Source of the DNA: an uncultured Clostridia bacterium
GTDB lineage: Bacteria; Bacillota; Clostridia; Christensenellales; UBA1242
Assembly: GCA_947366895.1 (NCBI GenBank)
Contig: CANBBP010000002.1
Span: forward strand, 124,001 to 188,000
Direction: 5' to 3'
Length of the DNA: 64,000 nt
Shown: piece by piece, positions 1-64,000 of the stretch
How the letters are laid out: each line of letters begins with the position of its first letter
How positions within the stretch are numbered: position 1 is the stretch's first letter
Translations under genes and position numbers: made by a program
Notes under the pieces: generated by a model
The model's database searches: none
What the model was told of the DNA's origin: nothing
The model's input: only the letters and a program-made list of their open reading frames with translations

Positions 1-143
1 AATTATTTTTTTATTTTTAATTGATGTGTTTTTAAAAATAGCCTAAATAATTATTAAATAATAATTTTGTTGTTGAAAATAAAAAATGCAACAACTTAAT
101 AGAATTTTTCTCTTTTTTATTATTCTTAAGTTTATATTTAGAG

Positions 144-172
144 TTGACAAAATTAGTAAATTATGTTAATCT
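144..172 (+). promoter_or_regulatory. putative sigma-A promoter of rplU operon (TTGACA, 17 nt, TAATCT)
   Basis: TTGACA at 144-149 with TAATCT at 167-172, upstream of L21. Confidence 0.5.
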
Positions 173-177
173 TCTTG

Positions 178-257
178 TAACCGCTTAAATAGGGTTTTAG
201 GAAGAACTTTAAATAAGTCACCTTTAATTTAGCGAGTTTGGAGGATAAGGAGGAAAT
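178..257 (+). promoter_or_regulatory. putative structured leader of rplU (L21 leader-like)
   Basis: Complementary arms AACCGCT..AAA (about 180) and TTTAGCG.GTT (about 230) between the promoter and the rplU start. Confidence 0.4.
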
Positions 258-575
258 TTGAAAATGTATGCTATTATTACAAGTGGTGGAAAGCAATATA
301 AAGTTACAGAAGGTCAAAGCATTGATGTTGAAAAATTAAACAGTGCTATAGGCGATAAAGTTAATTTTGATGTAATGCTTTTATCAACTGATGAGACAAT
401 TAAAACAGGCACCCCTATTTTAAAAAATGTAGTTTGTGAAGCTGAAGTAATTGCTCATGGTAAAGACAATAAAATTGTTGTTTTTAAATATAAAGCAAAA
501 AAGAATGAAAGAAAAAAACAAGGTCATAGACAACCTTTCACAAGAGTAAAAATTTTATCAGTAAAGCAGGCTTAA
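258..575 (+). CDS. rplU: 50S ribosomal protein L21
   Basis: MYAIITSGGKQYKV...GHRQPFTRVKI; followed by prp and rpmA; actual start may be the internal ATG of MYAII. Confidence 0.97.
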   Translation: MKMYAIITSGGKQYKVTEGQSIDVEKLNSAIGDKVNFDVMLLSTDETIKTGTPILKNVVCEAEVIAHGKDNKIVVFKYKAKKNERKKQGHRQPFTRVKILSVKQA

Positions 576-576
576 T

Positions 577-906
577 ATGACTTGTGTTACAATTACAAAA
601 AAAAATAATGATATTGTTAAAGTTGTTTGTGATGGTCACACAAATTATGGTGTAAGTGGAGAAGATATTGTTTGTAGTGCATTATCTAGCATAGTGCAAA
701 CAGCAGTATTAGGAATATTAATGGTTGTAGGAGTAAATTTACCCTTACAAAGAAATGAGGATAGAGGATATCTAAGTTTTGAAGTTCCACAAGATATTAC
801 AGAACAACAAAAACATGATGTTAATATTATTTTAAGTACAATGCTTTGTGGCATTAGTGATTTGCGAGAGGGGTATTCTGATTTTGTAGAATTGGAGGTT
901 AAATAA
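577..906 (+). CDS. prp: ribosomal-processing cysteine protease Prp (YsxB family)
   Basis: Conserved CDGHTNYG...GEDIVCSALSSIVQT; lies between rplU and rpmA. Confidence 0.93.
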   Translation: MTCVTITKKNNDIVKVVCDGHTNYGVSGEDIVCSALSSIVQTAVLGILMVVGVNLPLQRNEDRGYLSFEVPQDITEQQKHDVNIILSTMLCGISDLREGYSDFVELEVK

Positions 907-1200
907 ATGTTTATTATATTGCAGTTATTCGCCCATAAAAAGGGTGGTGGTAGCACAAAAAACGGTCGTGATAGTCAAGCAAAAAGATTAGGTATTAAAA
1001 AGAGCGATGGTCAAAGTGTAGTTGCTGGTAACATTATTGTTCGTCAAAGAGGAACAAAATATTATCCAGGCGAAAATGTAGGTTTAGGTAAAGACTACAC
1101 TATTTTTGCATTAACTAATGGAACTGTTAAATTTGAAACTAAACATGGTTCAAAAAAATATGTTAATGTTTGCGAAGTAAAACAAACAAAGAAAAAATAA
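907..1200 (+). CDS. rpmA: 50S ribosomal protein L27 with N-terminal extension
   Basis: [23 protein letters not shown]; extension MFIILQLF precedes the mature start. Confidence 0.97.
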
Positions 1201-1233
1201 CTTAGTTTTGTTTTCTTATTAAAAATAATAATA

Positions 1234-1271
1234 AAAATGCGATGAATTATCTTTCACCGCATTTTTTTGTT
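1234..1271 (+). terminator. putative intrinsic terminator after rpmA
   Basis: aaaatgcg..cgcattttttt hairpin with T run. Confidence 0.6.
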
Positions 1272-1370
1272 TTTATTTTTAATATTAAATTTTTAAAGAT
1301 CAATTTATTTTATTATTCTAATTTAATTGTATTGAACTTGTTTTTTAATTTAAATTTTTTATGCTTTTAT

Positions 1371-1994
1371 TTATCTTGCTTTTCTAAAATTTTTGCTGGT
1401 TACTTTTGCTCCGCAACTTTTACATTTACCAGGTTTTTCTTGTTCATTGCCACAATAATCACAAAAATAATAGCCTTGTTTTACTTCTGGTCTTTCATCA
1501 GTAGGTTGATAGTAGTCAGGTATATCTTTGTCTTTTTCATTTTCTTTCATTTTATCTAATAATCTATAGTCAACTGGTTGTGAGATTACTGCAACATTGT
1601 GCATATATTTTATTTCAAATCTTCCTAATTTTTCATAAAATTCTGCTTGCCTTATAGTATAAATACTTGGAGTTTTAAATTCTACGGATTTTCCTTCATC
1701 ATTCATGTATGAAAACTTTATGTAATACATAGGTGTACCATTAACTGTTACTCCACAAGCCCTATCTGAAAATATACCCATGGTTTTTATACCTTTTTTT
1801 CTAACGATACCAAATCTTATATCCTTTAATAACATTCTTAAACCAACTATAAATACAATAACACCTATTGCAACAAAAATTAATAGAAAAGGAGTTTCTG
1901 GAATAGTAATTTCACCAGTCAAATAAAGGGTTAATGGAATGCCTCCAAACATTAAGCCCCAAAACATTAAAAAGAAGTATACAAATTTTGACAT
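1371..1994 (-). CDS. membrane protein with C-terminal zinc ribbon
   Basis: Two N-terminal hydrophobic segments and CxxC...CxxC (YYFCDYCGNEQEKPGKCKSCGAK); AAGGAG RBS upstream. Confidence 0.75.
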   Translation of the reverse strand: MSKFVYFFLMFWGLMFGGIPLTLYLTGEITIPETPFLLIFVAIGVIVFIVGLRMLLKDIRFGIVRKKGIKTMGIFSDRACGVTVNGTPMYYIKFSYMNDEGKSVEFKTPSIYTIRQAEFYEKLGRFEIKYMHNVAVISQPVDYRLLDKMKENEKDKDIPDYYQPTDERPEVKQGYYFCDYCGNEQEKPGKCKSCGAKVTSKNFRKAR

Positions 1995-2307
1995 TATCGT
2001 CTCCTTAATTTACCATTATTGTTTAAGTTATTAATAATATTTAATTAGTTATTTATATTTTTATATTTAATAATATACATAACTTAAAAATATTATATGA
2101 TAAATTAAAACAAATTTCAATTATTTTATTAATTTTTTTGTTTTTGATATATTTTTATTTTTTGGATTTAAATTGATATTATTTTTTATAGAAGAATTTT
2201 AAATAATTATAAATTAAAAAATAATTAATAGACTTTTGTTATTAAAAAATTCTAAATAGTATTAAGTAAACATATATATATATATTATAAAAAAATAAAG
2301 GTAAGAA

Positions 2308-2571
2308 ATGTTTAGTTTTTTAGAAGAAATAGCAAAATTGTCGGGATTGCCCTTTGATATTTTTAATGAAAATTTTAAAGTAATTAACTTTGGTAATAAG
2401 GTTATATACATTGAACAATTTAAAAATATAATAAGTTTTGAAAATTTTGAGATAGTAATTAAACTTAGTCACGGAGTTATTAAAATTACTGGTGAAAATT
2501 TAAAAATTAAAAATATGAATTTAAACACTATTGTTATTAATGGAAACATTAAAACTATGGAAATATCCTAA
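2308..2571 (+). CDS. yqfC: YqfC-family sporulation protein
   Basis: Small protein with YqfC-like pattern directly upstream of yqfD. Confidence 0.8.
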   Translation: MFSFLEEIAKLSGLPFDIFNENFKVINFGNKVIYIEQFKNIISFENFEIVIKLSHGVIKITGENLKIKNMNLNTIVINGNIKTMEIS

Positions 2572-2691
2572 TATATTTAATTTTTTAAATTTAAAATTAT
2601 TAATTTAAAGATTTATTAGTTAAATGAAATCACAATATAACCAATAAATTATATTTTAAGGTAATTTACTTTTTTATTAAGAAGGGGTACT

Positions 2692-3831
2692 ATGCAAGAA
2701 GATAATTTAAAACAAAAAGTATATTATGAAGTTTCGGGTTTAAATTTTAAAAAATTTTTAGAAAATATCAAAAAAAATAATATACAAGTTTATAATTTTA
2801 AAAGGTCAGATTATAATCTTTTTACTATAGGTGTTAATAAGCAGGATGAAAAAACATTTATTGATATTTGTACAAAAATGAATTATAAAATTTCTTTGCA
2901 AGACCAATCTCTAATACTTAAAACTTCTAAAAAAATAAAACAAAACTTAGCCATTTTTCTTAGTATTGTTTTTGTTTTTATTGCTATTGCTATTTCTTGC
3001 AATATGGTCTATAGAGTAGAAATTTATGGACTAGATAATGTAACTAAAGAAGAGGTAGTAAAAGTACTAAATGATAATGGCTATAATGTTGGAAAAACCA
3101 AATCTAGTTATAATTTAGATAAGTTGGAAATAATATTAAAGGAAAACATTAATAAAATAAGTTTTGCTTCAAGTATTATTAAGGGCAATACATTACTTAT
3201 TAATATAAATGAAAAAATTGATAATGATAATTTAATTTATGATTATAAACCTTTAATTAGTCCGTATGATTGTATCATAAAAAATATTAATCTTAAATCT
3301 GGAACAAGTAATGTTAAAAATGGAGATATTGTAAAGAAAGGGGATACAATAGTTTTTCCATATATAACCTATAAAGATGGCACACAATTAAAAGTTGAAG
3401 CAGAAGCTGAAATACAAGCATATATTGAAATTTCAAATACAACAGTTTATTATGAAAATCACACAGAACTTGTAAGAAGTGGAGAAAAACTTCAACAAAC
3501 CCAATTTTCTTTGTTAGGTTTGAATTTAGGAGCAAGAGGAGATAAAGTATTATTTTCTAATTATCAAATAGAAACAAAAGAAAATTATCCATATAAAAAT
3601 TTTTTTCTACCTTTCAAAAAAACAATAACCTATTATTATGAACTTGTAGAAAAACAAGTATATATTCCTTTTGATAAAGTTGTGCAAAATATAATTGAAA
3701 AAAATCAAAATCTATTGTATAATAATTTACAAGGAAATGTAACAGATAAAATTGAATATGAAACAACTACTAATTTAGTTGAAAATGTTTATTATGTTAC
3801 AACCTATTTAAAAACTAATATTATTTTTTAA
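2692..3831 (+). CDS. yqfD: sporulation protein YqfD
   Basis: Single TM then VYRVEIYGLDNVTKEEV (FtsQ/POTRA-like), GDIVKKGDTIV; follows yqfC. Confidence 0.88.
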   Translation: MQEDNLKQKVYYEVSGLNFKKFLENIKKNNIQVYNFKRSDYNLFTIGVNKQDEKTFIDICTKMNYKISLQDQSLILKTSKKIKQNLAIFLSIVFVFIAIAISCNMVYRVEIYGLDNVTKEEVVKVLNDNGYNVGKTKSSYNLDKLEIILKENINKISFASSIIKGNTLLININEKIDNDNLIYDYKPLISPYDCIIKNINLKSGTSNVKNGDIVKKGDTIVFPYITYKDGTQLKVEAEAEIQAYIEISNTTVYYENHTELVRSGEKLQQTQFSLLGLNLGARGDKVLFSNYQIETKENYPYKNFFLPFKKTITYYYELVEKQVYIPFDKVVQNIIEKNQNLLYNNLQGNVTDKIEYETTTNLVENVYYVTTYLKTNIIF

Positions 3832-3917
3832 TTTAATTACGTTAAATAATTTTTGTTATTAAAAATATAAAATAGTTAGTTTTTATATAACATTAAATAT
3901 TAAGATAAGGAATAATT

Positions 3918-4409
3918 ATGAAAATTGAAATAAGTGACTATGCTCTAACTAAAAATTTTAAAAAACTTATTGTAAAACTTATTAAGACAGCAAATAAATA
4001 TTCTAAGTGTTGCCAAAGAAAAATTGAAGTAGAAATTAGTTTTGTTGATAGCGATAAAATTAGACAATTAAACAGGGATTGTAGAGGGATAGATAAGGAA
4101 ACTGATGTTTTATCATTCCCAGTTCTTAATTTAAAGCCGATGCAAAAAGTTAATTTAAAAGATTTTAAAGATGATATAAATCCTGAAACAAAATTACTTA
4201 TGTTAGGTGATATTGTAATTTGTGAGGAAGTTGCAAAAAAACATGCCGAAGAATACAATCACTCTTACGAAAGAGAAGTTTGTTATTTAGTGGTACATGG
4301 CTTTTTACATCTTCTTGGGTTTGACCACATGGAAGAAGAAGATAAAAAGGTTATGAGAGCTTTAGAAGAGGCAATTTTAAAAAAGCATAAAATAACTAGA
4401 GATTTTTAA
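3918..4409 (+). CDS. ybeY: endoribonuclease YbeY (rRNA maturation factor)
   Basis: LGDIVIC and HGFLHLLGFDH zinc-binding motif. Confidence 0.96.
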   Translation: MKIEISDYALTKNFKKLIVKLIKTANKYSKCCQRKIEVEISFVDSDKIRQLNRDCRGIDKETDVLSFPVLNLKPMQKVNLKDFKDDINPETKLLMLGDIVICEEVAKKHAEEYNHSYEREVCYLVVHGFLHLLGFDHMEEEDKKVMRALEEAILKKHKITRDF

Positions 4410-4439
4410 ATTTAAATATAAAATAAGGATAAAAGTAAA

Positions 4440-5339
4440 ATGATAAAATGTGGCTTTGTTGCCATAATAGGAAAAGCAAATGCAGGAAAAAGTAGTTTGA
4501 TTAATAGGATTGTTAATGAAAAAGTTTCTATAGTTTCTCCTAAACCTCAAACTACTCGCAATAATATTTTAGGTATTTACAATGCTGAGGATTGTCAAAT
4601 TATATTTGTTGATACTCCTGGCATAAATAAAACAGGCAGTGGTTTAGACAATTTTATGCAAAAAAGTATAAAAGGTGCAGTTACAGATGTAAATGTTGTT
4701 ATTCTTGCTAGCGATATAACAAAACCACTTACTGAACAAGAAAGGAACTTAATTGATAATTATTATAATCAAAAAATTCCTGTAATTTTAGTTCTAACAA
4801 AAATAGATTTAGTACCTGAACAAAAGGTTTTTGAAGTTTTATCTAATTATTCTAATCTAACAAATAAGTGTGAATTAGTACCATTATCAAGTTTAAAAAA
4901 TAGAAATGTAAATTCATTATTAGATTTAGTAAAAAAGTATTTACCTAAAACAAGTCAGGAAAATAGATATTATGATGAAGATTTATACACCGATAAATCA
5001 CTAAAGTTTATTGTTTCTGAAATTATAAGAGAGAAAGCTTTATATTATCTTGATAAAGAAATACCTCATGGTATAGCAGTAGATATTTGGAATTTTAATG
5101 AAGAAACAACTCTTGCCACAATAGAGGCAAATATAATTTGTGAAAAAGATAGCCATAAAGTGATTATTTTAGGTAAGGGTGGAGAAATGCTTAAAAAAAT
5201 AGGACATAGTGCAAGAGTAAGTATTCAAAAGATTTTACAAAAAAAAGTAGTGTTAAATTTATTTATTAAAGTAAAGCCAAACTGGAAAAATAATTTGGAA
5301 TTTTTGGATTCTCTGGGTTATAATATTAATGAAATATAA
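4440..5339 (+). CDS. era: GTPase Era
   Basis: GKANAGKSSLIN, DTPGI, TKID and C-terminal KH domain. Confidence 0.97.
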   Translation: MIKCGFVAIIGKANAGKSSLINRIVNEKVSIVSPKPQTTRNNILGIYNAEDCQIIFVDTPGINKTGSGLDNFMQKSIKGAVTDVNVVILASDITKPLTEQERNLIDNYYNQKIPVILVLTKIDLVPEQKVFEVLSNYSNLTNKCELVPLSSLKNRNVNSLLDLVKKYLPKTSQENRYYDEDLYTDKSLKFIVSEIIREKALYYLDKEIPHGIAVDIWNFNEETTLATIEANIICEKDSHKVIILGKGGEMLKKIGHSARVSIQKILQKKVVLNLFIKVKPNWKNNLEFLDSLGYNINEI

Positions 5340-5417
5340 TTCTAGTAATTAAGCATAAAAGTTGAAAAATTGCACAATCTAATATCACAAAATTTCACCA
5401 AAAAGAGGGGATAAAAT

Positions 5418-5633
5418 ATGATGGAAGATGATGGTATGATTTTAGATAATGGCGTGCCAAACGAAGAATTAGCAAATGTATGTAATGACTTATTTTTTGG
5501 TAATTCTGATTTAGCAGGAAATGTTGGTTTAAAAAACTTAGGTTTTATAGTTTCGGCACCAAATCAAGTGTTTGAATCTTATTTAGATGGCGTAAATGCC
5601 CTCGTGTCGCATGATGATGAGTTATCACAATAA
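5418..5633 (+). CDS. hypothetical small acidic protein
   Basis: 71-aa ORF, AGAGGGG RBS, between era and recO. Confidence 0.6.
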   Translation: MMEDDGMILDNGVPNEELANVCNDLFFGNSDLAGNVGLKNLGFIVSAPNQVFESYLDGVNALVSHDDELSQ

Positions 5634-5676
5634 TTTATAAGCACCAAAAAAACAATTTAAAAGAAAGTTTTAAATA

Positions 5677-6396
5677 ATGGATACATCAGTTAAAGGTATA
5701 GTTTTAAAAACAAAAGATTATAAAGATAATGATAAATTATTAACAATTTTAACTCTTGAAAAGGGTAAAATTTTAGTTAAAGCAAGAGGTGTCAAAAAGG
5801 CAAAATCTAAGTTTAAAGCTTTTTGTCAAAGTTTTTGTTTTGCAGAATTTGAACTTGTGTCAAGTAATGGTGGTTATATATTAACTGGTGTTAACGAAGT
5901 AGAAAATTTTTATGATTTAACAACTGATATTTCAAGATTTAGTTATGCTTTTTGTGTGCTAGAATTAGTCGATAAAGTTTGTTATGAAAACCAAGAATAT
6001 TTAAATATTTTTATTGATATGTTGAAATGTTTAAAACAAATGAAAATGAATGAAGTTAATGTAGAACTTACTCTTTGTAAATTTATTTTAAACATACTTA
6101 GTTTTGAAGGTTTTAAAATAAATTTAAATGAATGCTCAAATTGTGGTGATAAATTAAATAATAACCTTTTTTTTAATATGTCAAGAGGAGAAATTACCTG
6201 TGAAAAATGCAGGGCTCTTGATGATATCGTTTTAGAAAATGCTATATATTCCTCATTAAAAATTTTATATAGTAATTCTTATGATAATTTAAAAACAATT
6301 AAATTTTCTAAAAAAATTTTAAATAATCTTTTAAAATTTTTAACTAATAATATTTACTTTAGATATGAAATAAAATTAAAATCCTTAATTTTATAA
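5677..6396 (+). CDS. recO: DNA repair protein RecO
   Basis: GIVLKTKDYKDNDKLLTILT and zinc finger CSNCG...CEKC. Confidence 0.94.
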   Translation: MDTSVKGIVLKTKDYKDNDKLLTILTLEKGKILVKARGVKKAKSKFKAFCQSFCFAEFELVSSNGGYILTGVNEVENFYDLTTDISRFSYAFCVLELVDKVCYENQEYLNIFIDMLKCLKQMKMNEVNVELTLCKFILNILSFEGFKINLNECSNCGDKLNNNLFFNMSRGEITCEKCRALDDIVLENAIYSSLKILYSNSYDNLKTIKFSKKILNNLLKFLTNNIYFRYEIKLKSLIL

Positions 6397-6524
6397 ATAT
6401 TTTTATAATATATTTTTATATCTATATTAAGGTAATTTAATAATAATTAATAGAAATTATGAAACAAACAATTAATTAAATAATTAATTAAGAAAAATTA
6501 AAATATAATAAAATAATTGAAATT

Positions 6525-6558
6525 TAAAAACAAGTTTTAACAAAAGCTTGTTTTTTTA
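6525..6558 (+). terminator. putative intrinsic terminator after recO
   Basis: acaagtttt aac aaaagcttgt plus T7. Confidence 0.65.
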
Positions 6559-6621
6559 TGAGCTTATTAAATATGTAAAGATATTTGCTTTTTTAAATAT
6601 TTTTTGATATAATCACTAAGT

Positions 6622-7359
6622 ATGGAAAGACGATTTTTTTTACAAAAAACTGATATTCAAGGGGAAATTATAACCCTTACATCAGATGAACATCAGCACT
6701 TATCAAAAGTCCTAAGGCTTAGAGTTGGAGATAAAGTGGAATGCTTTTATGATAATAGTAATATCTTAATATGTGAAATTTTAGATATTACAAAAAACTT
6801 TTCTACTCTAAAAATTCTTGATGAATATGAAACAAGTGCAAACCCTAAAGTTAATGTAACATTATTTCAAGGATTGCCTAAGCTAGATAAATTAGAACTT
6901 ATTACTCAAAAAGTTACTGAAATAGGATTAACAACAATTATTCCATTTTATTCTAGTTTTTGTATAGCAAAACAAAATGATAATAAAATTGAAAGGTTGA
7001 AAAAAATAGTAACAAGTGCATGTAAGCAATGTGGTAGAACTAAATTAATTAATATTAAAGCAAGTGTAAGTTTTAAGGAAATGTTAAACTTATTAAACAA
7101 TTATAGCCTTGTAATATTTGCAAACGAAAACGAAAAAACATTATCTTTAAGGCAAGTTTTTAAAGAAAATAAAGAGATAAATTTAGACAGCGTTGCTTTA
7201 ATAGTAGGTAGTGAAGGTGGTTTTAGTAAAGAAGAAATAAATCAACTTACAAGTTTAAAAAATGTTTTTTCGGTTTCATTGGGCCAAAGAATTTTAAGAA
7301 CAGAAACAGCAAGCATTTCTTTAGCAACTTTAGTTTTATATGAATTAAACGAAATTTAA
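6622..7359 (+). CDS. rsmE: 16S rRNA m3U1498 methyltransferase RsmE
   Basis: HLSKVLRLRVGD, VGSEGGFSKEE, LGQRILRTETA. Confidence 0.96.
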   Translation: MERRFFLQKTDIQGEIITLTSDEHQHLSKVLRLRVGDKVECFYDNSNILICEILDITKNFSTLKILDEYETSANPKVNVTLFQGLPKLDKLELITQKVTEIGLTTIIPFYSSFCIAKQNDNKIERLKKIVTSACKQCGRTKLINIKASVSFKEMLNLLNNYSLVIFANENEKTLSLRQVFKENKEINLDSVALIVGSEGGFSKEEINQLTSLKNVFSVSLGQRILRTETASISLATLVLYELNEI

Positions 7360-7488
7360 TAAATAATTTTCAAAATAAAAAAATTAAATCAGTTTTTTCA
7401 TCACACACAAAACAAAATAAAATCATAAAAATTTATAAAAATAAAATTATTTTACATAAAAACTACAAAAGGAAATAAAAAGAAAACT

Positions 7489-8736
7489 ATGAAAAAGATA
7501 TGCCTCCTAAATTTAGGTTGCAAAGTTAATCAATATGAAATAGATGGAATATTAAATTCTTTAAAGGGTAGTTATGAGACAACCACCAATCTTGAATATG
7601 CAGATATGTACATAGTTAATACTTGTGCTGTTACACAAGAAGCAGAGAAAAAAAGTCGTCAGATTTTAGCGAAAATTGAAAAAGTAAATCCTGAAGCAAA
7701 AATTTATGTATGTGGTTGTGCTTCACAAAACGACCCTAGTCAGTTTTTAACAAAAAAACAGGTTCAATGTGTTATAGGTACCTATGGAAAGGGTAAAATT
7801 AAAGATAATTTTGATGTTGCAGGAAATAGAGTAGAGAAAATTTCAAAAGAATATGAAGATGATTTAATGGCAACAAATGTTAGAACAAGAGGATATATTA
7901 AGGTACAAGATGGCTGTAATAATTATTGCTCTTATTGCCTTATTCCTTATCTTAGAGGTAGAAGTCGTTCTAGACCTTTAGAAAGTATAGTAAAGGAAGC
8001 ACAAATTCTTGCTAAATCATGTAAAGAACTTGTCATAACAGGGGTTAATGTGTCGGATTATCGTATTGATGGTGAACTTGCTATGTCTAAATTAATGTAT
8101 GCATTAAAAGATATTCCAGCAAGAATTAGGTTAAGTTCTTTAGAAGTTAATGTAATAACAGAGGAACTTTTAAAAACTTTAAAAGCTATGCCAAATTTTT
8201 GCCCATCATTTCATTTGTCACTTCAAAGTGGCTCAGATAAAGTTTTAGCTCATATGAACAGGCACTATACTACTAAAGAATATTTAAATAAAGTTAATTT
8301 AATAAGAAAATATTTTGATGAACCAGCAATTTCTACGGATATAATTGTAGGTTATCCAACAGAAACCGACAAAGAATTTGAAAATTCTCTTAATTTCATA
8401 AAACAAGTGGGATTTAGTAATGTTCATTATTTTGCCTATTCTTCAAGAAAAGGTACAAGAGCAGGTGATTTACCACAAATTAATGGTAAAATAATAGCAG
8501 AGAGGGAAGCCAAATTAAAGCCTATTGTAGAAGAAATGAGAGCAACATTTCAACAAAAATTTTTGGGTACTCCTCTTGATGTGCTTGTTGAAGAAAAGAA
8601 AAATGACTATTTTACAGGATTTTCTTTAAGATACACAAAGTGTTATATTGATGGTGATGTAAAACTTAATGAGTTAGTAAAAGTTATGCCTATATCTTTA
8701 TATAGTAATGGATTGTTTTGTAAACCTATTAAATAG
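7489..8736 (+). CDS. mtaB: tRNA t6A37 methylthiotransferase MtaB
   Basis: NLGCKVNQYE, radical SAM CNNYCSYCLIPYLRG. Confidence 0.95.
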   Translation: MKKICLLNLGCKVNQYEIDGILNSLKGSYETTTNLEYADMYIVNTCAVTQEAEKKSRQILAKIEKVNPEAKIYVCGCASQNDPSQFLTKKQVQCVIGTYGKGKIKDNFDVAGNRVEKISKEYEDDLMATNVRTRGYIKVQDGCNNYCSYCLIPYLRGRSRSRPLESIVKEAQILAKSCKELVITGVNVSDYRIDGELAMSKLMYALKDIPARIRLSSLEVNVITEELLKTLKAMPNFCPSFHLSLQSGSDKVLAHMNRHYTTKEYLNKVNLIRKYFDEPAISTDIIVGYPTETDKEFENSLNFIKQVGFSNVHYFAYSSRKGTRAGDLPQINGKIIAEREAKLKPIVEEMRATFQQKFLGTPLDVLVEEKKNDYFTGFSLRYTKCYIDGDVKLNELVKVMPISLYSNGLFCKPIK

Positions 8737-8746
8737 TTATAAATGC

Positions 8747-8774
8747 TTGACAAATACATAAATATACTTATACT
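8747..8774 (+). promoter_or_regulatory. putative sigma-A promoter of rpsU (TTGACA, 16 nt, TATACT)
   Basis: Direct reading, just upstream of rpsU. Confidence 0.6.
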
Positions 8775-8813
8775 AATATAAGTTATTTATTTGCAGAAGG
8801 GAGGTGAGTATCT

Positions 8814-8987
8814 ATGTCAACAGTTAAAGTAGGCGAAAACGAAAGTTTAGAAAGTGCTATTAAAAGATTTAAAAGAAAATGTCAAAAAGATGGCATTATA
8901 GGTGACCTTCGTAAAAAAGAAGCATACGAAAAACCTTCTGTAGCAAAAAAGAAAAAACAAGCAGCAGCAAGAAAAAAGAGAAAATAA
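8814..8987 (+). CDS. rpsU: 30S ribosomal protein S21 (57 aa, absent from the ORF track)
   Basis: [68 protein letters not shown]. Confidence 0.96.
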
Positions 8988-9013
8988 TTTTTAAATAAAA
9001 TTTATTTTTTATC

Positions 9014-9055
9014 AAAAAACACTTACAAAATTGTTAAGTGTTTTTTTGTTTTTGT
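9014..9055 (+). terminator. intrinsic terminator after rpsU
   Basis: cactta caaaattgt taagtg followed by T7. Confidence 0.75.
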
Positions 9056-9428
9056 AAGGTAAATAGAAAAAAATAAGTGAAATATCATATAAAAATATAA
9101 TAATTTAAAACATTTAAGACTATGAATTTTTAATAATAAAACAAAATATATTGTATTTTAGTGGCATAATAAAAAATCGTAAAAGTTCGTTTTTTTATGT
9201 TTTTGAAAAAATTATTGATAAAATATTTTTTTCACTTCTTTTATATACCAAAATTAGACAAAATATATTAAAATTTTGACTGGACTTTAAATATTCTTAG
9301 ACTATACTTATCTATGCTTTTTGTAAATTTTAGAGACAATTAAAAATAAAATAAAAAACACAAAAAACTAAAAAATTATGTACTTTAAAAATTAAATTTT
9401 TTATAGGATAAAAGGAGTTTAAAAATTT

Positions 9429-9827
9429 ATGTCTAACACAGTTAAAGCAAAAGGAAACATTTATAATTTAGCAAAAATTGCAAAAGAAAGATTAAAGAAA
9501 AATAGTTATACAAAAGTTAAAGGGAATGTGATAAATACAGCGACAACATTTGCAAATTACATATCTAATAAAAAAGAAATTTCACATACCAAAACTCCTG
9601 AAAAACATATTACGGGTGTATCATATGATGAAGAATTATATAAAAAGGTTTGTTATTTAATAGAAAGTAATAATACAATTAATCCTATATCTCATTTAAT
9701 TGATAAAGAATTATTTGCTACTTTAGATACAGAGGCAAAACAATTTTATATTAATAATCTAACTCAAAAATATAAGTACATGAAAAATAGATATTATAGA
9801 GAACATTCAATATCGCTATTTATGTAG
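9429..9827 (+). CDS. hypothetical protein
   Basis: 132-aa ORF with AAAAGGAG RBS; lysine-rich; no recognised family. Confidence 0.65.
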   Translation: MSNTVKAKGNIYNLAKIAKERLKKNSYTKVKGNVINTATTFANYISNKKEISHTKTPEKHITGVSYDEELYKKVCYLIESNNTINPISHLIDKELFATLDTEAKQFYINNLTQKYKYMKNRYYREHSISLFM

Positions 9828-9902
9828 AAATTTAATAAAATTCTTTCTTTTTTTGAATTGTTTTATTGTAAAATAAATTTCATTTATGCTATAATTCCTA
9901 TT

Positions 9903-14230
<4,328 letters not shown>

Positions 14231-14488
14231 TAACATAAGTTAATTTTAATCAAAAACATTAAAGGATATAAAAAAGTTTTTTAAAACATTGTTTTATAAA
14301 TTTTTATTTTATTTATCAATATAATTTTAACTTATTATTAATATTGTATTAAGTATTAATTTGCAGCGGAAAAACCTCTTGCAATAAATTTAAAATTATG
14401 TTAAACTGACAAATGTAAAAATGAATTTATAAATAAACTTATAATAATTTTATAAATATAACAATTATAAAAAGGAAGTAATTTTATT

Positions 14489-14695
14489 ATGATGATAGAT
14501 CCACCTATTGAGGAATTAAAAGAAATTGCAGGGAACGAATATATTTTAACTAATCTTGTTGCAAAAAGAGCAAAAGAACTAGAAAAAGAAATTCCTGAAG
14601 TTATTGAATCTTCTCCTGAAAAAGCAATATCACTTGCAGCAAGAGAAATTTATTCTGGGAAAATTGTTTCTAGTAAACAAGAGGAAAATAATTAA
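14489..14695 (+). CDS. rpoZ: RNA polymerase omega subunit
   Basis: MIDPPIEEL...LTNLVAKRAKEL...ISLAAREIYSGKI; upstream of priA. Confidence 0.85.
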   Translation: MMIDPPIEELKEIAGNEYILTNLVAKRAKELEKEIPEVIESSPEKAISLAAREIYSGKIVSSKQEENN

Positions 14696-14794
14696 ATTTA
14701 TTTATTCTAAATAATTTTAGTATTTATCATATAGTAATTATTACAATTTTACTAAAGTTTAAAATAGTTAATTTGAGGATTATTTAATAGCAAA

Positions 14795-16975
14795 ATGATA
14801 GCAGAAGTCATAGTAGATATTATGTCTAGCGGTGTTGATAGAGTCTTTGACTATATTATACCCGAAGAACAAAATGTTTTAATAGGGGATAGAGTTAGTG
14901 TGCCTTTTGGTTCTAGACAAATAGATGGTTTTGTAATTAATATAAAGCAATCTTCAAACTATGATGCTACAAAACTTAAATATATTATATCTAAAAAAGA
15001 TGCACAACCTTTACTAACAGAAAACATGGTAAGGTTGTGTTTTTATATGAAACAAAAGTTTTTTTTGCGTCTTGCTGATACTATTAGGTTATTTCTTCCT
15101 CCTGTTGTAAGAAATGGTAAAGTTAAAGAAAAAATTATAAATTATATTTATCTTAACAGTGATGATTTTGGGGCAATATCAAAAAAAGCAAAAAATCAAT
15201 TAAAAGCTCTTTTGTATTTAAAAGAAAAAGGAAAGCAGTCTCAGAGTGAACTAAATAAACTATTTGGTATTTCTGCAATTAATGCTTTACTAGAAAAAGA
15301 ACTTGTAAAGATAGAAGAAGTAAAAACTTCTAGAATACCAAAAAATAAATTTAGTGTAACAAAAAAAGAGATTATTTTAAATACTCAACAATCAGAGGCA
15401 GTTGATATCATATCAAGGTCTAAATATCAACCTTTTTTATTGCATGGTGTTACAGGAAGTGGGAAAACCGAAGTTTATATCAATTGCATTAAAAATGTGT
15501 TAAAGAAAGGGAAAACAGCAGTTATGTTAGTTCCTGAAATATCCCTAACTCCGCAAATGTTTGCTAGATTTCGTAATGCCTTTGGTGATACAGTTGCAAT
15601 TTTACATAGTTCATTATCAAATGGTGAAAGGTTTGATGAATGGAATCGATTAAAATCTGGTGAAGCACGAATTGCTATAGGAGCTAGGTCTTGTATTTTT
15701 GCTCCTCTTGAAAACTTAGGATTGATTGTAATAGATGAAGAACATGATAATAGTTATTATAGTGAAAGTAATCCTAGGTATCATACTCATGAGGTTGCAC
15801 GATATTTGGCATATTTAAATGATTGCCCTTTAATTTTAGGCAGTGCAACTCCTAGTATAGAAAGTTACTATCTTGCAAAAAAAGGTGAATATAGACTAAT
15901 ACAATTAACTGAAAGAGCAAATAAAAAGGAATTACCTAACATAGAAATTGTTGATATGCTTAGTGAAATTCATTCAGGAAATACTGGCATTTTTTCTAGC
16001 AGATTTTTAAATGAGTTATCTACCTGTATAAAAAATAAAAAACAAGCAATGATATTTATTAATCGCAGAGGATTTTCTTCTTTTCTTATGTGTAAGGAAT
16101 GTGGTTATGTGCCTAAATGTGAAGATTGTGATGTATCTCTTGTTTTTCATAAAGAAGATGACATGTTAAAATGTCATTATTGCAATAGAAGATATAGAAC
16201 TTTAACAACTTGTCCAAAATGCAAAAGTTCTTCAATTCGTTTTGGTGCTGTAGGTACTCAAAGGGTTGTTGAAGAATTAAGTAAAATTTTTGATGTGCCT
16301 ATTTTTAGGTTAGATAATGATGTTAATAAGAATAACTATATAAATATCCTTGAAACTTTTAATCAAACTAGTCCTTCAATTCTTGTTGGTACTCAAATGA
16401 TAGCAAAAGGTCATGATTTTAATAATGTTACACTTGTGGGTATTGTAGATGCTGATATGAGTTTGTATTTTAGCGATTATAAAGCAATAGAACGCACCTT
16501 TCAATTAATTACTCAAGTATCTGGTAGGGCAGGAAGAAGCGAGAGCGAAGGAAAAGTTGTATTGCAAACCTATTATCCTAAACATTTTGTGTATAGATGT
16601 TCTAGCAATTATGATTATGGAGCCTTTTTTAAAAAAGAACTTAATCTTAGGGAAGTTTCTCATTTTCCGCCTTTCGTAAATATTCTAAGAATATTAGTAT
16701 TAGGAGAAGATGAAAAAAAGGTATTAAATAGTTTAGAAAAAATATACAACGAAGTTAAGTTGTTAAAAGAAGAATATTCAAGTGACTTTATTTATCTTCA
16801 TGCTATGAAATGCCCTAAGAAAAGATTGCAAAAAAATTATAGATATCAAATTTTGCTTAGAATATATAAGAAAAATGAATATGAAATCATTAGTAAAATT
16901 TATGATATATGTGATAAAATGAAAGAAAATAAAATATCTATTTTTGTGGAAAACGACCCGCAAAATTTAAGTTAA
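14795..16975 (+). CDS. priA: primosomal protein N' (PriA helicase)
   Basis: GVTGSGKTEVYI, DEEHDNSYYSE, zinc cysteines CKECGYVPKCEDCD, QVSGRAGRSE. Confidence 0.97.
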   Translation: MIAEVIVDIMSSGVDRVFDYIIPEEQNVLIGDRVSVPFGSRQIDGFVINIKQSSNYDATKLKYIISKKDAQPLLTENMVRLCFYMKQKFFLRLADTIRLFLPPVVRNGKVKEKIINYIYLNSDDFGAISKKAKNQLKALLYLKEKGKQSQSELNKLFGISAINALLEKELVKIEEVKTSRIPKNKFSVTKKEIILNTQQSEAVDIISRSKYQPFLLHGVTGSGKTEVYINCIKNVLKKGKTAVMLVPEISLTPQMFARFRNAFGDTVAILHSSLSNGERFDEWNRLKSGEARIAIGARSCIFAPLENLGLIVIDEEHDNSYYSESNPRYHTHEVARYLAYLNDCPLILGSATPSIESYYLAKKGEYRLIQLTERANKKELPNIEIVDMLSEIHSGNTGIFSSRFLNELSTCIKNKKQAMIFINRRGFSSFLMCKECGYVPKCEDCDVSLVFHKEDDMLKCHYCNRRYRTLTTCPKCKSSSIRFGAVGTQRVVEELSKIFDVPIFRLDNDVNKNNYINILETFNQTSPSILVGTQMIAKGHDFNNVTLVGIVDADMSLYFSDYKAIERTFQLITQVSGRAGRSESEGKVVLQTYYPKHFVYRCSSNYDYGAFFKKELNLREVSHFPPFVNILRILVLGEDEKKVLNSLEKIYNEVKLLKEEYSSDFIYLHAMKCPKKRLQKNYRYQILLRIYKKNEYEIISKIYDICDKMKENKISIFVENDPQNLS

Positions 16976-17122
16976 ATTTGTTTTATTTTGTGTTTTATTT
17001 TTCAAATAATTAATAAATTAAAAAACTTAATTTATTAAAATATAATGTAAATAATTTATTGTTTACTTTAAATATTAATATATAATATATAAAATGAATG
17101 TAGTTTTAAAAGGAAAAATATT

Positions 17123-17569
17123 ATGGCAATACGAAAAATTATAACTTTAGAAAATGATATGCTTAGAAAAATTTCTAAACCTGTAACTAAGTTTGATGAA
17201 AGTTTATGGGATTTACTAGATGATATGAAAGATACCTTAATTAAATCAACAGGAGTAGGTCTTGCTGCTATTCAAGTTGCAGTTTTAAAGAGAATTTTTG
17301 TAATAAGTGTTAATAATACTTATTTTGAAGTTATAAATCCTAAAATAACATTTATGTCAGGAACTCAAACGGGACAAGAAGGGTGTTTAAGTATACCTGG
17401 AAAACAATGCAAAGTAACACGACCTAATAAAGTTACTGTTGAGTTCTACGATAGGTTTGGTAATCCTATGACATTAACAGCAACCGATTTTATGGCAAGA
17501 GCCATTTGTCATGAGAATGACCATCTTGATGGAATTTTATATATAGACCATGTAAAACCTAAAAATTAA
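17123..17569 (+). CDS. def: peptide deformylase
   Basis: GVGLAAIQV, QEGCLSIPG, CHENDHLDG. Confidence 0.97.
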   Translation: MAIRKIITLENDMLRKISKPVTKFDESLWDLLDDMKDTLIKSTGVGLAAIQVAVLKRIFVISVNNTYFEVINPKITFMSGTQTGQEGCLSIPGKQCKVTRPNKVTVEFYDRFGNPMTLTATDFMARAICHENDHLDGILYIDHVKPKN

Positions 17570-17601
17570 AATAAGATATTAGTTAATAAAGGGGGCAATT
17601 T

Positions 17602-18546
17602 ATGAAAATAGTATTTATGGGCTCTTCAGAATTTTCTAAAATTGTACTAGAAAATCTTTTTAACAGTGAAAATGAAATAGTATGTGTAGTAACTAATACC
17701 GATAAAAGTTCTGGAAGAGGTAATAAAATACAATTTTCACCTGTAAAAGAATTTGCATTAAAGAATAACATAAAAATTTTGCAATATGATAGTGTAAGTC
17801 GTGAAGGATATGAAGATATTAAATCTCTTAATCCAGATGTTTTAATAACAGCTTCTTTTGGTCATTATTTAAAAGAAAATATTCTTAATCTTGCTAGATA
17901 TGGTGTTTTAAATGTTCATCCTTCATTATTGCCTAAATATAGGGGAAGTAGCCCTGTAGTGTGGGCAATAATAAAAGGAGAAAAAGTTACTGGTGTAACT
18001 ATTATGAAAACTATAAAAGCTCTTGATGCAGGAAATATATTAATGCAACAATCACTTGATATAATCCCTGATGAAACAGCAGGTGAACTTACTTTAAGAC
18101 TTGCTGAATTGGGCGGAGAATTACTATTAAAAACTTTAGAAAATATTCAAAAAGGTTTAGTTAAGGAACTTATACAAGATGAAGCACAATCTTCTTATTT
18201 CCCTAAACTTACCAAGGAAATGGGAAAAATTAATTTTTGTGATACAGCCGAAAATATCCAAAATTTATGTAATGGTTTGAATCCATGGCCATTATGTTAT
18301 GTAGAAAATAAACAAACAGGTGAAATATTAAAAGTTTATAAATCAAAACCATTTACTGAAAATGTTTCAGATACAAATAATTTTGAAATAGGTCAGGTAG
18401 TAATTGCAAATGCAAAAAAAGGATTAATAGTTAAGTGCAAAGATGGATTAATTATTTTAGATATTATTCAAAGTGCTGGCGGAAAAGTAATGTCATCAAA
18501 AAATTATTTAAATGGCAAAAAAATTGACTGTGGCACGCAATTTTAG
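17602..18546 (+). CDS. fmt: methionyl-tRNA formyltransferase
   Basis: FMGSSEFSK, NVHPSLLPKYRGSSPVVWAI. Confidence 0.97.
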   Translation: MKIVFMGSSEFSKIVLENLFNSENEIVCVVTNTDKSSGRGNKIQFSPVKEFALKNNIKILQYDSVSREGYEDIKSLNPDVLITASFGHYLKENILNLARYGVLNVHPSLLPKYRGSSPVVWAIIKGEKVTGVTIMKTIKALDAGNILMQQSLDIIPDETAGELTLRLAELGGELLLKTLENIQKGLVKELIQDEAQSSYFPKLTKEMGKINFCDTAENIQNLCNGLNPWPLCYVENKQTGEILKVYKSKPFTENVSDTNNFEIGQVVIANAKKGLIVKCKDGLIILDIIQSAGGKVMSSKNYLNGKKIDCGTQF

Positions 18547-18613
18547 TATTTTTTTACTAAAATAGTACTTTATAAACAAATTTTTTTATTAAATTACAAA
18601 AATAAGGAATATT

Positions 18614-19657
18614 ATGAAAGAAAATATACTAAGTTTATCATATGAAGAACTAAAGGAAAAATTGGTAATTTTAGGTCAGCCAAAATATCGAGCTGAACAA
18701 ATTTATTATGACCTTCATAATGGAAAAAAATTAGCGGATATATCAAATATTCCACAATCATTAAAAGAAAATTTATTACAAACTTATAGTGATAACAATA
18801 TAGAAATTGTCAAAGTACAAAAATCAAGCGATGGAACTCAAAAATTTTTATATAAACTTGAAGACAATAATTTAATAGAAGGTGTACTTATGAGTTACAA
18901 GTTTGGCTATACATTATGTGTGTCTAGTCAAGTGGGTTGTAGAATGTCGTGTAAGTTTTGTGCTTCAGGTTTAGATGGGCTAGTTAGAAATTTACAAGCC
19001 GGTGAAATAATGGGACAAGTAATTGTAGCAAATAAGTATCTTGAAGGTAATGTTAAAGATAGGAAAGTAACAAACATTGTTCTTATGGGTAGTGGTGAAC
19101 CACTGGATAATTATGATAATGTTATAAAGTTTTTGGAACTTGCTACAAATAAATATGGTTTATATTACGCAGAAAGGAATATATCTCTTAGTACATGTGG
19201 AATAGTACCAAATATTAAAAAATTAGCAGAAAGTGGATATAAAATTAATATTTGTTTATCTCTACATGCAAGTAATAATATAACAAGAAAAGAAATTATG
19301 CCTGTTGCTAAGGGATATTCAATAAATGAATTAATTTCGGCTTGTAGATATTATTTTGAAAAAACAGGAAGAAGAATATTATTTGAATATATCTTAATAG
19401 ATAATGTAAATTGTTCTAAAACTAATGCAATTGAACTTGCAAAACTTGTTAAAGGTATGAATTGCATTATTAATTTAATAAATTTAAATGAGGTTAAGGA
19501 AAATAATTTAAAAAGATGTTCTGAGTCAACACAAAAAATCTTTGCAGAAACTTTAAAAGGTTTTGGAATTAATGTTACCACAAGAAGAAGTTTGGGTAAT
19601 GATATAGATGGGGCTTGTGGTCAGTTAAGGCGAAGATTTATAGAAAAGAAAATATAA
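18614..19657 (+). CDS. rlmN: 23S rRNA/tRNA adenine C2-methyltransferase RlmN
   Basis: CVSSQVGCRMSCKFCASG, GSGEPLDNYDNV. Confidence 0.96.
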   Translation: MKENILSLSYEELKEKLVILGQPKYRAEQIYYDLHNGKKLADISNIPQSLKENLLQTYSDNNIEIVKVQKSSDGTQKFLYKLEDNNLIEGVLMSYKFGYTLCVSSQVGCRMSCKFCASGLDGLVRNLQAGEIMGQVIVANKYLEGNVKDRKVTNIVLMGSGEPLDNYDNVIKFLELATNKYGLYYAERNISLSTCGIVPNIKKLAESGYKINICLSLHASNNITRKEIMPVAKGYSINELISACRYYFEKTGRRILFEYILIDNVNCSKTNAIELAKLVKGMNCIINLINLNEVKENNLKRCSESTQKIFAETLKGFGINVTTRRSLGNDIDGACGQLRRRFIEKKI

Positions 19658-19751
19658 ATATAGTATAATTATTATAATAAGTATAAATATAATAGGATAT
19701 AAAAATAGTTAATAATTTAAATTGCTTTTAATAAAGGGGTAAAATTATAAA

Positions 19752-20411
19752 ATGTCGTTATTGATTTCTGCTTCAACTAATCCTCCTAATTTGGAAAATT
19801 TATTAGAATATATAAAGAAACTAGACAATACTGATGTGGATTATATTCATTGTGATGTTATGGATGGAAAATTTGTTAAAAGTACAACTTTTAATCATAA
19901 AATAGTAAAAAAGATTAAAGAAATTACTTCAAAAAAATTAGATGTTCATTTAATGGTACAAAAACCTAGTAATAAAATTAAAAAGTATATTAAAAGCGGA
20001 GCAGATATCTTAACAATTCATTTTGAAAGTTATAAAAACAAGAATAAATTAACTAAAGACTTATTAAGCATTAAAAAAGGTGGCACATTTGCTGGTTTGT
20101 CTTTTAATCCAACTACAGAAATAAAAGAAATTTTACCTTTTATTTATTTTTGTGATATGCTTCTTGTTATGAGTGTTACTCCAGGTAAAAGCGGACAGGA
20201 ATTTATTGAAAGCACCTTTGATAGATTAAAAGAAATTAAAGATTATTTAAAACATCAAAACATTGAAGTAACCATAGAAGTTGATGGCGGAGTAAATAAC
20301 AAAAATGCAAAAACTTTAAAAGAAAATGGTGTAAATAGTGTAGTTTTAGGAAACTATTTATTTACTAGTAAAGATTTAAAAGGTGCTGTAAATTTGATAA
20401 AAAATATTTAA
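19752..20411 (+). CDS. rpe: ribulose-phosphate 3-epimerase
   Basis: HCDVMDGKFV, HLMVQKP, MSVTPGKSGQEF, EVDGGV. Confidence 0.95.
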   Translation: MSLLISASTNPPNLENLLEYIKKLDNTDVDYIHCDVMDGKFVKSTTFNHKIVKKIKEITSKKLDVHLMVQKPSNKIKKYIKSGADILTIHFESYKNKNKLTKDLLSIKKGGTFAGLSFNPTTEIKEILPFIYFCDMLLVMSVTPGKSGQEFIESTFDRLKEIKDYLKHQNIEVTIEVDGGVNNKNAKTLKENGVNSVVLGNYLFTSKDLKGAVNLIKNI

Positions 20412-20591
20412 AAAAGGATTATTAAAACTAATAAATTAAAAAATTGAATTACTAATTTAAAAGTGAAATATAATAATTTATAAAATTATCTTATCAGTTA
20501 TGTTTTAATTAAATTATTAAAAATAATAATAAAAAAATTTAACACAATTTTTATCTCTATCATAAATTAGATATAAAGGGTAGGGAAAATA

Positions 20592-20678
20592 ATGAAAATT
20601 TATTGTTTTAAAGTTCCAAAGTGTTTATCATTTTTGTTAAAAACTTGTTTAAAAAAGCATTACATAAGTTTTGATTAA
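20592..20678 (+). CDS. spoVM: SpoVM-like 28-aa amphipathic sporulation peptide (candidate)
   Basis: MKIYCFKVPKCLSFLLKTCLKKHYISFD; matches the MKFYTIKLPKFL pattern including Pro9; same chromosomal position (rpe to asp23). Confidence 0.72.
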   Translation: MKIYCFKVPKCLSFLLKTCLKKHYISFD

Positions 20679-20687
20679 AAAAATAAA

Positions 20688-20722
20688 AAAAGGAAATGTA
20701 TCTTGTTACATTTCCTTTTTTT
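20688..20722 (+). terminator. intrinsic terminator after spoVM candidate (possibly bidirectional)
   Basis: aaaggaaatgta tcttg ttacatttcctttttt. Confidence 0.75.
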
Positions 20723-20724
20723 GC

Positions 20725-20753
20725 TTGCCTATTATGAAAAAATGTTGTATCAT
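20725..20753 (+). promoter_or_regulatory. putative sigma-A promoter of asp23-yloV (TTGCCT, 17 nt, TATCAT)
   Basis: Direct reading upstream of asp23. Confidence 0.45.
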
Positions 20754-20814
20754 ATAACCTGTAGTGTGGGAGAACTCTATACTTTAGTAAGTCCACACAA
20801 TTAAAAGGAACATT

Positions 20815-21165
20815 ATGTCAGTTAAAACTTCAAATGCTTTTGGTGATATTTCTATAAATAACAATGCCATTGCTGTTGTTGCAGGCTATAATGCTTTAGA
20901 GTGTTATGGTGTCGTAGACTTAGTGGCTAGAAATGCAAAAGAAAGTTTTAGCGAATTATTTAAAAATCAATCCCTTACACGAGGTGTTAAAATTACCAGC
21001 ACAGGTAATCATATAACAATAGACTTAAACTTAATATTAAAATATGGTGTATCTATAAATGCAGTAGCTGAAAGTGTAAAAAGCACTGTTAAATATGGAG
21101 TTGAAAAGTTTACTGGTATGATAGTAGATGCTGTTAATATTAAAGTAATAGGTGTAAGGGTTTAA
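20815..21165 (+). CDS. Asp23/Gls24 family protein (YloU-like)
   Basis: GDISINNNAIAVVAGYNALECYGVV... ; upstream of DAK-domain protein. Confidence 0.92.
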   Translation: MSVKTSNAFGDISINNNAIAVVAGYNALECYGVVDLVARNAKESFSELFKNQSLTRGVKITSTGNHITIDLNLILKYGVSINAVAESVKSTVKYGVEKFTGMIVDAVNIKVIGVRV

Positions 21166-21253
21166 TTTTTTTTTATAATTAAAATATTAGGCTGTTACAG
21201 GCTTTTTTATAATTGTGTAACAAGTTTTTTAAACCAATGCGGAGGAAAGATAA

Positions 21254-22897
21254 TTGATTAAGACTATTAGCGGAGCAATGTTTAGAAAAATGGTTTTAAC
21301 TGCTTCTAGCGTGCTTGATGAAAACAGAAAATATATCGACTCATTAAATGTTTTTCCTGTTCCAGATGGAGATACAGGAACAAATATGAATTTAACCTTT
21401 AAATCTGCTACAAAGGAAGTTAATGAGTGTTTAAATAATAATTTTGATTCTTTAGGAGAGGCAATCTCAAAAGGTGCTCTTCGTGGTGCAAGAGGAAATT
21501 CTGGTGTTATTCTATCCCAAATTTTAAAAGGAATGTCAACTGTAATAATAGGTTGTACAGAACTTAAAACAAAAGATTTTGCTCGTGCTTTAAAAGAGGG
21601 AGCAGATATTGCTTATAAGGCAGTTACAAAACCAAAAGAGGGTACAATTTTAACTGTTGTTAGAGTTATGGCAGAAGAAGCTACCCCTCTAAGTAAAAAA
21701 TATCAAGATTTTGAAGGCTTTTTTCAGGCTTTAATTGAAAAAGGCGAAGAAATATTAATGCAAACACCAGAAATGTTGCCTGTTCTTAAAAAAGCAGGTG
21801 TTGTTGATGCTGGTGGCAGAGGGCTACTTGTAATATTTAATGGCTTTTATAAAGCTTTAACTAATGAAGATATTATGATTGCTACTCCAGAAACCATAGA
21901 TACTGCTTCTGCCTATGAAAAAGATAAGGATTTTCATGCAAATTTAGTAGATTTGGCAGAAATACAGTTTGGTTATTGCACTGAATATATGATTATTAAT
22001 ATGCATAAAAAGACAACTCAAAGTGATATTGATAAACTACGTGAAAGATTAGTTGAATTAGGGGACTCCGTTATATGCATAGGAGACCTTAATCTTGTTA
22101 AAGTTCATGTTCATACTAACGAACCAAATAAGGCATTAGGATATGCATTAGAGTTAGGCGAATTAACCAATTTAAAAATCGAAAATATGTTAGAGCAAAA
22201 TAGACAGTTACTCAAAGAGAAAACTCAAAAAGAACCACCTAAACCTATGGGAATGGTTTCTATTGCTGCTGGTGATGGATTTGCATTGTTATTTAAAGAT
22301 TTAACAGTTGATTACATCATTCAAGGTGGTCAAACAATGAATCCTAGTGCAAGTGATATTGTTGAAGCAGTAGAAAAAGTTAATGCAGACACAATATTTG
22401 TATTCCCTAATAACAAAAATATCATTTTGGCTGCAGAACAAGCTAGAGCATTAACTAAGAAAAATGTTGTTGTTATTCCTACTCGTAGTATTCCTGAAGG
22501 AATTTCTGCTTGCTTAGCTTTTAATCCTGAAGTTTCAGTTGATGAAAATATTGAAGCAATGAATACATCTATGGGAAGTGTAAAAACAGGAAATGTTACA
22601 TATGCTGTTCGTGACACTCATATTGATGATTTTGATGTTAGTGTTGGTGAAATAATAGGGCTTGATAATAGTTCAATTCTTGCTAAAGGTAAAGAAATAC
22701 CAGAAACAGTAGATGGTCTTGTTGAAAAATTAATTGATGAAGATACTGTTAATGTAACTTTATTTTATGGACAAGAAATTAATGAAGAAGATGCAATTAA
22801 ATTACAAGAAAATTTACAACGTAAATATCCACAATGCGAATTTAATGCAGTTAGTGGTGGACAACCAGTTTATTATTATATTTTGTCTATTGAATAA
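21254..22897 (+). CDS. DAK2 domain protein YloV/FakA-like fatty acid kinase subunit
   Basis: NVFPVPDGDTGTNMNLT, GARGNSGVILSQ, KVHVHTNEP. Confidence 0.94.
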   Translation: MIKTISGAMFRKMVLTASSVLDENRKYIDSLNVFPVPDGDTGTNMNLTFKSATKEVNECLNNNFDSLGEAISKGALRGARGNSGVILSQILKGMSTVIIGCTELKTKDFARALKEGADIAYKAVTKPKEGTILTVVRVMAEEATPLSKKYQDFEGFFQALIEKGEEILMQTPEMLPVLKKAGVVDAGGRGLLVIFNGFYKALTNEDIMIATPETIDTASAYEKDKDFHANLVDLAEIQFGYCTEYMIINMHKKTTQSDIDKLRERLVELGDSVICIGDLNLVKVHVHTNEPNKALGYALELGELTNLKIENMLEQNRQLLKEKTQKEPPKPMGMVSIAAGDGFALLFKDLTVDYIIQGGQTMNPSASDIVEAVEKVNADTIFVFPNNKNIILAAEQARALTKKNVVVIPTRSIPEGISACLAFNPEVSVDENIEAMNTSMGSVKTGNVTYAVRDTHIDDFDVSVGEIIGLDNSSILAKGKEIPETVDGLVEKLIDEDTVNVTLFYGQEINEEDAIKLQENLQRKYPQCEFNAVSGGQPVYYYILSIE

Positions 22898-22927
22898 AAT
22901 TTCATATAAATTTAATAGAAATTTATT

Positions 22928-22961
22928 TAGAACTAAAATTTATTTTTTAGTTCTTTTTTTA
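22928..22961 (+). terminator. intrinsic terminator
   Basis: agaactaaaa..ttttagttct plus T7. Confidence 0.65.
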
Positions 22962-23080
22962 TAATTGTAACAAAATTATTACTTTTTTTTTATAATTATA
23001 TAGTTTGATGTTTTAGCATATTATAATATACTTGCATTTTTATTATATATGTATAAATGTTTTAAACATTTGGAGGAGTT

Positions 23081-23653
23081 ATGTCACAAATTATAAAAAA
23101 TTGTAAAACAGTTTATACAATTTCAGGTTCGCAACCATTATATGTATATTCTGATTATGATAAACTATTAATGGAAGTTACTAAAAAAGAAATTGATGAA
23201 AAAAGTTCAATAGTTAAAAGAGGTTTTAGAAAATTTTTAGGTGAAGATAAATTTTGCGTATCTAGAATTAGTGGAGAAGAGCAAATTGAAGAGGTATCAA
23301 GGTCGGCAGATAATGTTATAATTGATTTATCTTTAGGAGAAAATTGTTTAATAGGTTCAAAAAATGAAAGTCAGGACTTTGAAGCGGGCCTTGTAATTGG
23401 CACTTATCCTGATTTAACTTCAGGTCAGTATTATGGTCCTAGTAGAACGGAACTCCCTAAATTTGCGATAAGTATGTTTGCTAAAAAGTTTGGTGAAACA
23501 AGTATTGATAATTTACAAGAAGAATTATCATTACCTGAGGAACATACTGATAATTTAAGTTCAATTAATGATGATATTCTTCAAATGTTGACCGATAAAT
23601 CATTATCTAATGCTACTATTAATGATGAACTTTCTTCAAATTTAGAACAATAA
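23081..23653 (+). CDS. hypothetical protein
   Basis: 190-aa ORF with GGAGG RBS; no recognised family. Confidence 0.65.
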   Translation: MSQIIKNCKTVYTISGSQPLYVYSDYDKLLMEVTKKEIDEKSSIVKRGFRKFLGEDKFCVSRISGEEQIEEVSRSADNVIIDLSLGENCLIGSKNESQDFEAGLVIGTYPDLTSGQYYGPSRTELPKFAISMFAKKFGETSIDNLQEELSLPEEHTDNLSSINDDILQMLTDKSLSNATINDELSSNLEQ

Positions 23654-23825
23654 AAATAATAAATTGAAATTTTGAAAATATTTCAATAAAAAAAGAGGAA
23701 ATATTTACTTTTTGTTGTATATATAGTAATGTATATATTAGTTGGTTTTTTTATTGTTTAAGTTATAAAAAAATGAGAAAATATCTACTTTTTAACATAT
23801 TAGTTTTATTGGAGAAGATATAAAT

Positions 23826-25622
23826 TTGCAAAACATAGGATATCCCACCAACTTTATTGACGAACTAAAACAAAAAAATAATATTGTTTCTGTAATTTCA
23901 AAACATTTAACCCTAGATAAAAAAGGGAAAACTTATTGGGCTTGTTGTCCTTTTCATTATGAAAAAACGCCCTCTTTTGCAATTAATGAAGCAGAACAAT
24001 ATTATCATTGCTTTGGTTGTGGAGAAAGTGGTGATGTAATTAAGTTTATAGAGAAATACGAAAATGTTTCTTTTGTTGAGGCTGTTAAAATGCTAGCCGA
24101 TAGTTGTGGTATGAAACTTCCAGAACTTTCACAAACTTCAAAAGATATAGAAAATTTAAAAATTAAGGCAGAATCTTTAAAGGCTTGTAATATTGCAATG
24201 CAATTTTATAAAGATAATTTGCAGTTATCAACACCTAATGCACAAAATGCAAGGAATTATTTAAATTCCAGGGGTATTGATGATAAAATTATTAAAGATT
24301 TTAATATAGGTTTAAGTCCCGATTGGACAAGTTTGGTTAATTTTTTACATAAAAATGGCATTGATAAAAAAATTATGAAGGTTTCAGGTCTTATAGATTA
24401 TAATGAAAATGGAAATGCTTATGATTTTTTTGGCAATAGATTAATTTTTCCTATATTAAATACATATGGGGAACCTATAGGTTTTACTGCTAGGACTATG
24501 GAAACAAATCCAAGCTTTGCTAAATATAAAAATTCATCACAATCTATAATTTTTGATAAAAGTAGAATTGTTTACAACATTAGTGCAATTAGAGAACTTA
24601 AAAAACAGCAAAATATTAATTATGTTATAATTTGTGAAGGCACTATTGATGTTATTGCAATGTATAAGGCTGGCTTTAAAAATACTGTGGCTTGTATGGG
24701 TACAGCTATAACAAGTTTTCATGCAAGGGAAATTAGAAAATTTACTGATAAAGTTATTCTTTGTCTTGATGGTGATAATGCTGGTCAGAATGCAATGTAT
24801 AAGGCAATAGATGTTTTATTAGAAAATGGTTTAGAAGTTAAAGTTGTTCAACTAAAAGATAACTTAGATCCAGATGAATTTTTAAAAAAACATGGTATTG
24901 ATGCTTTAAAATTTAGTTTAGAAAATTCAATAGATGCAATAGAATATAAACTTTTGACTTTAGCAAATAAATACAATTTGCAAGATAATTATCAAAAAAA
25001 TAAGTACATATCAGAAGCCCTACAAATCATAAGAGAACTTGCAAGTAATGCAGAAAAAGAAATATATTTAAAAATTTTATCGAAACTTGTAAATATGTCA
25101 ATTGACATATTAAGGCGAGATTTAGCTGTTAAAAATACAAATTTTGTGCCAGATAATGAAAATACTGGTAAACCTGAAGAAAAATTGATTTATAGACAAG
25201 GTGGACATTTAAAGGCATTAAAATTTGTTTTGGCTAGTATTGTTCATAAAAAAGATTATGCAATAAAAGTAGTAGATAAAAATTTGAAATTTAAAAATTC
25301 TAATTATCAAAATCTTTTTGACTTTGTTAAATCTTGTTATCAAAACAATAAGTCTTATACTATTAGTATGTTGTTTGATTTATTTGATGTGGAAGGTAAT
25401 GAAGATATTAAAGAAATTATTGATTATGATTTTTCAACTTATAATGAACTGGAAACATATTTTAATCAATGTTTAGAAACACTAAATAATGTAAGTTTAA
25501 AACAAAGACAGGAAGAATTAACAAAACAATTTAAATTAGAAAAAGATTTAGATAAAAGGCGAGAAATTGCTAAAGAATTAAGTGAAATTGCAAAAGAATT
25601 AAAATTAAAAATGGAGAACTAA
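23826..25622 (+). CDS. dnaG: DNA primase
   Basis: Zinc finger [11 protein letters not shown]...[11 protein letters not shown], Toprim EGTIDVIAM...DGDNAG. Confidence 0.97.
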
Positions 25623-25626
25623 AAGA

Positions 25627-26688
25627 ATGTATAACGAAAAATTCCAACCCGAGATTACAAAATTAACAGAAATCGCAAAAAATAAAGGTGGATTGAATGA
25701 AGAGGAAATTATTTTAAGATTATTAAAATATGATGCATCTGCACAAGACATTGAGCAAGTTGTAGAATATTTTACTCAAAATAATATAAAAATTAAAAAA
25801 TCTGCAGAAAATTACGAAGAAATAGAAGACCTTAGTAAAATTGCAAGTCAAGTGCAGGTAGATGACCCTGTTAAAATGTATCTAAAAGACATAGGTAAAG
25901 TACCTCTTTTAACTAGTGAGGAAGAAGTAGAGTATGCAAAGCGTATGTCACAAGGTGATGAAGTTGCAAGAAGAAAATTATCTGAAGCAAATTTAAGACT
26001 TGTTGTTTCTATCGCTAAAAAATATGTGGGTAGGACAAGTATGCAATTTTTAGATTTAATTCAGGAAGGCAATTTAGGTCTATTAAAAGCAGTAGAAAAG
26101 TTTGATTATACTAAAGGTTTTAGATTTTCAACCTATGCAACATGGTGGATTAGACAATCTATAACTCGTGCTATTGCTGACCAAGCTAGAACTATTAGAA
26201 TACCAGTACATATGGTTGAAACTATAAATAAATTAGTTAGAGTTTCTCGTCAACTTCTACAATCTTTAGGTCGTGATCCTACAGCTCAAGAAATAGCAGA
26301 AAAAATGGGAATTTCTGAACAAAGAGTTTGTGAAATTCAAAAAATTGCTCAAGACCCTGTAAGTCTTGAAAATCCAGTAGGAGAGGAAGAAGATAGTAAA
26401 ATTGGAGACTTCGTTGAAGATGAATCTATAAAATCTCCTGTAGAAACTGCTGCTCAATTAATATTAAGAGAACAACTCCTTGCTGCAATTGATACTTTAA
26501 CTCCTAGAGAGCAAAAAGTTATAAGACTTAGATATGGTCTTGATGATTCTCACCCTAGAACTTTAGAAGAAGTTGGTAGAGAATTTGATGTTACTCGTGA
26601 AAGAATAAGACAAATCGAGGCAAAAGCTTTAAGAAAATTAAGACAACCAAAACGTTGTAAACAATTGAGTGATTTTAATTATGATTAA
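25627..26688 (+). CDS. rpoD: RNA polymerase primary sigma factor
   Basis: [52 protein letters not shown]. Confidence 0.97.
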
Positions 26689-27331
26689 TTCACCTAGGAT
26701 AAATAAAATTTGCGAACTTGTAGATAAAAGAATTATAGCAGAAATAGGTTGTGACCATGCATATATTACCAAAAATTTATTTCAATTTAATAAAATAGAT
26801 TTTGCAATATTAAGCGATATAAGTGAAAAATGTTTACAAAAGGCTGTAAAAAATTTAGAAGATTATAAAATTAAAACAACATTTTTTGTTGGCGATGGCT
26901 TACAAGCAATTAATTTAAATACTTATGATATACAACCCGAGCAGATTATTATTGCTGGCATGGGTGGTCATGAGATAATAAATATTTTAAAAAATGAGCA
27001 AAGTAAAAAATATTCAAGATATGTTTTACAACCTCAAAAAAATGTTGTAGAATTAAGAACTTATTTACATCAAAATAATTTTGAAATATTAAAAGATGAG
27101 ATTGTACAAGAAGGTAAAATTTTCTATTATGTTTTAAAAGTTGAAAAAGTTGATAAACCAAAACCTCTTTCTATACAGGAACTATATTTTGGAAACCCAT
27201 CAGACTTAAAAACTTTAAAAGAATATCTTAAATATGAATTAAGTAAAAGAAAAGAAATAAGTGCAAAGAAAAAAGTGCTTGAAAATGAAACTTTAATAAG
27301 ATTAATAGAGCAGCACTTACTAGATTTTTAA
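26681..27331 (+). CDS. trmK: tRNA (adenine22-N1)-methyltransferase TrmK family
   Basis: [34 protein letters not shown]; start placed at ATG 26681, overlapping rpoD stop. Confidence 0.92.
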
Positions 27332-27433
27332 TATGATACAAAGTTTATTAAAAATTAAATGTATGGATGTAAATTTATTTCAAACCTTTTAAAAAAGGTA
27401 ATCATTGTTTAATGGTTTTATTAGGAGAAAATT

Positions 27434-28123
27434 ATGTTTAAAAATTTGTTAGAGTACCAAAAGTTAGATGGGAAGTTATTAAAATTAAAACAATCTGTTG
27501 AAAAAAATCCTGCAAAACAAACCTTAAATAAAGTTGTTGTTTTGGTAAAAGATGAACAAAATAAACTTTTGGAACTAGAAACAAAAGCAAAAAGTGTGAT
27601 AAGTGACTATGAAAAATGCAAAATAGATTATGATAAAGCATATAAAAGTTTTATGGAATTGTCATCAAATGCTAATTATAGTGAAGAAAAAATTAATGAA
27701 AATTTAGAAGAACTAAATAAACTTGTAACTTCGCTTACTCTTCTTGAGAGGTCATTATCTTCTCAAGCAGAATTAGTAACTTCCATTATTAAAAATTTTG
27801 AAACTTGTAGAAATAATATAGTTACTTATCGTCAAAAATATAAAGAAAGCAAAACAAATGTTGAAGAATATGAATCAAGTGTTCGCCCTCAAATTGAAGA
27901 AATTAAAAAACAAATGATAAGTATGGAAAAGGAAATTGATAAAGATTTATTATCAAAGTATAAGCATTTAAGACAAGATAAAATATTTCCAGTACTTGTT
28001 CCATTAAATCAAAATGCTTGTGGTGGTTGCAGTATGTCAGTTTCTTCAGCACATATGAATAAATTAAAGTCTGATGGATACCTTGAGTGTGAACAATGTA
28101 GGAGATATATTTACACTGATTAA
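27434..28123 (+). CDS. coiled-coil protein with C4-type zinc ribbon
   Basis: Coiled coil then ACGGCSMSV...LECEQCRRYIY. Confidence 0.85.
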   Translation: MFKNLLEYQKLDGKLLKLKQSVEKNPAKQTLNKVVVLVKDEQNKLLELETKAKSVISDYEKCKIDYDKAYKSFMELSSNANYSEEKINENLEELNKLVTSLTLLERSLSSQAELVTSIIKNFETCRNNIVTYRQKYKESKTNVEEYESSVRPQIEEIKKQMISMEKEIDKDLLSKYKHLRQDKIFPVLVPLNQNACGGCSMSVSSAHMNKLKSDGYLECEQCRRYIYTD

Positions 28124-28256
28124 ATAATCAATTTAATTTTATATTCTATTAAAAATTATACAAATGCACAAAAAATTAAAATACAAAAGGCGAAAAATAT
28201 AAAAAAACGGAAAAAAAGTTGTTTTTTTAGAATTTTACGAATAAATTATAATTAAT

Positions 28257-29912
28257 ATGAAAAATTCTAATGTTATACAATTTGTAAGAGATGAACAATT
28301 TTATTTCATGGTAGGTAGAGAAAGGCTAATAGCGGGAGATTTTTTATCTGCTTTGCGTTATATCCGAATGGCAAAAAATGCCATTAAGCCACAAGAACAT
28401 ATTTTAGGTGCAAGTAATGACCTTATTTTGGGTCAAATTTACTCACTTCTTGAAGAGTATGAACTTGCTAACTATTATTTATTTTCATCTTTATCAAATC
28501 AATTTTTATCTCAACCAGCTTATAGGGGGTTAGCGGAAAATTTTTTATCTATGGGTGATAAAAAATTAGGAAGATATTATTTAGATAAATGTATTAAGAT
28601 AGGTTCTGAAACTCCAAATGCATATATAGCAAAAGAGATATTAAAAGAATTAAATAATCTAGAAGAAGCAAAACGCAAAAGTTTTGTTGTTATAGAAGGA
28701 CTTAGTGGTCAAGATATTCCAAGAAAAGATGCTATAAAACTTATTGATGATTTTATGGCAAAACATCAATACGAAGAAGCAATCACCTTGTGTAATGAAC
28801 AAGGAGATTTTGAAGATGATGAAATTAGAACTGCATTATCAAATGCTTATATTGAAAGCAATAAGTTTAAGGAAAGTTTAAATTTAATAACAAACTACGG
28901 AAATAATAATTTAGATGATTTATCAAGCCTTTTAATGGTTTATAAAGGTTTAGGAGAAAAAAATAATTATAATATTGCACTTGAAAAACTTAAAAAGTAT
29001 GTTCCAAAAAATGAAGAGGAATGTTTTAAGTTAGGTGCGGTTTTAGCTAGTTGCAATGAGGAAGAAATTGCAATAGAGCATCTTGATAAATTTTTTGCAA
29101 AAGCTGATTTTGATTATGATCTGCAACTTACTTATTGTAAAATATGTATGAGTGCAAAGAATTATGAAAAAGCAAAACGCAAATTGATAGAATTAAAAAC
29201 TTATAATCCGTTTGATAATTATATATTAAATAAATATCTTGATATTTGTAAAAATAGGGGAGAATATAAATTTACTAATGTTAATGGATATTCTTCAAAA
29301 GAAATATTAGAAATTAAAACGCAAATAAAAAATTATCTTGTTCTTGATGAAAAAAAATTAAAAGATGCTTTTGCTAATAATGAAGAATTTTTTTATTTTG
29401 TGTCTAAATTTGATGAAGGAAGTTTAAAAAATTTATTACTATTAAGACTTTCTAAAATAAATTCAAAACCTATAAATGCTTTTTTTAGGTGCATTTTGCT
29501 AAAAAATGATGCCAAAGCACCTTTAAAATTGCAACTTCTAAAAAATAGACTAATGCTAGAAGGTATTACTTATCAAGAATATACAAAAAATAATATCTTT
29601 TCTTCTATATTACTTCCTAACAAAAAACTATTAAAAAAATATAATATTGTTTTTTATGAAGCAACTGTAAAATGTATAAATTACTTGCTTTTTAATACAG
29701 ATTATACTGCTATTAATTTAAGGTCCCCTATTATGAGATTAGAAGCAATGGGCTTAAAAGAAATAACAAATGCTAATGTATTATCGGCATATATATTATG
29801 GGATAGCTTTTCTAATAGAAAGTTGCGAGCTTTAAAACATATATGCAATTATTTTGACATCACAAAAGAGGACATATATAATTTTGCTAAAGTAAATAAT
29901 TTAAAAATATAA
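28257..29912 (+). CDS. TPR-like repeat protein
   Basis: Repeated helical-pair pattern (DFLSALRYIRMAKNAI, EYELANYYLFSSL, KKLGRYYLDKCI). Confidence 0.7.
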   Translation: MKNSNVIQFVRDEQFYFMVGRERLIAGDFLSALRYIRMAKNAIKPQEHILGASNDLILGQIYSLLEEYELANYYLFSSLSNQFLSQPAYRGLAENFLSMGDKKLGRYYLDKCIKIGSETPNAYIAKEILKELNNLEEAKRKSFVVIEGLSGQDIPRKDAIKLIDDFMAKHQYEEAITLCNEQGDFEDDEIRTALSNAYIESNKFKESLNLITNYGNNNLDDLSSLLMVYKGLGEKNNYNIALEKLKKYVPKNEEECFKLGAVLASCNEEEIAIEHLDKFFAKADFDYDLQLTYCKICMSAKNYEKAKRKLIELKTYNPFDNYILNKYLDICKNRGEYKFTNVNGYSSKEILEIKTQIKNYLVLDEKKLKDAFANNEEFFYFVSKFDEGSLKNLLLLRLSKINSKPINAFFRCILLKNDAKAPLKLQLLKNRLMLEGITYQEYTKNNIFSSILLPNKKLLKKYNIVFYEATVKCINYLLFNTDYTAINLRSPIMRLEAMGLKEITNANVLSAYILWDSFSNRKLRALKHICNYFDITKEDIYNFAKVNNLKI

Positions 29913-30061
29913 TTTAAAACAATAAAAATGGTGTTATGATAATTAAATAAACTATATGAAAAATATAAAAACTAGGCAGTTTATACAATAAAATAATTTT
30001 AGTAATTTTCCTATTGAAATTTTTGACTGCTTTTGCTATAATTACATAAAATAAGAAAGAG

Positions 30062-30328
30062 GTGACAAATAATATGTTTAATTTATTAGGTAAATCACTT
30101 GCTGAATATCTTAGTGACCCATTAATTATTATTGGTTTAATTTTGTTATCTATCGGTTTTGCAACAATTATTTTATCAAGAAGAATAACAAGAGTGGCAA
30201 GACAAAGTAATGAGATTGAAAGTAATGATGCAATATTTGTAACAATTCGTGTTATAGGTATTCTTGTTATAATTGCAGGATTTGTTCTTTGCGGATTATT
30301 TGTTATCTATTATATTATAAATAAATAA
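30062..30328 (+). CDS. small membrane protein with two TM segments
   Basis: Two hydrophobic segments; GAGGTGA RBS; start may be ATG at about 30074. Confidence 0.7.
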   Translation: MTNNMFNLLGKSLAEYLSDPLIIIGLILLSIGFATIILSRRITRVARQSNEIESNDAIFVTIRVIGILVIIAGFVLCGLFVIYYIINK

Positions 30329-30481
30329 TTTGATATTAACGCAAATTATATAATTAATTATAACATGTAACCTTATAAAATAAAAAATTACAATTTTTAT
30401 ATATTAATAGTATAACTAGGTTTTATAAATTAAAAAAGTTATTTAGTTTTAAATAAAATCCATTTTAAAAATAATTAAAAT

Positions 30482-30517
30482 AAATAGTATTAGATAATTA
30501 CTAATGCTATTTTTTTA
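30482..30517 (+). terminator. putative terminator
   Basis: aatagtattag ataatta ctaatgctatt plus T run. Confidence 0.55.
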
Positions 30518-30526
30518 ACTAATAAA

Positions 30527-30562
30527 AAAAAGAATTAAGATAGTATAAATCTTAATTCTTTT
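30527..30562. terminator. bidirectional terminator between convergent genes
   Basis: aaaagaattaagat agtataa atcttaattctttt. Confidence 0.75.
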
Positions 30563-30602
30563 GATAGGCTTTTAAATTAATAAAAATATTAATTGGGTTG
30601 AA

Positions 30603-32000
30603 TTAAAAATCTTTTAAAATTTTTTCAAGCCATTTATAAACTCTAAAAATAGAAGATAAACTTACTTTTTCTTTAGGACTATGTGCATCATAAATGTTAG
30701 GAGCTATTACACAAATATCCAAATCTTTATTTTTGGAAGCAAATACACCACCTTCTAACCCTGCATGAACTCCTGTTATTACACAAGGTTTGTCAAAAAG
30801 GGTTTCATAACTAGTTTTACATAAATTTTGTAAATAGGAGTTATCCTTTTTTTCAAAAAATGGTGCAGAGGAAAGTACTTCATTATTAAATCCGTGATTT
30901 TTTGCATTTTCATTTATTTCATCTAAATATTGTTTTTCAAGTTTTATAACACTGCTTCTAATAGAAATAATTATATCTACAGTGGCTTCAGTTAAGTTAA
31001 TATTAGCTAAATTATTTGATACTAGTGGGAAAGTAGGATTTTTAACATCATATTCTAAAACACCGTTTTTGTGAGTAGTAATAAAATCAATTAATTCGTT
31101 GCTATTATTTATAATAGTTTTATCTTCTAATTGAATGCTTTCTAATTTTATTAAAAAATCAGGTTCGCAATCTTTATGCATTAACTGAAAATTTTTTGTC
31201 AACAACTGCAATTCATTAAAACTATTGTTACAAGAAAAGGAACAGTTGCATTCTCTTGCTATTGCATTAGATTTTCCACCACCAGAGATAGAAATTAGAT
31301 TAACATCTTTTAAGGTTTTAAGAAAGTCAAATAATAGTTTTATAGCATTTTTTCGATTAGTGTGAATTTCACTGCCTGAGTGTCCACCTCGTAAACCAGA
31401 TAAACTAAGTTTATAACAAGAATTTTTTTCTGTTAAAGAAGAAGTTGTAAAAGTTCTAGAATATTTTATAACTTTCATTCCAGCACTTGAAACTTCAATT
31501 TTTGCTTCATCTGTTCCATCAATGGATAAGAGATAATTACTTTTAAGATTTGAAAAATCTAAGTCAATTGCTCCTTGCATTGTAGTTTCTTCTTGAGCAG
31601 TAAAAACACATTCAAGGTTTGGAATTTCTAAGGTATCATCATCTAATATACTTAATATCATACTTAAGCCTATTCCATTATCAGCACCAAGTGTTGTGCC
31701 TTCAGCCATAAGAAAATCGCCTTCTGTTTTAATATTTATGCCCTGCGTTAAAAAGTCAAAATCTAAATCTCCATTCTTTTCACAAACCATGTCAGTATGT
31801 GCTTGTAAAATAAGAGTTTTATTACAATCTTTTTTATTACTTGCTTTTTTAATAATAACATTATAAGTGTTGTCGGTTAAATATTCTAAATTATGTGATT
31901 TTGCAAACTCAATTAAAAAATTTCTAATTCCAGTTTCCATTCCAGATGGTCTAGGAATTTTAGAAATTTTAGTAAAGTAATCTAGGGTTTTATCAGCCAT
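30603..32000 (-). CDS. pepD: aminoacyl-histidine dipeptidase (PepD-like, M20)
   Basis: LQAHTDMVCEKN, GADNGIGLSMIL, TAQEETTMQGA, RGGHSGSEI, VHAGLEGGVF. Confidence 0.94.
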   Translation of the reverse strand: MADKTLDYFTKISKIPRPSGMETGIRNFLIEFAKSHNLEYLTDNTYNVIIKKASNKKDCNKTLILQAHTDMVCEKNGDLDFDFLTQGINIKTEGDFLMAEGTTLGADNGIGLSMILSILDDDTLEIPNLECVFTAQEETTMQGAIDLDFSNLKSNYLLSIDGTDEAKIEVSSAGMKVIKYSRTFTTSSLTEKNSCYKLSLSGLRGGHSGSEIHTNRKNAIKLLFDFLKTLKDVNLISISGGGKSNAIARECNCSFSCNNSFNELQLLTKNFQLMHKDCEPDFLIKLESIQLEDKTIINNSNELIDFITTHKNGVLEYDVKNPTFPLVSNNLANINLTEATVDIIISIRSSVIKLEKQYLDEINENAKNHGFNNEVLSSAPFFEKKDNSYLQNLCKTSYETLFDKPCVITGVHAGLEGGVFASKNKDLDICVIAPNIYDAHSPKEKVSLSSIFRVYKWLEKILKDF

Positions 32001-32089
32001 GTCTTTTCTCCTAATTTTTTATATATAAAGTATTTTAGAATTTTTAAAACATTGTTTAATTTTCAATCTTTAATATTTTTTAAATTTGA

Positions 32090-32650
32090 TTATTTTCCAG
32101 TTGTTCCAAAAAATCCATTGTATACTGATTTACTTTCGCTTACAGAAACAAAAGCTTTTTCATCCATGTTATTAATAATTGTTCTTAATTCATTTAATTT
32201 ATTAGAAACAGTTTCAACAAAAATCATATAAGTCTCTGTATTTTTATTGGCACCCTTAGCAGTAATAATGGTTTGCCCAAATCCTTTTTCTTTTAATGCA
32301 TTAACTATTTCATTATTTTTAGAACTTAATATAATTTGTACGTGAATTTTTGATTTTACAAATTGTTTAGAAATAATTCCTCCAAGTAATGTACCCAAGG
32401 CAAAACCAAGAGAATAAGAAATTGCTAAAAGTAAAGTGTCTACAACAGGATTTGCTATTGTGTAATCAAGTGCAGCCTTAACAATTAAAAACCAAAAAAA
32501 TGCTTCTATAAATCCAATAGGAGCAGCAATTTGTGGTTTGTTTTTAACGGTAAAAACAGTTCTCATAGTAGCAAGTGACATATCAACAATTCTACCAAAA
32601 ACTACAATAATACAAACGATAACTAAATCTAATTCAGTGCCAAAAAACAT
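32090..32650 (-). CDS. UPF0316/DUF2179-type membrane protein
   Basis: GRIVDMSLATMRTVFTVKNKPQIAAPIGFIEAFFWF; start placed at ATG 32650 with AAGGAAG RBS. Confidence 0.85.
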   Translation of the reverse strand: MFFGTELDLVIVCIIVVFGRIVDMSLATMRTVFTVKNKPQIAAPIGFIEAFFWFLIVKAALDYTIANPVVDTLLLAISYSLGFALGTLLGGIISKQFVKSKIHVQIILSSKNNEIVNALKEKGFGQTIITAKGANKNTETYMIFVETVSNKLNELRTIINNMDEKAFVSVSESKSVYNGFFGTTGK

Positions 32651-32830
32651 AAAAATCTTCCTTTTATTTATTAATTTTTTTATATAGTAATTATACATGT
32701 AAATAGAAAAGAGTAAAGAGAATAATGTCAATTATAAAATATTTATTTATTATAATAGAATTATTTGTTTTTTTATTAAATAAAATTCAGGATAATGAAA
32801 AAAAATAAATCACTTTGTTACATTTTTTTC

Positions 32831-32859
32831 TTGACACTTGTTTTTTAATTTTAGATAAT
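32831..32859 (+). promoter_or_regulatory. putative sigma-A promoter of the V-ATPase operon (TTGACA, 17 nt, GATAAT)
   Basis: Direct reading upstream of the first V-ATPase gene. Confidence 0.6.
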
Positions 32860-32900
32860 ATACATAATGTAATATATTTCTTTAAGGAGGAGACCTATCT

Positions 32901-33218
32901 GTGAAAAATAAAATTATAGAGTCTATTTTAAAAGCAGAAAAAGAAACCGAAAAAATGTATAGTTCAGCCAAAACAGAATCACTCAAAATTGTTTCTAAAG
33001 CAGAAGAAGACAATATAAAAATAAAAAATAATGCACAAGAGTCTTCTAAAAAAATGCTTAAAGAACAAACTTTATTAAATGAAGAAAAATTTAAAAAGCA
33101 ATTTGATGAGGCCTTGCTTGAATATGTTAAACAAGCTGAAGAATTAGAAAAAAATGCTCAAAAGAATTATGACAAGGCTATTAATGTAATATTTAAGAAA
33201 ATAGAAAAGGCAAAATAA
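32901..33218 (+). CDS. V-type ATPase peripheral stalk subunit G/H-like
   Basis: Short charged coiled coil; first gene of the V-ATPase operon. Confidence 0.75.
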   Translation: MKNKIIESILKAEKETEKMYSSAKTESLKIVSKAEEDNIKIKNNAQESSKKMLKEQTLLNEEKFKKQFDEALLEYVKQAEELEKNAQKNYDKAINVIFKKIEKAK

Positions 33219-33293
33219 AAAACTAAAAAATTATAGTTCTATTTTATTATATTTATATTTTTTAATTTATTAAAAGGGGGAGAAGAACAGCAC

Positions 33294-35222
33294 ATGGCAA
33301 TAGTAGAAATGCAAAAGATAAAACTTTATGGTGCAAGTGCAGATAAGCAGAAAGTGTTAAATGCTTTGTTTGAAACCCAACTTATAACTTTAAAGAATGT
33401 TGAAGAAATTGAAAATACTGATGTCTTTTTTAATGATGAAGTTTATACTCAATTAGAAAATAAACGATCAAAAGTTGAACGAGCTATTGTAACGATAGAA
33501 AATAGTTTAGATTATCTACCTAAAAAAGCAAAACCAGTAATAGAAAAAGATTTTGATGTTTCATGTGATGAATTTGAAAAAATTATTCTTAAAAAAGATG
33601 AAATAGAAACTCTGCTTAATAGCTTAGATAAGTTATTAAATGAGCAAAGTGAAATTAAAAAGGAACGGGTTAATTTACAAAATAAAATAATTTCTTTAAT
33701 GCCTTATCAAAATATAACCGAAAATTTTAGCGATTTTAAACCTACTAAATATACAACTATAATGTTAGGTTCACTACAATCAAATGCTATTAAAGATTTT
33801 GATAATTTTTTAAGAGATTGTCCTTTAACTACATATGAAACATCAGGTGATGGCATATTAAAAATATACAGTCATAATAGCGAAAGTTTTATAGTAACAA
33901 AAAAACTTAATGAATTAGGTTTTAATCGTGCAAACTTTGAACTTAATACAACTGCAAAAGAAGAAATCGACTCTTTAAAAAATAAGATAGTATTATTAGA
34001 TAAACAGGAAAATGAATTAATAGTTGATTTATGTGCATATAAGGATAGTTTAAAAGAACTTAAAATAATGCATGACTATTTAAAGTTTTGTATGGCAAAA
34101 GAAGATGCTGAAAATAAATTTAGATGTACAAGCCAGGCTTTTGTTTTGGAAGGTTATCTTGCAAAAGAAAGTAAAGACAAACTAGATAAAAAATTACAAA
34201 AAAGCAATCTTAGTATTGAATACGAGTTTTTAGATATTGATAAAGATGAAATACCACCAACAATAACTAAAAATAGTAAAATAATTAAACAATTTGAATT
34301 TGTTACTAATATGTATTCAGCTCCGCATTATCGAGAGATTGACCCTAATATTTTCTTAGCATTTTTCTTTTCAGTCTTTTTTGGGTTTATAATGGCAGAT
34401 ATAGGTTATGGACTTGTATTAATTGCTTTTGGTTTATTTATGGCATTAGGACAAAAAAGGCAAACTGGCTTTAAACAACTAATGTTTGTAATTGCAATAG
34501 GTGGAGTGTTTACTATTATTTTTGGTGCTTTATTTGGCAGTTTCTTTGGTTTGTCTCATGAACAATGGTCACTTGTACCAGTTGCAACAATTCCTGATCC
34601 TGTAAATAATGTATTAACTTTGCTTGTGTCATGTTTGGTTGCTGGTATTTTCCAAATGATAGTTTCTCTTATTTTAAAAGGCATATTGCTTATTAAAAGA
34701 AAGAAAATTTTAGATGCAATCTTTACAGCATTTTGTTGGGTTATATTCTTAATAGGTGTTGCACTTTTCCTACTTGAATATGGCGGCATGGTAAAAGGTG
34801 TAACCTTAATAGCTCTTATAATAGCGGGCTGTGGGGCAGTGATTGGTTCCTTTGGACAAATATTTACAAATAAGGGATTTAATCGTGTATCAAAGAGTTT
34901 TGGGGCTTTATACGGGGTAATAAATTTCTTTTCCGATATTTTAAGTTACGCAAGGTTATTTGGACTTATGTTAAGTGGAGCAATTATAGCTTCTATTGTA
35001 AATGACTTGGCAAGTGGATTTTTATTGTCAGCTCCAACTTTTGCAATAGGTATTATTATTCTTGCTATAGGTCATGCTTTTAATGTCTCTATGGGTGCAT
35101 TGGGAGGATATATTCACGTGGCAAGATTGCAATACATAGAATTCTTCTCTAGGTTCTATGAAGGTGAAGGAGAGTTGTTTGTTCCTTTTGCAACAGATTT
35201 TACTTATGTTAAAATTGTTTAA
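33294..35222 (+). CDS. ntpI: V-type ATP synthase subunit I (a-subunit)
   Basis: Cytoplasmic N-terminal half plus multi-TM C-terminal half (FFGFIMADIGYGL, SYARLFGLMLSGA). Confidence 0.96.
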   Translation: MAIVEMQKIKLYGASADKQKVLNALFETQLITLKNVEEIENTDVFFNDEVYTQLENKRSKVERAIVTIENSLDYLPKKAKPVIEKDFDVSCDEFEKIILKKDEIETLLNSLDKLLNEQSEIKKERVNLQNKIISLMPYQNITENFSDFKPTKYTTIMLGSLQSNAIKDFDNFLRDCPLTTYETSGDGILKIYSHNSESFIVTKKLNELGFNRANFELNTTAKEEIDSLKNKIVLLDKQENELIVDLCAYKDSLKELKIMHDYLKFCMAKEDAENKFRCTSQAFVLEGYLAKESKDKLDKKLQKSNLSIEYEFLDIDKDEIPPTITKNSKIIKQFEFVTNMYSAPHYREIDPNIFLAFFFSVFFGFIMADIGYGLVLIAFGLFMALGQKRQTGFKQLMFVIAIGGVFTIIFGALFGSFFGLSHEQWSLVPVATIPDPVNNVLTLLVSCLVAGIFQMIVSLILKGILLIKRKKILDAIFTAFCWVIFLIGVALFLLEYGGMVKGVTLIALIIAGCGAVIGSFGQIFTNKGFNRVSKSFGALYGVINFFSDILSYARLFGLMLSGAIIASIVNDLASGFLLSAPTFAIGIIILAIGHAFNVSMGALGGYIHVARLQYIEFFSRFYEGEGELFVPFATDFTYVKIV

Positions 35223-35340
35223 AAAATAAAAAGAAAAAATTATTAAATAGTTAAATTCATTTAATTAATTTAAAACTTATTAGTTAAAATTATTAAATGT
35301 TTTAAAATAAAAAGATAAAAAATGGAGGATTAAAAATATT

Positions 35341-35790
35341 ATGGAATGGGGTTATGTAATAGGTTTATTAGGAGTTGGTTTATGTGTGCTACTTTGTGGA
35401 ATAGGTTCTGCATTAGGTCTTAAAAAAACAGGGCAGGCTGCTGCTGGGATTTTATCAGAAGACCCTAAAAAATTTAGTAAAGCATTAGTTTTAGTTGTTC
35501 TTCCAGCAACACAAGGTATTTATGGCTTTGTTTTTGGTATTATTGCAATGGGTAGTATTACTACAGCTGCTGCTATGACTGTAAGTCAAGGTTTCCAAAT
35601 ATTACTTGCAGGTTTACCACTAGCATTCACTGGTTTTTTCTCAGCAATGTTCCAAGGTGCAACTGCTGCAAGTTGTATTCATGCTGTTGCTAAAAAAGAA
35701 AGTTTATCAGGTAAGTTAATTCTTTTCCCTGCAATGGTAGAAACTTATGCTATTTTAGCTCTTGTTATTTCTATTCTTTTAATATTTTAA
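35341..35790 (+). CDS. ntpK: V-type ATP synthase subunit K (membrane rotor)
   Basis: Duplicated hairpin; LPATQGIYGF and PAMVETYAIL. Confidence 0.96.
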   Translation: MEWGYVIGLLGVGLCVLLCGIGSALGLKKTGQAAAGILSEDPKKFSKALVLVVLPATQGIYGFVFGIIAMGSITTAAAMTVSQGFQILLAGLPLAFTGFFSAMFQGATAASCIHAVAKKESLSGKLILFPAMVETYAILALVISILLIF

Positions 35791-35916
35791 TATTTAATTT
35801 TTTATAAATATTTTAAGAATACACACAAAATTAATAAAAACCAACTTATATTAAATTTTTATAATTAACTTAAAAAATTAATATTAAAAAATAAAAATAA
35901 AAGGAAAGCGTTTGAA

Positions 35917-36495
35917 ATGCAAGGAGATGCTATTGTTAATCGCATTTTGGCAGATGGCAAATTAAAGGCTAATGAAATTTTAGAGGATGCAAAACAAAAA
36001 GCCTTTAAAATTAATAAAGAAGCCGAAGAATATGCTGTTTTAAAAAATGAAGAGGCTGAAAAATTAATTATTGAACGAGCAAGGCAAATAGAGGATAGAT
36101 ATGTTGTTTTATCACGAATTGAAGGCAACAAGATAATCCTTAATAAAAAACAAGAAGTATTAGCAGAACTTAAAAAGAAAGCTTTGGATATCCTTTTAAA
36201 GCAAGATAAAGATAAAATGCTTTCTTTGATTGAAAAAATGTTAAAAGAAAATGCTTCAAAAGGCGAGACACTAAAAGTAAATATTGATACAATTTCATTA
36301 AAAGATATAGAAAATTTAAAAATTGTTAAAACAAAAGAACTTAAAGTTGTTAAAAATAAAAATAAAGATGAAATAGGCCTTGTTTTATCTAGTAGTAATG
36401 TAGATAAAAATTTAACATTTTATGAACTTATAAATTCTGCATATGAAGAAAGTCAAGGCGAGATAGGTAAAATATTATTTCAAATAGAAAATTAG
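35917..36495 (+). CDS. ntpE: V-type ATP synthase subunit E
   Basis: Helical stalk subunit in operon order after K. Confidence 0.85.
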   Translation: MQGDAIVNRILADGKLKANEILEDAKQKAFKINKEAEEYAVLKNEEAEKLIIERARQIEDRYVVLSRIEGNKIILNKKQEVLAELKKKALDILLKQDKDKMLSLIEKMLKENASKGETLKVNIDTISLKDIENLKIVKTKELKVVKNKNKDEIGLVLSSSNVDKNLTFYELINSAYEESQGEIGKILFQIEN

Positions 36496-36563
36496 TTAAA
36501 AAATTAGTTTTTATAAAAGTTTTAAAAGTTAAAATTTTATTGTCAATGTAAAAGGAGTAAAAG

Positions 36564-37529
36564 ATGCGAGAAAGTTACTTGTATGCAAATGGTGTAGTGG
36601 CAAGTTTAAGTAATAACTTAATAACTAAAGAAACCTTTGCTAGAATGATTGATTGTAAAACAAATGTAGAAGCATTAAGCACTTTACAAGAAACAAGTTT
36701 TGCTTCTGGATTAGTTATAGAAACTCCTTTTCAAATAGAAGAACTACTTAATTTTGAAACTAAAAAACTTCTTAATTTTATAAAAGCAGAAAGTCCTATT
36801 GAAGAACTTATTTGGTATTTTGTATTACCATATGATTATAACAATATATCTGCTTATTGCAAATCTATTGTTTTAAATCAAAGTGCATCTACTTTTATAG
36901 AAGCAGAAGGATATTATGAAATTTCAAAAATAAAAGAATATGTATCCAGTAAAAGTTTTGATGCTTTTGATAATAAATTTATTAAGTCAGCTTTGTTAGA
37001 GTTTCAAATGCTGTCATCAAAACCAAATATAAAGGGTGATGAGGTTGACTTTATTTTTAAAAAATATTTGTATCAAAATCTAAGAGAAGTTTGTGGTAAA
37101 AATCAAATTATTAAAAAATTAGTTGAACTTAAAATAGATATTGAAAATATTTCTTGCTCTATGCGTGCAAATTCTCAGTATCATTTAGAACAACAAATTT
37201 TAGATGTTGCTACAGTTAATAAAGAAACTTTATTGGCTATCTTTAATAAAAATAAAGATGCTCTATACAAAGTTAAAGATGAAATTTTAACTAAGTTTGT
37301 AAAGCTTGCTTTACAAGAAAAAGCAAAATCATTTATAGAATATGAAAAACTAAGAAATCAGTTTCCATTTATGATTTTAGAAAAAAATAAAGATGATATA
37401 AATTCTATAGGTCCATTTGCTACATATTGTTTTAAAAAGGATATAGAAATAAAAAATGTTCGACTTATATTTTCTTATCACAATAATAACTTAAGCGACC
37501 AAATTAAAAAAAGATTTTTGGAGTGTTAA
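36564..37529 (+). CDS. ntpC: V-type ATP synthase subunit C
   Basis: YANGVVASLSNNLI start and operon position. Confidence 0.88.
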   Translation: MRESYLYANGVVASLSNNLITKETFARMIDCKTNVEALSTLQETSFASGLVIETPFQIEELLNFETKKLLNFIKAESPIEELIWYFVLPYDYNNISAYCKSIVLNQSASTFIEAEGYYEISKIKEYVSSKSFDAFDNKFIKSALLEFQMLSSKPNIKGDEVDFIFKKYLYQNLREVCGKNQIIKKLVELKIDIENISCSMRANSQYHLEQQILDVATVNKETLLAIFNKNKDALYKVKDEILTKFVKLALQEKAKSFIEYEKLRNQFPFMILEKNKDDINSIGPFATYCFKKDIEIKNVRLIFSYHNNNLSDQIKKRFLEC

Positions 37530-37532
37530 TAT

Positions 37533-37856
37533 ATGACGGATAAAATAGCAGTTATAGGAAGTAATGATAGTGTATTAATATTTAAAGCTGTAGGTTGTGA
37601 TGTTTTTGGAGTAAGTAATGAACAAAACACTAGAGTTGCACTTAATAAAGCAATTACAGAGTATAAGGTAATAATGATAACTGATGATTTTGCACCTTTT
37701 GTTGAAGATATTATTGAAGATACAAAACTTTCTAGTTATCCGGCTGTATTGGTAATTCCTAGTGGAACTAAAGTATCTAGTTATGCATTAGATAAAATTA
37801 GTGCAGATGTTGAAAAATCTTTAGGTGTAAATATACTTAAAAATAAGGAGAATTAA
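37533..37856 (+). CDS. ntpF: V-type ATP synthase subunit F
   Basis: [22 protein letters not shown]; operon position. Confidence 0.92.
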
Positions 37857-37861
37857 AAACA

Positions 37862-39628
37862 ATGGAAGGAAAAGTTATTAAAGTTGCAGGACCACTCATT
37901 GTAGTTGAAAATATGCGTGAAGCTAAAATGTTTGATGTTGTGCGTATAGGTGAAAAAGGTCTTGTAGGTGAAATAATTGAAATGCGTGGCGATAAAGCCT
38001 CCGTTCAAGTTTATGAAGAAACTGGCGGTTTAGGACCTGGCGATAAAGTTGTTTCTACAAATGAACCTCTTTCTGTTGAACTAGCTCCTGGCTTAATAGA
38101 AGGAATTTTTGATGGTATTCAACGACCATTAAATAAAATAATGGATAAGTATGGTGACAAAATATCTCGTGGTATAGTTATAAATAATATCGACCATGAA
38201 AAAGTTTGGCACTTTTATCAAACTGCACAAGAAGGAGATGAAGTTTCAACTGGTGATGAATTGGGTTATGTAGATGAAACTATAGCAGTTAAACATAAAA
38301 TATTAGTTCCTTTTGGTGTGAGTGGTACAATAGTTAGTATCAAAGAAGGTGATTATACAGTTACTCAACCTGTTGCAGTTATTAAAACTAAAAATAATAA
38401 AAAAATAGAAATACCTATGTTACAAAAATGGCCTGTTAGAAAAGGTAGACCATATTATAAAAAATTAACTCCTAATGAGCCTATGGTAACAGGACAAAGA
38501 GTAATTGATACCCTTTTCCCTATTGCTAGGGGAGGAGTGGCCGCTGTTCCTGGTCCATTTGGTAGTGGTAAAACTGTTGTTCAACATCAGTTAGCAAAAT
38601 GGGCAGATGCAGATATAATTGTGTATGTAGGTTGTGGTGAAAGAGGAAATGAAATGACAGATGTTTTAAATGAATTTCCTAATCTTATAGACCCTAAAAC
38701 AAAACAACCTTTAATGAAAAGAACAGTTCTTATTGCAAATACAAGTGATATGCCAGTTGCTGCTCGTGAGGCTTCAATATATACTGGTATTACTATTGCT
38801 GAATATTTTAGAGATATGGGATATAATGTTGCAATTATGGCAGACTCTACTTCTCGTTGGGCAGAAGCACTCCGTGAAATGAGTGGTCGACTTGAAGAAA
38901 TGCCAGGTGAGGAAGGATATCCTGCTTATTTGGCAAGTAGACTTGCAGAATTTTATGAAAGAGCAGGAATAGTTACAACATTATCAACTAAAAAAGATAG
39001 AAATGGTTCAGTAACTGCTATAGGTGCAGTTTCTCCTCCAGGTGGCGATATGTCAGAGCCTGTAAGCCAGGCAACATTAAGAATAGTTAAAGTATTTTGG
39101 GGATTAAGTTACAGCCTTGCTTATAAAAGACATTTCCCAGCTATAGATTGGCTTGTTAGTTATTCCTTGTATGCCGACAAATTAAAAGAATGGTATAGCG
39201 ATAATGTTTCTTCTAAGTTTAATAGTTTAAAGCAATTTGTATCTAAAATATTGCAAGAAGAAAATGAATTGCTTGAAATAGTAAGATTAGTTGGTTCAGA
39301 TTCATTATCATATGAAGATAGAATAACTATGGAAACAGCAAAAATGATAAGAGAAGATTTTCTTCATCAAAATGCTTTTCATGAAGTTGATACATATACA
39401 TCTATAAATAAACAAAATAAGATGTTGCAACTTATTTTTAATTATCATAAACTAGCAAACGAAAATTTACAAAAAGGTATTGGTATAAGAGAAATCTTAA
39501 ACATTAAAACAAAAGAAAAAATAAGTAGAGCAAAATTCATAGAAGAAGATAATATTAAAGAATTTGATGCTATAAATAAAGAACTAAACAACGCATTTAA
39601 AGAACTAAATGTAAAAGAGGAGGACTAA
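37862..39628 (+). CDS. ntpA: V-type ATP synthase catalytic subunit A
   Basis: [49 protein letters not shown]. Confidence 0.98.
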
Positions 39629-39636
39629 CACTTAAT

Positions 39637-41013
39637 ATGATAAAAGAGTATAAAACAATTAAAGATGTAGTTGGCCCTCTTATGCTCGTTGAGGGAGTTG
39701 AAGGCGTTAAATATGATGAAATAGTTGAAATTGTTCAATCTAATGGTGAGATTCGCCGAGGGAAGGTTCTTGAAATAGAAAAAGATAAAGCACTTGTTCA
39801 ATTATTTGAAAGTGCTCAAGGCCTTGAGATTGCTACATCTAAGGCAAGATTTTTAGGAAAAAGCCAACAATTAAATGTTTCAGAAGATATGCTAGGTAGA
39901 GTTTTTGATGGGCTAGGCAATCCTCGTGATGATGGAGCCCCTATAATACCTAAAAAAAGTATGGATATTAATGGTGAACCTATTAACCCTGCTGCAAGAG
40001 ATTATCCTAACGAGTTTATTCAAACAGGAATATCTGCTATAGATGGTTTAAATACTTTAGTTCGTGGTCAAAAATTACCTGTTTTTTCTATGAGTGGTTT
40101 GCCTCATGCTAATCTTGCTGCTCAAATAGCTCATCAAGCAAAAGTATTAGGTAAAAATGATAAGTTTGCAGTTGTATTTTGTGCCATAGGTATTACTTTT
40201 GAAGAAGCAGAGTTTTTTATGGAAGATTTCAAAAAAACTGGTGCAATAGAAAGGTCTGTTATGTTTGTAAACCTTGCTAATGACCCTGCTATAGAAAGAA
40301 TTTCAACACCTAGAATGGCTCTTACATGTGCTGAATATTTAGCTTTTGAATTGGGTATGCATGTTTTAGTAATTATGACTGACATTACTAACTATGCAGA
40401 AGCTTTAAGAGAAATTTCTGCCGCTAGAAAAGAAGTGCCAGGTAGACGTGGCTATCCGGGATATATGTATACTGATTTAGCATCATTATATGAAAGAGCA
40501 GGAAGAATAAAAGGTAAAGAAGGCTCAATAACTCAAATACCTATTTTGACTATGCCTGAAGATGATAAAACTCACCCTATTCCAGATTTGACAGGTTACA
40601 TTACAGAAGGTCAAATTATACTTTCAAGAGAATTATTTAAAAAAGGTATTAATCCTCCTATTGATGTATTACCATCACTTTCTCGTTTAAAAGATAAAGG
40701 TATTGGTAAAGGTAAGACAAGAGAAGACCATAGTGATACTATGAATCAGCTTTTTTCAGCCTATGCAAGAGGTAAGGAAGCAAAGGAACTTGCAACTATT
40801 TTAGGCGAAAGTGCCTTAACTGACAGTGATAAAATATTTGCAAAATTTGCTGTTGAATTTGAAAAGAGATATATTAATCAAGGTTATGAAGAAAATAGAA
40901 GTATAGAGCAAACATTAAATATTGGTTGGGAACTTTTATCAATGTTGCCAGTTGAAGAATTAAAGAGAATAAGAATAGAATATATTCAAAAATATTTAAA
41001 GAAGAAGTCATAA
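39637..41013 (+). CDS. ntpB: V-type ATP synthase subunit B
   Basis: [47 protein letters not shown]. Confidence 0.98.
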
Positions 41014-41199
41014 TTATTTTTTATATTACTGAATAAATTTTTCATGTTATTATGCTAATAATTTATTGTTAAAACCTTATATATTTTGTATGATAATAAT
41101 TAAAAAAACTTAGTTCCTTAAAATAAATATCAAATTTGAATTATAAATAATTAATTACTTTAATATAATTAGTTTAAAATTAAAAGGAGGGTTCTACTT

Positions 41200-41832
41200 A
41201 TGTCAAGATTAAATGTAAATCCTACAAGAATGCAGTTGAAAACTTTAAAAGGTAGACTTAATATTGCAGTAAGAGGTCATAAACTTTTAAAAGATAAAAC
41301 TGATGAAATGATAAGACGATTTTCATCTTTAGTAAAACAAAATTATTCCTTGCGTTCTCAAGTAGAAGAAGAAGTTCGTTTATTGTTAAAACAATTTTGT
41401 ATGGCAAAAGCATTTAATTCAACTAAGCAAATATCCTCTCTTTTTGCTTTTCCAAATTCAACAATAACAACAATGTTTAATACTAATTCTATTATGAATG
41501 TAGGAGTTCCTAGTATTAGTGTTATATTAAATGAAGTAAAAAATTTACCATATTCATATATTGATAGTAATCCTGAACTTGATATTTTAGTCCAAAAAAC
41601 TCAAAATATTATGCCAAAACTTATGGAACTAGCAAGTCTTGAAAAAACTTGTCAAATTTTAGCAAGTGAAATTGATAGAACAAAACGTAGAGTTAATGCT
41701 CTTGAATTTGTTATGATTCCTCAACTAACAGAAACCATTAAATATATTGCTATGAAAATAGAAGAAAATGATAGAGCTTCAAGAATAAGATTAATTAAAG
41801 TTAAATCAATGATTCAAAATAGAAATTCATAG
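41200..41832 (+). CDS. ntpD: V-type ATP synthase subunit D
   Basis: NVNPTRMQLKTLKGRL...GHKLLKDKTDEM; RRVNALEFVMIP. Confidence 0.96.
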   Translation: MSRLNVNPTRMQLKTLKGRLNIAVRGHKLLKDKTDEMIRRFSSLVKQNYSLRSQVEEEVRLLLKQFCMAKAFNSTKQISSLFAFPNSTITTMFNTNSIMNVGVPSISVILNEVKNLPYSYIDSNPELDILVQKTQNIMPKLMELASLEKTCQILASEIDRTKRRVNALEFVMIPQLTETIKYIAMKIEENDRASRIRLIKVKSMIQNRNS

Positions 41833-41901
41833 ATTTTCTTTATTAGAGTAAATTTAATTGTTAAATATATAATAAAATAATATATAATTTAAAAAAATTA
41901 T

Positions 41902-41933
41902 TAAAAGCCTTAAAGTTATTTAAGGTTTTTTTA
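41902..41933 (+). terminator. intrinsic terminator after V-ATPase operon
   Basis: aaagccttaaa gtta tttaaggttttttt. Confidence 0.7.
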
Positions 41934-42045
41934 TGTATTATATATTTTAGTATTTTATTTTTTATGAACTTATTAAATTATAAATTGAAAATAAAAAAAA
42001 TCTTTTAAACTTTAATTACTAATTTTTTTAAACAGGTGTAAAAAC

Positions 42046-42074
42046 TTGACTAAAAAAGATACTATATATATACT
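42046..42074 (+). promoter_or_regulatory. putative sigma-A promoter (TTGACT, 17 nt, TATACT)
   Basis: Direct reading upstream of the large surface protease gene. Confidence 0.5.
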
Positions 42075-42180
42075 AAATTATATAAAAGTATATATAATAC
42101 GCAATAAGAAGATACTAAAAAAGAATAAAAAACTTGTAAATAATTGCAAAAAATAAATTGAAAAATAAAAAAGGAAAGAT

Positions 42181-45100
42181 ATGAAAATTTTGTGTAAACA
42201 ATTTAAAAATGTTTTTGCAAAAAAAGTTTTTTTGCCTTTTCTTTTTATTGCCTTTTTTATTTTTTCATTTTCCTTATTAAATATTTTTACTAGTTTTCAA
42301 AAAATAAAGATTTTTGCAAATTCGTTTGAACAAAATTATCTTAATACCCAGCAGAAAGATGATAGTAAAATAGTTAATGCTGATATCTCTATGCCTTTAG
42401 TGAATATGGATAATATACCAACTGAATATTCATTATTTAATATAAAAACTATTATTGATAATTTTTCTCTAGAAAATAAAGGAAATAATGAAAATTTAAT
42501 AAAAAATGTTGGTACTCAAAAGGGCACATCTATTTGTTGGGCATTTGCTAGTTTAACAGCACTTGAAACCACTCTTTATAAAAGTGGAATAATACAAGCA
42601 AACGAAACTTTAAATTTTTCTGAACTAAATATGGCCTATGTTTCACAAGTTGTAAATCGTAATAGAGCAACTGTTTCAGGTGGCAATTTTGATTTAGCTT
42701 ATGAGTACTTATCAAGCGAATATGGCCCTGTTTATGAGCAAGAAGGAGAGGGATACAATTCGACAAATCAATCAAGATGGGCAACAGATAGTAGTGTAAC
42801 TTCATTCTATTCAACTAATTTCTATAATTCATCGCAAAAAGCAAATTATAGAGTTTTGGAAGCGATGTCATTCCCAGATAAAAATACATTAGAAACTGAT
42901 GAAGAAAAAACTAATTTAAGACTTGCTATAAAAAATCATATTCTTACATATGGTGGAGTAACATCTTCAATTTATATGGATTCCTCTAATTTGTTATTGT
43001 ATAATCAAACATATATTTGTACTAATGCTAACCTTAAACAAAATCACATGGTAACTCTAGTTGGTTGGGATGATGATTATACTGCTACAATAGGTGGCAA
43101 GACCTATGTTGGAGCATATATAGTGCAAAATTCAGCAGGTACAAATTTTGGCATGAATGGTTACTTTTATATAATGTATGATGATGCATTTGTAGAAAAT
43201 GATGTAAATGGTTTTACTAGAGTTGGAGTTGAACTTGATAACACTATTAACTATAACAATTTAAAAGAAACAAGTGTAAATAATAAATTTTTGACATATC
43301 ATTCAAGTACTTCAGGAAGTGGAGAAACTTCTTACAATATTAAAACTATTACTGATGATTTTTATGCCACTAATATATATAAAAAGGAAAATGTTTCAAA
43401 TCAGTTCATTTCAAGACTTAAGATACCTACAAGTTATAATAATAAGTCAAGTAAATTTTATGTCTATGTTTTAGATGGTTTAACTGGTGCAAATATTATT
43501 TCTTCAACTGCTATAAATTCTTATTTATCAAGTAATTTTAGCACTGCTACACAAGTAGAAAATAAATTTGCAGAAGGTGATGATAAATATCTATTTATCG
43601 CTAATCAAGCAACTTATTATACAATAGATTTAAAAGATAACATTTATATATCAGGTGAATATTTTGCTATTATAATAAAATATGTTAGTGGAAGTGTATT
43701 GCAATTATCAAATGATGATAGTTCGTTGTCACAGGCATATCAATTTACTTATAAATCAACCAATGCTATGGAGTGGTCATCATATTATACCAGTGATAAT
43801 AAACTTTCCATTTTGCCTATGATTGTACAAATGCAATATGACTTAGGTACTATAGATTATTCTTATGAAAATGTAAAAAAAGAATATGATGGAAAAAACG
43901 CAAATATTAAAGTAAATGTTTTAACAGATTGTGACTATCAAATTTATTATAACTTAACAAATAATATTAATGAATGGACAACTACAGTTCCTACTGTAAA
44001 AAATAGTGGAGAATATGATATTTGTTTTAAGATTGTAGCAGATTTTTATGAAACTATTGAAGATGTAATAAATGTTCAAATAGATAAAAAAGATATAACA
44101 GTTGTTGCTATTAGTGACCAAAAAGTTTATGGTGAAGGCGACCCAATTTTAAGTTATAGTTATACTGGCAATTATGAAACTCCTTCTTTTAGTGGAAGGC
44201 TTTCTCGTGAGAGTGGAGAAAATGTTGGTAGTTATAAAATAACAATAGGTTCATTAAAGTTAAATTCTAATTCGATTTTCAATCAAGATAATTATAATTT
44301 GGTTTTTGATAGTGCTGAAGTTTACTTTAATATTATTCAAAGAGAACTTTATATAACCCCAAATTTGACTTCTAAAATCTATGGCGATAACGACCCTGAA
44401 GAATTTACTTATTTATACACTAACATTGCTACAGGCGAAATACCAGGCTTTAATGGGTTATTAAGTAGAGAAACAGGTGAAAATGTTGGCAATTATGATA
44501 TAATTTTGAACACATTAACTTTAAAAGATAATCTTGCTGAAGATAGAACAAAAAAAGATTTTATAAGTACAAATTATAAATTAGTTTTGCAAAATTTTAA
44601 TAACAAATTTGTTATTAATAAAAGAGATTTGATTATAACACCTCAAGCTCATCAATCAAAAATTTATGGAGAATCTGACCCAGTTTTTACATATAATTAT
44701 TCAAATAATGTAAATGGTGAAATTCCTGTATTTTCTGGTAATTTATCAAGAATTGCGGGTGAAGATGCAGGAAATTATAATTATTTAATAGGTACTTTAA
44801 AATTAAATCAAAGTGATACTTTAAAAGAGGAAAATTACAATCTTGTTCTAAACTCAAAAGATAGATATTTTGCAATTACTTTTGGAGAACTAGAAGGTTG
44901 CAGTGTAAATAATATTAAAACCATTTATGATGGAAATTACTATTTTGTAACCCCAAGTAATTCTATATATAATGATGTAAATTTTAGTTTTAGTTTAGAT
45001 AAAGAAAGTTGGGTTGATAAAACTATTAAAATTAAGAATGCTGGTATTCACAATGTATTTGTAAAGTTCTCTAAAGACAATTATAGCGATACAATATTAA

Positions 45101-47196
45101 CAGCCACAATTGAAATTGAGACCCTTGAACTTGTTGTAACACCTATTGAAAATCAAACAAAAGTTTATGGCGAACAAAATGAAGAAATCAAATTTAATTA
45201 TAGTGGTAATTTACAAGGGGAAACACCTAAATTCACAGGTATGCTATCAAGAGAAATTGACTTAACATCTTCTAGTTTTGAAAGAGTAGGTGAGTACTTA
45301 ATTAACAAGGGAAATTTAGCATTAGATGATAATAATACTTTTTTAGCAGAAAATTATGTTCTTAAATTTAATTCAAATAATATAACTTTTGCAATAGTCC
45401 CTAGAGAAATAAAAGTAATACCAAATGCTAATCAGTTTAAATATTATAATACTAGCGATAATGTAATTAGTTATTCTTTTGAAGGGAATATGCAGGGAGA
45501 AACACCAACGTTTTTAGGTACATTAGAAAGGGAACCTGGAGAAAATGTTGGCAACTATAAAATAAAATTAGGTTCTCTTGAAATGCAAGATAATGGAAAT
45601 TTTAAATCTCATAATTATGTTTTAAAAATTACTGAAGATAGTTTTCTTGAAATATTACCTGCAAAAATAATAGTTAAAATTGAAAATAAGCAAATTTATT
45701 ATCCTGAAGAACCAATAACCGAATATCCATATGATATTTTAAATTTTAGTAATACAACAGGTTCTTATAAAGAAGGGGATAACCTTAATATAACATTTAT
45801 TTGTTTAGTAAATGATACTGGTTTAAAGGGTGCTTATAAGGTAAGTTGCAAAGCTTCTAATGAAAACTATGAAATTATTGTTCAAGAAGCAATATACGAA
45901 ATTTATTATCATGTTAAATTTATTGCTTATAATGAAGAGATAAAGTCCTTTACTGCAGAACATTTTTATACCTTAAATAATGAAGATTTTCCTAAAGTAG
46001 AGACTAAAGAAGGATATGTATTTGCTAACTGGTTAGTGCAAAATAGTAATGGAACTTTTTCAATTATTTCAGATAATTTTGTAGTAACATCAAATACAAC
46101 TATTGTAGCATTTATAGGGACACAGCAGTATACAATAAATTATGTTATTAATGGCGGAACTTTTAATCCATTAGTAACTAGTTATACTATTGAAACGCAA
46201 GATTTTTATCTTAATAATCCAATAAAACAAGGTTATACATTTTTAGGTTGGTATTTAAGTTCTAGCCTTACAGGTACTAAAATTACAAAAATAGAAAGGG
46301 GAAGTACTGGAGATATCACTCTTTATGCTAAATATGAAATAAACACATATGATATTTCTTTTAAAAAAGATGAAAATCTTCCATATTCAGTTGTGTATGA
46401 AGGAAAACCTGTTATTGAATATAATAATAGTTTTAAATTTAGTATAATATTAAAATCAGGATATACTCAATCTTATAATAAAATGAAGGTTTACGCAAAA
46501 AAAGTTATTAATACAAAATCCTTAGATTCAAAAGAGTTAAATAAAAAAGAAAATAACATTGTATTTAAGAAAATGACTGAAGAAGATGACATTATCGAAC
46601 TTATAAGGAATGAGGAAGGCTATTATATAATTGATAATATCTTTTGTGATTATGAAATTTTTTGTGAAAATATAACTTTAAATTCTTATAGCATATTTTT
46701 CTTAATAGATGATTATATCATAAAACAAATAAGAAAATCTCATGGTAGCAGTTTAAGTTTTTATGAATTTCCTGAAATACCTGAGAAAGAACATTATAAT
46801 GATACTATGCCTTACTGGAATATGGGAGAAATAGAAAGTGTAATTAAAGATGAAACAATTATTGCTAAATATGTTCCTAACGTACACACAATTACTTTTG
46901 TTATGCCTGATGGCAAAACTTATACAGCAAATGTTAATTATGGTGAAAATGTTTCAACCAAAATTTTAGAAGAGAATTATCATTTAGGTGTTTTTAATTA
47001 TTTTGTATTTAATAGTTCCCTTAATAATATAACAGGTGATAAAACAATTAAAGTCGCAATATATAGTAATGTATTTATTCTTTATATTGTTCTTGCTTGT
47101 GTTGCTATGATTGTAATTGTTATTGTTTCTGTAACTCTTATTAAAAAACGCAAAAGGGATACCTTTAACTGGTGGATATATACAAAGAGAAAATAG
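42181..47196 (+). CDS. cell-surface C1-type cysteine peptidase with MBG-like and InlB/Listeria-Bacteroides-type repeats
   Basis: N-terminal hydrophobic segment; GTSICWAFASLTALE, NHMVTLVGWDD, GAYIVQNSAGTNFGMNGYFYI; repeated KVYGEGDP...SFSGxLSRExGENVGxY units; GYTFLGWYLSSSLTGTKI; C-terminal TM. Confidence 0.9.
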   Translation: MKILCKQFKNVFAKKVFLPFLFIAFFIFSFSLLNIFTSFQKIKIFANSFEQNYLNTQQKDDSKIVNADISMPLVNMDNIPTEYSLFNIKTIIDNFSLENKGNNENLIKNVGTQKGTSICWAFASLTALETTLYKSGIIQANETLNFSELNMAYVSQVVNRNRATVSGGNFDLAYEYLSSEYGPVYEQEGEGYNSTNQSRWATDSSVTSFYSTNFYNSSQKANYRVLEAMSFPDKNTLETDEEKTNLRLAIKNHILTYGGVTSSIYMDSSNLLLYNQTYICTNANLKQNHMVTLVGWDDDYTATIGGKTYVGAYIVQNSAGTNFGMNGYFYIMYDDAFVENDVNGFTRVGVELDNTINYNNLKETSVNNKFLTYHSSTSGSGETSYNIKTITDDFYATNIYKKENVSNQFISRLKIPTSYNNKSSKFYVYVLDGLTGANIISSTAINSYLSSNFSTATQVENKFAEGDDKYLFIANQATYYTIDLKDNIYISGEYFAIIIKYVSGSVLQLSNDDSSLSQAYQFTYKSTNAMEWSSYYTSDNKLSILPMIVQMQYDLGTIDYSYENVKKEYDGKNANIKVNVLTDCDYQIYYNLTNNINEWTTTVPTVKNSGEYDICFKIVADFYETIEDVINVQIDKKDITVVAISDQKVYGEGDPILSYSYTGNYETPSFSGRLSRESGENVGSYKITIGSLKLNSNSIFNQDNYNLVFDSAEVYFNIIQRELYITPNLTSKIYGDNDPEEFTYLYTNIATGEIPGFNGLLSRETGENVGNYDIILNTLTLKDNLAEDRTKKDFISTNYKLVLQNFNNKFVINKRDLIITPQAHQSKIYGESDPVFTYNYSNNVNGEIPVFSGNLSRIAGEDAGNYNYLIGTLKLNQSDTLKEENYNLVLNSKDRYFAITFGELEGCSVNNIKTIYDGNYYFVTPSNSIYNDVNFSFSLDKESWVDKTIKIKNAGIHNVFVKFSKDNYSDTILTATIEIETLELVVTPIENQTKVYGEQNEEIKFNYSGNLQGETPKFTGMLSREIDLTSSSFERVGEYLINKGNLALDDNNTFLAENYVLKFNSNNITFAIVPREIKVIPNANQFKYYNTSDNVISYSFEGNMQGETPTFLGTLEREPGENVGNYKIKLGSLEMQDNGNFKSHNYVLKITEDSFLEILPAKIIVKIENKQIYYPEEPITEYPYDILNFSNTTGSYKEGDNLNITFICLVNDTGLKGAYKVSCKASNENYEIIVQEAIYEIYYHVKFIAYNEEIKSFTAEHFYTLNNEDFPKVETKEGYVFANWLVQNSNGTFSIISDNFVVTSNTTIVAFIGTQQYTINYVINGGTFNPLVTSYTIETQDFYLNNPIKQGYTFLGWYLSSSLTGTKITKIERGSTGDITLYAKYEINTYDISFKKDENLPYSVVYEGKPVIEYNNSFKFSIILKSGYTQSYNKMKVYAKKVINTKSLDSKELNKKENNIVFKKMTEEDDIIELIRNEEGYYIIDNIFCDYEIFCENITLNSYSIFFLIDDYIIKQIRKSHGSSLSFYEFPEIPEKEHYNDTMPYWNMGEIESVIKDETIIAKYVPNVHTITFVMPDGKTYTANVNYGENVSTKILEENYHLGVFNYFVFNSSLNNITGDKTIKVAIYSNVFILYIVLACVAMIVIVIVSVTLIKKRKRDTFNWWIYTKRK

Positions 47197-47276
47197 TGTA
47201 ATTAAATTTAACTATTATTAAAAATTGAATAAATAGTTCTTATTATAAAAAGTATTAAAAAAAATATTTTATAAAA

Positions 47277-47312
47277 TAAAAAAGCATTAAGGTTTTCTTA
47301 ATGCTTTTTTGT
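47277..47312. terminator. terminator between convergent genes
   Basis: aaaagcattaag gtttt cttaatgctttttt. Confidence 0.75.
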
Positions 47313-47418
47313 TATTTTTTAAGTTTAAATAAAAGAAGTATTTAAATATAATTTTTATCTATTTTTAAAGGTATAAATATAATTATAATATATATTTTTT
47401 ATAAACTAATTTTATTAA

Positions 47419-50400
47419 TTAAACATTAAATTCACTTGCACTTTTTTTAGATAATTCTAAGTATTTATTGTATCTTTCTTCTGCAAATTTTTTGCTTTCT
47501 TTATATAATTCTTCGGCTAGTTGAGGAGAAAGTTTTTGTAAGGCAGCATATCTACTTTCACCTTTTAAAAATTCTTCATAATCTCCTGTAGGTTTTGCAC
47601 TATCCAAAATAAAAGGATTTTTATTTTCAAGAATTAATCTTGGGTCATAATGATATAAATGCCAGTAGCCACAAGTTACAGCCTTTTTAATTTCATCTTG
47701 TGCTCCATTCATGTTTATTCCATGATTAATACATGGAGCATAAGCAATTATTAAACTAGGGCCATCATAACTTTCTGCTTCACTCATAACTTTTACAGTT
47801 TGTGCCATATTAGCACCTAAACCAATTTGAGCAACATAACAATTTTTATAACTCATGGCAATCATGCCTAAATCTTTTTTAGGCGTTCTTTTTCCAGCGG
47901 CAGCAAATTTTGCAGTAGCTGATAGTGGGGTTGCTTTTGACATTTGTCCACCAGTATTAGAATATACTTCGGTATCAAGAACTAAAATATTTACATTTTC
48001 ACCACTTGCTATAATATGGTCTAAACCACCAAAACCTATATCATATGCCCAACCATCTCCGCCAATAATCCATATACTTTCTTTTGTTAAAGCACTTTCT
48101 CTACCTTCTAAGATAGTACCTTTAAGAAGAGGAGATATCTCCTTGCTTAGTTTGTAACTTTTATCTCCATCCTCAAAATTTTCTAACCATTCATTTAATA
48201 GGGAAGATAGTTGTGAATTTTTATTTTCTTTTAAGAAATTTTCAACATCAATTTTAAATTGTTCTCTTTCACTTTTCTTTGCAAGTTTTATTCCTAAACC
48301 AAATTCTGCATTGTCCTCAAATAAACTACTTGCCCAAGCTGGACCTCTACCATCACTATTTTTAGCTAGTGGAGTAGAAGGAGCACTACCTGAATAAATA
48401 CTACTGCAACCAGTTGCGTTGGCAATAATCATTCTTTCCCCAAATAATTGAGTAGCAAGTTTTATATAAGGTGTTTCTCCACAGCCTGCACATGCACCAC
48501 TAAATTCAAAATAAGGTTTTCTAAATTGGCTACCTTTTAAAGTATTTGCCTTAAAATTAGTTTCAGGATTTTCTTTGTTTTTTGCATACTCATAATTTTC
48601 TTTTTCTTCTTGTTCTAATTTAACGGAAGCTTTCATTTCAAGTGCTTTATTCTTTGCAGGGCATACTTTGACACAATTTTCACAACCTGTACAATCAGCC
48701 ACATTAATTTGCATTCTAAAGTTGTATCCAGGAACACCTAAGGCTTTAATAGTTTCAAAACTATTAGGAGCATTTTTAAGTTCCTCATCACTAATAAGAA
48801 CAGGTCTTATAGCAGCATGAGGACAAACTGTTGAACACATATTGCATTGAATACAATTTTCTTTTATCCAACAAGGACTAGAAATTGATATTCCTCTCTT
48901 TTCATATTTTGCTGTATCCGTTGGAACAAAACCACGAGGATTAAATTTAGAAACAGGTAAGTTATCACCGTGTTTATGTTCAATCACTTTCATAAAGTTT
49001 TCATCATAGTCATCTAAAACAGGTTTGTCTTTTTCTTGTTTTTTAGTAACGTTTTTTACATCTATTTCTTCTAAGTGTTTAGTTGCCATTTTAATAGCAT
49101 TAATATTTGCATCAACTATATTTTGACCTTTCTTTGCATAAGTTTTAGAAGCTGCTTCTATTAAAAGTTGCTCAACTTTGTTGTAGTCTATAATATTGGT
49201 TAGTTTGAAAAAACATGCTTGCATTACTACATTAATTCTTTTTCCTAAGCCAGCATTTTGTGAAACTTTATTGCCATCAACTATATAAAGTTTTGCATTT
49301 TTCTTAGCTATATTTTCAAAAAAACTATTAGGAAGAATTTCTTTTAACTCTTTTTCTTCATAAGGACTATTTAATAAGAAAATTCCATTTTGTTTTAAAT
49401 CATCCTCCATATCGTATTTGCCAATAAAACTTATATTATGACAAGCAACAAAATCAGCTTTTGTTATAAGATAAGGGGCATTAGTTTGTTCTTTGCCAAA
49501 CCTTAAGTGAGAAATAGTAACACTACCAGATTTTTTAGAATCATATTCAAAATATCCCTGTGCATTAAGTTCAGTATTAGAACCTATAATTTTTATGGAA
49601 TTTTTATTAGCACTTACTGTGCCATCGCTTCCTAGTCCATAAAATTTACATGAATAGTTGTTATCTTCTATGTCAAAATTGTTGTCGACTTTAAGAGAGG
49701 TGTTCATAACATCATCAATTATACCAATAGTAAAGTTATTTTTTTGTTCAAATTCTAAATTGTCAAAAACTGCTTTTACCATGTTTGGAGTAAATTCTTT
49801 TCCACCAAGACCATATCTACCGCCAACAATTTTTATGTCACTTCTACCATTTTGAAATAGAGCAGTAGTAACATCTTTATATAAAGGTTCGCCATCAGCA
49901 CCACTTTCTTTTGTTCTATCTAGTACCGATATTCTTTTTACACTCTTAGGCAAACATTCAACAAATTTTTTAGATGCAAAAGGTCTATATAATCTAACAT
50001 TTAATACACCATATTTTTTACCAGTTGCATTTAAGTATTTTATAGTTTCTTTTACTGTTTCAACAGCACTACCCATTAAAACAATAACATCAGTTGCATC
50101 TTTATCGCCATAGTAATCAAACAATTCATAATGTCTACCAGTAATTTTTTCAACATCTTTTAATGCGTTTTCAACACAAGTGATTGCATCTTTATAATAT
50201 TTGTTGCAACCTTCTCTATTTTGAAAATAAATGTCAGGATTTTGAGCTGTACCTTGTTGGTGTGGGTGAGTACTAGATAAAGCACGAGCTTTAAATTCAG
50301 CAATTTCTTTTCTAGGCAATATTTTTAATAAGTCATCATTTTCTATTGCATCAATTTTTTGAATTTCATGAGAAGTTCTAAACCCATCAAAAAAGTGCAT

Positions 50401-50892
50401 AAAAGGAACACTACTTTTTAAGGATGCAATGTGTGCAACAGTTGCCATATCCATAGCCTCTTGAACGGTATTAGAAACCAACATTGCAAAACCAGTGCTT
50501 CTGCAAGCCATTACATCAGCATGGTCGCCAAAAATTGAAAGAGCATGAGTAGATAAAGCCCTTGCACTTACATGAAAAACACAAGGTAAAAGTTCACCTG
50601 CAATTTTATACATGTTAGGTATCATGAGCAAAAGGCCTTGACTTGCAGTAAAAGTTGTTGTTAATGCTCCAGCAGAAAGACTACCATGAACAGCTCCAGC
50701 AACACCGGCTTCGCTTTGTAGTTGTGTAACCTTTACAGTATTACCAAATAAATTTTTAACCCCTTTGGCTTTCCATTCATCAGCACTTTCTGCCATAGGT
50801 GAAGAAGGTGTAATAGGGTAAATAGAGGCAATCTCACTAAAAGCATATGCTATTTGTGCACAGGCTGTATTGCCATCAACAGTTATTTTCAT
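47419..50892 (-). CDS. nifJ: pyruvate:ferredoxin (flavodoxin) oxidoreductase
   Basis: YPITPSSPMAE, two 4Fe-4S motifs (CIQCNMCSTVCPHAAIRP; CTGCENCVKVCP), GGDGWAYDIGFGGLDH. Confidence 0.97.
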   Translation of the reverse strand: MKITVDGNTACAQIAYAFSEIASIYPITPSSPMAESADEWKAKGVKNLFGNTVKVTQLQSEAGVAGAVHGSLSAGALTTTFTASQGLLLMIPNMYKIAGELLPCVFHVSARALSTHALSIFGDHADVMACRSTGFAMLVSNTVQEAMDMATVAHIASLKSSVPFMHFFDGFRTSHEIQKIDAIENDDLLKILPRKEIAEFKARALSSTHPHQQGTAQNPDIYFQNREGCNKYYKDAITCVENALKDVEKITGRHYELFDYYGDKDATDVIVLMGSAVETVKETIKYLNATGKKYGVLNVRLYRPFASKKFVECLPKSVKRISVLDRTKESGADGEPLYKDVTTALFQNGRSDIKIVGGRYGLGGKEFTPNMVKAVFDNLEFEQKNNFTIGIIDDVMNTSLKVDNNFDIEDNNYSCKFYGLGSDGTVSANKNSIKIIGSNTELNAQGYFEYDSKKSGSVTISHLRFGKEQTNAPYLITKADFVACHNISFIGKYDMEDDLKQNGIFLLNSPYEEKELKEILPNSFFENIAKKNAKLYIVDGNKVSQNAGLGKRINVVMQACFFKLTNIIDYNKVEQLLIEAASKTYAKKGQNIVDANINAIKMATKHLEEIDVKNVTKKQEKDKPVLDDYDENFMKVIEHKHGDNLPVSKFNPRGFVPTDTAKYEKRGISISSPCWIKENCIQCNMCSTVCPHAAIRPVLISDEELKNAPNSFETIKALGVPGYNFRMQINVADCTGCENCVKVCPAKNKALEMKASVKLEQEEKENYEYAKNKENPETNFKANTLKGSQFRKPYFEFSGACAGCGETPYIKLATQLFGERMIIANATGCSSIYSGSAPSTPLAKNSDGRGPAWASSLFEDNAEFGLGIKLAKKSEREQFKIDVENFLKENKNSQLSSLLNEWLENFEDGDKSYKLSKEISPLLKGTILEGRESALTKESIWIIGGDGWAYDIGFGGLDHIIASGENVNILVLDTEVYSNTGGQMSKATPLSATAKFAAAGKRTPKKDLGMIAMSYKNCYVAQIGLGANMAQTVKVMSEAESYDGPSLIIAYAPCINHGINMNGAQDEIKKAVTCGYWHLYHYDPRLILENKNPFILDSAKPTGDYEEFLKGESRYAALQKLSPQLAEELYKESKKFAEERYNKYLELSKKSASEFNV

Positions 50893-51170
50893 TATACTAT
50901 CTCCTATATGATTATTTAATAAATTTAATTATACATTAAATCTCATCAAAAATAAAGTATCTAAATCAATTTTTTAACGATATTTTGTTTTTTATTTTTT
51001 GTTTTTTTTGTTTTATAACTATTAAAGATTTTAATGTTTAAAAAACCTTAATTGATTAAAAAATTTCAATAAAAAATATTTACAAGCAATATAATAATTA
51101 ATAAATTATCATTAAATTTAATTTAAATAATTTTCTTTAATTTTAAAAAAAATTATGATATAAATATATT

Positions 51171-51905
51171 ATGAAAAATATAAAATTAGTTATTGAATAT
51201 ATAGGCACAAAATATTGTGGTTTTCAAAGGCAAAAAAATGGTTTGTCTATTCAAGAAGTTTTAGAAGAAGCCATAAAATTAGCAACAGGTGAAACTGTTG
51301 TTACTTATCCTAGTGGAAGAACAGATGCTGGAGTTCATGCATTAGGGCAAGTAGTAAACTTTTTTACAAATTCTTCAATTCAAGCAGACAAAATGCCTAT
51401 TGTAATTAATTATCATTTGCCAAACGATATTAAGGTTTTATCTAGTTGTGAAGTGGAAGATAATTTTAATGCAAGAAAATCGGCTATAAAAAAAACTTAT
51501 ATATATAAAATTTTCAATTGTCGTCAGTTAAGTGTTTTTGATGAGGGTAGAGCCATTCCTTTTGGTTTTCAACTAGATATAGATGAAATGAAAAAAGCAT
51601 GTAATAAGTTTATTGGAACGCATGATTTTTCATCTTTTGTGTCAACTGGAACATCAACCAAATCAACAATACGAACTATTTATAATTGTGAAATTAATAA
51701 AGAAAATAATTATGTATATTTAACTATAACTGGAAATGGTTTCTTATACAATATGGTTCGTATTATTGTAGGAACACTTTTAGATATTGGTATAAAAAAG
51801 ACAAGCCTTGAAATGCTTGACACTTTATTACAAGGCAATAACCGTAAACTTGCAGGTAGAACTGTAAAACCAGATGGATTATATTTAAAAGAGGTTTATT
51901 ATTAA
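51171..51905 (+). CDS. truA: tRNA pseudouridine synthase A
   Basis: SGRTDAGVHALGQV, FLYNMVRIIVG. Confidence 0.96.
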   Translation: MKNIKLVIEYIGTKYCGFQRQKNGLSIQEVLEEAIKLATGETVVTYPSGRTDAGVHALGQVVNFFTNSSIQADKMPIVINYHLPNDIKVLSSCEVEDNFNARKSAIKKTYIYKIFNCRQLSVFDEGRAIPFGFQLDIDEMKKACNKFIGTHDFSSFVSTGTSTKSTIRTIYNCEINKENNYVYLTITGNGFLYNMVRIIVGTLLDIGIKKTSLEMLDTLLQGNNRKLAGRTVKPDGLYLKEVYY

Positions 51906-52111
51906 ATCTTCTTTTATTTACAAAAAAAATTTATTATTTATTAAACTTTATTTTAATAATCTTTTTAATATTTAAAAACATTATATGAATATAAGTAATT
52001 TTAGAATTTTTATACTCATATATTCAAAAGTAAAAATAAAAGATAAAGTTTATTTATATTTATTAAAGGTTTAAACAAAAAAATTAAGTATATATTTAGG
52101 AGATGTTATAA

Positions 52112-52192
52112 ATGCTAAAATTTCATCCTGATATAAAAAGAAAAATGGGAGTATTTAAAAAGCGACCATATTTTTTAAAAAATAAAGAATAG
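52112..52192 (+). CDS. possible 26-aa small ORF
   Basis: TTAGGAGATGTTATAAATG; MLKFHPDIKRKMGVFKKRPYFLKNKE; 21 nt upstream of the next ORF. Confidence 0.4.
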   Translation: MLKFHPDIKRKMGVFKKRPYFLKNKE

Positions 52193-52213
52193 TATTTTAT
52201 TGAAAAAGATGTA

Positions 52214-52735
52214 ATGGGGTATGATATTTACAGCATAACAAAACTAGGAAAGTCTATCCCTAAAGTTTATAAAAGTTATCTTGATTTTTATAATATTAAA
52301 CCTGAAGATATTTTTCCAAATGGAGGCACAGATGTTAATAGCGAGTTTGAATTGAGAACAACAAAAAAAATGAGAAAAGACTTAAAGGAAAAAGGCTATT
52401 CTGATGAGAAAATAGAAAAATGGATTTATGAATTTATTCATATAGAAGATATTCTTTCAGATGAAAATAAAAAGGCAGCTTTAAAACAATTTTCGGAATT
52501 AGATAAGGAATTTAACGATTTTTATGAAAAGTATAAACAAAATAAAAATAACAATTTAAATAATCAACAAATTCAAAATAATATTGGTAAAAATATAAGT
52601 TCAGTAAATTTAAAGCAAGATAATTCAGTAGAATGTTGTAAAAAAGATACAAATAGAATAATAAACAAAATTAATATAAAAATGCAAAACGAAAGTAAAT
52701 ATACTTTAGTAAAAGTATTATTAAAAAACTCTTGA
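52214..52735 (+). CDS. hypothetical protein
   Basis: 173-aa ORF, charged helical, no recognised family. Confidence 0.6.
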   Translation: MGYDIYSITKLGKSIPKVYKSYLDFYNIKPEDIFPNGGTDVNSEFELRTTKKMRKDLKEKGYSDEKIEKWIYEFIHIEDILSDENKKAALKQFSELDKEFNDFYEKYKQNKNNNLNNQQIQNNIGKNISSVNLKQDNSVECCKKDTNRIINKINIKMQNESKYTLVKVLLKNS

Positions 52736-52760
52736 CAAATATTGATAAAAACATTAAAAT
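52732..52760 (+). promoter_or_regulatory. sigma-A promoter of rplM-rpsI (TTGACA, 17 nt, TAAAAT)
   Basis: Direct reading. Confidence 0.65.
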
Positions 52761-52766
52761 ATTTTT

Positions 52767-52857
52767 TAGCAAAAATTATATTTGTCGACTAGCCCCCGAT
52801 AAGTGGTAAGAGATGCTTTTAATAAAACAAACAAAAGTTTGAAGGAGATTTTTTTAT
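52767..52857 (+). promoter_or_regulatory. possible structured leader of rplM (L13 leader-like)
   Basis: GC-rich island gtcgactagcccccgataagtggtaagagatgct in an otherwise AT-rich leader. Confidence 0.35.
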
Positions 52858-53298
52858 ATGAAAACATTTATGGCAAAACCTCAAACTGTGGAATCAAAAT
52901 GGTATGTAGTAGATGCTACAAATATGCCTTTAGGTAGACTTGCAAGTCAAGTAGCAAGCATTTTAAAAGGTAAAAATAAACCTGAATATACTCCACATGT
53001 TGATACAGGTGACCACGTAATAGTTATAAATAGTGATAAATTAGTTTTAACAGGTAATAAGTTAAAAGATAAAAAACATTATCGTCATACAGGTTTTGTT
53101 GGAGGCTTAAAAGAAGTTGGCTATGATGAACTTATGCGTACTAAATCTGATGAAGTTGTTTATCTTGCTGTAAAAGGTATGTTACCAAAAAATACTTTAG
53201 GTAGAAAAATGATAAAAAAACTTAAAGTATATAAAGATGCAAATCATAACCATGAAGCACAAAAACCAGAGCAAATTACATTAAAGGGAGTTAGATAA
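52858..53298 (+). CDS. rplM: 50S ribosomal protein L13
   Basis: [33 protein letters not shown]. Confidence 0.97.
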
Positions 53299-53300
53299 TA

Positions 53301-53870
53301 ATGGCAGAAGAAGTTAAAGAAGTAAAAGAAACAAAAAAAGTTTCTAAGAGTTTACCAAAAGCAGAAGTTAAAACTGAAACTCCTAAAGTTGAAGCAAAAG
53401 AAAAAAAAGTTGTAAAAGAAGTAAAAACTACTCCTGTTAAAGCTCCAGTTAAAAAAGCAAAAAGTTCTAAAAAGGGTGTAACTGGTCAATATATTGCAAC
53501 AGGTAGAAGAAAAGATGCTGTAGCAAGAGTAAGACTTTATGCAAATGGTACAGGAAAAATAACAATTAATAATCGTGATATTAATGAATATCTTTTATTA
53601 GATACTTTAAAATTAGTTGTTCGTCAACCACTAGTTTTAACTGAAACAGTTGATAAATATGATGTTGTAGTTAATGTTTATGGTGGTGGATATACTGGTC
53701 AAACAGGAGCTATCCGTCAAGGTATTGCAAAAGCTTTGGTTAAAGAAAATGAACAATTTAAACCAGAACTTAAAAAAGCAGGTTTCTTATCACGTGACTC
53801 TCGTATGAAAGAAAGAAAGAAATATGGCTTAAAGAAAGCAAGAAAAGCTCCACAATTCTCAAAGAGATAA
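53301..53870 (+). CDS. rpsI: 30S ribosomal protein S9 with about 60-aa N-terminal extension
   Basis: Core [19 protein letters not shown]...[26 protein letters not shown]. Confidence 0.96.
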
Positions 53871-53912
53871 TATTTACTATATTATATTTTTGTATATTTA
53901 AGCATAATCTTG

Positions 53913-53949
53913 AAAGACACTTCTAAAAAAGAAGTGTCTTTTTTTTTAA
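53913..53949 (+). terminator. intrinsic terminator after rpsI
   Basis: aaagacacttc taaaaaa gaagtgtctttttttt. Confidence 0.85.
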
Positions 53950-54084
53950 TTTAAAGTTTATATTAATTACTTGTCATTTTGCACAAAAATTAATATAATA
54001 CTTAATGTATAAATAAAATTATAAATAAGATTAAAAAATAATAAAATTAAAAAAATTTTTTTTAAGATAATTAAAAAGGGTAAT

Positions 54085-55026
54085 TTGATTATGGAAAAGA
54101 TTTATGATATTGCTATATTAGGTGCAGGTCCAGGAGGAATGACAGCAGCAATCTATGCAAGAAGGGCAGGGTTAGATGTTTTAGTTATTGAAAAGGGATT
54201 AGTAGGTGGAGCATTAAACGCAACTTATGAAGTAGCAAATTATACTGGTTTTGAAAAGATTTCAGGTAAAGAACTAGCAGAGAGAATGTATAATCATACA
54301 AAATCTTTAAACACAGAATATATTTTTGATGAAGTTAAAAAGGTTACTGTAGATAGCGAAATTAAAATTATAGAATGTTTTAAGGGTAAGTATCTTGCTC
54401 GTACTTTAATTTTGGGCTTTGGGGCAAGTGTAAGAAAACTAAATTTAGAAAATGAAAGATCCTTTGTTGGCCGTGGTATTAGTTATTGTGCTACTTGTGA
54501 TGGTAAATTATTTGAAGATAAGACTGTCGCTATAGTTGGTGGAGGAAACACCGCACTTGAAGATTGCTTTTTTCTTAGTAACTTAGCAAAAAAAGTTTAT
54601 CTTATTCATAGGCGGGAAGAATTTAGAGGTGATGCAATTCTTATAGAACAAATCAAACAAAAGGAAAATATTGAACTTGTTTTAAATAGTTATATATCTA
54701 AATTAGTTGGCGATGGAAATTTACAATCAATAGATGTAACAGATAAGGTTACTAATAAAACAAAAAAAATAAATCTTGATGGGTTATTTGTTTGTATAGG
54801 TCGTGGACCAGATACCGGAATGATTGATGGAGATATTAAACTTTCCGAAAACGGATACATTGAAACTGATGAATATATGCGTACAAATTTCGAAGGTGTT
54901 TATGCTATAGGTGATATTAGATGCACTCCTTTAAGACAAATTGTTACTGCATGTAGTGATGGAGCAATAGCAGCTACAAAAGCTTTTGAATATATAAAGA
55001 TTACAAAAGCATCTCAGAAAAAATAA
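54085..55026 (+). CDS. trxB: thioredoxin reductase (TrxB family)
   Basis: ILGAGPGGMTAAIYARRAG, CATC redox motif, GGGNTALED, AIGDIR. Confidence 0.94.
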   Translation: MIMEKIYDIAILGAGPGGMTAAIYARRAGLDVLVIEKGLVGGALNATYEVANYTGFEKISGKELAERMYNHTKSLNTEYIFDEVKKVTVDSEIKIIECFKGKYLARTLILGFGASVRKLNLENERSFVGRGISYCATCDGKLFEDKTVAIVGGGNTALEDCFFLSNLAKKVYLIHRREEFRGDAILIEQIKQKENIELVLNSYISKLVGDGNLQSIDVTDKVTNKTKKINLDGLFVCIGRGPDTGMIDGDIKLSENGYIETDEYMRTNFEGVYAIGDIRCTPLRQIVTACSDGAIAATKAFEYIKITKASQKK

Positions 55027-55031
55027 ATTGA

Positions 55032-55727
55032 TTGTTTACAAAAGAGAGAATTATGTTTTATATTACAAAAAACTGGTATGAACTTTTAAAAGAAGAATTT
55101 GATAAAGATTACTTTAAAAAATTACAAGCCTTTTTAAAAAGTGAATATGCAACTAAAACAATTTATCCTCAAGATAAAAATGTTTTTAATGCTCTTAATC
55201 AGACCAAATATGATAATGTTAAAGTAGTTATTATAGGTCAAGACCCTTATATTAACGAAGGACAAGCTCATGGTTTAAGTTTTTCAGTTGAAAAAGTTAT
55301 GCCACCTCCAAGTTTGCAAAATATTTATAAAGAACTAAATTCTGAATTAGGTTTATATATACCAAAAAATAATGGTAATTTAACTAAATGGGCTAGGCAA
55401 GGAGTTCTTTTATTAAATAGTGTTTTGACAGTGGAAAAAGGTAAAAGTTTTAGTCATAAAAATCAAGGTTGGGAATTATTTACTCACAAAATTATAGAAA
55501 AAATTGCACAAAAACAAACTCCTGTTGTTTTCATGTTATGGGGTGCTGGTGCAAGGGGGATAGTAAAAGATATTGATTTATCAAATCATTATGTATTAAA
55601 TGCTGCTCATCCTAGTCCTTTATCGGCATATAATGGTTTTTTTGGTTGTAATCATTTTAAGTTGTGTAATGAGTTTTTAATAAAACATGAAATCGAACCT
55701 ATAGATTGGCAAATAGAAAATGAATAA
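55032..55727 (+). CDS. ung: uracil-DNA glycosylase
   Basis: IGQDPYINEGQAHGLSFS, AAHPSPLSAYNGFFGCNHF; likely start ATG at 55053. Confidence 0.97.
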   Translation: MFTKERIMFYITKNWYELLKEEFDKDYFKKLQAFLKSEYATKTIYPQDKNVFNALNQTKYDNVKVVIIGQDPYINEGQAHGLSFSVEKVMPPPSLQNIYKELNSELGLYIPKNNGNLTKWARQGVLLLNSVLTVEKGKSFSHKNQGWELFTHKIIEKIAQKQTPVVFMLWGAGARGIVKDIDLSNHYVLNAAHPSPLSAYNGFFGCNHFKLCNEFLIKHEIEPIDWQIENE

Positions 55728-55759
55728 CAAATAAAATTCTAGTAAAAGGATATAATCTT

Positions 55760-57412
55760 ATGACACAAATAGTGGCAAGCCAGAAGGAAGATAATTGTCA
55801 GAGAAATATAAATTTTGTTCAAAAACTTAAAAGTTTCTTGGATAGCAATTGGTCTATGTTACTTATTTCATTGATTGTTAGTATCTTTTGGGTACTTGAT
55901 ATCCCTATGATTTCAATTACATTTTTAACTATATTTGTTTGTCTTGTTTTTTCTATATGCAGAGAAAATCCAAAAGCATTTTTATTGCCTTTCTTATTAC
56001 TTTTATATTGTTTTAATTCTTTACCTAATGTAGCACAACTTATTTATTGTGTAGTATGCGGGCTTGTAGCAGTTGGGTTTTTAATATATTGTATTGTTTG
56101 GCAAATCAAAGTTAAAAAAGTTAAATGTACAAAAGGCAAAATGTTTTGGCCCTTTTTAATTTTAACTATAGTAAATTTGTTAGGTGGAGTAATAGGGCAT
56201 TTTAATATTTTTCTTACACTAATAATTTTATGCTGTTTTTTATTAATTTATTTTTTGTATTGGTTTTACTTAAATTTTACTAACAATTGTCAAAAATACT
56301 TTGCATGGTGTGCTATATTTTTTGCTCTTACTATTACTATTGAAATATATTCTAGTTATGCTATGACTGGAAATTTTATAGAAGCAATTATTAATAAAGC
56401 TGGTAGAGTAGGAGTAGGTGCTCCTTATAGTGGAAGTATTAATTGTGCTTCTATAATTATGTTATTAGGAGTTTGTTCAGGGTTCTATTTAGCAGCTGAG
56501 GAAAAAAAGGATTATCTTTATCTTCTAATAGTTATTGCAATTGATATATCTATCTTTTTTGCTTATTCAAGAATAGCAACTTTTATGGCTGCATTAATAA
56601 GTTTAATAGGTTTAATATATGTTATTGTTAAGTCGCAAAATAAAAAAATATATATAATAGTAAGTTCAGTTCTATTAGGAATTATATTATTATTTGGAAT
56701 AATATTTTGGGAAAAAACATTAGAATTATTTACCTATTATCTTAACATTGGTTTTAGCTTAAATGGCAGAGATGTTTTATGGGAATGGTGTTGGGAAGAA
56801 TTTAAAAAGAACCTTGCTTTTGGAATAGGCTTTTTTACAAAAGATTTTGCTGCTGTAGAAGGGGGAATACCTGGGATTCCATCTTATGGTAGTATTGCTA
56901 CAGTTTATTGTCATAATTTCTTTTTACATCACTTTGTTTGTATAGGCATTGTGGGAACAATTTTTATAATTCCTTTTTATATAAGAAAATATCAAATATT
57001 ATTAAAAAAAGTTACTAGTTATAATTTATTAGTTTTATTTCTTTCACTCAGTTTATTCCTTACAAGTTTGTTTGATCCTACTTATACTTCAAATTTATTT
57101 CTTATAGTTTTTGTATTAATACTTATATCAAGTTCTGAAAAAATTTCCTTTGATAATGAATCAGATGAAAAAGATGTTTTCATAAAAAATCAAAAATTAA
57201 CGTTGTCATCATGTGAAGAAAATATTATTATTTCATCTAATATAGATAATAAATCTGTAAAAGAACCTAATAAACAAAAACCAAAGGAAAATGTAAATAA
57301 AGAGAATATTACTTCAACAAAAAAACAAAAAGATAAAGAAAATAAAAGACCAAATTCTAAAGATACCAATTTGGTTAAAAATAATCAAAAATCGAAAAAA
57401 ACAAAAATTTAA
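55760..57412 (+). CDS. O-antigen ligase/polymerase-like multi-TM protein with basic C-terminal tail
   Basis: Multiple TM segments; NGRDVLWEWCWEEFKKNLAFGIGF...HNFFLHHFVCIGIVG (Wzy_C-like). Confidence 0.78.
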   Translation: MTQIVASQKEDNCQRNINFVQKLKSFLDSNWSMLLISLIVSIFWVLDIPMISITFLTIFVCLVFSICRENPKAFLLPFLLLLYCFNSLPNVAQLIYCVVCGLVAVGFLIYCIVWQIKVKKVKCTKGKMFWPFLILTIVNLLGGVIGHFNIFLTLIILCCFLLIYFLYWFYLNFTNNCQKYFAWCAIFFALTITIEIYSSYAMTGNFIEAIINKAGRVGVGAPYSGSINCASIIMLLGVCSGFYLAAEEKKDYLYLLIVIAIDISIFFAYSRIATFMAALISLIGLIYVIVKSQNKKIYIIVSSVLLGIILLFGIIFWEKTLELFTYYLNIGFSLNGRDVLWEWCWEEFKKNLAFGIGFFTKDFAAVEGGIPGIPSYGSIATVYCHNFFLHHFVCIGIVGTIFIIPFYIRKYQILLKKVTSYNLLVLFLSLSLFLTSLFDPTYTSNLFLIVFVLILISSSEKISFDNESDEKDVFIKNQKLTLSSCEENIIISSNIDNKSVKEPNKQKPKENVNKENITSTKKQKDKENKRPNSKDTNLVKNNQKSKKTKI

Positions 57413-57421
57413 GTTTATTAA

Positions 57422-57460
57422 AAAAAATCATTTTGAAATTTTATCAAAATGATTTTTTAA
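57422..57460. terminator. bidirectional terminator between convergent genes
   Basis: aaatcattttga aattt tatcaaaatgattttt. Confidence 0.75.
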
Positions 57461-57486
57461 TATTTTATTACTTTATTTTTTAATAT

Positions 57487-59043
57487 TTATTTAAGATTAT
57501 TTAAATATTTAGGTAACAATTTATGCTCTTTAACATATTTCTTTTGTCTTAAGTTCATTTCTTTAGCATTAACTTCTATATTAATTCTACCTTTAATAAA
57601 GTCTATTTCTATTTCATCTCCATCTTTAATATACTTTATATTTCCGCTGTTACTATCAGGGGTAGCCATACTAATGCTTATTACTTTACTATCATCCATA
57701 ACAAAACCATCAGTTACGATTATGTTTTTGTTTTGTAATCCCATAGATTCAAGAGCAAGAGCAGTTTGATAAATTGTTGTTTCACCAGTTTCTGTATTCT
57801 TTCCACAATCTTTAATAACAATAACTGCATTAGTAGTAATTGCTTTATTAATAACAGCGTTGTATGCTTCTTGGTCACTAGAGAAAACTTGCACATTGGC
57901 AATAACTTTTGTTTTATCTTCAGTTAGGGTAGTGGTTTTAGTTATTGCAAATTTTTCTGCTATGTTGCCACGTAAAACAATAATACTTTCTTTTTTTGCA
58001 GGTATGCAAAATTCTTCATAAATTTTAAATTCTTTTGTTTCATCACTAAGAACGGTATCATTAAAAGTTTTGTAATTACCATCAATGATTTTTTCTTTAA
58101 TCATTGCTCTAATTAATCCCCATGTGCCACCTTTTTTGATGTAATTTTCAAAACCAGTAGTTGTATCAAATAACACAGGTACACCTTTTGCAGAATTAAG
58201 CATTTTATTAATATCAATATCAAGTTCTGCTTCTTTAGATAATTGCATTAGAGCATCTATAATTATAGGACTACCACCTAAACAAAGGTTTAACATAAAA
58301 GCATTATGTATTGATTTTTTGTTAATCATTCTATTTAAAGGCAATCTATTTTTTGTAAGTTCAACTATAGTTTGAGCAGTAATAAGGGCTTGTTCTTCTT
58401 TTTCATAACTACCAGCAAGGGCAGTTGAACTATTTTTTATACTAAGTTCCATTATTTCTAATATGATATTAAAAATATTTTCTGTAGTAAAATTACAACC
58501 TGAACCCAAATATTCATTAAAAGAATTTTTAACATTTTCCATATCAAAAACACTTTTTTGGTTATTTGCAACTTCACCAGGAAGATATAAAACATCATTT
58601 AAATTACTATTTTCTGATAAAGGTGTTAACCCTTGTGGTAAAACTAGAGTAGGAAGGTTAAGTCTTATAGAACTAAGTAAACTACCAAGAGTGTTATTAA
58701 ATCCGCTAGGAATAAATATAACACCATCAAAAGCCTTTTCAAATAGTACTAATTCTAAAAAATTTGATATTTGTTTTTTGTAAGCAGGTAATACATAGTT
58801 ATTGTCATTAAAATATCTAAATCTTTCATTAAGGGAAGGAATATAAACAATTTCAACTTCAAAACCATTTTTAATTATTTCTTTTTCAATAATGCTTGCT
58901 AAAACTTTTCCATAATTGCGTTCACTAAAATTATCAGCACTAATAACAATGCCGATTTTCATATTTGTTGTGTTTAATCCATTAAATTTATTTTTAAGTT
59001 CAATAGATAAATTATCAATGTTTTTAAGTTTTAATTTTGCCAC
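57487..59043 (-). CDS. divergent IlvD/Edd-family protein
   Basis: NAFMLNLCLGGSPIIIDALMQLSKEAELDIDI, VLRGNIAEKFAITK, IKYIKDGDEIEIDFIKGRINIEV; GTG start with AAAGGGG RBS. Confidence 0.75.
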   Translation of the reverse strand: MAKLKLKNIDNLSIELKNKFNGLNTTNMKIGIVISADNFSERNYGKVLASIIEKEIIKNGFEVEIVYIPSLNERFRYFNDNNYVLPAYKKQISNFLELVLFEKAFDGVIFIPSGFNNTLGSLLSSIRLNLPTLVLPQGLTPLSENSNLNDVLYLPGEVANNQKSVFDMENVKNSFNEYLGSGCNFTTENIFNIILEIMELSIKNSSTALAGSYEKEEQALITAQTIVELTKNRLPLNRMINKKSIHNAFMLNLCLGGSPIIIDALMQLSKEAELDIDINKMLNSAKGVPVLFDTTTGFENYIKKGGTWGLIRAMIKEKIIDGNYKTFNDTVLSDETKEFKIYEEFCIPAKKESIIVLRGNIAEKFAITKTTTLTEDKTKVIANVQVFSSDQEAYNAVINKAITTNAVIVIKDCGKNTETGETTIYQTALALESMGLQNKNIIVTDGFVMDDSKVISISMATPDSNSGNIKYIKDGDEIEIDFIKGRINIEVNAKEMNLRQKKYVKEHKLLPKYLNNLK

Positions 59044-59189
59044 TTTGGTTTTCCCCTTTGTAAAAAAAAATTATATTAATGCATATTTTCTTGCAACATA
59101 ACTAAAAACTAAGTTGTTACATAATTTAATATATGCATTTTTAAAAAATAAATAAGGCAATTTAGCCTATAATTACTTTTTTATTTTTT

Positions 59190-59464
59190 ATAAAAGAAGT
59201 GCAATCACTTTTGTTAAGCCTAACAAAATAGTTTTCTTTATTTAAAACTAGGTCAAAGTTTCCTTATGGCACATCATTAGGTCCATTTAATGCTGCTACC
59301 GTCAGGTCCTGACATGGTTCGTGGTTAACAATTGCATAAGACCCTGACTTTCAAACATTTTAAATAAAGCACTTGTTTAATTAGTACTTATCGAGAGTGA
59401 TATTCAGCCCTACTTTAGTGGATTGTAGGTGCAGGGCACCACTAGCTCCCCGCCTAGCACTTCT
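59190..59464 (-). ncRNA. ffs: signal recognition particle RNA, long (6S/scRNA) form
   Basis: Minus strand AGAAGTGCTAGGCGGGGAGCTAGTGGTGCCCTGCACCTACAATCCACT...GAACCATGTCAGGACCTGACGGTAGCAGCATTAA...GTGCCATAAGG; 5' agaagtgc pairs with 3' gcacttct. Confidence 0.93.
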
Positions 59465-59471
59465 AGAAAAC

Positions 59472-59500
59472 ATTATAAAACAAACCAACTAAAAAATCAA
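59472..59500 (-). promoter_or_regulatory. sigma-A promoter of SRP RNA (TTGATT, 17 nt, TATAAT)
   Basis: Perfect -10, 7 nt upstream of the predicted RNA 5' end. Confidence 0.7.
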
Positions 59501-59582
59501 CCCTTAAAACAAATAAATATGTTAAATGTTTTGCATTTTTTTCAAAATATGCTAAAATTTTGTGGAAAGAAAGAGGATTTTT

Positions 59583-60317
59583 ATGCCAAACAATCTTAAA
59601 TCTAAATCTAATGCCGAAAGGTTCATAATTGCCTATAATAGTATAGACTATTCTTTAAGGTCTATATATGGTTTTAAACGTAGTATAAGTTATGCAGATT
59701 TAATTAGAAAATCGGTATCATTAAATAGTGTGGTGCGTAAGTATGAAGAAGAATTAATTGATTATGGAAGATTAAGAAATTCTATAGTTCATAAAACAAA
59801 TCCAAACTATGTTATTGCAGAACCTCATGATGAAGTTGTTGAGGAGTTTGAAAAGATTGCTAAATTAATTGCAACTCCACCTACAGCATTCAGTAAAATA
59901 TGTCATAAAGAAGTTGTAGTATGTGAAAACACAATTTCTTTAAAAGAAGTTTTGCAAATAATGGCTAGAACAGGTTATCATAATATACCCGTTTATGAAG
60001 GGAATGTTTTGCAAGGTGTAGCAATAGGTCCAAAAATTTTAAAAAGATTGGGTGAGAATTTAATTGAAGGGGTAGATGCTACTAACTATCTAACAAATAC
60101 CAATGTTACTAATGTAATTGCAAAAGGCGAAGAAAATCCTTATTTTTTAGTTGCCGATATTAATATGACAATTGAAAAAGCATTAAACCATTTTTATATT
60201 AATAGAAAATTATCATCTATTATTATTACTGAAAAAGGAACTTATCATGAAAAACCTGTAGGTATTATAACAACAGCAGATATCCTAGATATGAATGCTG
60301 TTTTGGAAAATTATTAA
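59583..60317 (+). CDS. HEPN-like domain plus CBS domain pair protein
   Basis: N-terminal helical region with RLRNSIVHK; C-terminal CBS-like LKEVLQIMARTGYHNIPVYEGNVLQGVAI and MTIEKALNHFYINRKLSSIIITEKG...PVGIITTADIL; ATG 59583 chosen over GTG 59562. Confidence 0.75.
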   Translation: MPNNLKSKSNAERFIIAYNSIDYSLRSIYGFKRSISYADLIRKSVSLNSVVRKYEEELIDYGRLRNSIVHKTNPNYVIAEPHDEVVEEFEKIAKLIATPPTAFSKICHKEVVVCENTISLKEVLQIMARTGYHNIPVYEGNVLQGVAIGPKILKRLGENLIEGVDATNYLTNTNVTNVIAKGEENPYFLVADINMTIEKALNHFYINRKLSSIIITEKGTYHEKPVGIITTADILDMNAVLENY

Positions 60318-60398
60318 TATTAATAATTCAAAAATTTTATTATTTAATTCATAGGTTTTTTAATTTATAAATATACTTTAAATATCTTAATAAAAGGA

Positions 60399-60905
60399 AT
60401 GACTTTTATGATTTCTTCAAGTACAAAAAATACAAAAAAAGTTTATAGCGATTTTGCAACATTTATAGCTTTAAAGAATAAAGCTATGCTTTGCATATAT
60501 ATTTGTTCGGTTATAATTGTAGTTTGTGGAATTATTTCAATATTGCTAGAAAATGATGTTTTTGAGGGAATACTATTCCTCGTTTTAGGCGTGTTTTTTG
60601 CCCTTTACGGAGTTTTAATGCGTTTTATAATAATTCTTAGTAACAAAAAAAATTACGATACAATCAATAATTATGAGTTTAATGATAATAATTTTATAGT
60701 TACTTTGATAGATAAAGATGGTAAACAAACAGCAAGCAGTACAATAAATTATGAAGTTCTTCAATCATTAAAACTATATAAAAATTATGCTTATGTATAT
60801 GTAAATAAAGCAGCCTGTTATATTCTTGTAAAAGAAAACTTTAAAGATGAAAATGAGTTTAATCAAGTTATAGATAATATCAAAAAGAATATAGTTTATA
60901 AATAA
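60399..60905 (+). CDS. two-TM membrane protein, short paralog of the next gene
   Basis: Two TM segments then soluble domain; aligns with N-terminus of 60987..63857. Confidence 0.75.
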   Translation: MTFMISSSTKNTKKVYSDFATFIALKNKAMLCIYICSVIIVVCGIISILLENDVFEGILFLVLGVFFALYGVLMRFIIILSNKKNYDTINNYEFNDNNFIVTLIDKDGKQTASSTINYEVLQSLKLYKNYAYVYVNKAACYILVKENFKDENEFNQVIDNIKKNIVYK

Positions 60906-60986
60906 TATTAAAAAATAAATCAACAAAGTCTTAAGATAAAAAATTTTTTATGCACAAACTAAATAAATAGTAAGGATAAAGATAAT

Positions 60987-63857
60987 ATGGTAGTAGTAAA
61001 AACTAAATATACAAATAAACTTTTTAATGCATTTGCAAGTTATAATATTAAAAAAAGTAGATTGATGATTGTTATTTACATAATAGCAGCAATAACATTA
61101 ATTGGTGGTGCTGCACTACTTATTATGAATAAAACTACCGAGGGCATTATAGCACTTATTTTAGGTGCAATTTTTGCTTTAAATGGATTATTTACAATAA
61201 TAATTAATAAAGTTTCTAATAGGCGAAACATAGGTTCAACTGATGTTATTATTTTTGATGATGATCATTTAGAAGTTACTACATTAGATAAACATGGGGT
61301 AGAGATAGCAAAGAATAGTTGTATTTATGCATGTATGCGTAATGCAAAAAAGTATAAAAATTATGGTTACATTTATCAAAATAAAGCAGTTGCTTTTATT
61401 GTAGAAAAAGAAAGTTTTGAAAGTGAAGAACAATTTAATGAGGTTTTAGATAATATTTTAAATCATATAAAAAAGAGTAAAAATCGCAAAGAACCTAATC
61501 CTCTTGTAATTGGCACAGCTAATGTAACCCCTCCAACAAAAGATATTGTTACAGGTACTGGTGAGCCAACCCCTCCACCTGAAATTGAAGAAGAAATAAA
61601 AAAAGAACAACAAGATAAAGAACAAGATAACTTAGAGGATAATATTAGTGAAAATAAAGAAAATGAAGAGGACTCTTTATTTTTACAAAATGAAAACTAT
61701 AAGGACATTAATGACACTGTTGTAAGCGAAGAATTAGAAACTGATGAAGATAATTTTGAAGCAAAAAATGATAAAGTAGATGATTCCCTTTATAATAATG
61801 ATAATGATGATTTTAGCGATATAGGAAAAACTCAAGAAAATAATGAAGAAGATTTATTAAAGGAAGAATCTTATGCAGATAATACTTTTAATGAAGAAGT
61901 AGATAACCAAGATTTAGAAGATGAAAAATTTTTAAATATTAGACCAACATTAAAACCTGAAATAAATGATTCTCAGGAAGAAGCTTTTGAATCTGAAGAT
62001 AACTCTGAAGATATAGACAAAGAATTAACTAGATTAGAACAACAAGAAATTGATAATTTAGATAAAATATATGCTGATGCTGATATTACCACAAATAATG
62101 AAGAAACTAATATTGATGATATTGGTGATTTAGGTGATGGTAAATCTTTTGATAATAAAGATAAAGATGATTTAATGGATGATGACTATGAGGATAATCA
62201 AGATAGTTATAATAATGATGTATTAAATGATGAAAATGATTATTCAAATGATGATTTATTAGATGATGAACTTCCTATGAATAAATTTAATGAAGATATA
62301 GATGACAATGATGAGAACGATAGCGATGAAGGTCAAAAGTATAATGAACCAGATATAAACGAGGAAGAAGAGGAAGAAACAGAAGAACCTTTAAATGAGC
62401 AATCATTAAAAGAATATGAAAATAATCAAGATAATTTTGAAGAAGAATCTTTTGAAGAAGAAAACAAAGAAGAAGATTATCAAGAAGAAAATAATTTAAA
62501 CAATTCTTATATTAAAGAAGAAGATAATTACTTTGATAAAAAAGAAGATGCTTTACTAGAAAATGCTGAAAATAATAATGCTATAATTGAAAATGTTGTT
62601 GATGAAAAAAAAGTTGATGAAAAAGTAATTGAACAACCTGTAAAAAAACATGCAGGCAGACCTAAAAAAACTGATGCAGAGAAAAAGGCCGCACAGCCTA
62701 AAAAAACCTCTACAGGTAAAAGAGGTAGGCCTAAAAAGGTAGCAGAGGATAGTAGTACTAATAAACCAAAAAATGCCACAACTCAAAAAACTTCAACAGG
62801 AAGAAGGGGTAGACCTAAAAAAGTTGTTACTGAGCAAGTTATAACTGAACAACCTGTGATTAATCAAGAATCTCAACCTGTACAGGAAAATGTTCCAGTC
62901 CAAAATAGTGTTGAGAATCAATTACAACCAAATTTAGCAAATGCCAATATGCAAAATCAAAACATAGTTGAGCAACCTCAAGTTATAATGGATAATAATC
63001 TTCAAGCAAACGCAACTTATCAAAATTTGGAAGAAACTAATCCTCAAACAAATAATCAACAAAATAATTTAGTTAATAACCAAGTTGATTCTCAAAGTGT
63101 ATTACCAAATCAAAATGTTGTTCAACCAGTTGTTCAAGGGGTACAAATTCCACAAACAACTAATCAAGTAGATAATAATCAGTTGGCACAAAATTCTAAC
63201 CAAATAGGGGTAACTCAGCCAATTAAAATGGAGAATAATACGGTAAATGCTCAAGAAAATAATGCTGTAATTCCTCAAAATAATATGCAAAACATAAATC
63301 CTAATGCTTCAAATAATTTAACTAATCCTATGGCAAATCAAAATTTGCAACAAAATTCAATTGCATCAAATAATATAGGTAGTAATACAGTAAACAATGC
63401 TCCTCAAACTAACTTAACACAAGCATCTTCTACAACATTACAACAAAATAATACTCCTACTAATGTAAATTCTCAGCCAAATTCTACTGTAACACCTCAA
63501 ACTAATAGTTCAGTAATGCAAAATCCAGCTATGCAAAGTGTTGTAAAACCTATTATAAATAATCCAGCACAAAATATAAACCAACAAAATAATAGTAATG
63601 TGCCACCACAACAAAATGTAAATGCACAAGTGTTAAATAATACAACAAAACCTGTTCAAAATTTTGTTAATCCTGCTGTTATGCAAAATCCAGCACAAAA
63701 CAATACAAATGCAGGGGTATCAGGTCAAAATAACTTAACTAATCCTAATGCTAATGTTTCAGTAGATAATGCTTCTCAAAATGCAAATAATATGAATAAT
63801 CAAAATTCAATTCCAAATGTTAATCAAACTTTAAATAATCCAAATAATTCTAATTAA
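60987..63857 (+). CDS. two-TM membrane protein with acidic region, three AT-hook motifs and N/Q-rich tail
   Basis: TM hairpin (LMIVIYIIAAITLIGGAALLIM; GIIALILGAIFALNGLFTIII), D/E/N-rich middle, GRPKK x3, long N/Q-rich C-terminus in a single 956-codon frame. Confidence 0.85.
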   Translation: MVVVKTKYTNKLFNAFASYNIKKSRLMIVIYIIAAITLIGGAALLIMNKTTEGIIALILGAIFALNGLFTIIINKVSNRRNIGSTDVIIFDDDHLEVTTLDKHGVEIAKNSCIYACMRNAKKYKNYGYIYQNKAVAFIVEKESFESEEQFNEVLDNILNHIKKSKNRKEPNPLVIGTANVTPPTKDIVTGTGEPTPPPEIEEEIKKEQQDKEQDNLEDNISENKENEEDSLFLQNENYKDINDTVVSEELETDEDNFEAKNDKVDDSLYNNDNDDFSDIGKTQENNEEDLLKEESYADNTFNEEVDNQDLEDEKFLNIRPTLKPEINDSQEEAFESEDNSEDIDKELTRLEQQEIDNLDKIYADADITTNNEETNIDDIGDLGDGKSFDNKDKDDLMDDDYEDNQDSYNNDVLNDENDYSNDDLLDDELPMNKFNEDIDDNDENDSDEGQKYNEPDINEEEEEETEEPLNEQSLKEYENNQDNFEEESFEEENKEEDYQEENNLNNSYIKEEDNYFDKKEDALLENAENNNAIIENVVDEKKVDEKVIEQPVKKHAGRPKKTDAEKKAAQPKKTSTGKRGRPKKVAEDSSTNKPKNATTQKTSTGRRGRPKKVVTEQVITEQPVINQESQPVQENVPVQNSVENQLQPNLANANMQNQNIVEQPQVIMDNNLQANATYQNLEETNPQTNNQQNNLVNNQVDSQSVLPNQNVVQPVVQGVQIPQTTNQVDNNQLAQNSNQIGVTQPIKMENNTVNAQENNAVIPQNNMQNINPNASNNLTNPMANQNLQQNSIASNNIGSNTVNNAPQTNLTQASSTTLQQNNTPTNVNSQPNSTVTPQTNSSVMQNPAMQSVVKPIINNPAQNINQQNNSNVPPQQNVNAQVLNNTTKPVQNFVNPAVMQNPAQNNTNAGVSGQNNLTNPNANVSVDNASQNANNMNNQNSIPNVNQTLNNPNNSN

Positions 63858-63875
63858 ATAGATTAATTTAAAAAA

Positions 63876-63907
63876 AACAAGACTAGGAAAGTTTCCTAGT
63901 TTTTTGT
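63876..63907 (+). terminator. intrinsic terminator
   Basis: aagactaggaaa gt ttcctagttttttg. Confidence 0.75.
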
Positions 63908-64000
63908 TTAAATTGATAGAATTTTTATTAATTGATTTTGTTGATTTTTTATTCTCTTTTTAATTAATTATTTATTATATTTATGATTAATTATTTTTTA

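What the first reader, a model, noticed from the sequence alone, without database searches (positions are those of the whole stretch)
60987..63857. Membrane-anchored protein with three AT-hook motifs and a prion-like N/Q tail
Sequence: two N-terminal TM segments and a soluble domain are followed by a long D/E/N-rich stretch, then HAGRPKKTDAEKK, GKRGRPKKVAED and GRRGRPKKVVTE (three GRP cores within about 170 nt, roughly 62650-62826), then several hundred residues dominated by N, Q, P and A. Knowledge: RGRP/GRPKK cores are AT-hook minor-groove binding motifs. Inference: in this very AT-rich genome the protein could tether the nucleoid to the membrane, with the acidic region as spacer and the N/Q tail mediating self-association.
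Basis: partly seen in the sequence, partly recalled or inferred. Interest (0 to 1): 0.75.

Follow-up and report, generated by a model that had tools for sequence, protein, structure and literature searches.

The report
Membrane protein with DNA-hook tail
An uncultured Clostridia bacterium encodes a membrane protein whose long tail carries three DNA-gripping AT-hook motifs, and its relatives have joined the same hooks to several unrelated membrane proteins, so these bacteria may hold their chromosome to the cell membrane in a way that I could not find described.

Summary
One intact 956-codon gene (60987-63857) encodes a two-helix membrane anchor, a YcxB-type PH-like domain, about 380 acidic residues, three GRPKK AT-hooks and an N/Q-rich tail. 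GRPKK is encoded only three times in the 1.44-Mb genome, all here. Predicted topology places the hooks in the cytoplasm. An ortholog in the same syntenic slot (CBS-YcxB-ileS) in a congener, split over two contigs, has four RGRGRP hooks between acidic stretches. Most congeners have only a short, hook-less copy, one has a Lys-rich tail, two have none. The N/Q tail is not conserved.

Outside the given coordinates, paired-hook arrays occur in 173/310 genomes of this family; in an order-wide sample, in 25/33 family genomes but 3/363 others. Most carriers are an unrelated three-helix coiled-coil membrane protein (MotA/ExbB/ZorA-like predicted fold), with 1-10 hooks in all 74 complete copies fetched. 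FtsH and a one-TM surface protein also carry hooks.

Best reading: a membrane-anchored, multivalent AT-minor-groove binder that tethers DNA to the membrane (confidence 0.6). It works like mycobacterial Rv3852 but is unrelated. DNA binding is inferred, not shown. The prion-like self-association idea is unsupported.

The parts
60987..63857 (+). P0001: 956-aa membrane-anchored AT-hook protein
   Evidence: orthologs in G002 and G008 at the same locus
60972..60976 (+). Shine-Dalgarno-like AAGGA, 10 nt before the ATG
   Evidence: sequence
61047..61202 (+). two-helix membrane hairpin (residues 21-72), N-in/C-in by positive-inside rule
   Evidence: hydropathy and charge; AlphaFold helices 9-46 and 50-79
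61239..61484 (+). YcxB-like (PF14317), PH-like cytoplasmic domain (residues 85-166)
   Evidence: 10 of 11 aligned homologs match PF14317, best E 5.3e-8; six strands plus helix; PH/PTB/FERM-F3 matches in PDB, weak
61503..62636 (+). Pro/Thr linker and acidic D/E/N-rich disordered spacer (residues 173-550)
   Evidence: composition; acidic stretch also in G002 and G008
62655..62669 (+). AT-hook 1 core GRPKK (HAGRPKK)
62724..62738 (+). AT-hook 2 core GRPKK (GKRGRPKK)
   Evidence: Pfam AT_hook at residues 576-587
62808..62822 (+). AT-hook 3 core GRPKK (GRRGRPKK)
62847..63854 (+). N/Q/P/V-rich disordered tail (residues 621-956), not conserved in orthologs
63879..63903 (+). intrinsic-terminator-like hairpin
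60399..60905 (+). P0002: short tandem paralog (2TM + YcxB, no tail), 38% identical to the N-domain
59562..60317 (+). CBS-domain gene, upstream syntenic marker of the locus (ileS lies downstream, outside the window at about 64486)

Best explanation
P0001 is a membrane-anchored, multivalent AT-minor-groove-binding protein. A two-helix hairpin fixes it in the cytoplasmic membrane with both ends inside the cell. The YcxB/PH-like domain sits at the membrane face. About 380 acidic disordered residues, repelled by both membrane and DNA, act as a flexible arm, and three AT-hooks beyond the arm insert into A/T tracts, which are everywhere in this roughly 26% GC genome. The outcome would be a weak, dynamic, largely sequence-independent attachment of the chromosome to the membrane. 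It is one case of a lineage habit: the same hooks sit on the cytoplasmic tails of unrelated membrane proteins in related genera. Shown: architecture, motif specificity, hook conservation in one ortholog, family-wide recurrence. Inferred: DNA binding, tethering, role of the acidic arm. The N/Q tail is treated as a dispensable disordered extension.
For: Three GRPKK motifs, the only ones in the genome by pattern search, with Pfam AT_hook above cut-off. Predicted cytoplasmic topology in 11/11 homologs. Syntenic G002 ortholog keeps 2TM-YcxB, acidic region and four RGRGRP[KR]K hooks. G004 ortholog has a histone-H1-like K/T/S/A-rich basic tail in the same place. AT-hook pairs in 173/310 family genomes with 0 control hits; 25/33 family genomes against 3/363 others in the order. 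74/74 complete coiled-coil membrane homologs carry 1-10 hooks, 73 of them at least two, modal spacing 18-19 residues. Hooks also on FtsH and on a one-TM surface protein. Precedent: Rv3852 is tethered to the membrane by a TM helix while bound to DNA (PMC8233713); forced membrane anchoring of a DNA-binding protein moves E. coli DNA to the membrane (PMC13190303).
Against: No binding or localisation data. Six congeners have only a short hook-less copy and two have none, so the gene is not needed for nucleoid attachment in the genus. The hook region of the G008 ortholog falls in an assembly gap, and the G002 ortholog is joined across two contigs by synteny only. Hook 1 lacks the first Arg (AGRPKK). 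The acidic arm (net -106) could mask the hooks. AT-hooks can also bind RNA or proteins (PMC11354804).
Confidence: 0.6

Rival explanations
1. Membrane-bound regulator or silencer: the PH/YcxB or membrane part senses envelope state and the AT-hooks act on specific AT-rich promoters (transmembrane transcription regulator or xenogeneic-silencer logic) rather than anchoring the nucleoid in bulk.
For: H-NS and Lsr2 silence through AT-hook-like Q/RGR motifs (PMC4466236); transmembrane transcription regulators are widespread (PMC10269533, found); one gene per genome would suit a regulator.
Against: No wHTH or other specific DNA-binding domain found. AT-hooks give little specificity in a roughly 26% GC genome. 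The same hooks occur on FtsH and a surface protein, which fits tethering better than regulation.
Confidence: 0.15
2. The hooks bind something else: RNA, ribosomes or the protein's own acidic arm (DNA mimic), so the protein clusters or auto-inhibits rather than binding chromosomal DNA.
For: AT-hooks in RNA binding are known (PMC11354804); the acidic arm next to the hooks could pair with them.
Against: The core is the canonical minor-groove GRP with flanking K/R, its copies differing only at synonymous positions, and kept in arrays at regular 18-19 residue spacing in relatives; generic RNA binding would not need GRP.
Confidence: 0.12
3. Neutral low-complexity extension of a YcxB protein without function in the tail.
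For: Tail length and composition vary; most congeners have no tail; the N/Q tail is not conserved.
Against: The hooks are the only Arg/GRP-rich spot, show synonymous-only differences, recur in the G002 ortholog and across the family far above control.
Confidence: 0.07
4. Membrane-proximal capture of incoming DNA (anti-phage or competence), since the main hook carrier of the family has a ZorA-like predicted fold.
For: The coiled-coil carrier matches ZorA structures at E 1.9e-4, prob 1.00; SNIPE shows that membrane-bound proteins can act on injected phage DNA (PMC13190303).
Against: P0001 and its neighbours have no PADLOC hit and the coiled-coil protein only a weak one (E 0.065); no MotB_plug partner in the genus; housekeeping neighbourhood (trxB, ung, ileS).
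Confidence: 0.06

Closest known systems
Rv3852 of Mycobacterium tuberculosis (membrane-anchored nucleoid-associated protein; PMC8233713)
   Same: TM-anchored basic DNA-binding protein reported to stay membrane-tethered while bound to DNA.
   Different: Unrelated sequence; KAAK/PAAK histone-like repeats instead of GRP AT-hooks; C-terminal instead of N-terminal anchor; no YcxB domain.
RocS of Streptococcus pneumoniae (PMC11500499)
   Same: Links chromosome and membrane in a Firmicute through a membrane-binding element, a spacer and a DNA-binding domain.
   Different: Amphipathic helix and an N-terminal DNA-binding domain rather than TM helices and AT-hooks; coiled-coil spacer.
HMGA (HMG-I/Y) proteins (PMC11354804)
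   Same: Several AT-hooks with GRP core flanked by K/R, joined by flexible linkers (and, from general knowledge, three hooks next to an acidic tail).
   Different: Small, soluble, nuclear; no membrane anchor or globular domain.
YcxB family (PF14317)
   Same: N-terminal 2TM plus YcxB domain belongs with this family (10 of 11 aligned homologs match).
   Different: P0002 and most congener copies are short and lack tail and hooks.
Coiled-coil AT-hook membrane protein of the same bacterial family
   Same: Membrane anchor, long cytoplasmic spacer, acidic stretch, array of AT-hooks.
   Different: Unrelated anchor (three TM, MotA/ExbB/ZorA-like predicted fold) and coiled-coil spacer; present in the window's genome without hooks (L110).

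Membership tests
AT-hook motif (PF02178 / HMGA-type) | GRP core flanked by K/R, score above Pfam gathering cut-off | tested here: met
   21.1 bits against 17.4; three cores
AT-hook motif (PF02178 / HMGA-type) | binds AT-rich DNA in the minor groove | not testable with these tools
   needs EMSA or NMR
YcxB family (PF14317) | profile match over gathering score (23.3 bits) | tested here: inconclusive
   window protein residues 1-172 score 19.3 bits, E 9.6e-4, below cut-off; 10 of 11 aligned homologs match at E up to 0.1, best E 5.3e-8
YcxB family (PF14317) | 2TM hairpin followed by a PH-like domain (feature from general knowledge and Pfam match position) | tested here: met
   (model pLDDT 64, so moderate)
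Membrane-anchored NAP, Rv3852 type | TM anchor with DNA-binding part in the cytoplasm | tested here: inconclusive
   predicted topology fits; DNA binding not tested
Membrane-anchored NAP, Rv3852 type | KAAK/PAAK repeats and C-terminal TM | tested here: not met
   sequence: anchor is N-terminal and motifs are GRPKK; works like, not a member
Prion-like protein | conserved N/Q-rich domain driving self-assembly | tested here: not met
   tail is 44% N+Q here but acidic and not N/Q-rich in the G002 and G008 orthologs; PLAAC not run; self-assembly untested
ZorA / MotA-ExbB-TolQ family (the other hook carrier, not P0001) | sequence-profile match and a MotB/ExbD/ZorB-type partner | tested here: not met
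   only sub-threshold profile hits, no MotB_plug in the genus, although the predicted fold matches ZorA

The most novel reading that the evidence does not exclude
One uncultured clostridial family uses a lineage-specific chromosome-to-membrane attachment system in which AT-hook arrays have repeatedly been joined to unrelated membrane proteins (YcxB hairpin, MotA/ExbB/ZorA-like coiled coil, FtsH, one-TM surface protein), and in this genus, where the main carrier has no hooks, P0001 carries them instead in some species. If the main carrier is a working ion-driven unit, it might even pull on DNA.
Probability: 0.3. Interest if true: 0.82.

Novelty: new variant of a known kind. Interest (0 to 1): 0.66.

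Why it matters
How bacterial chromosomes are physically linked to the membrane is a long-standing question; most proposed links are indirect (transertion, ParABS partners, amphipathic-helix proteins). A dedicated TM-anchored array of eukaryote-style AT-hooks, enriched in one bacterial family, would give a simple, directly testable tether (delete or count hooks). It would also show AT-hook arrays being moved between membrane proteins in evolution.

Tried and rejected
A genome-contig scan with the single N-domain found no relative. A paper search for AT-hook plus membrane-anchored plus nucleoid gave nothing, and broader ones gave no bacterial membrane AT-hook protein. YcxB literature is almost absent. 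The 64-aa hook region had no PDB sequence match. Prion-like tail: rejected as a conserved module. Assembly artefact: rejected, since the gene lies inside a 289-kb contig and orthologs share the long architecture. A strict rule that the coiled-coil protein loses hooks and another protein gains them: only 3 of 12 genus members (G000, G002, G010) have hook arrays elsewhere, so not a rule. Loss of HU as the reason for a tether: rejected for this genome, HU is present twice.

Full report
Observation. The gene at 60987-63857 encodes one uninterrupted 956-aa protein with a Shine-Dalgarno-like box and a terminator-like hairpin. It has two hydrophobic helices, a soluble domain, a 393-residue stretch of net charge -106, three GRPKK cores at 62655-62822, and a final 316 residues that are 44% N+Q. 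Shuffling the protein 20,000 times never gave two GRP[KR] motifs. The DNA pattern for GRPKK occurs three times in the whole 1.44-Mb genome, all here. Pfam's AT_hook cut-off is passed. Of 13 Arg in the protein, the six after residue 349 are all in or beside the hooks, and the hook copies differ only by synonymous changes in the core.

What the N-terminus is. The first 172 residues are homologous to the neighbouring 168-aa gene (38% identity) and to a gene in the same place in most congeners. Ten of eleven aligned members match YcxB (PF14317), best E 5.3e-8; the window protein itself scores below the cut-off. The AlphaFold model (pLDDT 64, two-sequence alignment) has a helical hairpin, six strands and a final helix, and Foldseek returns PH, PTB and FERM-F3 domains, all weak (best E 0.016). 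The basic N-tail, short loop and mostly basic stretch after helix 2 give an N-in/C-in hairpin, with a net positive N-tail in all eleven members. So the acidic arm and hooks should be cytoplasmic.

Locus and orthologs. The order trxB-ung-wzy-(dehydratase)-CBS-YcxB-ileS-rluA-groEL is largely kept in the genus (gene names from Pfam/NCBIfam where run, otherwise from the recognisable sequence). Six congeners have a short YcxB protein of about 170 aa. G004 has a 325-aa version with a K/T/S/A-rich, H1-like tail. G005 and G011 have no YcxB gene between CBS and ileS. G002 and G008 have the long form, 45% and 43% identical in the N-domain, but both assemblies break inside the tail. In G002 the other half starts contig C2, followed by ileS, and reads acidic - RGRGRPRK - RGRGRPKK - RGRGRPKK - RGRGRPRK - acidic tail. 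Joining the halves rests on synteny. In G008 the middle is missing and only an acidic end is seen before ileS. The N/Q-rich tail is therefore not a shared feature.

The wider pattern. A pattern for two neighbouring hooks occurs in 173 of 310 genomes of the same family, with no hit for the reversed control. In an order-wide sample it occurs in 25 of 33 family genomes but in 3 of 363 others (counted); two of those three are exopolyphosphatase-like proteins with GRPKK tails. Outside this genus, nearly all fetched family carriers are one protein: three predicted TM helices, a long coiled coil, in many cases YDENGNYVY-type repeats, an acidic stretch, hooks, and a C-terminal predicted coiled coil. 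Among 80 named relatives (uncultured Clostridia, including Candidatus Caccovivens and Ca. Caccopulliclostridium) all 74 complete copies have hooks, 73 at least two, modal spacing 18-19 residues. These 80 are the best matches to a hook-bearing query, so the figure describes that part of the family only. The protein is present in 25 of 26 sampled family genomes and has remote relatives in a few other families of the order. In the window's genus it is present in all 12 genomes, but the seven tails that were read lack GRP hooks; several have R/S/K-rich stretches before the C-terminal motif. Its predicted fold (pLDDT 83) resembles ZorA (E 1.9e-4) and, more weakly, ExbB/TolQ/MotA. Sequence profiles barely support this, and no MotB_plug protein is found in the genus, so I report it as a lead. 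Further carriers are a one-TM protein with six RGRP[KR]K hooks after its TM in G010 (Pfam AT_hook 39 bits), FtsH with three hooks in G076 and a coiled-coil protein without a clear TM in G066.

Mechanism. The common denominator is a membrane anchor, a long cytoplasmic arm and an array of minor-groove hooks, so I commit to a chromosome-membrane tether (0.6). Each hook is expected to be weak; several on one arm give avidity with quick exchange, which suits a chromosome that must be replicated and transcribed (inference). The negative arm would keep hooks away from the anionic membrane (inference). Shown: anatomy, specificity of the motif, one conserved ortholog, recurrence. Not shown: DNA binding, localisation, phenotype.

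Comparison with the known. The closest functional precedent is mycobacterial Rv3852, reported to be TM-tethered while DNA-bound, its TM-less form condensing the nucleoid (PMC8233713). RocS uses an amphipathic helix and a DNA-binding domain (PMC11500499). H-NS and Lsr2 use AT-hook-like Q/RGR motifs (PMC4466236). HMGA proteins are the closest motif precedent (PMC11354804). None is homologous to P0001 as a whole. My literature searches found no membrane-anchored bacterial AT-hook array, but the library holds only open-licence papers.

Verdict. Observation confirmed; tether interpretation plausible and strengthened by family-wide evidence; prion-like tail not supported. New variant of a known kind.

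Noticed in passing
L113:5072-7435, L114:5084-7999, L116:5361-7622, L149-L228; own genome L110:1012-3192: Family-wide three-TM coiled-coil membrane protein, in several genera next to an addAB-like gene pair, with AT-hook arrays outside this genus; predicted fold resembles ZorA/ExbB/TolQ with no MotB-like partner found in the genus. No Pfam family above cut-off other than AT_hook.
   Followed up: partly
L057:7052-8758 (G010:C41): Different protein in a congener: hydrophobic N-terminus, predicted extracellular domains, one TM, then six RGRP[KR]K hooks in the cytoplasmic tail.
   Followed up: partly
L118:4467-5984 (G076:C12): FtsH protease with a C-terminal tail carrying three AT-hooks (5' end cut by the contig).
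   Followed up: no
L032:6978-7955 (G004): YcxB ortholog whose tail is Lys/Thr/Ser/Ala-rich, like histone H1, instead of AT-hooks.
   Followed up: no
window 55760-57412: O-antigen-ligase-like (Wzy_C) membrane protein ends in a Lys/Asn-rich basic tail of about 80 residues, another membrane protein with a charged disordered tail.
   Followed up: no
L122, L123 (G595, G430; other families): Exopolyphosphatase-like proteins with three to four GRP[KR]K repeats at the C-terminus.
   Followed up: no
G003, G005 (genus members): No HU (PF00216) found, while the other ten genus members have one to three copies; may be incompleteness.
   Followed up: no
G002 C69/C2 and G008 C74/C50: Both assemblies break inside the acidic tail of the ortholog, suggesting repetitive or hard-to-assemble coding sequence there.
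   Followed up: partly
window 42181-47196: 1671-aa predicted secreted protein with one C-terminal TM and a short basic cytoplasmic end; a relative lies next to the CBS-ileS locus in G011.
   Followed up: no
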